A stretch of DNA of 64,000 nucleotides, from positions 8,843,001 through 8,907,000 of the forward strand of contig NC_092680.1 in NCBI RefSeq assembly GCF_964355755.1. The letters are read 5' to 3'. The notes beneath the pieces were generated by a model. It saw only the letters and a list, made by a program, of their open reading frames with translations. It was not told the DNA's origin and searched no databases. Position 1 is the stretch's first letter, and every line of letters starts with the position of its first letter. The DNA comes from Antedon mediterranea (lineage: Eukaryota; Echinodermata; Crinoidea; Comatulida; Antedonidae). Below are positions 1 to 64,000 of the stretch, piece after piece. A program made the translations under genes and the position numbers.

Positions 1-3000
1 ACAGTATGCAATAAAGAATTTCCAATATTATTATTATTATTATAATAACCGATAATCCGTGCTAGGCTCGCTCGAGTAGGCCTGCTCGAGTATGCCTACT
101 CGAGGTCAACACAGCATCAGCGAAACTATCTAGGGCCTAGAGCTGGGTACAGTATATAACAAAAACGCGTCTTAATTCAATCCAAATTGAAATAAAATAT
201 GTTAAGATTTGCCCATATAACATTAAAATTGTTAAGGGTGTTGCAAAAAAAAAAGATACTGCTATTATGTGTGTTTTAAACGTTCTTTTCTAACTACCTT
301 TTTAACTCAACCCATCGGAATTTCCCATACAAAAACATGTGGCGAAATGGTTTGTTTACAATCTATACCCACTCGGTGAAATTTGAGTGACGTCATCGCG
401 GTTCACCATTTCTCTCTATTGTAGTATTCAAATGCCAGTTCAGATTTCAGCCATTCAGAAATCTTCCACCAATGAACACAAACCAAAAGATTACACAATA
501 GAATGCAATTACAACATTCAAGCTTCACATTTAAACTTCATCTATTTTGTTGTTGTAACTCTATATTAGTACTGCCTGGTTTAACCCGCCATAATCATAT
601 TTCATCAGCCAAATCAATAAATTATTTCCTTTCATTTAATTAAAAAGCTTTGTACTACAGCTTATCAAAAGGAAACAAACATGTTTTTCTACCTTCTCCT
701 TAGTTCACACTGCATTTCACTTCATTCCAATTATACACGTTCTGAAGTTATAGTAAAAACAATCTGTGAAGTACGTCCACATAACGATAACCTAACACGT
801 CCCAAGTAACAAGATCAAATCTAGTTATTATATGTTACATTGAAGTAGAAGAATCATGATTGTTACCAAAACGATATTTTAAATTTACCAAATGCACTTC
901 TTCTACAATTTGACCTATATTTTGAGAATTTAACTTCATTTGCTAATGAAATAAGTGAGAAGCTCATTGCATACCTACAGGCAAAATAAATTAAATGTGT
1001 TATCACATATTTAATAGGATTGTCATGCTCTATAATTTGAAAACAACGGGTAAGATAGGGAAATCTGCGAGAATGAGAAAAAGCTTCAAACACGGAATAT
1101 ATTAATCGATATGCAGACATGCCGCCGTTAGACTATTGATGCTTTGATGATACAAAAAAAATGTAATGTAAATAGTAACACAAGTCATTTTCCTATTATT
1201 AGACAATAAACAAAGTAAATATTACAGTTAATAATTTACTTGACATATGCTGAATTCAAAAGAGAAAACATCTCATGACTTAAGAGGAAAATTCTTGGTA
1301 TAAAATTATAATTGTTATTAACAACTTTAAATCCGGAGAACTTGTTCTAATGGTTTTCAATTAATTAAAACTATTTTTAGTTATGATCTTAAACAAGATT
1401 ACTTCAGTTAACACACAATATGTGCAGTCCATTTGTACTGGTTGGTGGTCTGGCCAGCCAAAGGTGCATGGAATTAATTGGCCGACAAATTGTCAACGTC
1501 AGTGGCTTGTTTATAAAAAAATAATTGGTTTTTGCATAATTCGGCATAAACATACTGTACTTATAGAATGTTTTTATGATTTCATTTAAATTTCTTTCAA
1601 AAGTAAAAATACAACATTTCATATCAGATAATGTTTTCTACCTCAAAAAGACTTTTTAAATAAATATAAAAACAGTATAAATAATTCAAGTATTATATAT
1701 ATTTTCTTTTTTTTAAATACTGTAGTTGTATTTTACATTTTTTTTCCTGAAAATGAATTAACTTTATGTTTAAGGTATGGTTGCAAACATTTCTATGCTG
1801 CCTAATTGTAATGTATATTTGTGGACCAACTGATTATAAGTACAGTAGTTACATATTGCCATTGGCATTGTTGAAACAGCACACTCTGCAAACATGCACA
1901 TTTGGTAAACACTAAGAAAAAATGATTTTAATCAGAATTACTAGGGACTTCTTAATAAGAACTTGTTTACGATCCTTACATGATGTTGACAAAAACAACT
2001 TGTTTACAAAGATGGCTTGTTTACTGTACAGTTGAGTAAATTTAAGCATGTGCAGGATTGTTTTTGCTTTTTTATCTACCACTCTATTTCACCTGCCGTT
2101 CAATACACAAATACTACTGTATGACACACACTTTTATCTCATACAATATTGTTGGTTTTGGCAAGCAGATTGTTATGACCAAGGGAGCTGAACTCCAGTT
2201 TAATTGATCGTACAGTCACCTACTGAGAAATCAATGTTGAGACATTTCTTTCTGGTAAATTTATCATAGGGTACTGTCCTATAGATTTAGCATTTGTTGA
2301 TAAACTATAACTCAGCTACACATAGGCAAATGGAGAAAAGATCTAAAACTGTCTGTGTCTAAAGGGGAATAGGAAAAAGGTCAGTGTGCGATCAAAAAGG
2401 ACAAAAAATGTTACCAATTTGTCATCTGGAAATGGACTCATTGTACTAGACATTTTAAAACGATGACAAATTACAAAACCATTGCATATAGATTTATTAC
2501 GACTAAGATTCTTAATGTGAAATATCAAATTATAGGTGCAAATGTTTGTTTGCAGTCTTCAGTTTTGACTTTCAAAAATGTATTTTATTCCAATATACTA
2601 CAGTATTATGTAATTTAACACTATTCTAACACATAATATTAGTAGCCAGAACTGGAAGAAAACAGAGGTATCTGTAGAAAAAAAACTCCAATCATTTGTT
2701 AGAAAATAAAACATTAAATATGAGAATGTGAGAAACTCCCTTTCATTATCACTACATGCATCCATTTTTAAGCATATCTAAATTCCAAAACATGTGATCA
2801 AGTTACAGTTGAAATATTCATATTCCAGAATTATTTATCATGTTTAATTGCATGAGAACATTTTCCTTGTTTTGTTACTCACCGGAAGCAGGCCTTTCAC
2901 CATGTGGGTCGTTGATTTGTCCATTCGTTAATTTAATGGCAAGTTATAAGTTTGTGTAGCTTGTATGTTTTTTAAAAGTTATTTCCATTTCTGTCATTCG

Positions 3001-4078
3001 TAATTCAGTCAAATATCCATAGACAACTCTGTTTATGTATTTGCTGTTGGATGGTGTGAAAATCTTTTTAAAAAGTTTAAAAAAACAAATGATTTCACTA
3101 CTTAGCACACTAAAGATTGATAGTAGGGAGGGATTCACTGCCTCGGTCCTATTTCAATTTCAAGCCGGACCTTTTCAGAACTGGTGGTGCTCATGTCTTA
3201 TAGAAAACTTCTTTCAAAGAAAAACCAATAGAAAGCAAAAGTACATTTGTGCATAAGTATTGATAACTTATAAGAAACAATCCAGTAGTAGTTTGCATTA
3301 AAAAGGGTTGCAGCAAAGACATCCACATTCCATTTTCTTAGTAAATCGTTACTTCTCCAACCTATAGCAATATAAGCTGGTTTATGCTCATAGCAGGTGT
3401 TGGTTGGCATGAGCATAGTGATGTGCTCATTTTAAAATTTATATGACAATTTTTTTGGCCATTCAATCTTATCTTAGCCAATAGGAAAATTCATCTTTTT
3501 TCAACTATATATAGTACTTGCATACGCTTCTTTCCTCGAGTTTTGCAAAAACCCTCTGTAACAATCCTCGCTTATACCTGGTATGGTTGGTACCGATAAT
3601 TTAAAATGTATTGGTATTATTATGGTATCTTTTATAATATTTACTTTAAACTTACTTATTAGACAGCATTCTTCTGTATACCAGTAGTTCCAATTCAACT
3701 TCTTTTTTTTTTGTTAGAAGTCTCTCAAATGAACATGATATTTTGATATATCTGGAAATTTAAACATAAATTTATATGGAATTCATGAAAACAGTCTATA
3801 GATTTAGGCAATAATGATTATTAATGTTATTTTCCACTTTTTTGTATATAATTATACAGTACAGTGTAATTTATTCTCATTAAAATAAAATTAGAAATAT
3901 AAATTGTATATACAGTATATATATATATATATATACACATCAGGCAATGAACATTAATTCTAAACCGCCCGGTGATATACTGAAATTAATTAATTAATTT
4001 GAAACGATAAAGATGAGGAAATCTGTGAGAAATATATATTATATATTTCCAGATATTTACAGTAAAGCTATAGTATTA
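1..4078. other. AT-rich non-coding stretch
   Basis: No gene is supported here. Open frames are all under about 90 codons and lack recognisable domains or paired splice signals. A consensus CRE (TGACGTCA) lies at 388-395 and a short (TA)n tract near 3916-3936. A weak exon-like stretch near 2885-2935 on the minus strand ends in a GTGAGT donor, but no acceptor could be paired with it. Confidence 0.6.
388..395. promoter_or_regulatory. Consensus CRE palindrome TGACGTCA
   Basis: A perfect 8-bp CREB/ATF site (TGACGTCA) is followed by CGCGG. The nearby GC is higher than the surroundings, but no gene could be tied to it. Confidence 0.35.
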
Positions 4079-7000
4079 TGAATTGGATAGTGTACATACA
4101 GTACATATGAATTGCATAGTGTACATACAGTACATATGAATTACATAGTGTACATACAGTACATATGAATTACATAGTGTACATACAGTACATATGAATT
4201 ACATAGTGTACATACAGTACATATGAATTACATAGTGTACATACAGTACATATGAATTGCATAGTGTACATACAGTACATATGAATTGCATAGTGTACAT
4301 ACAGTACATATGAATTACATAGTGTACATACAGTACATATGAATTACATAGTGTACATACAGTACATATGAATTACATAGTGTACATACAGTACATATGA
4401 ATTACATAGTGTACATACAGTGCATATGAATTACATAGTGTACATACAGTACATATGAATTACATAGTGTACATACAGTACATATGAATTACATAGTGTA
4501 CATACAGTACATATGAATTGCATAGTGTACATACAGTACATATGAATTGCATAGTGTACATACAGTACATATGAATTACATAGTGTACATACAGTACATA
4601 TGAATTACATAGTGTACATACAGTACATATGAATTACATAGTGTACATACAGTACATATGAATTACATAGTGTACATACAGTACATGAATTGCATAGTGT
4701 ACATACAGTACATGAATTGCATAGTGTACATACAGTACATATGAATTACATAGTGTACATACAGTACATGAATTGCATAGTGTACATACAGTACATATGA
4801 ATTACATAGTGTACATACAGTACATGAATTACATAGTGTACATACAGTACATATGAATTGCATAGTGTACATACAGTACATATGAATTACATAGTGTACA
4901 TACAGTACATATGAATTACATAGTGTACATACAGTACATATGAATTGCATAGTGTACATACAGTACATATGAAATGCATAGTGTACATACAGTACATATG
5001 AATTACATAGTGTACATACAGTACATATGAATTACATAGTGTACATACAGTACATATGAATTGCATAGTGTACATACAGTACATATGAATTACATAGTGT
5101 ACATACAGTACATATAAATTACATAGTGTACATACAGTACATATGAATTACATAGTGTACATACAGTACATATGAATTACATAGTGTACATACAGTACAT
5201 GAATTGCATAGTGTACATACAGTACATATGAATTACATAGTGTACATACAGTACATATGAATTACATAGTGTACATACAGTACATGAATTGCATAGTGTA
5301 CATACAGTACATATGAATTACATAGTGTACATACAGTACATGAATTGCATAGTGTACATACAGTACATATGAATTACATAGTGTACATACAGTACATATG
5401 AATTGCATAGTGTACATACAGTACATATGAATTACATAGTGTACATACAGTACATATGAATTACATAGTGTACATACAGTACATGAATTGCATAGTGTAC
5501 ATACAGTACATATGAATTACATAGTGTACATACAGTACATATGAATTACATAGTGTACATACAGTACATGAATTGCATAGTGTACATACAGTACATATGA
5601 ATTACATAGTGTACATACAGTACATATGAATTACATAGTGTACATACAGTACATGAATTGCATAGTGTACATACAGTACATATGAATTACATAGTGTACA
5701 TACAGTACATATGAATTGCATAGTGTACATACAGTACATATGAATTACATAGTGTACATACAGTACATATGAATTACATAGTGTACATACAGTACATGAA
5801 TTGCATAGTGTACATACAGTACATATGAATTACATAGTGTACATACAGTACATATGAATTACATAGTGTACATACAGTACATGAATTGCATAGTGTACAT
5901 ACAGTACATATGAATTACATAGTGTACATACAGTACATATGAATTACATAGTGTACATACAGTACATGAATTGCATAGTGTACATACAGTACATATGAAT
6001 TACATAGTGTACATACAGTACATATGAATTGCATAGTGTACATACAGTACATATGAATTACATAGTGTACATACAGTACATATGAATTACATAGTGTACA
6101 TACAGTACATATGAATTGCATAGTGTACATACAGTACATATGAATTGCATAGTGTACATACAGTACATATGAATTACATAGTGTACAGTACATATGAATT
6201 GCATAGTGTACATACAGTACATATGAATTGCATAGTGTACATACAGTACATATGAATTGCATAGTGTACATACAGTACATATGAATTACATAGTGTACAT
6301 ACAGTACATATGAATTGCATAGTGTACATACAGTACATATGAATTGCATAGTGTACATACAGTACATATGAAATGCATAGTGTACATACAGTACATATGA
6401 ATTGCATAGTGTACATACAGTACATATGAATTACATATGTGTACATACAGTACATATGAATTGTATAGTGTACATACAGTACATATGAATTGCATAGTGT
6501 ACATACAGTACATATGAATTGCATAGTGTACATACAGTACATATGAATTACATATGTGTACATACAGTACATATGAATTGCATATGTGTACATACAGTAC
6601 ATATGAATTGCATAGTGTACATACAGTACATATGAATTGCATAGTGTACATACAGTACATATGAAATGCATAGTGTACATACAGTACATATGAAATGCAT
6701 AGTGTACATACAGTACATATGAATTACATAGTGTACATACAGTACATATGAATTACATAGTGTACATACAGTACATATGAATTGCATAGTGTACATACAG
6801 TACATATGAATTGCATAGTGTACATACAGTACATATGAATTACATAGTGTACATACAGTACATATGAATTACATAGTGTACATACAGTACATATGAATTG
6901 CATAGTGTACATACAGTACATATGAATTGCATAGTGTACATACAGTACATATGAATTGCATAGTGTACATACAGTACATATGAATTGCATAGTGTACATA

Positions 7001-7213
7001 CAGTACATATGAATTGCATAGTGTACATACAGTACATATGAATTACATAGTGTACATACAGTACATATGAATTGCATAGTGTACATACAGTACATATGAA
7101 TTACATAGTGTACATACAGTACATATGAATTGCATAGTGTACATACAGTACATATGAATTGCATAGTGTACATACAGTACATATGAATTGCATAGTGTAC
7201 ATACAGTACATAC
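4079..7213. repeat. 29-bp satellite array (~108 copies)
   Basis: The array repeats CATAGTGTACATACAGTA followed by CATATGAATTA or CATATGAATTG, 29 bp per unit, over about 3.1 kb. Most units differ only at the A/G position after GAATT. A 27-bp variant lacking AT (TACATGAATTG) recurs, mainly between about 4680 and 5980, where it often heads a 27+29+29 bp higher-order unit. Rarer variants are GAAATGC and CATATGTGTA. Because 29 is not a multiple of 3 and the unit has no antisense stop, the minus strand shows long open frames cycling through all three phases (MYCMYTMQF-like peptides). These are repeat artefacts, not genes. Confidence 0.97.
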
Positions 7214-9796
7214 TTAAATATACATTTTGTATTCTAAATACCTTTGTTTAAAATTCAGTTTTATCAGAATGTATAAAACACAATTTTCATTAAAAATTTA
7301 GTTTTTTTAATGAAATTTGTATGAAATAGGTAATAGATATGTAATGTTATCTTATTAGGTTGAAAACAATGCCAGAATTTAGTATCCCAATAGAGAACAA
7401 TAAATGAGAACACAACATTGTTATTATTACATATTTTAATTCAGTGAGATATTATATGATATTCAGCTTTAAAAAAAAGAACATACGCCAAGCTTAGATA
7501 ACATTCATATGTAAATCAACCTGATTATGTTTTGTTGGATTCTGAAGCTTTAATTATTATCAATATGAACCACCCACGCAAAGTGCTAAAAAAAACTATT
7601 AAATCCAGACATACACTACTCAAAAACAATGGGTAACCTGATTCGTAGGTTTACTACATTGACAACAAATGCTGCAATAGAGTATACAGTTAATAGAATA
7701 AATAAAAGGATGATTAAAAGAAAATAAACGGTAGCTGTTAATTAACTGCAGTTTTATTGAGGAGTAGAGGCGAATCTAAAGAATAAAATACAAAAAATAA
7801 AAAATCTTTAACCTTTTGTTAATCATGAAGTCTTTGATTTGGTATGATTATCTGATCGTTACCTAAAAAAAAAGTTTGAATTTTAATTTCAATTGAAGAA
7901 TCGAAAGCTTGGTTCCCACTAGGAAAATGATCTTATATCAATTCTCCGTCCCCTCTATTAACAAAGTTGAATCATTACTGATTCGCAACATAGTTGTAAA
8001 AACATACAGTAGTAATCCATTATCAATCCCACTATATTTTTGTGCGAGTAATGTTGCAATGGATTGAAAGTTTGCAGCCACAAAATTCAATATTTTAATA
8101 GCTTAAACTGTTTTAAAGTTTAAAATTATTATTTTAAGTTACTGCTTTTCCCATCCTTCTATTGTTATTATTATTCGTTATTTATAAAGATGCTTTTCCA
8201 AAGAAAGACCAAAGCTCTGGACACAGTAATTCCATAGGTTGCTCGCTTGATTAATAGTGGGTAGTAACCTACACAATTGTGCTTCAAGAAAATATTGATG
8301 AGAAAACATACAGGAATAGACTTTAAACAAATACATATTTTATAAAAAAAATAATCAGAAATGTTTAACTGTAAAATAATCATCTAATATGGGAATTTAC
8401 AGAAAAAATCACCTTGTCAATTCATCCTGAATTTAAGATCAATAAATATATTCGACCTTTGAGGTGATTATAGCCTGCAAGCTAGATTAATTACTTCCTC
8501 TTTTATGATTGGTTACCATCTTTCAATGACCGCATTAGACAGCTTCATCTAAATTGAATTCATAGTTCAACAAGGTGCTTGAACTATTGAAAAAATGATT
8601 AAAATGCATCTGCAGTCCTGTGTAACATTTTAATAATGATATGAGATTTTCTGTTTAGCAAGAGTTGTAGTACAATGTTTGGTGTTAGTATGATAAAACA
8701 AATCAATAATCCTAAAATACCGTAAAATATAGAAGTTTCTACGGTTGAGGAAAATGAAGAGATTAAGGAATACAGATGATGATACTTACACACATCCAGC
8801 GTTGTGTGATGAAAATTATCAATATTAAATGCCAGTGGAATTTCATGAATAGTGCATACTGCCACCTAATATAGGAATTACTGTAATGTCTTTTCAGTCC
8901 AAACAGGAAGTAAAGTCATACAGTATTCATCTTCAGGATATTTTCATCGTTCTATGGTTTTACCTGTACTCATTCCAATATACACCATAAATGACTATAA
9001 TACACCAATACTAGGCTCAAAGAAAGTGCAGTGAGTTTTAGTCCTCATGGCACATATTGGGGAATGGCCCGGAATGTCTCTCCTACTTTGAGATGGTCCC
9101 TCTCTTTCAATGGCAAACTAGTAACATTTGTAAAGCAGCAACTGTATAAAGTAAAACCATGAATTGTTTTTACTTATTGAATGTCTGATGCCCTCTGCAC
9201 CCAACATTCAAAACAAATTGGCACCCTTGCTTCATATCAAAATATATGTTTAGCAGGCGTGGTCATCAGCTTTTGCAGTGGTATTGGAACATAAGAGATG
9301 ATCGTGTGATTAAATGCCCTGTAAATCGAAACAAACCTTTGAAGAGTTACAAATGATAAGATAAGATAGAGTAATGACCCTGCAATCATTTACCCCAATT
9401 ATCTATCACATTTGTAAATAAAAATATAGCAATAACACAAAGTACAAAGTAAAATTTCACCACATGACAAATAAATTAATCATAATGTGTGAGCAAAGTA
9501 GATTACAGTATTATTGTTTGAAGATAATCCTGTAGAAAACTTTACACCTCAGATATGCAAGGCGTTTGGCTAACTTTGTGCTCAACGAATAATCTGTTAA
9601 GTAATATATCTATTTGATAGGTAAATATAAATGCAATCTTGTTTGTGAAATACTTAACGTTTAAAATACTCTGTTAACTAAATACTCAACGGAAAAATTA
9701 TCTCAACATGAAAGTTCTAAACCGAAAACACAGACAAATTATCATACAAAACAGTAGGCCTACCTACAATACAGGGTTGCTGCATTCACATCAACT
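7214..9796. other. Non-coding stretch
   Basis: AT-rich sequence with many stops in all frames. No exon, RNA gene or clear repeat was recognised. Confidence 0.5.
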
Positions 9797-10008
9797 GGGC
9801 CCTATTTCTGCAGCCAAGAAAATACCGTATTTAATACGGTATTTTTTGAATACCGTATTTATACCGTATTTTTTTGGCAGCAGAAACTGCGCTCATAAAA
9901 AAAAAGTATTTTGTATACCGTATTTTCCCCACAAAATTTGTGTATAAAATACGGTATTTACAAATTTATACCATATTTTTTGTACCCTTTTCTGCTGCCA
10001 ATAATAAT
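9797..10008. repeat. Dispersed CCGTATTT / TTTCTGCTGCC-module repeat
   Basis: The element begins GGGCCCTATTTCTGCAGCC. It contains several copies of AATACCGTATTT or its inverse, an inverted GGCAGCAGAAAC in the middle, and ends with TTTTCTGCTGCCAA. The inverted TACCGTATTT and ATACGGTATT words make it hairpin-prone. A homologous copy lies at about 25030-25200 (same module order, with CCATATTT replacing CCGTATTT). Related ends occur at 25563-25649, 29271, 41580 and 52130. It is probably a MITE-like or composite non-autonomous element; no protein is encoded. Confidence 0.65.
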
Positions 10009-13000
10009 AATTTCTGTCGCTGTCAGATGTTTTACACTACATGTATAGATATATTCAGCGAAAATGTGGAGTGAAGACGTTACGGTTACTGTATACATCT
10101 GTGTGGGGAGGGAGGGGGAGGGGTATGTCCGGCCAACTAAAAGGTAATAAAAGGGACAACCACATTTATCACTCGTGGAGGGAACGAATTACTTGTCCCC
10201 ATTACAATGTTTTCTGTGCTCTCACAACATCTCTATCACTAGAGCTAGGCTGTTGAAATCAGTTACCTATCTTATACCTATAATAAACTATATAACTTTG
10301 ATTTATCCCCGATACAACTCCGATAGAGGTAAGAGATGTACATCCAAGGTAAATTTAACTCCATTACATGATGTTAGACAAGTGATAGACACTTCCCATT
10401 GGATTTATAGGGGTACATCAGATTTTTATTTGGTGTATTATTTTGCATTTGAACAGTCCATCTGACTGTATTTATCTCCGGTAGAGAAAACAGCATTCAT
10501 AGCATAAAAATAAAATGGGAATCGAGACTACAACCAGACATAATTATTTTGATAACTTTACAGGAACTACTGGAGACAACTACAATAGAAAGCTAAACAC
10601 TTCATTTTTAGAACTCAATTATTAACATTTGGGAGTTTCCCTAATAATTCACAAATAAATTGTAAGTTAGTTTCGGTTGTGAATGAGAAGAGATGATAAA
10701 AGGGCTTTTTTAATGTTTATTATCTAATATTAAATAGATTTAACACTAAAAATAACACAAACATTTATTGGCTGCCAGCATTTCCATACTGCTTTGTAAC
10801 AATATCTCTTCTTTTCTTATACAGTTGCATAAAATTCTTTGATAATAGTGTTCTTTGTCTCGTTATTCCAACCACTAATAGGCTTTTTTTTAAATACAGT
10901 ATTGTATGTTTACAATCATTCTACTTCAACTAAGTTGGAAAAACCAAAATTGTAATGAAGCAAATGAATTTATCAAACAGAAAGTACAAATTGGGTACAG
11001 CATTGTTGGGTAAAGTTAGTTTAGTATTGATAGCACAGTGGGCTAAATACAGCAACGCAAACAAGTTAACAAATTATTCTTTTCATAAATGTACACCTCT
11101 CTTCGAAAAGAAAGACCATTTATGGTATTCAAGTAACATAGGCACGAAATAGACTTACTGTATCAAATTTGCAGGGAAAAAAAATCATCTTAGTTTGTCA
11201 AGGATTTTTCATAATCCCACAAGCAAATATTTGTATTTATTTTTGTTCTTAAATCTATGAGAAATAAACACCATTCCATAACATAAAAAGAGCTTTTTCA
11301 ATGCTTACTTAAGCACTTTTTAACTGTTTTAACTTAAACAGCCCATTTATTTACTTTGTACTTTAATGTACGATTAATTGTATATAATTATGAGTTTGTA
11401 TAATAAAACGAATAGTTTGACTTGTATATGAGTCAGTGAAAATATTGTTCTTTTGGGCATGGCACTATAGTATTACCATATTTAAATTTGTTCTATTTTT
11501 AGATTATATAATAACTGTACAATATATAACTAATAAAGCCACTTATTGAATAGTAATTGATACTAAAATCAATACAATATAAAATCACCATATGAATGAT
11601 TTCTCAGTAACTAATACCCCTGAGAGCCAATATTGGGTACGGGTATTGTTACATTGTAAAGATATTATATATATTATAGAATAAACCACATCATTGTACA
11701 GTAAAACTACAGTACATATAAAAAATGGAATTATTATTTTATTATGATATTCTAATTAAATGGAAGAAAAATCATACTTTATTACTTATTCATTCCAAAA
11801 ACAAAATACACTAACCAACAATGGTGTCGGCAGTTTATAAGTGCCACTTCCTCTAGAAAGCATGGGCTACTGTCGGTTTATCCAGGTAAACTAGGCACGA
11901 AATAGACTGCAATATGTTTGTACATTAATCAGACACAAGGTGATAATGGTATTTGCTATAAAAACTACCTTTTACATTAGCGAGAATAACAAAACAAAAT
12001 CAAAGAAATTAAACTTTTTAGGTTTAACAGTAGAATACTGCATTCAACAAAAAGTCTGCCAAAATACATCAAGATAGTCTGTTCTATAAATAACTTTATG
12101 GTAAGTTTGTAATGGTTTCCCACCAAAATGAATTAACTGTACAACATATATAATAATAATACAACATAATGTTGTTTTCGCTGCTGCTTGTGCAAATAAG
12201 GAAATCACAACAACGCCGGTTTAGTCTTCAAGTAGGATTAGTTAGGGATTCCCCCTATGACTCATCTTTCTTAGAAGCTATTCCTTACAATAGGTTTCTT
12301 GAATCACAGGAAGTTTTTAAAACTTGAGATTTGATTTTGATTGGTTGTGGTTTGCTGCATGAAAGCAGCATATCCGTAAAGTATGGCCAAGTTAGTGGAC
12401 TAACAATACAGTGCAGTACTATATTCTGTCTTGGTAGCTACAAACTTGATCATATAATGCATTATTGTGCTCTATACATTTATATTATACATAGCCTATA
12501 TGTGTGAAATGGCATCACATGATCGACTGTGCTGCGCCAAGGATAAAATTTGTTACTATGCCCTGGCATATGACATCAACAGACTACACTGGGCCTGCGC
12601 TTACTTATATTTTTAAAAAAAACGAATGTGCCCATATATGAAAAAAATTGTGAAAGAATATAATAGAAGCTATAATTTCTCTGACTAGTGTTGGTATGAT
12701 TACCAATGTACACTGTTGTTGTTTTTCAATAATTTTAAGTTTAAATAGGTACAGTGTATTCATTACAAGAACCCTTGTAAAATGATCAGGTAAACCACCA
12801 TTTTATATTGTACTTACTAATCAAAGTTCTTCAGACAAAAAATATTTATTTAAACAAGTTTACAATTGAAAACTATTGTATATTCAAAAACCAGGTAACC
12901 ATAGAAGGTATATTACAAAATGAACAACAGTTCTATTCATACATCTCTATGTACTTTAATGAAACTTAATAAGAAAATATTTAGAATAAATCCAAGGAAA

Positions 13001-15857
13001 AAGAAACCATTGTATGATCTTCGTTCTGGTTGGTAAGCTAAACAATACTTATTTACAAATGATGCATGTCATCAGGGCTGGAATGCTAGTTATTGTTCTA
13101 TCAAGGCCCAAGGTAATCAAACTTTACTAAACATTGACCCGAATATCCCCCTCTAACGCTAACAAACTTTTATTTTAATTTTGCGCATCAAAACATCCTG
13201 GTTTGAAGGCTAAAGTTGTTCAGTGCTTGATACGGGATAAAACGGGATATATAACAAGTTCTATCACTATACTAATTTTAGATTCTTCAAAATATGTTTT
13301 ACATTCTTGATAACCATTGAGGTGTTTACCTCTATGATTAAACTAGTCTGGTTTGATAAAAAAATTCATACAGTATAAATAAGATAAATAATAATGATAA
13401 TAAAAATGTAATGAAATTATTAAAATTTTTAACAACCATATTATTACATCAACAAAAAACAATTGGAAAGTTATAACGAAATTTAATATTGGAGTTATGA
13501 AATTACTTGAAATGTTCGCCAGTTTTATGGAGTCTTGAGTGCAATACACCCCTTATCTGTGACAATGCAATCCCATCATGACTAAAGCATACATGTGACT
13601 GTGTTATCTTTTTATATAGCTCAACGTGATAGCACTTCATAAATACAAAGTCATTGGGAAAGTCAAGTATATGAAACTTTTAAAGTACAATGACCCTTGC
13701 ATTTTCAAAAGTAAATTTCTTGAATTAGTTATTATTCAACATTTTTATGATATTCAATGAATTTGAGGCGATAACTTTTTAAGAATACAATAAAAAAGGC
13801 AAATAATCACTTTTTTTGTTGTCTTGTGTGAGTTCATCTCACGTTTATTTAAATTCTCATTGGTGAATATATTAGATACATAAAAGTACATTTGTGAAAA
13901 TTAAAAGTAAGTGTTTAAAGTAGTTAAAATACAGGTATATTTACATAATAAGATGCTTGAATTCAGTATTAACCATATTTGTTTTCATTTAAAATTTTAT
14001 ACGATGTTAATTAAAATGTAAAAATGAAAAATGGCGGTAAAATACATGATTAAAATTTTCTTGTTAAACTATCTTATTTGTGATCTTATTTGTGTTCGAG
14101 TAGAGAGGCTATAAACTCAGGGGAGAAAAATGTAGTATCCTCCCTTTTCACCAAGATAAAAAGGATGAAATGAAAAAAGAGGAATGCAAACGTTTGAAAG
14201 TTAGACATTTAGAATGATAGCATGCAAGGATAATCACTTAACAAAACCTTAACTTTAGAAATAAAAAAGTGTGTATAAATAAATACCGACAACATTTTGG
14301 GGAAAAAAACCTTTTTTTTTATGTTGTTTCAGTAAACAAAACCACTATCAATATACTTTTCATGGCCAATGACCAAAACAATTGACAATACAAAATATAA
14401 AATGCACAAAATGAAGTCAACTGTATACAAGTACAATAGTATACACAATATATGAAGTCATTTCAAATTATGATTACACTAGTTTTTATTTCTTTTCATT
14501 TTACTGCCATTTTACCTACACCTATAGAATGATGGTGCATGTTGTTTTATTTGTTTAGTGTTTAGTGCAGACTTTGAATTTGATCAATACAAAATAATGT
14601 ATGTTTTTTATAGGTTGAATGGAAAGAATATTTGTATGAGTTAAATGGAAAGAACATTTGTATATGAGTTGAATGGAAAGTCTATGTTCAAACCCTAATG
14701 CCTCTAATTTGAATAGTAAAACAAGATATCTAGATCATATACGATTATATATTGTATAGGTTTTGACCTAATCAACCACCATATATTTATTCATTTTAAC
14801 AAATAACAAAATCCGCCAAATTGTCTACAATCTTACCTTCTCATTTATATGTTCATATACCATTAAATCATAAAATACTTTGACAAGAAATAGATTAACT
14901 TTTTGAAAACGCAATTCAGCCAATCGTATTTAAAAGTAAATATTGAATCTAGAATCATTAAGGTTTAGTATTTACCAATTACATTCATATATTTCAAGTA
15001 CATAGTAATTCTGCAACCGAAAGTTTACACTGCCTTTTCAGTATTTAACCAAAAATCTATTGACAAATGATTTTATCTGAGCAGTTAACTAATGCAAAAG
15101 GATAATAAAAAAATTTATTATTGATAACAACGTAGACTTAGAGGAAACATATTCATTGAAATCTTCAAACAAATGGCTATAAATCGTGAGGAATGTGTTT
15201 CAAAGCAAAGAATAGGAAGCATTGACGCTTGTGATTTCGCATACCACAGCATTATTCCCACAATTCAATGCAAATTTTTAGCAATATTGTCTTTTTTGGT
15301 TATTGCATAATAACAACTCTATAAATAAACCGTTTCTGTACGATTGCTTATCAAGTTGAAACAGGGAAGAAAAACAAGCAAAAAAGGAAATATAAAGGTA
15401 AAATAAATATATAACAAAGGTAAATATAAAACAGTGAAAAAATAATGAATTCAAATTCACTCAATACCTAACTTGAAATCACGAACAATGGTAAATTTGT
15501 TGCTTCATATGAAGTTGAAATATGTACAAATAAATAACCATAAAAGGTAATTTAAAAGTTAAATATAGAAAAATAAACAAGGAATTATTTAACATGAAAT
15601 CACGAAAAAAGGCAGATACCATTAAGGAAATGAATGTGAAGCCATGTTTTAACACCACAACCACGTCAGGTCAAGTTCAATATTGAATCGAAACGTGGCA
15701 GGCCTTTGACAAGATCGCCTAAAATTTATAAATTTAAACTTACGATACTTAGTATTGTATATTCAGGAATAGCCGCTCCATAATTTCCTTGCTTTTCTTC
15801 CTTATATCTACAGTATATTTTGTTATGAAAGCGATCATGCTGGAAATTACCTCACGG
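10009..15857. other. Non-coding stretch with one G-quadruplex-like motif
   Basis: No gene recognised. A G-rich run at 10105-10123 (GGGGAGGGAGGGGGAGGGG) fits the four-G-tract rule with one-base loops. The rest is AT-rich sequence with short unsupported open frames. Confidence 0.5.
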
Positions 15858-16629
15858 CCCCTATTCAGTAGACACCCCTATTCAGTAGACACCCCTATTC
15901 AGTAGACACCCCTATTCAGTAGACACCCCTATTCAGTAGACACCCCTATTCAGTAGACACCCCTATTCAGTAGACACCCCTATTCAGTACACACCCCTAT
16001 TCAGTACACACCCCTATTCAGTACACACCCCTATTCAGTACACACCCCTATTCAGTACACACCCCTATTCAGTACACACCCCTATTCAGTACACACCCCT
16101 ATTCAGTACACACCCCTATTCAGTACACACCCCTATTCAGTACACACCCCTATTCAGTACACACCCCTATTCAGTACACACCCCTATTCAGTAGACACCC
16201 CTATTCAGTACACACCCCTATTCAGTAGACACCCCTATTCAGTAGACACCCCTATTCAGTAGACACCCCTATTCAGTAGACACCCCTATTCAGTAGACAC
16301 CCCTATTCAGTAGACACCCCTATTCAGTAGACACCCCTATTCAGTAGACACCCCTATTCAGTACACACCCCTATTCAGTACACACCCCTATTCAGTAGAC
16401 ACCCCTATTCAGTAGACACCCATATTCAGTAGACACCCATATTCAGTAGACACCCATATTCAGTAGACACCCCTATTCAGTACACACCCCTATTCAGTAC
16501 ACACCCCTATTCAGTACACACCCCTATTCAGTACACACCCCTATTCAGTAGACACCCCTATTCAGTAGACACACCTATTCAGTACACACCCCTATTCAGT
16601 AGACACCCCTATTCAGTACACACCCCTAT
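15858..16629. repeat. 18-bp satellite array (~43 copies)
   Basis: The unit is CCCCTATTCAGTAGACAC, 18 bp, in a head-to-tail array of about 43 copies. Two main variants differ at one base (GTAGACAC against GTACACAC) and occur in blocks: G-type first, then a run of about a dozen C-type, then G-type, then a mixture. A third variant (CCCATATT) occurs in three neighbouring copies near 16430-16460. The block pattern suggests segmental spread of variants by slippage or unequal exchange. Two frames are open across the array but have no start codon, so I do not call a gene. Confidence 0.97.
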
Positions 16630-19600
16630 ATAATATTGTATTTTTTAAATGCTTTTGTATGTATTTCAATTTAATTCTTGATTGAAAATTGTTACATAGT
16701 GGTCTTGGAAATTGTTCTGTGGTCCCAAAATGTCAATCTAGTTTGTATTGAAATTATTCACTAAACATCAAGCATTATTTTGATTTGAAAAACAAAGAAT
16801 CAATAATGTCTTTAAAGTGAAGCTTACAGTTTTATTCAGAATGATGTTGCTTTGAACTGCAGACTAAATGTCAACATCACTTTCTTCCAATGACTATTAA
16901 TCAATTACCATTTTACTAGAAGCATTAAATGCTCACTTTTAATTAGGAATAACATTCTGAGGTTGCTATTTGAACTGTTCTCATGGGTCCTATAAATAGT
17001 GTAGAGAATGAATGTAATAATAAGACACAACCATTTATAATGAAATAGTCACAAATTTGACAAAAGTAATTAATTTTGTGAAAGTAATATAATAAGTAAT
17101 ACATGTATTAATAGTAGCAATTTTAATAAAATCAAATATAAAATAACAAGTTGACGATGGATATTTTATCTTTATGTTTCACAATTATATAACTGATTAT
17201 TAAAACAATTTCTTGAATTTTTACTCTTGAACAAAATCATGTTCACACTGTAGGATATATGAAATGAGGAAGGTAAGAGACAAAGATGTCAATTATGGTG
17301 ATAATGATGATATGATGATGATAATAATGATTATGATGATAATGATATATAAATAGATGCTAAACCATGATAAATGTTGTCCAATAGATGAGGATGATAA
17401 AGACATGACAAAATTATAATGATAATATGATAAAAAAGAGACGATCCTACAAATATCTAGGAAGAGGATGCAACTGGTGTCTATGGAGTCACAAGATTTT
17501 TTCCATTAACCAATGTCGCATTCATCCACTCAATAGATATAAAAACCATGATAAAGCTCTATTCTCACTTTTCCGTTTCATATAATGGAAGACACTAGCG
17601 TTGTTTTGTTAAACAATGGAAAATGGTATACATAAATTGTGGTGCTTTCTTCTAATGTGAATGCAGCTTAAATGATAAGGATGATGAAAACATGCAAAAA
17701 CCATGATGATAACGAAAATAAAGATGATGATAATCATCACCATCAGTATTGATAAGGACTTTTCCATCAACCTAATTTCACACCCACCCATCACCCAATT
17801 CCAATCTTTCGAACAGCACTGAATTGTTTGGGTAGTAATATCTAAAAATAGCATCGATCAGAGAGAATCCCAAAAGGATGTAAACACGCCACCTGATCCC
17901 GCTTATTACTATCATAACACGTCTGATGATGAGTAAACAAATACTGTTTGCAGGCAACGCATTGTCATCCTCATTACACGATAACTTTCCCAGTATGTTT
18001 CCTACGTATCACATCAATCGGAACAAATCCTCTTCTTGTCTGTATTGGGTCACTTCAGGTCACTACATGCTCTGAATGCTGGTGAGCAATTACACATTTC
18101 ATGCTTCAATGAACAAGCTAAACATGTTGCAGATTGTTAGATATGGTTATTAATTGTTAGCTATGCTGGATAATTACACAAGTTTTTATTCTGTTGTCCC
18201 TTTATGCTGTTCTATCTCTGTAAGCAATTTAATTGACAAAAAATACTAAAACGCTTATTAATTTCTAGATATTTTATATTTGCATGATTAATGTTGTCTG
18301 TTTGTTATGTTTGTGAGTTATGCTCAGACAAAATTAGAGCTTTATTTTTAGCTCCCGTATTTTCCCAGACACAGTTCATTATTCTGCCTCTTATTGGACC
18401 ATTTTAATTAATATTTTTTTTTAGTTTGTTTTTCTTTAGAATCTTTTTATACACTTAATTATGTCTGTGATCCACTCTTAAAATCTGTGTGATACTGAAA
18501 ATGTCATCACATAAAGGAATAAATAAAAGTAATAATAATAAATTATATTATTATCATCTTTAAAAGCAATATTCATCATCTTTTAATAATTAATTTATTT
18601 AATTTTTGTGAATGTTTTCAACCTTGTGATCTACATTATTTAAGTGGTTTAGATGTTAGGATTAAAAACCTACATACATTAAATTTTATTTGCATGAGTT
18701 AGATACAAATACATCCAGTACCATGAAAGATGTAATGATATTTTTTTATAAATTTCTACATTAAAATAAAATTCTTACTAGACTTATTTTGTTAAATATG
18801 AAAAAAAATGAGTGTATATTGGTATTCACAATGAGTACATTGATAGATTATTCAGCCAACATTAATGTATGTTCACAGACCATTTGATGTCGTTTCAGAA
18901 GATTCCGAAAGGCCATCATTCTACAAGTTTTTGCGATTGCTTTGCGCGCATATCATTATGATTTGTAACGTCTGTATGTTTGATTTGTAGTACATTGCAA
19001 CATCCCGAATTACAAAAATATATTTTTTACATTGAAATGTGATATAATCACATGGTCCTGTGACAATATATCACTGCTAAGTGTGGTTTGAAATTAAAAA
19101 CACAATAGTTTTCAAAAGCAATAAATTAAAACAAATATAAAACAATTTAAGGCCATGTTAAAAACAAAAATATAGGCGAATACACCATGTTTTGTAATCT
19201 TCAACAGAAAATGTTGAATGACTTGAACATGTGAAATTCTATTTTAAGCAATAATTATTTGCATCAGTAAACTAACATTCAAAATATTCCTTTTTTATCT
19301 TTAGTATATCAATTAATTATTATTAAATTATTTAATACAAATCTTGCTAATAAACTTCACTTGTACATTTGCATTCAAATCATAAAATGAGCAGACTTTT
19401 ATGTTAATTCAAGAAAATGATTGAACAAGAATCAAAGCTTCAAAATTAATAATACGTTATTAGGATACATCATCCAGTAACCAATTCTACTGTTTTGAAG
19501 TCCTTGATAGAATAAACACACAGTTTCCTAGGGTATAAGACAATGGATTACAATTACTGTGTGTAATATCCCTCGTATGAATCATAAATGTAGTTTAGCT

Positions 19601-22600
19601 AAAAAAAACAAAACAGAAAAGGACCTATAACTTGGTTAAACCTTATGATTTGGATTACACACTGCTATGTTTAATTGCCAACAACATCATTATTCATTTC
19701 CTTGAATAACCTCATTATAATATGAATATTGTACTAATTTATCTATAAATATTCCCTAACAGTATGCCCACTGTTGCTATGTTATTTGATCATTAATCAG
19801 CCTACTGTCGGAAGGAAGGCAGTTCACTAGGGGAAGGAAAACCTTCAATCCAATGGGAGAAACCCAGATAGAAAAACCAGAGAGTGGAGCAGTTGGATCG
19901 ACTATCTGGCACCCTTATGGCACCTCTTGCAACCAATATGTTGACTCCAAATGGACCCTGTTGGTTCAGCCGAGAAGGTATCCAAATTCTTTTGCCCAGA
20001 TACCTTTGCTGCCACTTACTGCTTCGGTGTGCCATTGTCTCTTGAGGCAGATGGAGGCCTACTAATAATGTGCCAATATCAATGTGATAGAAGAAGATAG
20101 AAAAGGTGGGCATACAACTGACGCACTGAACTTAAAACAATATAATGGTATGTAAATGTAAACATTTCCTATTCATTTCGGAAACATTTTAATATAAACA
20201 TAACTTCCAAGAAACAATCAATTTGTAAATTCCAATTATCTGAATAAAAAGGTGGGTGTACAACAATCATTTCCATGGAAAAAACATAATAACATTAATA
20301 ACAGCAAACTACTTGATGTCAAAGATTTGAATTTGCAGTTAGTAATCTGAAAGATTCACAATAATTTCAACAATGGCCATAGGAAAAACCAAGAGGGGAG
20401 GGGGCCATATTAGTTTAGTACAGCACTTACAATTAGGGGAGAGGGGAAGGGGGACATATTAACAAATTCTTGATTTGTCACTAATTGTAATAACATTATT
20501 TTCTTAAGTATACAAGTAGGCATTACATTTTCATAATTTGAGCTTTTTTAATCATAAATTCTGTTACGTTTTGTTGCTACCTCGACTGAGACACACTTCT
20601 GTGCATACGATGTTTATTTTTTGTATTGTATATTTTGCATCATCATTATTTTCTAAATGCATTGTTTTTAATCTGAATAAAATAGAACAATGATAGGTCT
20701 TGTGATGGAAAGCACACTTTCCCTTCATTCAGGAAATGTTTGGATAATTTCTGTTCGTTGGTTAAAGTTTCATACCCGTGGTGGCTGATCATGTGGTTTT
20801 GTAATGATCCTCCAGGTCCAAACATATGACTGAAGATTAAATACGAATATCTAAAAATAGTAATACTTTATTTTTCAATTATAAATTTCTCAATGATGAT
20901 GCCTTGGTATGAAATCTTAAGAATGTACAAGCCCCCTCGTAATCTATAACTATGAAGAGTGGTAACCAGTTTGTGATTGGTTGAAATTAATCACCATCAT
21001 CATATGCCTGTTCCTACATGTATCAACCAATTAATAATTTTAATTTTAGACAGCTAATCAATCACCACTTATTTCAAAACTTTATGTGTTATAATGGGTA
21101 ATAAATCATATGCCGATAAAATAGATTTTATTTTTCAAGGATAAGTTAATTGGATTCGTTTTGTACTGTTAGATCTATTAAATTAAATGTAATTTATTGA
21201 ATGATATATTTCTATTTCAGGTTTTTAATCGTATTTCTTTCATTGTTATTATATTCATCCATGATTCTGTTTAATTTGATGTGAATAAAGCATTTCTTTA
21301 CAAAACAAAAACCAAGAAAACTAATTTGTCACAAGTCACATTCTCCCACAGTCCCACTGAACACGAAGATCAATTGCCACACGGATCATAGAAATTGAAT
21401 AAAAGCATATAGTTGGAGATATAAATACTTTTTAGTATTTCAAGCTTTACTATAATTAATTTGTAAAACTAAAAATAGAAATTCACTATTCAATGCAATT
21501 GAAAGTATACACATGGATCAATTATGTTGATAATAATTGGAAAAGTACAAGAAAATCAATTGATAGGCTGTTATTATAATGTTCAATAAAGGTTTAGTAT
21601 TTGAAGTCACGTACTGGCATACCAGTTCGCTTTACTGTGTACTGTTCATGATTGAGCAATCACAGTGTCACAAATTCAATTCTGCTAGACGTCTTTGCGG
21701 CAGCTTGTGTTGGTGTGATCTGCAGCATGAATGGTTACAGCTACAGTACATTTGTGACAGATTATGATTTGGTGTTTCTGAAAAAAGAACACTTATAAAC
21801 ATGATCTAACTCAATACATGGCACAGCCATCATAGAGCTATGCAATCACTTGATTAGGTGATTTACCAAATGTCTAGGTCACCGGGAAACCTTGATAAAA
21901 ATAATACAACACCCAATAATCCTTGCATGCATTAAATAGGACAGCAAGTCCAACGTCCTGTTCATCTAATCAAAAGTTCCTAAACAAGATATAGTATATT
22001 GCTATACTAACTAGTTATGATTATGGAAATAGGATTTCACTATACCAAATATACTGTACCAACAATTAGATTTAAAAAAAAAATAGATTATTAATTAAGG
22101 CTATAAAACTACTACATATAATACAGAAATATGGCATCGGTGCATACATGATTTGGTTGGCACGTACAACCACTTATGCATACTCAGTTAGACTAAAGTC
22201 ATTGTTAAAAATTATATCTGATGCCATGGCATCAATAGGGATATTGACATTGAATGTTGATATCAACAATTCCTAGGTGTCAAAATCCGAACTGGTATGT
22301 GTGATGAAATACTATTGGCTAATTCCGATATTGATGAGTTATTATTTTGAAACCGTGGGAACGGGTAATTACTCATGACAACAAAATGTATCTTTTCTTT
22401 ACATGAAAAAACAAAATTGTTATCATTATCAATTGGGGTTAACAAATAGAAGTGTTTGTTTATGTTTGAAAAAAAAAGATTTAAAAAAACATTTATGACA
22501 AAGTTTCAATCAATCAGCCAATCACATTATAAGAGTATAACTAAATAGTAATTGTCTATCATAGTAGGCTATAGGATTAAAAATAACAATTCAAAGCTTT

Positions 22601-24115
22601 TTAAAATGCATTCAACCAATCAGAGGCAAGTACAGCTGAGTAGTTATTGTAGACCATGTAGGCTATGGGATAACATTCAACCAATCACAGTCAAGTATAG
22701 CTAAATAGTTAGATTGTACCACAGTAGTTATGGGATTAAAAATAACAAATAAAAGCTTTTAATAGTCATCCTTTTAAATACAGTTACAATGATGGATAAA
22801 CAGGATATACACTCATGGGTACGATTGTTCAAATGTATTGACAATCACAACGAGAGTTTATGATCTACAGTGGAACATGTCCCCATCTGTAACAATAGAT
22901 AAACCATGTTAGAAAGAAACTATAAATCGGGAATACCACCTGATAGAAAACAAGCAAATCATGCGAAGCATTCAACACAATGAGGGGAAAATAAAGATAA
23001 ACCATTAGCTTTTCTATGTTCAGAATTTTCACATTCTATTTAAGGTTTTAGCATACATCTATTAAACTGCTACTAAACTACTGGCTGACAGACAGCGAAT
23101 TGATGCGAACTCTCACAACAGACCGTGGTTGTGTTGTAGTTTACTGTCTAGTTCTTATACAAAGTTTATTGTTTAGACAAATTTTAAAAAAAAACAAGGT
23201 GGAGAATTTAATGATTTATATCCTTGTGATAACAATTTAATATTTTCGGGCAATAAATAGTATAATACATTCAGAAAAGACTATTTTTATCAACATTAAT
23301 ACCACAAATGGTGTTGTTTGCTAAAGGTTAGGGGATAATGTCAAATCAAACGCCTTCTTTTTCACAGAACTTCTTTTCAAATAATAATATCATTGTGTTA
23401 GTCAGAAAACATCATATTCAGCAATATTCAAACCACAAAAGGTGAATTAGTTATGTTTAAGGGATGAAATGAATATGAATGAGCCTCATTGTGCACGCCT
23501 TCTTTTTCTCAGAAAGTCTGTTCAGATATATAGTCAATGACGTTATTCTCGTTGTGTTTGGATAAAGTTATTTGTTAAGCATACTGTCTATGCTATTCTA
23601 CATTCAGTAGCAACAAATAATATACAACATAAATACTGCATCATTACTAAGAATATAATCAATTTGATACAAATATTGTAGATCAACAACTATCGTCACA
23701 AATTAAATAGCCTCTTCACAAAACGCAAGTTACTAGAAACAATAGGCCTGCTGTATAAAGCACTAAAATTATCCTGTCTGGAATTTCTTGAAAAAAAAAA
23801 ATCCTCATAATTAAACTGTCATGTTCAATTTGAGAGTGCATCTAAAAACAAGAGAGAAATACATATTACATTAGACTATACCACTCCAGAGTTCTTTTGA
23901 CACAGAAAGCAATTTTGCCTGAAGAAGCAAAACTATTTCTGTTAACCACTTTACAATAGTGGTAGAATTGCAGTAATTTTACTGTTTCCTGTGTGTGAAA
24001 GAGGTGGTATTTGTCGACCAAATGTTCTAACTTTGACCTTTGTTTTTTCTATACTATTCAGACATTGTAGAGTGTTTCCCTCTCTCACAGATCATGCTTA
24101 TTAAATACCACAACA
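16630..24115. other. Non-coding stretch
   Basis: No gene was recognised. It holds a GAT/ATG-rich low-complexity tract (about 17296-17430 and 17690-17740) and a more GC-rich island at about 19798-20113. That island is open for 103 codons on the minus strand but shows no domain I recognise. Diverged repeats around 22.5-22.8 kb are listed separately. Confidence 0.5.
22507..22765. repeat. Diverged direct repeats with CCAATCA words
   Basis: Three diverged repeats share the order CAACCAATCA(C/G), AGTA-AGCTAAATAGT, a (TA)GGCTATGGGAT-like block and ATTAAAAATAACAA. They are spaced roughly 75-120 bp apart with insertions and deletions. This is an old tandem duplication; no coding potential is seen. 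Confidence 0.5.
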
Positions 24116-24121
24116 GTAAAT
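24116..24121. repeat. Left target-site duplication GTAAAT
   Basis: GTAAAT lies directly before the first base of the fold-back element and is repeated immediately after it at 24934-24939, as expected of a duplication made on insertion. Confidence 0.75.
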
Positions 24122-24933
24122 TATGGAACGCCGTTTACGCAACATGTTGATGATATGAATTTTATGACGCGATATGTGAATGAAATGCATCGATATGAAT
24201 TGAATGGCGCGATATATGAATGAAATGTTTTGAATTGAATGCTTTGAATTGAATGTTATGAATGAAATGTTTTGAATGAAATGTTTTGAATGAAATGTTT
24301 TGAATTGAATGTTTTGAATAAAATGTTTTGAATGAAATGTTTTGAACGAAATGTTTTGAATGAAATGTTTTGAATGAAATGTTTTGAATGAAATGTTTGA
24401 ATTGAATTGAAAAGTCAAACTATTGGCGGCGTATGTCATTCCCGCTCGCGATTTTGTTTTAACCTCTTAGGCCTAAGCCTGGGTACCCTCATCTCCTTTC
24501 CACGCTGTCATCAATATGGATCCTTTACAGAGAATCCTAACAGACCTGAAACATTGGAATACATATTTCCGAACCCCGGTCTGTTAGGATTCTCTGTAAA
24601 GGCAGCGTGGAAAGGAGATGAGGGTACCCACGCTTAGGCCTAAGAGGTTGAGAAAAAAATCGCGAGCGAGAATGACATACGCCACCAATAGTTTGACTTT
24701 TCAATTCAATTCAAACATTTCATTCAAAACATTTCATTCAAAACATTTCATTCAAAACATTTCATTCAAAACATTTCATTCAAAACATTTCATTCAAAAC
24801 ATTCAATTCAAAGCATTCAATTCAAAACATTTCATTCATATATCGCGCCATTCAATTCAAATCGATGCATTTCATTCACATATCGCGTCATAAAATTCAT
24901 ATCATTGAAATGTTGCGTAAACGGCGTTCCATA
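24122..24933. mobile_element. 812-bp fold-back (long inverted repeat) element, copy 1
   Basis: Both ends are TATGGAACGCCGTTTACGCA in inverted orientation, and nearly the whole element is one palindrome. Each arm carries a subterminal block (ATGAATTTTATGACGCGATA), an array of 14-bp units (TGTTTTGAATGAAA on the left, its complement on the right), an AGGCCTAAG block, and a stem made from GGTACCCTCATCTCCTTTCC and AGAATCCTAACAGACC. The loop is only about 30 bases near 24549-24578. A GTAAAT duplication flanks it. Open frames in the arms merely translate the 14-bp units. It encodes no transposase, so it must be non-autonomous. The family is not identified. Confidence 0.88.
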
Positions 24934-24939
24934 GTAAAT
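24934..24939. repeat. Right target-site duplication GTAAAT
   Basis: This matches 24116-24121 exactly and abuts the right terminus CGTTCCATA of the fold-back element. Confidence 0.75.
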
Positions 24940-25018
24940 AGCAATACTAGGAAAAAGAGGTGGTTTGACAAAATAACAATTGTTACCACAGTGGACCGCA
25001 ACCACAACAAATTGATAT

Positions 25019-25205
25019 AGTTTTTTGCTGTGCTGCCAAGTAAATACCATATTTTTTTAATACCATATAAGGTATATTTTTGCCAGCGAAAACGGCGCAC
25101 ATAACAAATATACCATATTTTGTATACCATATTTTTATTATTTTTTTTATAAATTTATACCATATTTTGGGTATCTGTTTCTGCTGCCAATAAAAAACAC
25201 CATAT
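25019..25205. repeat. CCATATTT-module repeat, homologue of the 9.8-kb element
   Basis: The order of modules matches 9797-10008: a GCTGTGCTGCC start, ATACCATATTT repeats, an inverted TGCCAGCGAAAACGGCGCAC, more ATACCATATTTT, and CTGTTTCTGCTGCCAATAA. The CCATATTT form replaces CCGTATTT. No protein is encoded. Confidence 0.6.
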
Positions 25206-25562
25206 ATTTTTTATTTTCTGTAAGCATTTTACACATGGATGGATAATCTATAGTTAACGAAAGTAAGGAACAACATCACAACGTTTGCAAATAATCTTTT
25301 GGGGAAAAAATATGTCAGGAAAATTAAAAATCAGCAAACAGGACACATCCAGATTTAGAAAGATAATTTAGCAAAAATTAAAGGAGAGTATGGCTCGGGT
25401 GTCGTTTGAAACATGTAAAAAACAGAGACTGTGAAAGCAGAGGCTACAACATCGTCAAAGATAACAAATTCTAATTTGGGCAAGGAAGGAATAACTTAAC
25501 TCCATTTTGGGGGATCGAAAGGCAGTTTTGGTAAAAAAGATGATTCTAGCAGAAACAGGGTA

Positions 25563-25649
25563 CAGTACTAAAAAATACGGTATAAAATATACCGTATTTT
25601 ATACAGTATTTTATAGCGTATTTTAATGATATGCAGCAGAAATAGGCCC
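25563..25649. repeat. Related end fragment with ACCGTATTTTA palindromes
   Basis: Several AAATACGGTAT and ATACCGTATTT words are followed by GCAGCAGAAATAGGCCC. That last segment is the inverted terminus seen in the 52.1-kb element and at 9797. It may be the far end of the composite element that starts at 25019. Confidence 0.5.
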
Positions 25650-28600
25650 TTAGTGACATATTTAATTCATTATACTCTAAATCTAATATAGTTTTTAATA
25701 GGAGTAGGCCTACAGGTAAAGCATTCCTTTTTTTAATTTAGTCGATTTGGTGCCACTTTGAATTTTCTATGCTACGAGGTACAGATGATTATCTAAAAAT
25801 AGCCATAACTTGAATTGAACTGTCACTCAGGACAAAATTAGGTCATCTGAACCAACGCAACTTATACACATTGGCATAGAGTATAATATACCAAACACTA
25901 GGATAATTAATTTTGTAAAAAATCGGTTAATTGACTGATTAATTACATCCAATATGGTGTACCTATTTTTATCAGTAAACATTCCTAGGAATAGTTACTC
26001 ATCAATAAGAAAATGATGAGTGTCCTTACATGGTACGCACTACTACAAGACTTCTTATGATCAGTGAAAGACAAGTTCACAATCAACATTGTTTTAAAGG
26101 TTATGTCAATAAATCAAATGAAATTGCGGAGTGGCTATAGTCTTTACAGTCAATGTTTAGAAATTCTACGAATCAACTTGGGAAATCCACAAATTTTTGC
26201 AGGCTCTTTTCTCAGAGTTTAGTACAGCTTGCTTTAATCAGTTTAACTTCCCTGCACATATCTTATATACTAATACTATACAACTCTGAGACTAATCAGA
26301 TCGGTTTAGTTAGTTCGGAGGTGGTTAACTAAATTACACTGGGCATTGTAACTATGATATAATTCAAGTCAGTTTGAATCATTCAATGCCGGGTTCAATG
26401 CACACTCTTGTAACTCAGATGGAATGTATGTAAGGCTTTTGTAAGTTGTAAGACTCACACAGAGTAGCAAGTGGCGTTAACAATGCTACTGGCGTAGGCG
26501 TACGATATGCCACCTTACGTGAGAACACAGCCTTTTAAATTAGTGGTTAGATTTATAGACTTGTTTTTCTGATGTGTAGCCTACCATACAGTATTTTACA
26601 AAATCTAACCTCAATTCTAAATGGATAGTAAAACTTCAATTTACTATAAAAGAAAACAAAATTAACATTTTTTATTGGACAATTCCATGAACAATTTCAT
26701 AAAATGCTAATAATAGGAAATATATTACTACACAGACCTTTGTAATAGAATATAAACAGAACTAGACAATGTTATTCGTGCTTATTTTTAGCATCTGCAT
26801 GCTTTTGCTCGGTTTCAGTTTTACTTTCAGGTATTTAATGAGCTCAGACGGACGACGGAATTTGAAGTTTTAGAATAGTGTGTGTAATTTTCTTTTATTT
26901 GAAAAACCCTATTTCATCTAAATTACATGTTAATGTTGATTTTTATAAAAGGAGAATGTAAATTTACTTCTTCATTAAAATAAATTTCTAAATTCAGTCT
27001 GTAAACATAAATATTTCTTAAGAAAAATGTGTAGGAGTTTATTGTATATTGAAATATCACTATGTTGTCCCTGAGTGGAATAGTGAAAATACGTTGATTA
27101 GGCTGGAACTATTTGCTGCCAACTAATTCTAATTCTAATTCTTTCTCCTTTATTGCATCCAGTAAACAGTGATGAAGTTGACATAAATATTAAAAAAACT
27201 TTATCAAAGAAAAAAAACAACAAAAAAACATAGTATAACACAGTCCAAACAAGTAATACTAAAATATATCATAGTCCACAAATCAGTCTTTCAATGGCCA
27301 TCATAGTACATCCAGTAACACAAACCAAAAGGGGTTAACAATTTGCTTGTCATAACTCAGTTTCTGATCATTCACCAAACTATGCATTCATTTTCCAAAA
27401 CTCACTCATTACATGGTGCTGTAGGCTGTTCGGTGCTGGGTCCTGCCTTGCCATCACATGATAAATATAAAATGTAGGTCTTAGATCTACAGAAAGAATT
27501 ATTTCACACAATAAATATTCTAAAATAATGTTTTATATTATAAACGTAAACATCTATAATTTCATCATGGGTTTGAGCGCAAGGGCAAATGTAAATACGT
27601 TTTCGGTATGATGAAACTTAATATAACTTAACTTGTGCCAAACTCGTTAGTTGCTTCAGGATATGGTGCAACACAAATGTCAACTTGTGCGAGATAATCT
27701 CAAACAGCATGTGTTTGGATTATACGTGACTCAACAGTAATGGTCATCTGATGTGCACAAATTCCCTGATCTTCTTACATCACTCTGCTATTAAGCATTC
27801 TATTTCCTATCGGGATGTGAATTAGTAAACAAACTTAAAAGTAAAAACTTAAACGCTAAAGTACTGTAGCAGTAGAGAATCAATGGTGTTAAAGCAAGAA
27901 AATTACCACTGATTTAATACTTTTTATGCTTTTTATTCATTTTTTGATAAGCTTTATTCGATTGCGATACAGTATAGTAGCCTGTAGCTTAAAATTTCTG
28001 TGATGTCTCTAGACAACCCAGTCACTAATCATTCCTTTTAATGCTGTCCTGCCGATTTTCGTGGGGCTTCTCTAAAAAAATGTTCCAGGTGGATTACAGT
28101 ATATAAATTCTATGCAAATCATACTACATGCGCAAACATTTAAATTATCTGTTGGTGTCAGCTTTTATGAGGATGTTCTGGTTGTCTGGTGTTAGCAGCA
28201 TGTTCAGAGTGCTTAAAGAAACAAGACCTACGTTTTTTTTAAATTTAAGGTCACACACTAAATTTTATGTAAAAATAAACAATATATAGACCTATTGCGA
28301 TATTTTTTTTTCGTCTTTAAATGTTAAAGATAAGTTGATTCTAATAATTTTAGCAGTCCCCTATAAATCCCAACATGCATTGCGCAAATATTTTATTTTC
28401 ATATTGTAACGTAATGTAACACTTTGATCTCGTGAAAGGGTAGACAAATAAAAGATCGTAACTTTTCAGCGAAAATACCAGGTCTTCCCCAATTTGTATT
28501 TATTACAGATTCTGCCAAAAAAGGAAAGACAATTAATTCAACAATAAGACAACGTCAGGCTAGGCCTATATAGCTAGCGTATGATGTTTGTATGTTAACG

Positions 28601-30523
28601 CTCAGGTCTAGTGTCTTTAACAATTTCGTAATACAGCCTTCTATACTACCCATGAAAAATAAAATCCCACCCCTTAAAGATGATACAAACTGTTCTCTTT
28701 TAAAGTAGACATAAACAGAATGATATATAGGTTGATATATAGGTTGTTAGGCCAAGAAACTCCCTGGTATTCAGATGATGAAATATGAAAGGCCTCCCAC
28801 TAAGCACCAAATATCTTGTAACCAAAGCACAAGTTGTTTGCATCTATTAAATTTCAGACTTTAAAGAGATCCAACACAATAATGACGATGATCTTGTGAC
28901 AAGGAATGTAATCACTAAAACTTTATTTTCTTTATCAAAACATCTATACAACTTATAAGACAAATTTGAAAAACATATTCGTAAAAAATTGAGTAGATAT
29001 TTAAAGAGCAATGATGAAATTGGAAACAAAAGTTTGTGAGTAGTTGTGCCTCGTCTGCCTCATGCTGGCTGGGACCTTATGTTTTGTCATTTGGGAACAA
29101 TGTGTGCATTCATTAAATTCAATTTTGTCAATTCTGACCCAGGTGACTGATGATTAGGTGTTAACCATTATTCAGAGAATTTGCCATTTTCAAATGTGTA
29201 GCAATAGCATATACACTGCCGAAATGGGAGGTAGTTTTATCCAGGTGCTTGTAACCCTTATTTGCTCACAGCAGAAATAAGCCCTGATTCACAAAATGAG
29301 TTTGACATTAAATTTTGTATGATACAGTATTAGTGGGTCAATTAAAAAAAACTTGATCTTGTTCCACGTATGACCTTCATAACATGAACAATAAGTAATG
29401 ATGAAATGTCAAGTTCAGTGACCAGGCCATGGCTGACCAAGCAAGCCCATGGGACAAATGGTCATCATCGTCAAGGACACATTAATAATGGTCAAACAAG
29501 ACAGCCTACAAATCTTAGGAATTCAAAGAATCAATAAAGTAAAGCTGGGTTTTGTTAGCATAGTGATGACAGGGTACTTATTTTCTACTAGAAACTCATT
29601 TAAATTCTTTGATTAATGATTTTAAAGTAGTAGTGGTCTCTGAAGGTTAGTTAACAAAGCATAGTATTTTTCATGGAAAAGGGCATTGCATAATAATAGT
29701 CAACTGTTACATAATAGTGTTACAGAAATAATCTCTCCAGGATTAGGCTGTGTTTATATACAACGTCCTACATTTGAACACATCTTTAATTTTTAGCTTG
29801 TTGCACGGGCCGAGGTCAACCCCACAAAAACCTTGCAGTTATACCGTAGTTCATAATCCTAAGTTGTATATATACTTGCATGCATTATGAATTAACGAGT
29901 TTATTAAGGATTTTAATAAAAAGGAGGATTTCATTTAAAATTTACTATATTGAGTTATTGATTTTTAAATCTGCTTTTGAAATTAGAAAAAAATTGTTTT
30001 AGAATTAGGATAAAACTATGCTCCATTTTGCCAAATTATGCCAACATTTGATTAGCGTTAATGTTAGGTGCTAAATCGGTTAAAATATCCAAAAAAGCAC
30101 AATTATCTACTAGATTTGGTCAACATTTTCACAGCACATACTTTTATTTAACGAGAGGTTAAAACAATACCTATTACCCTGAGGACACTTCCAACATGCC
30201 AACAGCAACCGGGAATCCACAAAATTTTAGGATTCAGCCAAGTAGCCTTTTTTGCAATTAAAATCTCATTACACGGAATCTCTTTGCTATTATACAACAC
30301 AATTTTCGTAGACGTGTTGAATATACGTGTAATTGCGTGTCGTATAAAAGCGCCCTTAGAGTCTACGTGATAATTCATCCAAACGTAAAAAAAACAGAAA
30401 ATTGTAGAAAAACAAAATCACTTAATACTATAGTAAGAACAACAATTTTTCCTTGAAAATAGGCAATTAATTTCAAAATCATTTTTTTTCTGAATAATTT
30501 TATGAATGCATGAGAATACGTAT
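25650..30523. other. Non-coding stretch
   Basis: AT-rich with no supported exon or RNA gene. A GCAGCAGAAATAAGCCC fragment near 29271 belongs to the TTTCTGCTGC repeat family. Confidence 0.5.
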
Positions 30524-30531
30524 GAGCGAGG

Positions 30532-31607
30532 CAGTGGCGTATCCAGGATTTTGAAGTTGGGGGGGCCGGGATTGCCAATTTGCCGACAAAATTGGTGTCA
30601 TTATCTGTACATACACCTGCTCAATACATGTTCTAGGATTGCATAGTCATATTGTCTTATATGGGATAACGATGCAAAATTAAAACCAAACCAACATTAT
30701 ATGTTAGTATGTTGTATTCATATTACAATAAAGAAAGAATTAGGAAATTCTGATTTGTAGTTTTCGAAATATAGGGTCTAAAACATCACCGAAAATGATC
30801 GTTTTTAGCCACGAAAGAAGTAAAACAATTTACGGCCTCAGTCGACAATTCTATTAACTACAGTACGCCATTTTTTGGTTAAAATAATTACATATAATTA
30901 CGTTTTTTAGTAATTTATTTTATATATCACCATTGGAAATATCAATAAAACATGTTATTAAATGCTTATAAAATATATAAAGTTGTTTACTTAACGGAAT
31001 TCGGGCACTATTCATTGCTCTAACTTTGTGTAGTAGTAACGATCAGAGAGGTTCATAACATGGTACACGCGCGAGAGAAAACATTCCGCTGCGGGTGATT
31101 CGCATCCACCAATCAAATTAGCCAGAATCCAAAATCATTCAACCGTGAGCAATGCCAATCGCGAGAAAGCTCAGCTTTGATTGGCTTACGATGACATCAT
31201 ATCACAAAATGGTGGTTTTGGGGTTGAGCCTCACGGAATATTCTGTTATTTTTTATGGTATGTGTGCTTTTTCTTTAAAAATTTTGAATAATAAAGGCCT
31301 CATATCGAGAAAAAAACGGGTTTTTGGCACTTATAATAAATATATCTTGGACAAAAAAGCACATGGCATGTGGAACTATATAATCTTACTTATTCTTTAC
31401 TCCATGATCTGAAGTGATCATTGATCAATGATATGATATGTAAATAAACAAACACTCAAAAGAATTATGTTTACATACAGTTCAATTATTGTCAGAATAA
31501 TAGGCCTACAGTCGTTTATTTTTTTCCCCGGCACCTTTTTGCCGACGGACGCGATGATGTGCCGACGGGGGGCCCGGGCCCCCCCCCCCTCACTGGATAC
31601 GCCACTG
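30532..31607. mobile_element. Non-autonomous hAT-like element
   Basis: The left end is CAGTGGCGTATCCAGGATTT and the right end is its inverse (CACTGGATACGCCACTG), each followed inward by a G/C homopolymer-rich tract. CAGTGGCGTA-type ends are common in animal hAT elements (family knowledge). An 8-bp direct repeat GAGCGAGG flanks it at 30524-30531 and 31611-31618, the size hAT elements generate, although three extra bases (GTG) separate the right copy from the terminus. The 1.08-kb interior has only short frames and no hAT transposase domain, so this is a deletion derivative or MITE. Confidence 0.75.
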
Positions 31608-31628
31608 GTGGAGCGAGGCATACAAAAT

Positions 31629-31724
31629 CAGCCCTCATGTGTGAGGCTCACGCATTATGTCAGCCCTCATGTGTGAGGTTCACGCATTATGTCAGCCCTC
31701 AGGTGTGAGGCTCACGCATTATGC
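31629..31724. repeat. 32-bp tandem triplication
   Basis: Three head-to-tail copies start at 31629, 31661 and 31693 with CAGCCCTCATGTGTGAGG and continue with TCACGCATTATG. They begin just outside the hAT-like element's right flank. Confidence 0.85.
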
Positions 31725-31765
31725 GCGAGAATGTATTTGGCAGCGGTTGTCTAGAAAATTCAGAC

Positions 31766-31824
31766 CTCAGATATCTGAGTTTTCTAGATCTAGAAAACTC
31801 AGATATCTGAGTTTTCTAGATCTA
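31766..31824. repeat. Nested perfect palindromes
   Basis: Two perfect palindromes overlap. One of 46 bp (31766-31811) is centred on AGATCT, and one of 40 bp (31785-31824) is centred on GATATC. Both are built from TCTAGAAAACTC and its complement. An outer TGTCTAGAAAA at about 31748 pairs with TTTTCTAGACA at about 31827, so the whole segment can fold into alternative cruciforms. It could be a small MITE or an inverted duplication. Confidence 0.85.
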
Positions 31825-31837
31825 TGTTTTCTAGACA

Positions 31838-33082
31838 CCCATTTGGCCGGCAGCAGGTATATACTCAAAAACTAACTTAGGTTATTTCAATTATTTATTA
31901 AATGAATTATAAGATTTAATTATAATTACTGTAATCCAAATAAATTGTATGAATCCTAGCAAAATATTACTTTAAACCAAAAAAATTGTTCAGGTAATCC
32001 CTATAAGTAAATAAAATTGGTGTTCAATCAAGTCCTAAGGGGATTTTAAAAGAAGATTATATGAACATTCTTGGCATTTTCTAAGCCTTCAAGCATTACA
32101 AAGTGAATGACCTTTTGGTGAAAGAGGAGTGCCAAGGGAAGGATTCAATTTTCACATTCTTTCCTCATGAAGGAGTGCTGATAATAAAACATTACTGTAC
32201 ACCAGTTCAGTAATTTCAACTTACAAACTGATAAAAGTGTATAAATGAAATATAAAAAAAAAAGTAATTTCTAGAAGAAACAATTAAGAATGGTAATACA
32301 ACAGGAATTACTTAATATATAAATGGTATTTTTAAACATAGTAGTAGAGGTGGGTCTAGCTCAAAACAACTTTAAAACCTCAATTAATTCTGGTCTTGAC
32401 TGCCCAAACCATCTTGAAAAAAATAAAACATTATTAATTATGGTGATCAGAATGTCAAATAGCTATTTTGGTTGGTCTCTAATTAGAGTCATGCGAGTCC
32501 CAGCGGAAGTTGGAATAGTTACTTGCGAGGTAAGACTTTAAGCTGTTCCACTTATTAACCAACTAAGCACTAAGCAGTGGGTTTGTTAAATCAGGGAAGA
32601 GTTAAATACTCTTCCCTGGTTAAATTGACTGAAACAAAAATTGCCTTTTCAGGACAACACACAATGACAGCCAGGCATGGAGATTGTTGACAAAATGGTC
32701 ACGGTTTGACCAGAGTTTTGTCTGTAAACTTTCAGCTAACATCAAGTAAACGGCATGTGTGTCAAAATCATTCTATTTTGACCAATATTAATTAAGTGAA
32801 TCGCTGTCTGGAACATAGACTTATAACAATCACTGGTACCAGCTGGCTCTCTTATAGAATTTGCTGATAATAAATAATAGTTTACTTTTGCACCATTGTT
32901 TTCTGGAAGTTCTGCTTTTTTTAGGATGTGCGGAAATACACAACAGCAAGTAAAAACAGTGTCCAGGAAGGAAAGAAATAATCTTATCTACAATGACATT
33001 TGGTACTAGATTAGGGACAATTAGCTGGACTGGTTTCAAATACCGATAAGTAGAATTGTGAAGATAATTTCCATATGGAACA
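31838..33082. other. Non-coding stretch
   Basis: No supported gene. A short frame ending GAGGTAAG near 32527 looks like an exon end, but no acceptor or domain supports it. Confidence 0.45.
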
Positions 33083-33087
33083 CACAG

Positions 33088-33698
33088 TATGGAACGCCAT
33101 TTACGCAACAATTTGATGATATGAATTTTATGACGCGATATGTGAATGAAATGCAAAGATATTAATTGAATGGCGCGATATATGAATGAGCTTAAGCCTG
33201 GGTACCCTCATCTCCTTTCCACGCATGTCATCAACATGGATCCTTTACACAGAATCCTAACAGACCTGAAACAGTTGAATGCATATTTCCAAAGCCAGGT
33301 CTGTTAGGATTCTCTGTGAAGGCAGCGTGGAAAGGAGATGAGGCCCAGAGGGTACCCAGGCTTAAGAGGTTGAGAAACAAATTGTGAGCTGGAATGACAT
33401 ACGCCGCCAATAGTTTGACTTTTCAATTCAATTCAAACATTTCATTCAAAACATTTCGTTCTTCAAAACATTTCGTTCAAAACATTTCATTCAAAAAATT
33501 TCATTCAAAACCTTTCATTCAAGACATTCAATTCAAAACATTTCATTCAAAACATTTTATTCAAAACATTTCATTCAAAATATTCAATTCAAAGCATTCA
33601 ATTCAAAACATTTCATTCATATATTGCGCCATTCAATTCATATGGATGCATTTCATTCACATAACCCGTCATAAAATTCATATCATCGAAATTCCATA
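33088..33698. mobile_element. 611-bp fold-back element, copy 2
   Basis: This has the same termini (TATGGAACGCC at left, TTCCATA at right), the same 14-bp array and the same central stem-loop as the 24.1-kb copy. The left arm has lost its 14-bp array and AGGCCT block, so the palindrome is lopsided. CACAG occurs at 33083-33087 and 33699-33703, a 5-bp candidate target duplication. A further few bases (GCCCAGAG) interrupt the right side of the stem near 33343. Confidence 0.85.
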
Positions 33699-33703
33699 CA
33701 CAG

Positions 33704-35484
33704 TGTTTCATCCAAAAATGATCCAAGGATAGCTCAATATTAGTATTATTTGACTGATCCATGTAGGTAATGTACAAAATAATAATACCTCCCTAATCCG
33801 TAATTCCTACCCTGCAACTGGTCATGATTCATATTGCTTTTCATGGTTTAATTTTAGTAATGAAGCTGATGTATATGATGCTCAGAATTATACATTTAAA
33901 TCGTGGCGATCAGTGGTGTAATACAGAGTGCAAAGGCCCTTCTCCTACAGTAAGGGGCCCTCCAATGCTGGGTAGACGTTGCATTGGGACAGCTCATGCC
34001 CTTGGGCCCCTTAAGCTCTGGGCCCTGATTGTTCTTAGCTTGATTATCCAAAAATTAAAAAAAGTTAAGTTGAATATGTTCCAAAAGTATTGTCCAATAA
34101 CAGAGCAATAATATCATGGTCGGGATCATGGTTTGACAATAAGGACATGTATGTACAACAACTTGAGTGAAAATATGTTCCAACAGGATCCAGGCTCCAG
34201 GATTTTGAAATAGTGGGGGCCTAAAAATAGTGAAATGAAGCCTGGGCTGAGCTTAATTTGATGTTCTAACTTTTGCATTACAATTTGCAAAACTTGTTTT
34301 GAGAATGTTTATAGAAATATTTATTATCTTTTATTGATTAGTATTTCAATTGATTACTTTTTACTTTCTTGCCATTAAAAAAAGCTGCTGCTCTTGTAAC
34401 AAGTTACAGTGACTGTATAATAATAAAGTGTCAAAACCTATAACTTTAGGGCCTCTGTAATACTATTACTGTACAGTGTTCCTACCAGTATTTAATCACT
34501 GTTTATGATTTAATTAACAATTAAAAGGAATAATGTTTTAAATAATAATAGTTAATACTGTAACACAAATAACTCTGACATATTACTGACGTTTACCTAA
34601 ATAATACCAAGTAAACGGTACAAATAGATGCTGGTACTGAAAAAATGAAATCTGTTCATCTCAACATAATAAAACTTAATAATTCACAAAATTGATTATG
34701 ACTCAAAATTTCTAGATGGGTTATATTGTGAATTGACAATTGCGAAACAAACAATTATCAATAATTGGACTTGGTGAACATGGCAACGCAAACATAAATA
34801 CAAACAGAGATGAAAACATTTAGGCCTCATGAGTGTTGTGAGAATATTTGACTAACCCCCATGCTAGACACCAAGATCAATAACCTTTTGTTAGTGCATT
34901 CCAAGCGTCCTCTCAACCATTAACAATTGATTTTCTCTTAAAAGTTTCAACACATAGACAAGGACTTATTGGACTAAACAATAACACTATACAACGTTTT
35001 GGGACTTGTTGCGTTTAAAAGTAGCTTCATTTAAGAGAGTAACCAAGGTTTCGTCAACACAGTCTGCGACATTTGGTTTTTTCGTCCAATGGCAATTGAA
35101 GCTATCTTATGTATTAACACTGTTGTCAAGTTTAAAAAAATCTATACTTGCAGAAATTAATTGTTAATGATCATCCAGTTTTATGGACGTGGTGTTGGCA
35201 AACTGGAGAAAAACATTGGGAAATTTTAAAAAGCCAGAAACCTCAAACTTCACATGTTACGAGCCTAATTTGTTATCACATTTTTTTTAAATCACACCAA
35301 CCGTAACCTATAATTATCATTAACCTTTGTTGTTAACAAACAATAAACCTTTCCTGATTATTGTATGAGTCGGAACCATATGGGTGTGGTGTACCTTCAT
35401 ACTTCAACCCTATATTATATTAACAATACCCTTTTCACCAAGTGCCTTTTTAACAACTGCCTTAATTTTTTGTTTCCAGGGCAA
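33704..35484. other. Non-coding stretch with possible transposon remnants
   Basis: No gene. CAGTGGTGTAATAC at about 33911 and a CCAGGATTTTGAAATAGTGG segment near 34198 resemble decayed hAT termini (compare CCAGGATTTTGAAGTTGGGG inside the 30.5-kb element), but they do not form a clean pair. Confidence 0.4.
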
Positions 35485-35700
35485 GTCAACTTTCTCAATA
35501 CCGCCCCTGGGCTGGCATACAATAATATGTCTGGTTTTCTGGAAAGTCTAGAATAAGGAACGGGTTTTTTAATTTTAATAACAAAAAAGAATAAAAGAGA
35601 ATAGTTTTGATTTTGGACCTCAAGAAAAGTCTAGTTTTCTTATTTTTTTCCCTGGAAGTTTTCTGGTTTTCACAGAGGTCCGAGTATTGAAGGGTTGACG
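35485..35700. mobile_element. Small inverted-repeat element (GTCAAC-TATTG family)
   Basis: The left end GTCAACTTTCTCAATACC is matched by the inverse of GAGTATTGAAGGGTTGAC at the right. The interior holds CTGGTTTTCTGG in both orientations. A TA follows the right end. The same terminal motif occurs at 42326-42501. It is a MITE-sized element, about 216 bp, with no coding capacity. Confidence 0.6.
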
Positions 35701-38700
35701 TATAATCATCATGAAAGGATTATGTACAGAAACGCCTACCAAAATTATCTTATCATATTGCTCAGCTTTTATTGAATCAGATTGAACTAAACTTTGAACA
35801 AAACCTGTTGTACAATGTACAACCATAGAGATAGTAAAATATAACATCTCTATGGGGTACATCTACAGTACAACAGATAAAAGTAGACAAATAGTTACTT
35901 ATATATTTGATCAATTTGCATGTGACAATACTTTAAAGCAGTTAAAATGATTTTTTATCAAAAATATTTTGTTGCAGTCTACAACAGCAGTAGTAGATCA
36001 AATTTCTATTTGAGCAGGAAAATACATTTTTAAAATTCTTCTTTTTGGAAATGGGTCCACACAAAAAAAAACAATCAATCTTAAAAATGGTATGAAGACC
36101 CAAATTGATAACTTTTTCTAATGAATTTTCATTTGATTGAGAGGTACAATTTGGTGAATCCATGGTAACAATTCAACTAATGTATCACCATATTATTAGT
36201 CAGCATAATATCAATTATCATAAACCAAAATCACAAAAACCCTCATTATTATCACAGATTACTAATCATTAATTAATATTTATAGTTACATTTCCTTTTA
36301 TGGTGACCTATTATTTAAATGACATAAGGGTGTATCTAATAAGACATAACAATGTAACCTATTGTTATATTTTAGGCAGGGAAAACAAGCCCTCCAAAAA
36401 CTCTCCTCCCAACCCCAATATAATAATAGATCATGGTTGGCCTATTTCCAGCCAGTAAATAATATTGTCCCTACAAATTAATTTTGAGATAATCCGGCCT
36501 TGGTATATCTCCTAGAATTTGTGTCTATGGTACCTTTCAAGACCTTAACAATTAATTATCTATATAAATTAAGATAATTCTCTTTTTGTTTTCCACTTGT
36601 TCATTTCACTTTTTGGTAAATCAGTTATGTGGATTTTGTTTATAACTCTTCTTGTTTATTTTTGTTACTTATTTGTTTCTTTTTTCTTTACAAATGAAAT
36701 CTTATATACTGCACTGTATTAAACTTTGCAACAGATATAAAAAAAGTCTTGTTTTCATAATACGCGGCATCTTTATACTTAAATGGTTTGAGAAAGTTTC
36801 TGATTCTACTTCGGATAAGTTTCACTCATTATAATAATTTCTTCCATCATTAATCCGACTTCAATCCCATCGTGTGCGAACAACCTGTTATTCCAAATCA
36901 TTTATCCCAAGTCAATTACAGTTTTCAACAACACCGTTACTAGATAATTGATTGTGTATAACGTTTATGTGTAATTTTGTATAGTGTGTATAATGTTCTT
37001 ATCATATATTTATTTGTTTCTTAAAATAGTGTACAAAAAACGAATTTCCGATTGTTTTATTGGACCAAATAAATGCTGTGAGAGCAGAGCATTATTATTT
37101 ACAGTAAGGAAATCAGCAGAAATTATAGTTATCGAGGACAAAAAAAAAAAATGAAATTACCTTTTAGTATTTTCTTGTCCAAGCAAATTCTTTAGGTACA
37201 TTATGGATGTATATGTATATACTGTACATAGATAAAGAAGGCCAGTGTGCGTCAAAATATGGCTAAAAATACAAAAAAACAAATATACTGTAGTATATAA
37301 CATAAGATTATTATCAAGACCTCAAGAGGTATGAGTCATGACTGTGTACATTTACATGGAGTCTGGGTACAGAGGGCCTTTAGGGTGGTGGTGGTGGGTG
37401 GGAGGATTATACATATTCATTAACAACATTTCAATTAATTATGTCCACATAATATAGTGTCGAGTAGGCCAATATGATATGCAAAAAATAATATTATTAA
37501 TAGTTATAATACAGTATTTTAAAGCATGTTAGAAAAAAACCCAAATATCCAAACTAAATTCTTCTTTATTATTCATACTTGTTTGATCAATATTAATTTT
37601 GATACTTTGTATAGGCTACGCCTACTATATGCTATAAAAATTACACTTTTAAAACAAGTCTTTTTTTTATACATTCATCGCCTTTTTGATGGGAAAAGCT
37701 GGGTGTAGCACAATACATTAAGATCAATAGGAGAGGAGAGCAATGGTCAAAAGTAATATTCTAGACTAGGCTAGCTAAGGCTCTAGCTAGAGCAGAGAAT
37801 GATTAACTTAGTAGGCCCTAGTACTTAGTAGTCAGCTCTGTAGAGGCCGAGGGTAGGCTAGCTCTCACTTTTTGTCTCTCCAGCCTACTCCTCCTCTATC
37901 TAGTAGCCTAGGCTAGATTGAATAGAAAATCCGGTATATAATAAAATATAAGAAGAAAAACAATGTATATTTCTTCCTAAATATCAGCTTTTTGTGATGA
38001 CTTAGGCTAAGAAGGCCAGGCCCTGCTAGTGCTGTCAGTGAGTGTCTTATTTTCTTTACAAACTACAGTATCGACTTGAGACTCATCGGCACATTGTTGT
38101 GATTCATGACGTATAGTGAGAGAACGCAATGTGGGTCAATTGTGACGTCACATAATTGCCAATTATGGTCATAGAAACGCGTACGTCATCAATACCCTCC
38201 TCCACACACTAATACTATTACTAGTAAGTTATTGAATGTACTGGTAAATTCCGCAAACATTAATCAATTAATTACGTATTGCATAATAAATTAAGGAATT
38301 TGACGCACATGAGGTTTATTTCAAATGTGTTTTCAATAATATACTGTATAATAGTTAATACTGTATTTGTTAAATCTTTCATTCGATATTATTATCATTA
38401 ATTAGTCTTGTTTATTTTATTTATATGTAATTTTTACTTTCTATGAACCAGAGATTCCGAAATAAAAGATTGAATGAATTAAGGCCCTATACTTTATTAT
38501 GGTAATACAGGTATGATGTATATTTTAAGTGTTAAAAAAAGTTATTACTACTGGCTGTTTTATACAGTACTGTACAGTATAAAATGCATGGTTTGTACAG
38601 GTCAGGTACTGTTTAATTGAAATACACTGTACAGATAAAAACAATTTATATAAATTGAATAATATGTTTGGGCTATAGCCTATTCTCTCGTCCTGGTCAT

Positions 38701-39590
38701 TTTTTTTTTTTGGTTACCGAATAAATATTATTATTTTTGTTTGTTTATTTGCGTTTCAAAATATACTGTAAATGTATTTAAAATCCATGTGTACAAAATT
38801 AAAAGTTCTTTTTATGTTAAAATTAATTATTTATTTTCAACACTGTTTTCCATTGGTTAATTACTGTACTGTATAATCAAAACATTGCACAGTTGAAAAT
38901 ACTTTGCTGGTCTTGAAACTCTTTAATCTGTAAACATATATTTCAACATATGGAGAGGATTATATTTGCAGAGTTAAGTTCAATCCTTTATTTAATGATA
39001 AGTAGTGATGCAACATTGGGCCAATATGTACCTAGGTCATTGGCCTTGCTTTTTTATCCAAAACCAAATATCTGTTAAATCAACATAAGTCACAATTTAC
39101 AGTGGAAATCTATACTGTACCATTTTTGTGGGAGCTCTCCATTAATAAAGTGGAATACAACTGCGAAACTCTTTTTTAAATAAATATGTAAGCAGGAAGT
39201 ATAATGTTTCTGTAATTTCTCACACAAAATTCAGTAAGTAATTCACTCCATAAATAACTAAAATACAATACTGTATACGGTAGGTACTGTACTAATTTCA
39301 CAGAAAACACAAACAAAATAATGTCTAATTTTTCTTTAAAAATTTATTTTATATACAAACAAAACACAACAAAATTGAATATAGTTTAATGAAAATGCTT
39401 CTCCGTAAGTTTCTGTGTCTTTTGAATGTTAATATCTGCGTAAAAAAAAAGATTTTCTAATATAATTCTAAATATGGGGCTACATATACAGGTACTGTAA
39501 TAGCATGTTAAATGTTTTTTGCAAATGATGAGAAATAAAAAAACATTAGGCCTATGGATGTTTTGTTTCCTATGATTTATGAAACAAAAT
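35701..39590. other. Non-coding stretch with a CTAG-rich block and CRE sites
   Basis: No exon recognised. At about 37757-37920 the sequence is dense in CTAG, GCTAGG and AGGCC palindromes. TGACGT motifs follow at 38107, 38143 (full CRE) and 38183. A TTTATT at 39596-39601, just past this stretch, would be an AATAAA poly(A) signal for the minus-strand gene next to it. Confidence 0.45.
38107..38190. promoter_or_regulatory. Cluster of three CRE-like sites
   Basis: TGACGT, a full TGACGTCA (38143-38150) and ACGTCAT occur within about 80 bp, in a locally CpG-richer segment that also has an ACGCGTACG. This is promoter-like, but no gene could be linked to it. Confidence 0.35.
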
Positions 39591-39595
39591 GGTTC

Positions 39596-39601
39596 TTTAT
39601 T
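39596..39601 (-). terminator. Candidate poly(A) signal AATAAA for the BCL-2 family gene
   Basis: AATAAA on the minus strand lies about 210 bases past the stop codon of the MCL1-like gene. A second candidate is at 39711-39716. Confidence 0.4.
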
Positions 39602-39810
39602 GCACAGAAACTGGTTATAATAATAATATATATTTTTATCTTAAAACTCAACTTCTTTTTTTTCAGAACAGGATCAAACAAACATGAACAGAATAAGATT
39701 TACTTTCTTTTTTATTATTTTGTTTAAAACTTTTTCGAATGTGTTAGATCATGTAAATTTAGATCAAACTTTTACAGCTGTATATTGGTATGAATTTCTT
39801 CTTGAGTTTA

Positions 39811-39933
39811 TCATGATTTCGTTAATAGCCTTAAAAGAGCGAGGGCTCCACATGATGCACCAGTAACGGCAAGAGCTTTAAATGTAAATTCCTCGGTCCA
39901 ATCTTTCCGCCTGAAGTTAGAAACAAATTCGTC
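39811..39933 (-). CDS. MCL1-like: MCL1-like exon 2: end of BH2 and membrane anchor
   Basis: This 41-codon exon, too short to stand out as an open frame, begins directly after an AG acceptor with DEFVSNFRRKDW. That completes the BH2 motif left unfinished by exon 1. It then encodes FKALAVTGASCGALALLRLL, a hydrophobic small-residue-rich tail anchor with flanking basic residues, and ends TKS-stop (TGA, 39811-39813). Phase 0 matches the upstream exon exactly. Confidence 0.93.
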   Translation of the reverse strand, partial: DEFVSNFRRKDWTEEFTFKALAVTGASCGALALLRLLTKS

Positions 39934-40820
39934 CTATGAAGAGAAAATATAATAATTGATTGTTAAATGAAATTCTTGTGACTGTGCGATTAAAACAATG
40001 AGTGTTAAATATTGAATTGAACTAATGCCAATTATTATTGATTTTAAACAGTCTATTGCATAAGTGGAATTCAAACTATTTATCATAAATTTGGCAAGAA
40101 CCCAATTCCCATAGGCATTCACATACACTGTCAAAAATATGCATTTACTTTTGGCTGAAAAGAAGCAAATTATCCCTTTAAATTAGTAAATATCCTTACC
40201 CATCCTCCTTGCTTATTAATCCAGCTAGATAGTCTTAATGCTACATATTCTCCAGTATATTTAATTAATGTCTCAACTTGATCATCAAGATTGTTCTCAA
40301 CACAATATTGGGCCAATCTGGCACCAAATACATAGACCATAATAACACGACCCCAATTAACTGGACCTTCTTCGAACATGGTATTCAAACTTGACGTAAA
40401 TCCATCAGATCCGTCCCTTTCAGGATTGTATTTTAACTTCCTTACAATTCCACTAAGAGAAATATCATATTTGCTACCAACTTCATCTCCAATCCTTCGC
40501 AGTGTTTCTGCATAATGCGAATTAACCTTATGATTTCTATGTACTTTGTAAGTAATAAAGTCCCTTGCAAGTTCTCTCGCTATTCGTTCAATATCTCCAT
40601 CCTGTTTATTTCCCCTTCTCATTCTATACTTAGGCCCGTCTACTTCTGATTCGTCTGAGCTGGCTGATGGCGTTGGGGAAGGCAATATGTCGACGTCATG
40701 GTTCTCTTCATCCTGGCTTTGCTGTTTAGCTGTATTAAAATACGTATTTGAAACGGCTTCTTTCTTTAGTGGCGATTCTGTTAAACAAGTCGCCGACATC
40801 TTCGATAAATTGTTAATCAT
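39811..40820 (-). CDS. MCL1-like: MCL1/BFL1-like anti-apoptotic BCL-2 family protein (2 exons)
   Basis: A complete multidomain BCL-2 protein that, by family, would sit on the outer mitochondrial or ER membrane, bind BH3 helices and restrain BAX/BAK. Coding exons are 40200-40820 and 39811-39933; the intron 39934-40199 starts GTAAGG and ends TTCTCTTCATAG. The product is 247 residues. In order: an acidic Ser/Pro-rich PEST-like region (about 37-63), BH4 (ARELARDFITYKV, about 79-92), BH3 (YAETLRRIGDEV, 103-114), BH1 (FEEGPVNWGRVIMVYVFGA, 149-167), BH2 (WINKQGGW then DEFVSNF, 200-214) and a tail anchor (about 223-243). The intron falls in phase 0 after the GGW tryptophan, the position I know from other BCL-2 genes. 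BH1 spacing (F-x-x-G-x-x-NWGR) is that of MCL1 and BFL1, while the BH4 is closer to BCL-XL. The first ATG is 40820; the next (40799) has a better Kozak context and would give 240 residues. The frame upstream has only non-ATG starts. Confidence 0.95.
40200..40820 (-). CDS. MCL1-like: MCL1-like exon 1: BH4, BH3, BH1, start of BH2
   Basis: This exon carries 207 codons from the first ATG to the GGW of BH2, followed by the GTAAGG donor at 40199. Without splicing the frame reads into VRIFTNLKG-stop, which destroys BH2, so the intron is needed. A possible acceptor (AAATTTCAG, ending at 40830) ten bases before the ATG allows for an upstream untranslated exon. Confidence 0.93.
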
Positions 40821-40919
40821 TTGAATATCCTGAAATTTAATAATGAACGTCAGTAACTTGGTCAGGAAGTGAAGAAAAATCAAGAATTTCGCCGGCTCCA
40901 CCAAAATTCTTCACTTTTC

Positions 40920-41110
40920 ACACTCTCCCTCCGCTTGCTGCTACACCAACAATCAGTGTTGTTACGTACGACGTGCGATATACGATCGTTTTACATGCAC
41001 CGTGGCTTTTCGATAGACGCTCTGTTTGTTCTTCTTATTGGTTCGCATGAGTATGCCTTATCCAATCATAATAAGTTCAATGATGACGCTCTCGCGAGTA
41101 ACTAATTCAC
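40920..41110. promoter_or_regulatory. Candidate bidirectional promoter between the MCL1-like and BH3-only genes
   Basis: The segment lies between divergent genes and is CpG-richer than its surroundings. It contains an inverted CCAAT box (ATTGG, 41037-41041), a direct CCAAT box (41062-41066), TGATGACG (CRE-like, 41081-41088), TCTCGCGAG (41090-41098, close to the TCTCGCGAGA core-promoter element) and TACGTACGACGTGCG (about 40963-40977). No TATA box is obvious. Divergent genes sharing CCAAT and TCTCGCGAGA-type elements are a known arrangement; the assignment here is inference from position and motifs. Confidence 0.5.
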
Positions 41111-41205
41111 CGACGCGAAAAAGAAAGATATTATTTTTAGTTCAAAACGTAGACATTTTTTTCGGAATTTTTAAAAAATTGTATTGCTATTTCGTGTATG
41201 TTATT
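41047..41205 (+). other. Possible first exon of the BH3-only gene
   Basis: A strong donor, GTAAGT followed by ATT, starts at 41206, and the frame before it is open with ATGs at 41047, 41053, 41080 and 41083. Splicing 41205 to 41893 joins the frames in phase 0 and would extend the BH3-only protein at its N-terminus (to about 146 residues from the 41080 ATG). The extension has no recognised domain, so this exon may equally be untranslated leader with initiation at 41908. Confidence 0.35.
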
Positions 41206-41270
41206 GTAAGTATTTAATAATTTTGAAATTAAAGAATACATATAATATATTTTCAAAATAGTAAACAATT

Positions 41271-41540
41271 TACTAGGGCCTAGGCTAGCCTAGCTAGGCC
41301 TAGGCCCTAGCTAGGCTAGCCTATCAGCTAGCTAGCTAGATAGTAGGCCGGCGCTAGCCCTAGTTGTTACAGAGTAGGCCTACTACCTAGGCCTAGCCTA
41401 GTACTACTACCGTACGCCTAGCTAGCTAGTACTACAGTACTAGTAGGTAGGGGATAGTAGGGCCTAGGCTGCCCTAGCTAGTAAGTTAGGCTAGGCCGTG
41501 TGCGTCTTGACTTATAATGTTAACTAGGCTAGGCCTATAT
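41271..41540. repeat. CTAG/AGGCCT palindrome-rich block
   Basis: The block is packed with CTAG, GCTAGC, CCTAGG, AGGCCT and TAGTACTA words in both orientations. It lies in the inferred first intron of the BH3-only gene. A similar block is at 37757-37920. It contrasts sharply with the AT-rich surroundings and is self-complementary at many scales. Confidence 0.7.
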
Positions 41541-41892
41541 TATTAATTACCTCTTATCTTATTTATATTTTATTGGTTTTGGGCCTGTTTCTGCTGCATT
41601 GATTGCATATCCTCTGTCTTTTATTTAATTGGCGATGAATATCACTGCGCCAAAAAAGATGTTCTTGTGTTTTAACTTGTCTTGATTGTTGAGGCAAGGA
41701 CAGGTGGTGTGTGACAATAAAAGAAATTCTCTTTCACGAATTTAATGATGAATTGTAGCAAATTGTGTATATAAGTATTTACAAAAACACCTCCCCACCC
41801 ATAATAATTGGTTCCAGGCCCAGCGGTATTATAACAATTTAATATAATTATAAAATTTATATAATAATACTGTATACTGTATTTCATTACAG

Positions 41893-42207
41893 AAATTAAA
41901 ATTAGCCATGAAACAACCATCAGAAAAAGATTTAAAAACACAAGAAAAGGAAAATGAAGAGGACACAAATATTACTCTCCATGTCTGCAAAAAATCAGGA
42001 AATCGAAAGCACTCAACAAACACAAAGATGACAATCGAACACGTTGGTCAAAATCTACGTACAGTCGCAGATAAAGTAAATGCAACTAGTTTAGGAGTAC
42101 ATCTTGGAGAAATTGGCGATCAAGTTGAATTCGATCAAAAAATCAAACCGTTGTTGTTAGTGTTTCAATCAAAGCAACCAGAACAACACACTAATATTAT
42201 AGAATAA
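41893..42207 (+). CDS. Candidate tandem-BH3 BH3-only protein (NOXA/PUMA-like)
   Basis: A 99-residue frame from ATG 41908 to TAA 42205-42207 follows an acceptor (TTTCATTACAG) and is open back to it. The N-terminal 40 residues are charged (Lys/Glu/Asn). Then come two BH3 motifs fitting h1-x3-h2-x2-h3-(G/A)-D-x-h4: V46-GQN-L50-RT-V53-AD-K-V57 and L62-GVH-L66-GE-I69-GD-Q-V73. The first (VGQNLRTVADKVNA) resembles the PUMA BH3. The second, with its DQKI tail and following PLLLVF, resembles NOXA. There is no BH1, BH2 or clear membrane anchor. BH3-only proteins bind the groove of BCL-2 relatives; NOXA prefers MCL1, and an MCL1-like gene is the divergent neighbour. Mouse NOXA, as I recall, is of similar length with two BH3s. 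The motif is short, so chance or another family cannot be excluded. Confidence 0.72.
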   Translation, partial: KLKLAMKQPSEKDLKTQEKENEEDTNITLHVCKKSGNRKHSTNTKMTIEHVGQNLRTVADKVNATSLGVHLGEIGDQVEFDQKIKPLLLVFQSKQPEQHTNIIE

Positions 42208-42325
42208 TGATTCTTTACACAGTAAAACTGTCTTCCAGTTCCATGTTCACAGTAGATGATGAATGTCTGCGAGTGTGTAGAATATCTTACAATTTATGAC
42301 ATTTATGATGACACTTTTTCAAGTA

Positions 42326-42501
42326 GTCGACTCTCCCAATATCAGACTCCCTGACAACCAGAAACTCTCCCAAAACCAGACTTTTCTTGATGTCCAAAAT
42401 TCATTTTTACCATTACAATCACATTCTGAATACCAGACCAGACAGAAAACCGGACAAATTTGGTGATGCCCAAGGGTGTCCAGTATTGGGAGAGTTGACG
42501 G
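42326..42501. mobile_element. 176-bp inverted-repeat element in the BH3-only 3' region
   Basis: The left end GTCGACTCTCCCAATATCAG pairs with the inverse of the right end CAGTATTGGGAGAGTTGAC. TA dinucleotides border both ends (42324-42325 and 42502-42503). Interior CCAGACTTTTC-type words recur. It is the same family as 35485-35700. If the transcript uses the AATAAA at 42575, the element would fold as a hairpin within the 3' UTR. Confidence 0.65.
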
Positions 42502-42574
42502 TATTGCACTGTAAATAGTTTGTTTAATCAATCTACCTGAAACTAGGAAAACATTCTGGTTTTTATTTTATTGT

Positions 42575-42580
42575 AATAAA
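42575..42580 (+). terminator. Candidate poly(A) signal AATAAA for the BH3-only gene
   Basis: AATAAA lies 368 bases past the TAA stop. Another AATAAA is at 42991-42996. Confidence 0.4.
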
Positions 42581-42599
42581 AATGTGAAATACAGTAAAA

Positions 42600-45154
42600 T
42601 GTATTCTGTACAATCCCTCCGATCTGGTGCTACATAATGGATGTGAAAGGCACTGTACCTTCTAACAAACATGCCTTATACAATTTATCACCGCATTTAT
42701 TGAAAAATATATAATTCATCTTTGTATTATAGTCACCATAGTTTGTATTCAAGATATTATATTTAATATGCAATCACTTGCCTAGATAATTCTATAATTT
42801 TTAATATACTGTATATAAATAAGTATCAGTAATCATTGGTTAAATATATTAATAGTACTACTAATCTATATGTATAGTGTCTGCAAGATATAGGGAAATG
42901 ATCTATATATTTTATATGATAAATAATTTGTGATTTAAACTGCCATTTATCTATACTTCACAATCATAATATATACTATTGTTTTTGTGCAATAAACATA
43001 TTTTTTAATAATTAAATTTTCTTTTAATTATTGCATAGTTCTGAAATAATGAGACATAACTTTTGGGACAAACACACACATTATTGATGGTGCCATCCAT
43101 TAAATGCCATAACAAACTAAAGAATGTTGTTCTTTAAACAAAGTACCGTACTGATGCTCAAAAGTTAATAAAGGTACAATCTACTAAGATCTTTGGAAAC
43201 TTTATCAAATTATAGGGGGCGACAGACAGAAAATAAGCATTGAGTGGTTGACATTGGTACGGTGATAGGTTTGCATTTCGTTTCCATGAACAAAATAATA
43301 TTATGCTACTAATTACTTAAGCAGGGCTTATAGTGCTAAGGCGGTCCTTGGTTGTTAAACTAAGAGTTTGATGATCAGCATTTTAACAAAAACATGTCTG
43401 TATATTAGTTAAATTATTTTTTTTTCGACTAATTTTTGGTGAAAGTTAATCACTATTATGATACTTCAAAATGACCCACTTTTTTTCGAAATCTTTTTTT
43501 TTTAATTTTTTTGGAATTAGTCAAAGGGACAATACATCTTCAGTAAATCAGTAGTAAACATTTTGTGTAACGTAAATATATAGCCTAGCCTACTGTACAG
43601 AACAAAAATAAAATCATAAACTAAACCGCCGTTCCGCAACCTATGGGTCGCGACCCAATGTTTAGGTCGCGAAAAAAAAATGATGGGTCGCGAAATTGTT
43701 TGCGATACTGAAACTTGTTATCAATTATACACTGATTTATATGTGAAATGTTCTAAGTTTTGTAGAATCTACAACACTGATTACATTTTACATTTACAGT
43801 TTTTCCCTATGTTGACGTTCGGCGAGTCCATAGCGTAGGCCTACACACAACACAATTGGGAATCGACGACGGGGAAATGGACGATTTTGACGCATAGAGT
43901 TCGTTGTTAATAGTGGGGAATCCCCTTTTAGGACGCGGTTTTAATACATATTAACTGGTTCTACGACGCTATTTTCTGTAGTTTTCAAAGAAGTGTGTCT
44001 TGACTAAAAAACTGCGAACTTTGATGTACCGGCGGTGGGAACTTTTAAAATTAGATTATTAAATTAGAATAATAAAAAGAACAATATAAACAGGTCCATC
44101 CCACTCTTCAGGCCTTTATGGTTCAGGAGAACCCTGACGTTAGCATTGAACGCAAATGTGTATACCGGCGGAAAAAGTAGCTGGCACCGCCGGTGTTTTT
44201 GTAAGATCAAATATATACGCAATGTTGGGTCGAGAAAGTTCCCAAAATAGGATCAGATCAGGTAAAAAAGGGAACGCTGGTCTAAAGAATATCGCCGTCG
44301 AATGTGTCTCGATAGGCCGGCCGCACGCACGGACACTGGTGGTAGTTGAGTAAGCATGAGGCTACCACTAAACTATATTATTATATAGGCCTAATGGATA
44401 GGCTAGGAAAAATGGTGGTGGTCAACACAATCATTTTTTGTTCACATTCCATAGACCTATATTTACACCTACTACGTTGTTGATGAACATCACTAATTCA
44501 TGGTGAGAAGTACCTATTACTAGGCCTAGCCTAGATCCTAGTTTTTGTTCCTTCACCCACGCTCGCCCACCTGTTGAGCATGCAGCAGACGATAAGAGAA
44601 AAGTTTTTGAATAATTACGCATGCTCATTTTTATTTTGCAAATGGGCGGAGTTAAATACTGTCTGGAAACTATTAAATTATTGTTAATTTTAGCCTTTTG
44701 AGTATCATTATGATTACTAAAAAATCAGAGCTCGGTAAAAAATGTGTGTTTGTAGATAGATTTCAATAGACCTAGTAATAGTATAGAAAGTACTGTATAT
44801 TTCCACAGGACTGCATCACTCTCTGATCATAGTCTTTCTATTGACTATGCTCTGATGATTAATAAAAACAAGCCTAGCGCCCTCTATTTGTATTTGGTGA
44901 AAACTTTTGATTGATTAAACTTCTTTTGATGTATACCGGCGGAGCCAACGGTATGGTTTATAATTGCTTTTCTAACGTACAACCAATGAAGAACAATTAA
45001 TTTATTGGTGTTATTTATTTGGCCAGCGAATTACAGTTCAATTTACCAACAACATTTTCAACTGAAATGCTTCATTTATCCGAATTTCTTATTCAACTGA
45101 GATACAGTACTTATTTAACTGAGTTCCTTATCCAATTGTGAGGTCCTTATTAAG
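42600..45154. other. Non-coding stretch with transposon remnants
   Basis: No gene supported. At about 43629-43700, CAACCTATGGGTCGCGACCC followed by TTAGGTCGCG and GGGTCGCGA resembles widely distributed hAT element ends. The 43.8-44.35 kb part is more GC-rich and contains TACCGGCGG at 44027 and 44163 (again at 44934), the second forming a short hairpin with CCGCCGGT at 44187-44194. The open frame at 44156-44353 starts at a non-ATG codon and shows no domain. Confidence 0.45.
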
Positions 45155-45883
45155 GTGATTAATGAAATATTTACAGTAGGTGCTCATTATATTTGCAGTA
45201 TGCATCTTTCTACAGCTCAAACGTTGTTGATACAACCAATGTATAGGCCACCGAGTTCAAATGACGATTGGCTCAATCAATTCCACGATGTCGTTGATTT
45301 TATCCTATCTATTTTACATAAGTACTGTGGTATAATTTTAACTGGTGATTTTAATTATGATTACGGTGTTGATAGTCCCTTAGTTTATAAGAAATTTAAA
45401 GAAATTATTGCTCCACTTGATACTATACAATTTGTTGATTTTTTTACTCGTGTATCTAACACCAAAAGTAGCATTATTGATCTGGTCTTGTGCAATAACC
45501 TTGACATTGTATGTAATTTCAGAAGTCATCCCGGTCTCAGTACAAGTGACCACCTTGGGGTTTATTTTAATATTAACGCTAGATGCAGTAAAGTTAAACC
45601 TGTAGATAGATATTATTATCAATATAGTAAATGTGACCATGACGATCTTTTTACAACGTTGGGGGCGGTTCCTTGGGGACTGTGCCTGGAACAATCAGAC
45701 TGTGAGGAAATGTGGGAAAATTTTAAAGACCTCTTTCTCGCCACTATCAACGATTGTATCCCTAAAGTCAAAAGTAAAAAAAGAAACAGGCCACTTAAAA
45801 ATAAAACAGATCACATCAACATATCTTTAATATCTTTTATTCTTGTGTCTAAAACAACATGTTTCATTCAATCTATTGTATAG
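45155..45883 (+). pseudogene. Truncated LINE endonuclease (AP-type) fragment
   Basis: A 242-codon frame starting at a GTG matches the C-terminal two-thirds of the apurinic-type endonuclease domain of non-LTR retrotransposons, which nicks target DNA for reverse transcription. Visible motifs are YRPPSS (30-35), LTGDFNYD (62-69), TKSSIIDLVLCNN (103-115) and the catalytic SDH (131-133). A conserved-type basic linker (KSKKRNRP) follows near 207-213. The N-terminal part of the nuclease, including its first catalytic residues, is absent. No reverse transcriptase follows: downstream to about 46080 only stop-laden remnants remain. This is a dead 5'- and 3'-truncated copy, probably of a CR1/jockey-type LINE; the exact clade cannot be fixed by eye. 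Confidence 0.85.
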
Positions 45884-46150
45884 GTTTTGAGAAAATCAAC
45901 ATTCCTAAAAAATTAATACAAAGTCCGGAAAGAACAACCAATCAATTAAGTGAAATTTAACAATCAAAACCATCAACATTCTGTAAAATGATTAAAGAAC
46001 ATTCTTAATAATAAACTATTACCGTATATAACAGAGTATAATTCCATGCTCAAGTGTACCCCACCTCATAATTTAGAATTCGGACACAAACCTTTGGGGT
46101 AATATTCATTGTTAATAAAAACCTCCACTTCCCAATTTCTGAAAAATTAC

Positions 46151-46360
46151 AAACCCAAGCCCCCTGGGACTATACCTGGCCAACCCAAGCCCCCTGGGAC
46201 TATACCTGGGCAACCCAAGCCCCCTGGGACTATACCTGGCCAACCCAAGCCCCCTGGGACTATACCTGGTCAACCCAAGCCCCCTGGGACTATACCTGGT
46301 CAACCCAAGCCCCCTGGGACTATACCTGGTCAACCCAAGCCCCCTGGGACTATACCTGGT
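46151..46360. repeat. 30-bp GC-rich tandem array (7 copies)
   Basis: Seven near-identical units of AACCCAAGCCCCCTGGGACT plus ATACCTGG(C/T)C, 30 bp each. Being a multiple of three, the array is open in phase and reads as a decapeptide (KPPGTIPGQP) in the plus frame 46109-46372, and as LTRYSPRGLG-like on the minus strand. The plus frame has no acceptor or flanking coding sequence, so I read it as a minisatellite. Each unit also contains the near-palindrome AGCCCCCTGGGACT. It is strikingly GC-rich for this locus. Confidence 0.9.
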
Positions 46361-46695
46361 CATATACGGTAACTAGGATAGAAGACATTGTACATTGTTC
46401 GTTGCTATTGATTTTTGGAATTACACTTAAATTTGTCCAAAGAAGAAGCTGCATTCTATACTAATGTTCTTATTTACAATTAATACTAGGAACCCATTAG
46501 GAATATGTGATGCGATTTCAATATTTGTTCGTTTCATATTTTTGAAAGTTTACTTAATTAATATTAATGAAAAAATAATAATTTTCCTTTTTCAAAATAT
46601 ATACTTGTACAGAAATTAAATTGATTATATATTATAAATATAGTGTTACCCTATATTATAATAGATATGATAATTAAATAGCAAATAACCTCTAT

Positions 46696-46803
46696 TAAGG
46701 GGACACCTTTTGGAACAAAAAAGTGTCCCCTTAATTGGTGTTTGCCATAGTGTTAATAGATATATTTCCCCTCATTCGTTTCACAGAAATGTGTCCCCTT
46801 AAC
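46696..46803. repeat. Dispersed relative of the 103-bp hairpin satellite
   Basis: CTATTAAGGGGACACCTTTTG is mirrored by AAAGTGTCCCCTTAATTGG about 20 bases on, with another TGTCCCCTTAA near 46792. These are the same stem halves as in the 58-60 kb array. Confidence 0.6.
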
Positions 46804-46809
46804 TAGGTT

Positions 46810-47225
46810 AAAATGATTAGTTGATTGGTTATCATGAATATACTATCACATCACATTGCATAAATTCTATATTAATTTAAATTGTACAACATAAAGCAAC
46901 AATATGTTTGAAATTCACACACACACTGTTTACTAACATTTTCTGTTGAAAATTATCACAGAACTATTTAGTTTGACTAAATCACTTGAAATAAGCACTT
47001 ATTGCACACATAGATACTATATAGAATTTTATGATATATAAGTTCACCCTTAAAACATAGTGTAATGGTCAAGTTTACATGCCTACTACATTAATAGATG
47101 AGGTGTGCTACTTTCACCGATGATAAAATAGGCACTTGCTGTTATATATGTGCAACACATATATTTTTGTTCATCATATAATTCAAGAAAATTAAAATAT
47201 AATATATATTCATTTTACAGCACAA
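46810..47225. other. Non-coding AT-rich stretch
   Basis: No gene or clear repeat seen apart from short AT-rich tracts. Confidence 0.45.
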
Positions 47226-48336
47226 AATAATCTTAGACTTCTATATACCATATTAATAATAGCTTATAAACTTAAATTTAAATGTAATATTATCTATCCC
47301 CAACATTCTGTGTGATTTTGTTATGCGTGTTCATACAGTTTAATTTTGTGTAATGTCTACTAGATGAATAGATGTTATTTCCACAAACACCATCAGTTTA
47401 TTACTATAACTTAATGTAAGTGCTGTAACTTTTGTAGGCATAGCCAAAATCAATTTTACCCTCTCATAACAAACAACAACAAAAACAACTTGAGAGGACA
47501 GTAAAATTCATCTGAACACAACACAGGTTTCTTTTTAGCTTGGCAGTGTAAACTAAATTATAGTAATTTTATAAGTTACTAAAAGGCCTATTCTTGTAAT
47601 TTCATTGGTTTATTTCGCCATTAGTTATTGTCTCCCACTTCAGCACTTAAAAGTACTAATGAATGGTAAGCATTTGTGAACAATTTGCTGCTATAAATGA
47701 CATGACCGAAAACCAATCTAAAAGGGGTCTGTTCCGTGTCCAAAAATCTGATTTCCATTTATTTTTTGTGGGAATAATCTTAGACTTCTATATACCATAT
47801 TAATAATAGCTTATAAACTTAAATTTAAATGTAATATTATCTATCCCCCAAATTCTGTGTGATTTTGTTATGCGTGTTCATACAGTTTAATTTTGGGTAA
47901 GGTCTACTAGATGAATAGATGTTATTTCCACAAACACAGACATAATATTGAACACCATCAGAGTATTACTACTATAACTTAATGAAAGTGCTTTAACTTT
48001 TGTAGGCATAGCCAAAATCAATTTTACCCTCTCATAACAAACAACAAAAACAACTTGAGAGGACAGTAAAATTCATCTGAACACAACACAGGTTTCTTTT
48101 TAGCTTGGCAGTGTAAATTAAATTATAGTAATTTTATAAGTTACTAAAAGGCCTATTCTTGTAATTTCATTGGTTTATTTTGCCATTAGTTATTGTCTCC
48201 CACTTCAGCAGTTAAAAGTACTAATGAATGGTGAGCATTTGTGAACAATTTGCTGCTATAAATGACATGACCGAAAACCAATCTATAAGGGCTCTGGTCC
48301 GTGTCCAAAAATCTGATTGCCATTTATTTTTTGTGG
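47226..48336. repeat. Tandem duplication, ~547 bp unit
   Basis: Copy 1 (47226-47772) and copy 2 (47773-48336) both start AATAATCTTAGACTTCTATA and end TTATTTTTTGTGG, and are highly similar throughout. Copy 2 has an insertion near 47938 (GACATAATATTGAACACC region) and scattered substitutions. Neither copy has coding potential. The similarity implies a fairly recent duplication. Confidence 0.92.
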
Positions 48337-49833
48337 CCTAACATTCATAAAAATTAATTGAATATAATAATAATTTATTTGGAAGCTACACTTTGAAACA
48401 CTGGCACACTTCTTGAATGAAGATGCATCCAGAGTAAGTAAAATAAAAGTTAGAGAAAAAAAAAAAGATTTAACAATAGGCCTATTTACAGTACAAGGTA
48501 AAAACGTTACTTTTGACAAGTACGCTTTGTCTTCATTGAATGGAAAGAATATTTTCATTCTTTGAAATTCAATTCAGTCAAACTCAATGAATTAAATACA
48601 TACCACTGGATCCGCCTCTGTATATACAAAAAAATAAAGTGGATGACCAAAAGGTGAATGAATATGCACTTTTTCGCATTTAAATTAATTATGTAATTTT
48701 GAAATGTTTCTATAAACAGCGAAGCGGAATCATTGAACTTGAACAAATCTTAATTGAATTAATCAAATTAATTAAGTTACAGAAATACATTAAAAAAACA
48801 TCTCTAAACTCACATGCACATAGAAGCATTTCTTGTTTAACTTTGTCGAGCACCTCTGAACAATATATTATGGATACCGACGCTATATAAGTATGATTGA
48901 TTGAACGATCTACTTTCAACATCTCATATCATATTAAATATATAAATTAAATTATTTAAAAACTTATAGCATTAATTTAAATTCAATGGATAAATTAAGA
49001 AAATATATTAAATATTATGAAAGACAATTTAGAAGGAAACTAAAATAATTAAAAAAATAACTTATAAATAAATCAAAACTAAATATGATAGAAACAATTT
49101 AAAAAGCAATATATACATAATACAATCAAACATTAAAATTATTGGATAATCAAAATCTAACCGTTTAAAAAATAATTTACCCTAATGAAAATATATTAAA
49201 TATTATATTAACATATATTCTGTATAAAAATACTACCCCAATGAATATAAACTCTTGTGTCCAACAAATATGTGAAATGGACAGAAATATATTTTGCAAA
49301 GAAAATTTGCGATACTGCAATTTAATTTTGCGCATTCATTTTTGTTATACACAGTGACCAACCACACGCGTGACAAGAGGCTGTTCAATCAACCTGTAGT
49401 GTGGGCCATCTATAATTGTCCTACACTGCGTCCAAAATTGGAGCTCTGTCTTTTTGATTGGTTTAGGTCTTGGCCTAGCCTCTCGCTAAAATTAGGTGTG
49501 TTATAAAACAAATAATAATATATTTTATATTCGTGCAATGAAACATAATTTCATTCGGTTGAAAGATAAAAATTGGTTATATTTTCACAAGAAGCCTTCT
49601 TCTTTCATCTCATAAAATTATTTGTACCATCACATTTGACTCATAAACATTTCTTATCTTTATGCCGTGTTTGAAATTAAAAGGACACCTGAATAACTAA
49701 TAATTTCAATACATTTGATCAGAATTTCTAACTAGGATAACTTAGTTAAAATGCTACTATACTATATGAGCCAACTTTATAAATCTTTCAACAAAGGAAG
49801 CCATTATGCTTACACCAGACTTAATATTTTGCT
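48337..49833. other. Very AT-rich non-coding stretch
   Basis: No gene recognised. The final several hundred bases would include the 3' untranslated region of the NCKX gene on the minus strand. No clear AATAAA was picked out for it. Confidence 0.4.
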
Positions 49834-50074
49834 TTATACTGGACATTGAAGTTTGTTGTACTCGAACAAAAGAGCAAATGTAAGAAAAACACAGTACATA
49901 AGGAACATACAACTTCCAAGTACTTTCGTCATTCGCCATTTAGATACGATGATGACAATTGTGACAAAAATAAGCATAGCAAAGAGGAGCAAGATGGAGC
50001 AGAACAGATTCTTGCTGAACACAGGAGCTGCACTGTTGTAGATTATGTTATATAACAACCATGGAAATGGTAAC
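49834..50074 (-). CDS. SLC24A: NCKX terminal coding exon
   Basis: After a TCTCCTAG acceptor the exon supplies the last base of a glycine codon, then [13 protein letters not shown]. Two membrane helices follow (about [20 protein letters not shown] and [20 protein letters not shown]) separated by the family motif SKWRM, ending EYNKLQCPV and TAA at 49834-49836. The LP-x-PWLLY start and the CPV ending match the C-termini of known NCKX proteins. Confidence 0.95.
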
Positions 50075-53000
50075 CTAGGAGATAATAATCAATACATTAT
50101 TAGAATTTGTTATAGTCAGAATATGTGGTTAACAAATCACACTGAAATACATTGAATTCATCAATATCTTTAAATAACACGGTACAAAGTACCGTAATAT
50201 CTGTATAATACAGTAGAATAGAACTTCTATTAAGGGGACACTTTAGGATCTAAGTGTCTATTTGACCAATGACCATAAGGGACTTGACAGTTAGACACAT
50301 AATTTTGTAAGAACTTTCTTAAATTATAAATTAGGTTAGTTAGAACTGAACAAATTTAATCAAACAATCAGTGAATGCTTACCCTACTGTTATATCAAAA
50401 ATGTTACTACCAACCGAACTTGAGACAGCCATGTCCCCTAAGCCCTTCCTGGCAACTATCACACTGGTTATCAAGTCAGGAATACTCGTACCAGCTGCTA
50501 TAAATGTCAAACCCATAACCTAATCATAAAGAATCACAATTTATTAAACTATCCACATCTAAAACACTATTAATGATTACAGTAGAGCACTACACTACAT
50601 CTTTGACTGCATCCTTCATTTTACTACAGCACTTATTAAACTGCATCCCTCATTTCACTACAGCACTTATTATTAAACTGCATCCCTCATTTTACTACAG
50701 CACTTATTAAACTGCATCCATCATTTTACTACAGCACTTATTAAACTGCATCCCTCATTTCACTACAGCACTTATTATTAAACTGCATCCCTCATTTTAC
50801 TACAGCACTATTAAACTGCATCCCTCATTTTACTACAGCACTTATTAAACTGCATCCCTCATTTTACTACAGCACTATTAAACTGCATCCCTCATTTTAC
50901 TACAGCACTTATTAAACTGCATCCCTCATTTCACTACAGCACTTATTATTAAACTGCATCCCTCATTTTACTACAGCACTTATTAAACTGCATCCATCAT
51001 TTTACTACAGCACTTATTAAACTGCATCCCTCATTTCACTACAGCACTTATTATTAAACTGCATCCCTCATTTTACTACAGCACTATTAAACTGCATCCC
51101 TTATTTTACTACAGCACTTGTTAAACTGCATCCCTCATTTTACTACAGCACTTATTAAACTGCATCCCTCATTTTACTACAGCACTATTAAACTGCATCC
51201 CTCATTTTACTACAGCACTATTAAACTGCATCCCTCATTTTACTACAGCAGTATTAAACTGCATCCCTTATTTTACTACATCACTTATTAAACTGCATTC
51301 CTCATTTTACTACAGCACTTATTAAACTGCATCCCTCATTTTCCTACAGCACTATTAAACTGCATCCCTCATTTTACTACAGCACTATTAAACTGCATCC
51401 CTTATTTTACTACAGTCCTTGTTAAACTGCATCCCTTATTTTAATTACTACAGCACTTATTAAACTGCATCCCTTATTTTACTACAGCACTTTTTATAAT
51501 TGCATAGCTCTCACTCCACTGCATGCCTTATTTAACTGCACAGCCTTTAATTCCACTACAGGACTTATTTTATTGCAGTCCTTATTTCACCACACGACTT
51601 ATTTGATTGTCGCCCTTATTTCACCACAGGACTTATTTGACTGCAGCCCTTTTTTCACCACAGGACTTATTTGATTGCAGCCCTTATTTCACAATACAGT
51701 AGGACTTATTTGATTGTAGCCCTTATTTCACCACAGGACTTATTTGGCTGTATCCCTTATTTCACCACAGGACTTATTTGATTGCAGCCCTTATTTGACT
51801 GCAGCCTTTATTTCACTAAAGCAGTTACAGGGAGATTTCTTAGTAAGTTTTTTTTTAAAAACCTAGTAGTAGTAGTGATATAACTCAAGGATGTGAACCC
51901 TGAATTTAAATAAGCAGGCTACCGACAAGGACTACTATACTCAATCAATATTGATTCAACTTTACTTATTAAATCAGCCAAGCATTAAATTATAGCAAAG
52001 TAATTCCAATAAATCTGCTATAACGATCGTTGAAACAATCAATCAATCCATACATTGATCCATAAAAGACAGATCGGAGAAACAGGCAAGCAATTAATCA
52101 ATTCTGATTCTGAAAACTGGTGGAACTCAGGGTCTGTTTCTGCTGCATATCGCTGAATAAACCGATTATTTCAAAAATGTAATTTTTATATTAACCGTTT
52201 AAATCACTATGTGGTCGTTAACAAAATCGTTACAATTACCCAAAATGCAATTGGTCTTGGCGGTTAATTTAAACGTTACTGCAGTGCAGTTGACTCAAGG
52301 TCAGCAGCTGTCAATCAATTTTAACTGGTTATTTTGCGCTGCCTTTTATTTAACTGGTTACCACAAAACTGTCCTGTTTCTGCTCCAAGAAAATGAACTT
52401 AATTTATTCACACCGTTTTCAACCGGTTATTTTTATGCAGCAGAAACAGGCCCTCAGACTCTGTTTGGTGAAACTTTTACAATAACAATTTTAATACAAT
52501 TCAATCTGGAGAACCGTATTGTGGTAAAAAGGGGGAACTATCTTAGGGCACAAATAATGGATTTACCCCTGAAAGATGAAAGTTTACCAAAATCTTGAGA
52601 TGTTTTAATGAGAACAACAAACCATATAACATATTTCCACTGGTCTAAAGAGTAATGTACACATCCAAACAGGTATTAACAATAGAGGTGACAAAAAAGA
52701 TAAAAAACTTACAGGTTCGGGTATGCCAAATGTTTCGCCAACTTCAGTTGCCCACCAAACCATTAGGTATGAGTAACACGCGATAAAAATCAATGATACA
52801 GAAAAGCTCAACACAAAAAACTTTTTTCTTTCCTATTTAAAAGAAAAACAAATGTTAGTGAAATCAGAAAAGCGGAAAATGAAATGATGTATGAAATAAG
52901 GTATTGGCAGCATCCTTTTGGTTGTCGAAAATACTATAATATAATCGAATTCACTAACAATTATTTAATCTCTTGATGAGATATACTAATCAATGAACTG

Positions 53001-56000
53001 AGTGTATGATACAATGACTTATGATCCATTGTCATCCACAGCAATTAAAACAAAGGTTAACGAGGGAGAAGAAATTACGTCTTGCTTCATTTCATAAACT
53101 ATTGTGATGAAATGACTTGTAATAATTAATAACCATTAGAAACTGTTTGTTGCACCTTTTAGTTTGATAGACAATCACCTTTGGCTTTTACACGCCGACT
53201 ACAACTTAAGATTCCTACTGCACATCTGCAACAAGATATTCCTAAAAACGCTATATATTTTCAACTGATCAAATACATATCAGGGACTTTACGCATCAGT
53301 ATAGGAGGCAGGTGAACAGAGCATCTTACATTGGACAGGGGTTGGCTGTAGTGTTAAATGTATTGCCATTTGGTTCATGGGAAATTGTACCTTAAATAGG
53401 GGTGTTCCTTGATAGGTTGTAGTGTTAAAATAGTGTAGTGTTAATATTTCCCTTTGTCTGTTTCATAGATATAATAAAGTACAGGGATAATAATTTCTTA
53501 AGTGTGTCTGAATAGGGTGTGCCCTGTATTACAAAAATTATTATAAAAATGATGATGAAATATTTGAACAATAATGATTTAACTCCAAAATAGCACAATA
53601 AAACAAATGAAAACTATTAAGGGATTTGACTTTATAGAACTTTTTCAACTAAATACAACATGGTCTACTTACCGGTCTTCTTACATCTGGTATTGTTAGC
53701 CACATAGGTATAACCAGAGGCGCTAACAGCAGATACGTGACACGTTTACGAGCTGTTTTGGGCCAGCTAATATCCAACGGTTCTTCCTCTTCTTCAAGAT
53801 CCTAGTTCCAAAATTCAATATTCAATTTAGTTTGTCCGAATGTTCAAATGCAAAATGAGTACATTTCAATGACATTAAACATATGTTAAGACAAAACAGT
53901 ATATACTATACAACAGGTATTATTAAAACTCTCTAAAATACAAATACATCTAAAAATGCTAATTTAGTCAAATGCAGCGATATAGGCCTAAGTTAAAAGA
54001 ATTATAATGGTTCACCATTTTAGCAACCTGATAGATAATAATAAAAAAAAAACATTACTAAAATAGATGTGCACTAACTACCTGAAATACATATGATTCA
54101 TGTAGTTGACAGATACATTAATGATACTTTCTTTGGCATTAATCAGAAATAACTTAAATATTAGAATGAATATTGGTTTCAAATCTGAATAATTACATGA
54201 AGATATATTATATCATTACACAGGTAATATTATCTATAAGATTCTATGACAATTTCATAGCAAAAATGCGTAAAATTATTTATTATCAATTTTGTCAAGT
54301 AGTTCAAACTAATGAGGGAGAAAAAGTCTAGATGTGCACCATTTAAAATCCATTTATTAAATTATTTGCTAATAATTTGCAACGTTTAATTCAAATTGTG
54401 CATTTGAATTGATAAAAATTAACATTTACTTTAAAAACCAATTTGATCGATCTTCAACACCTGTGATGACAGTGAGAAGAAGCTGACACATTTTGTAATT
54501 TCTCAGGTGAAAAATTATGTCTTTTTTATCAGGTAATAAATTGTTCTGCTAAAATGTTATTTCCTATACATTGCATTCTGAAATGCTTTTAAAACTTGTG
54601 AATTCATTATAAAGTCTAATAAAATGCAAGCGAATTTGTAAATTCAGTATAAAACGTTTTGAAAAGTAATATTTTATTTTCCGGTTGTTCACTCTTGAAT
54701 TAGTTATATTTTAGAATTCTTATGAATAAATAAAAATAAAGTTATTTGCAAAACACAAGACAATATTCTCACATTTTCACTCTGTATCCTGTCAGGATTG
54801 TCTGCGTTGGTAGAATTACCATTCATAAAACCATTATCAAAGTTGGTTTCTGATATACCGTGATTCACCGCACCATTTACATCCACGTTTGGTAGCTGAG
54901 TGGTTGAATTAGTAGTTGTAGAAATAGTCATCTGGTCAACCTGATTTTCTGTACACATCTGATTCTGTTCTGTAGTTACAAAATAAGTGAGTGAAGTGTG
55001 GCTTGTATTTACACTGTTTGTAGAGTTTATCCTATTTGATGATACTGGTTTGCTATTGACCGGTGACTTTGCGATAGCACTCATTTTTTCTGCTTTTTGT
55101 TCAACATTTGCTGAAAGAACAATTTTGTTAGCATTTATGACTTTTTTAATGTTTAGAATACATAATAGAAACCACCATTTAGAATTCAATCAAGTCTGAA
55201 TTATAATTGGATATCATGTATTAATCAAGGAATCAATAACAAGTTTATTGCTATACAAAATATTAACAAAAAATGACCGTAATTATTTTAATAAACGTCC
55301 CAGGGCATTTATTGTTCAGGAGGGTTTTTAGAGGAGCGTTCATTCAAAGGAGGCGCTTATTATTATTTTGTTGTTGTAATATGGTAACATGTATAATTGA
55401 AATAAATTCTCCCTAAATAAGAAATACAACACAATCAATATCAAGTAGTGATAAAATACAGTAAAAATTCTATCAAAATTCTTGGTCAATTGTAGATCAT
55501 TGAAGTCAATGAATTCTACTACAAATAGAATTATATAGTATATGTGTGTATTCATTCACTCTATGTCTTATAAGATGTATTTAAGCAATGCGTCCTCAGT
55601 ATTGATTAATTTAGTATTAAAAAAACATATAGATCGATTAAAGTTCAAAACTAAAATAATCAATAAATTATACAACATGACAACACTGAAGGAAAGTTAA
55701 TCCAAATCAGCTGCTATGTTATGTATTAAAATGCCTAGAGGAAACAATACAAAATGGATTATAAAAATGAATTAAAATTTGCGAACATTTTAATTCATGT
55801 AATTCATCATAAATACAATAAAGCACCTTGTATAGGAAAATAAATGGGCTCATCTTTCAGTGCCTACAAGCAATCTGATAAATTACACTGTAGCTTATAT
55901 TTCAATCTATCTATTATATAGTTTGTAAACAAATTATACAAGGTTAATGAATGGATTATACTGTATGATATATTAATGAGATTAAATTGAAAAACATCAA

Positions 56001-56329
56001 GAAACGTTAAATAAATTTGCTTAATATTATACTAGTTGCCATCAATCATTAAATCAAACATTGCTATTTCTTTAATCTTTTTGATCATTTTTATTGATTC
56101 CTTAAAAAAAAAATCAGATGCAAAATATAAATCAGACTAGCTACTTTTTTTAGCAAATGACAGTATGATAATGATATGTAAATGAAAATTACAACTTGTT
56201 GTACTTACAATCGCTGAGAGGATCTAGCGTATGGATCATTAACTGTAAGGCACCATGTCTATAGAGTGGTCCAGCACACAACATAGGCATACTTCTTGTT
56301 CTTCCATTATGACCATTTACCCCATTAAC
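49834..56329 (-). CDS. SLC24A: K+-dependent Na+/Ca2+ exchanger (NCKX), six 3' coding exons
   Basis: This gene encodes a plasma-membrane antiporter that exports Ca2+ together with K+ in exchange for Na+. In transcript order the exons are 56329-56209, 55110-54773, 53801-53673, 52832-52713, 50519-50383 and 50074-49834. All junctions are GT-AG and all phases agree, giving 361 continuous residues. They cover the large cytoplasmic loop ([15 protein letters not shown]; a Ser/Thr/Asn-rich segment; an acidic DLEEEEEP run), the re-entry into membrane ([28 protein letters not shown]), [20 protein letters not shown], the alpha-2 repeat ([12 protein letters not shown] and [10 protein letters not shown]), and the last membrane helices ending LQCPV. 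The alpha-1 repeat and N-terminus are not recognised before base 64000, so the gene is partial in this window. Which NCKX paralogue it is cannot be decided, though similarity to NCKX1/2 is high. Confidence 0.97.
50383..50519 (-). CDS. SLC24A: NCKX exon with the alpha-2 repeat
   Basis: The exon encodes [20 protein letters not shown], then [18 protein letters not shown] and [14 protein letters not shown] and SSVGSNIFD form half of the ion-binding site. In NCKX2 the Asp in the first motif is a Ca2+ ligand and the Asp in the second confers K+ dependence (family knowledge); both are present. The acceptor is TTATGATTAG and the donor GTAAGC; the length of 137 bp leaves phase 2. Confidence 0.95.
50591..51830. 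repeat. 34-bp tandem array in an NCKX intron, with a diverged tail
   Basis: From 50591 to about 51500 the unit is TTAAACTGCATCCCTCATTT followed by TACTACAGCACTTA. Length variants of about 31, 34 and 37 bp arise from ACTATTAAAC, ACTTATTAAAC and ACTTATTATTAAAC junctions. From about 51500 to 51830 a related unit (CCTTATTTCACCACAGGACT plus TATTTGATTGCAG) continues with more divergence. Ordered successions of the length variants recur, a sign of multi-unit duplication. The repeats contain CTACAG/CCACAG words resembling 3' splice sites, placed between real exons. Confidence 0.92.
52130..52453. mobile_element. 324-bp MITE-like element in an NCKX intron
   Basis: The ends GGGTCTGTTTCTGCTGCAT and ATGCAGCAGAAACAGGCCC are inverted repeats, bordered by TCA at 52127-52129 and 52454-52456 (possible 3-bp duplication). 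The inside carries repeated AACCGTTT/AACCGGTTAT and TTAACTGGTTA words and another CCTGTTTCTGCTCC. A 129-codon frame overlaps it but starts and ends within repeat sequence. It shares termini with fragments at 9797, 25630, 29271 and 41580. Confidence 0.78.
52713..52832 (-). CDS. SLC24A: NCKX exon: SYLMVWW helix
   Basis: Forty codons in phase 0 on both sides read [20 protein letters not shown], then [20 protein letters not shown]. The latter part is highly characteristic of NCKX exchangers just before the alpha-2 repeat. Donor GTAAGT is at 52712-52707 and the acceptor is TTTAAATAG. Confidence 0.95.
53340..53525. repeat. Degenerate fragment related to the 103-bp hairpin satellite
   Basis: It contains TTAAATAGGGGTGTTCCTTG, a repeated TAGTGTTAAAT, and AGGGTGTGCCCTGTATTA. 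A similar segment recurs at 57320-57440. It lies in an NCKX intron. Confidence 0.4.
53673..53801 (-). CDS. SLC24A: NCKX exon: acidic run and loop-to-membrane transition
   Basis: Forty-three codons in phase 0 begin [20 protein letters not shown], run through [18 protein letters not shown] and end DVRRP. The acidic stretch before S-W-P and the LTxPDVR-(R/K)-P ending are typical of the C-terminal end of the NCKX cytoplasmic loop. Donor GTAAGT, acceptor GGAACTAG. Confidence 0.95.
54773..55110 (-). CDS. SLC24A: NCKX exon: variable cytoplasmic loop
   Basis: The exon of 338 bp starts with two bases that complete a serine codon and adds 112 codons rich in Asn, Ser and Thr (for example [12 protein letters not shown] and [10 protein letters not shown]), ending NPDRIQSEN. 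The acceptor is TTGTTCTTTCAG and the donor GTGAGA. Low conservation is expected for this loop; identification rests on exact phase agreement with both neighbours and its position. A plus-strand frame across it is a shadow. Confidence 0.85.
56209..56329 (-). CDS. SLC24A: NCKX exon: start of the cytoplasmic loop
   Basis: Forty codons plus one base: [20 protein letters not shown], then [20 protein letters not shown]. The QLMIHT-(I/L)-DPL motif is a family marker at the start of the NCKX loop. The acceptor is ATATTTCTAAG and the donor GTAAGT. The next exon upstream was not found in the remaining 7.6 kb. Confidence 0.9.
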
Positions 56330-56466
56330 CTTAGAAATATAATCAAACATCATCATGTTTATCATCATATACTGTACAACGCAATTATAACTAAAAGAAA
56401 ACCCGCCAAAGAGCGGATATCATTCTCCCACACCCCTTCCATGACAGTTTTCAAATGTAGTTTAAT

Positions 56467-56657
56467 TCCCAGTACATTTTGGTCATTTTCATAATCCATT
56501 TCTCTCCCAAAAAATTTTCTCGGAGGTGATTCAAATAATTTTAAACATTCCAAGTACATTGTGGTCATTTTCATACTCCATTTCTCCCACGAACACTTTC
56601 CCTCTGATGCTTCTAATAATTTCAAACCTTCCCAGTACAAGTCGATCATTTTGATAC
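56467..56657. repeat. Diverged ~82-bp tandem repeat (about 2.3 copies)
   Basis: CCAGTACATTTTGGTCATTT at 56469 is followed by similar blocks at 56550 and 56632, each leading into ATA(A/C)TCCATTTCTC or TTTGATAC. Minus-strand open frames through it are repeat-derived. Confidence 0.65.
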
Positions 56658-57299
56658 TGTATCGTAAACATGTGTAAAATTCTGAAAAGAATTATTACTT
56701 TAAAAAATTTAGTATAACAAAATAATAGTAGTATAGTATAACTATAAAACATATAAACACAACAGGTGTATAGTATAAAGCTACAATATATCAAATGTAT
56801 TGAGTATCAATTATTTATTTAATTTTTAAGCTCAAAATCAATATTTTTAAACATTCATAGTCTTGATAACATGTAACCATTTGACCCACGCATGTTACTT
56901 TGCCAATTATTGTAATCGCTTCGGTATCCAGTTTTCCAGTTTACATTACAAACTACTCAATAAAAATATGTTTAATTCTGATACGTTGTATTAACGTACT
57001 CAATAAATCATGGTTTCCAATTAACTGTACGTTAACACAATTTTTCATGTGATGTGTTGACAAAGTCGAACATTTTAAATGCAAAACATATGCGTTCCAT
57101 AGATTAGAACTATTTTTTACAAGTAATCATATATATGCTATACTGTAAATAATGCAATAACTAATAACAAAATGAGGTACAGCTAAATTACACTACAATC
57201 ATAATAGTAGTAGTAGTTATTATAATAGTAGTTTGTTTAACTTTTTCCTTTTTTAATTTGATCACCAAGACAATTATTCCATAAATATTAAACCTTAAA

Positions 57300-57440
57300 A
57301 AAGACAACCCACCAAAGTGGCCCCTTGTACAAAGTAGTCCATTCCAGATGAATAGGGGTTTCCTCCTCTGTATATAGGGGTTGCCTATAGTGTTAAATAC
57401 ATTACCCCTGTGTACCCTTAATAGGTGTCTCCTGAATAAA
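57300..57440. repeat. Dispersed fragments of the 103-bp satellite family
   Basis: Pieces such as GGTTTCCTCCTCTGTATATA, ATAGGGGTT, and CCTTAATAGGTGTCTCCTGA match segments of the 58-60 kb unit. Confidence 0.5.
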
Positions 57441-58114
57441 AGGAGTTCTAATGTACTAATTATAATAACAAATATTTTTCATGAGAAATACAGTATTGAT
57501 GTTTTGAGTCGAAAATCTGTCATATTGCACTTAAAGAATTGTGAACAGAGTTTAGGGCATACGCTATGTAATAGTAAAGTAGACATCCCGTAATGTTAAT
57601 TGTCGTAATCCAGCGATTCCGGTACTGATGCGTGAAATCCTATTATTATATACAGTAGGTTTCTTTAGGTTTCAAATTTTAATAAGTTCTTACATTATAG
57701 TATAAAAAATTAATCATTGTGATATGTCAACTAAATTGCTATGTTATAATTTTGATTAAATGCACTGCTTGACCTGGCACTTTAATGAGATTTTGTAAGT
57801 GAGTGATTAATTAATATTACCGAGGAGGACAGCATAATAGCATAGCAACATTATTTATAATATTATCAATATCATCAATATCAGAGAGTAAACGTGCACA
57901 TTTGTGCACACCTACTGTATGTGACCAGGCAGTCACATCATTAATGTCTTTTTAATGTAATTAATTAGTGTTACAACCTAAACACCACTTGCAAATTGCT
58001 CATTGTGATTCATATTATTACTGTTCAATGTCTCCAGCAAACAACCATTGTTAATGCAATTTAAACAACTTAATTAATTCAATTTTCAGTACAGTATATT
58101 AAGAGACATATTTA

Positions 58115-58512
58115 AGACCCAACAAAGTGTCCCCTTAATAGGGGTGTCTCCTGAATGGCGGTATACAGTAAAAAACCCCTATTAAGGAGACACTTTGTTG
58201 GGTGCCAAAGGTGTTTCCTGTCTCCTGAATGGCGGTATACAGTAAAACACCTATTATGGGACACCTTTGGGACCCAACAAAGTGTCTCCTTAATAGGGGT
58301 ATCTCCTGTCTCCTGAATGGCGGTATACAGTAAAACACCTATTATGGGACACCTTTGGGATCCCAACAAAGTGTACCCTTAATAGGAGTGTCTCCTGAAT
58401 GGCGGTATACAGTATAACCCCTATTAAGGGACACCTTTGGCACCCAACAAAGTGTACCCTTAATAGGGATGTATGCAGTAAATAGGAGGGATGTCTCTTG
58501 AATGGCGGTACA
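58115..58512. repeat. Hairpin satellite, first block (older, variable units)
   Basis: About four units of roughly 75-90 bp carry AAAGTGTCCCCTTAATAGGG, GTCTCCTGAATGGCGGTATA and CCCCTATTAAGGAGACACTT in alternating order. They lack most of the TATGCAGTATATAGGAGG segment that the later block has, and vary between CCTATTATGGGACACC and CCTATTAAGGGACACC. The GTGTCCCCTTAATAGGGG and CCCCTATTAAGGGACAC halves are inverted repeats. Confidence 0.85.
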
Positions 58513-59297
58513 GGGATGTCACCAGCTTTTTGGAGTGCCGGTCGGAAAATTTCCCAGGTTTCTCCCCCCCCCCCCCCGGGGTTTGTCGTTATTTTAGCGA
58601 AACATAAAGAATTATGAAAATAAATAACAACAAATTGCGTCAGGTCTAGGCCTAACCTTGTACCACCGGGGAGTCGCCGTTATTATTCGCGAAAACAAAA
58701 AAACGCTTACGAAATGAATAGCAATAGATCGCGTCAGGCTTAGGCCTAGCCTTGTAGACACTACGACCACTAGGCCTAGCCAAGGCTTAGATAGATGCCC
58801 CAAAATCTGAATTCCACAAAAACAGGCGCTTCCTTATTTAGGCCTAATCCCTAATCAAATACTGTAGATAAATTATTAGCCTAGACCTTACTACTTGTTG
58901 CTCGATATAATGTTCGTGTTCTTTTGCGCGAGAGTTTTTTAGCGTATTCGCGAATTCCGGATTTTTTGTTTCACAACTGTGCGGCAAGCATGTAGTGCAT
59001 GGCCGGCAAGAACAGACACGTGTTTATGGGTTAACTGAAGTTCAGCAACCTGAAGTTATCCCAGGGACGTGTAATTATTGTACCATGCTCGGCGATCATA
59101 AACGAACGAACTTGCCCGGTCTCACTGAACCATGCGCATGTTTTTTTATTTTTTTTAATAGTTCGTAGAGTACAAAAATGTAAAACTAGTTTTTTAATTA
59201 CTGCGTACTTGTTTGTATTTTTAATCTGTGCAAAATAAAACGCTTGAATGGTCGCTATGTGAACTTTAAACTTGTAGTTGTACACTGTGCTGTGTAG
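58513..59297. other. GC-richer segment interrupting the satellite
   Basis: This non-satellite insert has a long C run (about 58563-58578), a direct repeat of GCGTCAGG followed by TAGGCCTA(A/G)CCTTGTA (about 58637 and 58731), and CpG-containing words (GCGCGAGAG, ATTCGCGAATTC) near 58926-58956. No coding sequence is recognised. It resembles a promoter-like or mobile insertion between two parts of the array; the ends show no clear target duplication. Confidence 0.5.
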
Positions 59298-60676
59298 CCC
59301 CTATTAAGGGACACCTTTAAGACCCAACAAAGTGTCCCCTTAAAAGGGATGTATGCAGTATATAGGAGAAATGTCTCCTGAATGGCGGTATACAGTATAA
59401 CCCCTATTAAGGGACACCTTTAATAGGGGTGTATGCAGTATATAGGAGGGATGTCTCCTGAATGGCGGTATACAGTATAACCCCTATTAAGGGACACCTT
59501 TGGCACCCAACAAAGTGTACCCTTAATAGGGATGTATGCAGTATATAGGAGGGATGTCTCCTGAATGGCGGTATACAGTATAACCCCTATTAAGGGACAC
59601 CTTTGGCACCCAACAAAGTGTACCCTTAATAGGGATGTATGCAGTATATAGGAGGGATGTCTCCTGAATGGCGGTATACAGTATAACCCCTATTAAGGGA
59701 CACCTTTAAGACCCAACAAAGTGTCCCCTTAATAGGGATGTATGCAGTATATAGGAGGGATGTCTCCTGAATGGCGGTATACAGTATAACCCCTATTAAG
59801 GGACACCTTTGGCACCCAACAAAGTGTACCCTTAATAGGGATGTATGCAGTATATAGGAGGGATGTCTCCTGAATGGCGGTATACAGTATAACCCCTATT
59901 AAGGGACACCTTTAAGACCCAACAAAGTGTACCCTTAATAGGGATGTATGCAGTATATAGGAGGGATGTCTCCTGAATGGCGGTATACAGTATAACCCCT
60001 ATTAAGGGACACCTTTAAGACCCAACAAAGTGTACCCTTAATAGGGATGTATGCAGTATATAGGAGGGATGTCTCCTGAATGGCGGTATACAGTATAACC
60101 CCTATTAAGGGACACCTTTAAGACCCAACAAAGTGTACCCTTAATAGGGATGTATGCAGTATATAGGAGGGATGTCTCCTGAATGGCGGTATACAGTATA
60201 ACCCCTATTAAGGGACACCTTTAAGACCCAACAAAGTGTACCCTTAATAGGGATGTATGCAGTATATAGGAGGGATGTCTCCTGAATGGCGGTATACAGT
60301 ATAACCCCTATTAAGGGACACCTTTAAGACCCAACAAAGTGTACCCTTAATAGGGATGTATGCAGTATATAGGAGGGATGTCTCCTGAATGGCGGTATAC
60401 AGTATAACCCCTATTAAGGGACACCTTTAAGACCCAACAAAGTGTACCCTTAATAGGGATGTATGCAGTATATAGGAGGGATGTCTCCTGAATGGCGGTA
60501 TACAGTATAACCCCTATTAAGGGACACCTTTAAGACCCAACAAAGTGTACCCTTAATAGGGATGTATGCAGTATATAGGAGGGATGTCTCCTGATGGCGG
60601 TATACAGTATAACCCCTATTAAGTGTACCCTTAATAGGGATGTATGCAGTATATAGGAGGGATGTCTCCTGAATAG
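59298..60676. repeat. 103-bp hairpin satellite, main block (~13 copies)
   Basis: Units repeat every 103 bp (starts at 59481, 59584, 59687, 59790, 59893, 59996 and onward). Each holds CCCTATTAAGGGACACCTTT, a short spacer (GGCACCC or AAGACCC plus AAC), AAAGTGTACCCTTAATAGGG, TATGCAGTATATAGGAGGG and GTCTCCTGAATGGCGGTATA. The first and third parts are inverted repeats that can pair as a stem of about 20 bp. Units with GGCACCC alternate with AAGACCC near the start, and AAGACCC takes over later. The last unit is truncated. Confidence 0.96.
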
Positions 60677-61523
60677 ATTTGAAGTTGTCCCATTAATTAA
60701 AGGGGTTCTTCTACTGTACTCTAAATAAATGCATATAAATGCATATAAATACAGTTCGATGCATTTGTCAATGAACACTTTATTTTTTAGATATGTAATC
60801 AAAAAATCCTTTCAATCTGCTGAATTAAAATTATATATTTATTTTAAAATATAATATTCTATTTTAAGGTTGAATATTTATGGAATAATCTTCTTGTTAA
60901 AATAATAGTACAATTAAACATTTAAAAAACTACTATAGTATAATACTATTTATAACTAAGTACTATTATGTACGGTAGTAGTTAAAACTTCTATGGAAAG
61001 TAATACAGTATGTTTCGTATTTTAAACTTTGAAAGTTGTCAACACATCACATTATAAATTGTGTTAACGTACTGTTACCTTACAGTTAATGGACAGTTAT
61101 TGGATTAATACGTGTTCTAATTATTGTAATATACTGTACCATGATACAATTCTAATTGGAATAGAAATTTCCTAATATTATATAATGTTGTGTTTACAAA
61201 AATGAACATAAAACAGTGTTTTTTGGAAGTGTACATTATGATGTTAATATCTGGCACTAGGCACAAACGACTTTTTCTGTAGTCGTCCTCTAACTAACTT
61301 GCATCAAAATGATAATTTTCAAGGCAACCAATTTAAACATAATGATCAAAAGCATTATGTACGAGATTAAAGTTTACAGAATAACATTGAAATCACAGTA
61401 ACCATAGAGATTATTGTAATGGTAGTAAAACAACTTAATCAAAGTGGTTATTACTACCATATTTAATTTGTAAATATTGTTTGTAGCATAGAATAAAAGC
61501 AGTAAACTTAATTCTCAAAACAA
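60677..61523. other. Non-coding AT-rich stretch
   Basis: No gene or clear repeat recognised. It would lie in an NCKX intron if the gene extends past the window. Confidence 0.4.
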
Positions 61524-62010
61524 TATACTATATTTTTTCTTCACTATTTTGTTTTAAACAATTTATATAAACTTCTCCATATTTTAAATATATTTTGTGT
61601 ATTTAGTTTAAATATCCTAATATATTAAATGCACAACATATTAAACCACTCTCTCACACGCACACATGCAATTATTTGAATTAACCACACAAATCTAAGA
61701 AAACATTGTTGGGAAAACAACATACTATATTTTTTCTTCACTATTTTGTTTTAAACAATTTATATAAACTTCTCCATATTTTAAATATATTTTGTGTATT
61801 TAGTTTAAATATCCTAATATATTAAATGCACAACATATTAAACCACTCTCTCACACGCACACATGCAATTATTTGAATTAACCACACAAATCTAAGAAAA
61901 AATTGTTGGGAAAACAACATACTATATTTTTTCTTCACTATTTTGTTTTAAACAATTTATATAAACTTCTCCATATTTTAAATATATTTGTGTATTTAGT
62001 TTAAATATCC
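61524..62010. repeat. ~198-bp tandem repeat (2.5 copies)
   Basis: Copies begin ATACTATATTTTTTCTTCAC at 61524, 61722 and 61919. Each carries ACCACTCTCTCACACGCACA and ATTTGAATTAACCACAC; the third stops after the first part. A further fragment with the same CTCTCACACGCACACATGCA block is at about 62982-63060. Near-identity suggests recent duplication. Confidence 0.92.
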
Positions 62011-64000
62011 AATACTGGAAATTTGTAGTTACTATCATGTTAAGGTAGCTAAAGATGATTCCTGTGTTCATTTCGAACGTATGGAATCTGGTGTTTGGAG
62101 ATCATAGCCTTGGAATTTTGTGGTATTGTAGGATGGCCAGTCCCTTTCCACGTCGCCGATCGTTTCTAATATTTTTTAACCAGGTACTCTTTCACTGTAC
62201 TTTTGAGTGAACTGTGAGTTGTTCTTATCGTGAATTGAACACTACACAGGTTTTTCTGAATAGTGCGGTATATAATTTATATCAGTTCAATACCGGTCAT
62301 CATACTGTTACTGTAATTTTTCTAGTAGTAGGCCTAGTAGACAATCTTTGAAAACATACTAAAAGTATGTGAAAATTTCCTTAATATTCACTAACACTTT
62401 TTGAATAGCCTAATAATATTCATCCACCTTTCCCTTTCACTACTCTGTCAGTGTCATGCAAGAATTCAGTGCCAGATTGCTCAACATTTCTGTTCATACT
62501 GTCATAATCATTTAGAATTGTACATAATTTTGTAACTATTAAGACAATAAAAACAATCCTAAAAGTTTTTTGTATTCCCGGATTGATGTGAGTTATTTCA
62601 ATTTGACAGAACTAAATTGTAACCAACATTTGTGTAAACTACTCCCATGATTACATGAAACCAGAAGATACGCTTTCATTTTGGAATAAAATCTATCTTC
62701 AACAATAAACAGATTGTATAATACAATTACAGTATCTACATTTTTGCTTGCCTTATTTAATGTCATTTAAAAAAAAAGAAGTAATTATTCTGCACGTGGG
62801 GAAAGTACTTACTGTACATAGTGATTGCATACTAATATTCTACAATCCACCAGACTGGTGTCCGTAACATTTTTATATGTATTTCAATGTATTTTTTGTT
62901 AAATTAAGACATTAGTTTTCCAACATATTCAATGTTTGTCTTGAGTCTGTAAGTAATGCTGGTAGTAAATGCACTGCATATTTAACCACTCTCTCACACG
63001 CACACATGCAATTAATTGAACTTAACCACACAAATCTAAGAAAACATTGATGGGAAAAGAGCATGTGCGAGAAATATAAACTCATTAAACAATTGATTCA
63101 GATAGAAATGTAAACGTATGAATTTCTTAGCGTGATCGATTTTAAACAACGCATATACCCATACAGGTACATCTGAATAAAACACTGAGTAAACACATGC
63201 CTGAGATATGAATTGTTTGATAGGCTGTATTAAGCTCTATCTGTACTATCAAACTAGTTTGACAAAAAAGTGTGATGTGCCCAAATATGGTAGTGATAAT
63301 GACGTCATTGTGTCCATAGATGGACATTTTTTTTGTCACATAACAGTTTGTTTTGCTACTTCTCCTACAATGGCTACTACTGTACTAGTACTACTACTAT
63401 TCTGTAGTGTTCTATAAATGTATCTGTTAGTGTTAATGGAACTATAAAGTACTAACATTATTTAATACCCATCCAGCCAGAATTTAGTAGTCCCTCGTTT
63501 TAAATACTATTGACAAAGTATACAGTTTCCTATACAAACGTCACCTACTTTAGTACTGTAATGTTTATTTGAAGAGCTATGAATATTGTATGTGTTTACT
63601 GTAGGAAAACACCATAAACACTTAAGTATGCGAAGAAAGTCTTATGTATTTAAGAAACTTACATAGCAAGTGTATGCCACTACCATGGTGATGATGATGC
63701 TAATGGACATGATGGATGGTTTTATTTGTAACAATAGGGCAAAGTTAGGATTGAGAATGAGAGGGGGGGCGGTCCAAAAACAATTGTTTTGGTATTTTAC
63801 TTTCATAGTTCATTGAACCTCATTTCGCAGAATATCGAATACAAAATATTTCAGCCTGATCGCCTGTGTGTAGGTACAGTAATAGAAATAGGTTAAACAA
63901 ATTCTTTATGTTTAGTATCTAATTTGATTTTCGGTGAATTATTTATAACATATGATTATGAATTGATCACATAATGAGCCTGCACATTAAAGTAGGACGA
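62011..64000. other. Non-coding stretch, with one weak exon candidate
   Basis: A full CRE (TGACGTCA) is at 63300-63307. On the minus strand, an ATG-led hydrophobic stretch (MSISIIITMVVAYTCY, about 63662-63711) runs into a GTAAGT donor, but it has no homology I recognise and is only a weak first-exon candidate. A minus-strand frame at about 62060-62160 is open for some 30-38 codons without recognised domains. Confidence 0.35.

Follow-up and report, generated by a model that had tools for sequence, protein, structure and literature searches.

Among the closest described relatives of the arrangement considered here are the EGL-1 and CED-9 proteins of C. elegans and the NOXA and MCL-1 proteins of mammals. 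The nematode genes egl-1 and ced-9 are not known to share a locus, ced-9 lying in an operon with cyt-1, and mammalian NOXA and MCL1 lie on separate chromosomes. NOXA-type BH3-only proteins bind MCL1, and a contact between the aspartate of BH3 and the BH1 arginine of the NWGR motif is known for BCL-2 proteins. Outside the vertebrates BH3-only genes are hard to spot by sequence. Sequence by itself is regarded as too little to identify a protein as BH3-only (PMC7022251), and the echinoderm candidates, which were found with BIM, BAD and BMF as seeds, are presented in the section devoted to them as putative and awaiting proof (PMC8998228). A divergent pair made up of an MCL1 gene and a BH3-only gene does not appear among the matches listed for the open-access literature (titles and abstract starts), which is not proof of absence.

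The DNA analysed, hereafter the window, is a stretch of 64 kb with a GC content of 32% from a genome of 354 Mb in 18 contigs. It includes an exon of a sodium/calcium exchanger (50391-50501, minus strand; Pfam PF01699, E 1.5e-10), which by eye we take to be of SLC24 type, part of the endonuclease of a LINE-type retroelement (45119-45880, plus strand; PF14529, E 6.7e-8), and a long array of a short repeat (4663-7233, minus strand) that is open in several reading phases, while a search of the window against Rfam returned no match. A search of the genome for COX1 found no match, although 8 of 14 controls gave one, and a search for MHC-I found none here or in any control; copies of 18S are present. 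The style of the repeats hints at an ambulacrarian.

Two genes at the centre of this report lie head to head in the window, and their sequences suggest that the locus probably consists of a lineage-specific BH3-only candidate paired divergently with an MCL1-type guardian around one CpG-rich region, the candidate being a putative antagonist that would act at the groove of the guardian. The guardian is encoded on the minus strand as follows:

40799-40200, minus strand: MCL1-like coding exon 1, 200 aa, with BH3, BH1 (NWGR) and the first part of BH2
40476-40514, minus strand: MCL1-like BH3, YAETLRRIGDEVG, best match of the BH3 scan at 29.2 bits
39933-39811, minus strand: MCL1-like coding exon 2, 40 aa and the stop, with the end of BH2 and the hydrophobic C-terminal tail

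The two exons are joined at a GT-AG junction (40200/39933) into an uninterrupted protein of 240 aa, which matches the Pfam Bcl-2 family at E 2.2e-24 and in which BH3, BH1 (NWGR) and BH2 of the domain are all present. By eye, exon 1 encodes an N-terminal PEST-like segment, and the tail FTFKALAVTGASCGALALLRLLTKS is a hydrophobic C-terminal anchor with a separate exon of its own; an in-frame ATG upstream at 40820, following an acceptor-like AG, could give the protein 7 more residues. Assignment to MCL1 rather than to other BCL-2 types is favoured, not strongly, and the label kept here is MCL1-like. MCL-1 is the best PDB match (E 3e-16, 63.1 bits), followed by BCL-XL, BCL-w and BAX at 60.3, 59.2 and 58.8 bits, and in a comparison with seven human family members, their sequences entered by hand, human MCL1 comes out on top at 70.9 bits, with BAX at 67.4. 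These matches agree with an earlier, sequence-only reading of this DNA, which had recognised a complete BCL-2-family gene of MCL1/BFL1 type on the minus strand. In a tree of 15 rows the protein groups with MCL1 at a support of 84/81, 9 of the 12 inner branches being open, and an RK pair following its BH3 aligns with the RK of human MCL-1, which makes up the basic patch through which MCL-1 accommodates NOXA (PMC2871139). A structure model built from six rows of the same genome is weak (pLDDT 58), and Foldseek places BCL-XL chains first for it (E 5.6e-5), a ranking that shows the BCL-2 fold and gives no help to the MCL1 label. The contig of the MCL1-like gene also carries, at a distance of about 250 kb, a divergent BCL-2 gene (L007; G000:C11:8632083-8632304) whose BH1 is without the NWGR motif.

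On the plus strand lies the putative partner:

41893-42207, plus strand: putative last exon of the candidate BH3-only gene, with the frame P0001 at 41908-42207, 99 aa
42043-42081, plus strand: BH3 motif a, VGQNLRTVADKVN, 19.8 bits, with V46, L50, V53, A54-D55 and V57
42091-42129, plus strand: BH3 motif b, LGVHLGEIGDQVE, 13.0 bits, with L62, L66, I69, G70-D71 and V73

The frame is preceded by the splice acceptor TTTCATTACAG, judged convincing, which ends at 41892, and there is no in-frame stop from the acceptor to the ATG, so that an upstream coding exon of the plus-strand gene is possible. Both motifs fit the pattern h1-x3-L-x2-h3-[GAS]-D-x-h4, with hydrophobic residues at h1 to h4 and the invariant Asp, and their aspartates are 16 residues apart, leaving 3 residues between the 13-residue cores. 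They were scored with a position-weight matrix made from 15 BH3 sequences entered by hand, of which human and mouse NOXA alone were checked against the PDB, and this matrix was run on every stop-free 13-mer in the six frames of the window (n=53,673). The guardian's own BH3 ranks first, and motifs a and b, the two that the sequence-only reading had picked out in this small exon, rank second and third; the fourth match (10.1 bits) once more belongs to the MCL1-like frame, and outside both genes the scores go no higher than 9.3 bits. Leave-one-out scores of the known BH3s range from 6.9 to 34.8 bits, with 4 of the 15 below motif a and 1 of the 15 below motif b, so that both motifs are weak to middling as BH3s.

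An open stretch that does not code, or an exon of an unrelated protein, could conceivably carry two BH3-like helices by chance, and the plus-strand frame might be of this kind. The BH3 motif is short and degenerate, sequence alone is regarded as insufficient (PMC7022251), and the AT-rich window contains 15 open frames of at least 110 aa, several of them in repeats. The frame is single-copy in the genome, without a paralogue, and P0001 finds no significant match in Pfam (best zf_ZIC, E 0.08, chance level) or the PDB (best ribosomal L7Ae, E 0.93, residues 17-72, chance level), no Bcl-2 domain by Pfam, and hence no other BH domain in the predicted exon, and no relatives in the prokaryote collection genome_contigs. 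Against this stands the presence of two full motifs in one frame beside an MCL1-like gene. In 60 windows simulated from the dinucleotide frequencies of the window (2,885,528 13-mers), 7 of the 13-mers reach 12.97 bits and 1 reaches 19.77, and not a single pair 10-60 aa apart in one open stretch was found. The plain BH3 pattern has 3 matches in the window, 2 of them being motifs a and b, compared with 1.1 matches per simulated window and no pair in 30 simulations, and the like of the two-motif frame arose in none of 20,001 residue shuffles. Control loci from the same genome (31 loci, 109,074 bases, some overlapping, with L001 and L013 left out as overlapping the finding) gave 7 matches at the lower threshold, that of motif b, 6 in BCL-2 loci and 1 in the kinase locus L021 when assigned by locus and not by exon; L006 and L011 overlap and have one match in common, which leaves 6 distinct matches, 5 of them in BCL-2 loci.

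Codon usage bears on the same question. Codon frequencies were taken from 6,436 codons, the longest open frame of each of 18 loci for kinases; at 4 of these loci that frame and the listed kinase frame are unequal in length. Scored from its ATG, P0001 reaches +14.1 bits, and over the exon its own frame is positive while the other five are negative; scored from stop to stop the frame comes sixth of 116 with 5.3 bits, and its best segment, at 16.4, is third of 104 segments scoring at least 7 bits, behind the MCL1-like exon (44.4) and a segment in the CpG-rich gap without a known gene (17.1). These scores back the coding nature of the frame moderately, not decisively, and their modest size counts in favour of chance. 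An AlphaFold model of P0001 from the single sequence is uninformative, its mean pLDDT of 51 being unable to tell disorder from lack of an alignment, and it has strand, not helix, at residues 61-65. The simulations and shuffles nonetheless make a chance origin of the two-BH3 frame unlikely, and the view that it is a non-coding stretch or an unrelated exon is given a low probability.

If the plus-strand frame is a BH3-only gene, as we prefer to read it, its type may be sought in the whole protein and in the segment that follows the motifs:

42127-42168, plus strand: tail after motif b, EFDQKIKPLLLVFQ, for which the human NOXA tail is the best of 14 compared (score 11, shuffle P 0.02, weak)

The sequence-only reading had called the gene NOXA-type, and in its strongest form this would make it a true orthologue of NOXA (PMAIP1), with a NOXA-MCL1 axis that predates the vertebrates and was once linked, a variant of the preferred reading. 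The human NOXA tail leads among the 14 BH3-family tails (the runners-up, mouse NOXA and BAX, score 5 each, with P 0.07 and 0.027), by eye the plus-strand protein is without a long hydrophobic anchor, and mouse Noxa also has two BH3 motifs (PMC2871139), although there they are spaced 51 residues apart, F23 to E74, and here 16. The NOXA Pfam model PF15150, however, has no match in P0001, nor any in the genome, where the search is a weak one in that control genomes were without a match too. Whole-protein alignment with eight human BH3-only sequences, entered by hand, is not specific for NOXA either, the shuffle p being 0.0005 for BIM, 0.0015 for PUMA, 0.0105 for NOXA and 0.0115 for BID, and at least 0.1 for BAD, BIK, BMF and HRK. 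Orthology with NOXA is thus not supported by Pfam model, tail comparison or whole alignment and is very improbable; taken together, these results point to a BH3-only candidate of no particular type, NOXA-like in appearance and not established as a NOXA. What survives of the earlier interpretation is the MCL1-type guardian, the tandem-BH3 frame, the head-to-head placement and the CpG-rich gap, and what has to be given up is the NOXA-type label, BIM and PUMA fitting at least as well. A search for other BH3-only genes with a BIM model gave 2 matches when E values as high as 10 were admitted, and neither passed the cut-off (best E 0.32).

A further variant of the preferred reading would derive the BH3-only gene from an inverted duplication of the exon that carries the MCL1-like BH3. 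The two genes are placed head to head and motif a is similar to the BH3 of the guardian itself (HYAETLRRIGDEVG against HVGQNLRTVADKVN), as such an origin would have it, but BLASTP between the pair gives E 2.4 and local alignment against shuffles P 0.064; the duplication is not supported, and we consider it very improbable. An internal duplication relating motif a to motif b was also rejected: at the DNA level 20 of 48 positions are identical (P 0.14), and the protein similarity (P 0.001) is discounted because a shared BH3 motif would give it anyway.

Between the two genes lie the features that bear on a common control region:

40801-41200: CpG-rich stretch, CpG observed/expected 1.79, the maximum of the window, against 0.52 overall
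41090-41097, plus strand: TCTCGCGA promoter-like element, 2 in the window, 0.05 expected in 64 kb
41206-41892, plus strand: putative intron in the 5' UTR of the plus-strand gene, which we infer from a donor GTAAGT at 41206 and an acceptor AG at 41891-41892

As a divergent pair we took genes whose transcription starts lie back to back, no more than about 1 kb apart, with a CpG-rich region common to both. At this locus the start codons, which are not transcription starts, are 1,108 bp apart, in line with the separation of about 1.1 kb given by the sequence-only reading, and the single CpG-rich stretch between the genes corresponds to the one intergenic region that it had proposed. The TCTCGCGA sequence is taken here as a promoter element. 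CCAAT boxes at 41037 and 41062 point apart, among five CCAAT in the 1.1-kb gap, a count that is not striking, and of the seven donor-like sites listed, the donor at 41206 would splice to 41893. The CpG peak, TCTCGCGA, the CCAAT boxes and the donor site are consistent with one bidirectional promoter, and the CpG-rich stretch is a likely promoter common to both genes. One alternative is that the BH3-only gene is real and has a promoter of its own or elsewhere, with transcription beginning close to 41893 or a first exon beyond the gap, in which case the adjacency would be accidental and there would be no co-regulation. The CpG peak is closer to the MCL1-like gene, and the 5' exon is conjectural, placed by donor-like sites of which 41098 and 41206 are two of the seven listed, and both points would suit a separate promoter; the gap nevertheless has only one CpG peak, and it is within this gap that TCTCGCGA and the two CCAAT boxes pointing apart are found. 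A separate promoter is accordingly held to be unlikely, while retaining appreciable weight.

Other features of the gap and its surroundings may be recorded. The second of the two TCTCGCGA copies in the window, at 31159, lies in another CpG peak (30700-31200; 1.73), and a further promoter is probably located there. A dense CTAG/CCTAGG palindromic tract at about 41270-41500 lies inside the possible intron; the window has 140 CTAG sites, 25 of them in 41001-41500. A p53 element in the gap was considered and rejected, the decamers at 41282 and 41313 being separated by a spacer of 21 inside the CTAG-rich tract; p53-type decamers number 21 in the 64 kb, and none are paired within 13 nt.

Under the preferred reading of a divergently paired guardian and antagonist, both genes would be transcribed away from each other out of one CpG-rich region, and the small gene would give a protein of 99 residues, or a slightly longer one. 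Docked in the hydrophobic groove of the MCL1-like protein, with their Asp against the BH1 Arg of NWGR, the BH3 helices of this product would neutralise the guardian and free BAK/BOK-type effectors; the same genome has genes of both kinds, BAK-like (L005, L006) and BOK-like (L002, L004). With only 3 residues between the cores, the two motifs would more likely bind singly, as a redundant or avidity pair, than occupy two grooves at once. A divergent pairing would be unusual in that it couples opposite outcomes to one promoter, and if the small gene is expressed the pair could set the life-or-death balance of the cell at one control region, whether by co-regulation or by the toggle that the sequence-only reading had suggested. 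More tentatively, and with rather less than even confidence, guardian and dedicated tandem-BH3 antagonist may constitute one locus whose bidirectional promoter sets the ratio of life to death at the level of transcription, and the locus would then act like an addiction pair. Such a pair would open the co-regulation of guardian and antagonist to direct study, and a BH3-only gene that can be located by its position beside MCL1 would provide a synteny handle for other animals.

Parallels with the described systems are instructive. EGL-1 and CED-9 of C. elegans are a BH3-only antagonist and a BCL-2 guardian working as a pair, like that proposed here, although EGL-1 has one BH3 and the plus-strand frame has two. 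Mouse NOXA, at about 100 aa, is near the 99 aa of the frame, and a short hydrophobic tail patch and an MCL-1-type partner are alike in the two systems. The frame further shares with mouse NOXA its two BH3 motifs, and the MCL1-like partner keeps the RK patch of MCL-1; the locus differs in its closer motif spacing (PMC2871139) and in having no match to PF15150. The echinoderm candidates are, as here, from invertebrates and have their BH3 within one exon, the sea-cucumber candidate being of 118 aa against 99 in a comparison by description only, and the section that presents them describes neither genomic neighbours nor tandem motifs (PMC8998228). If the one-locus arrangement is correct, it would represent a third wiring of BCL-2 control, besides the dispersed genes of mammals and the single pairs of C. 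elegans.
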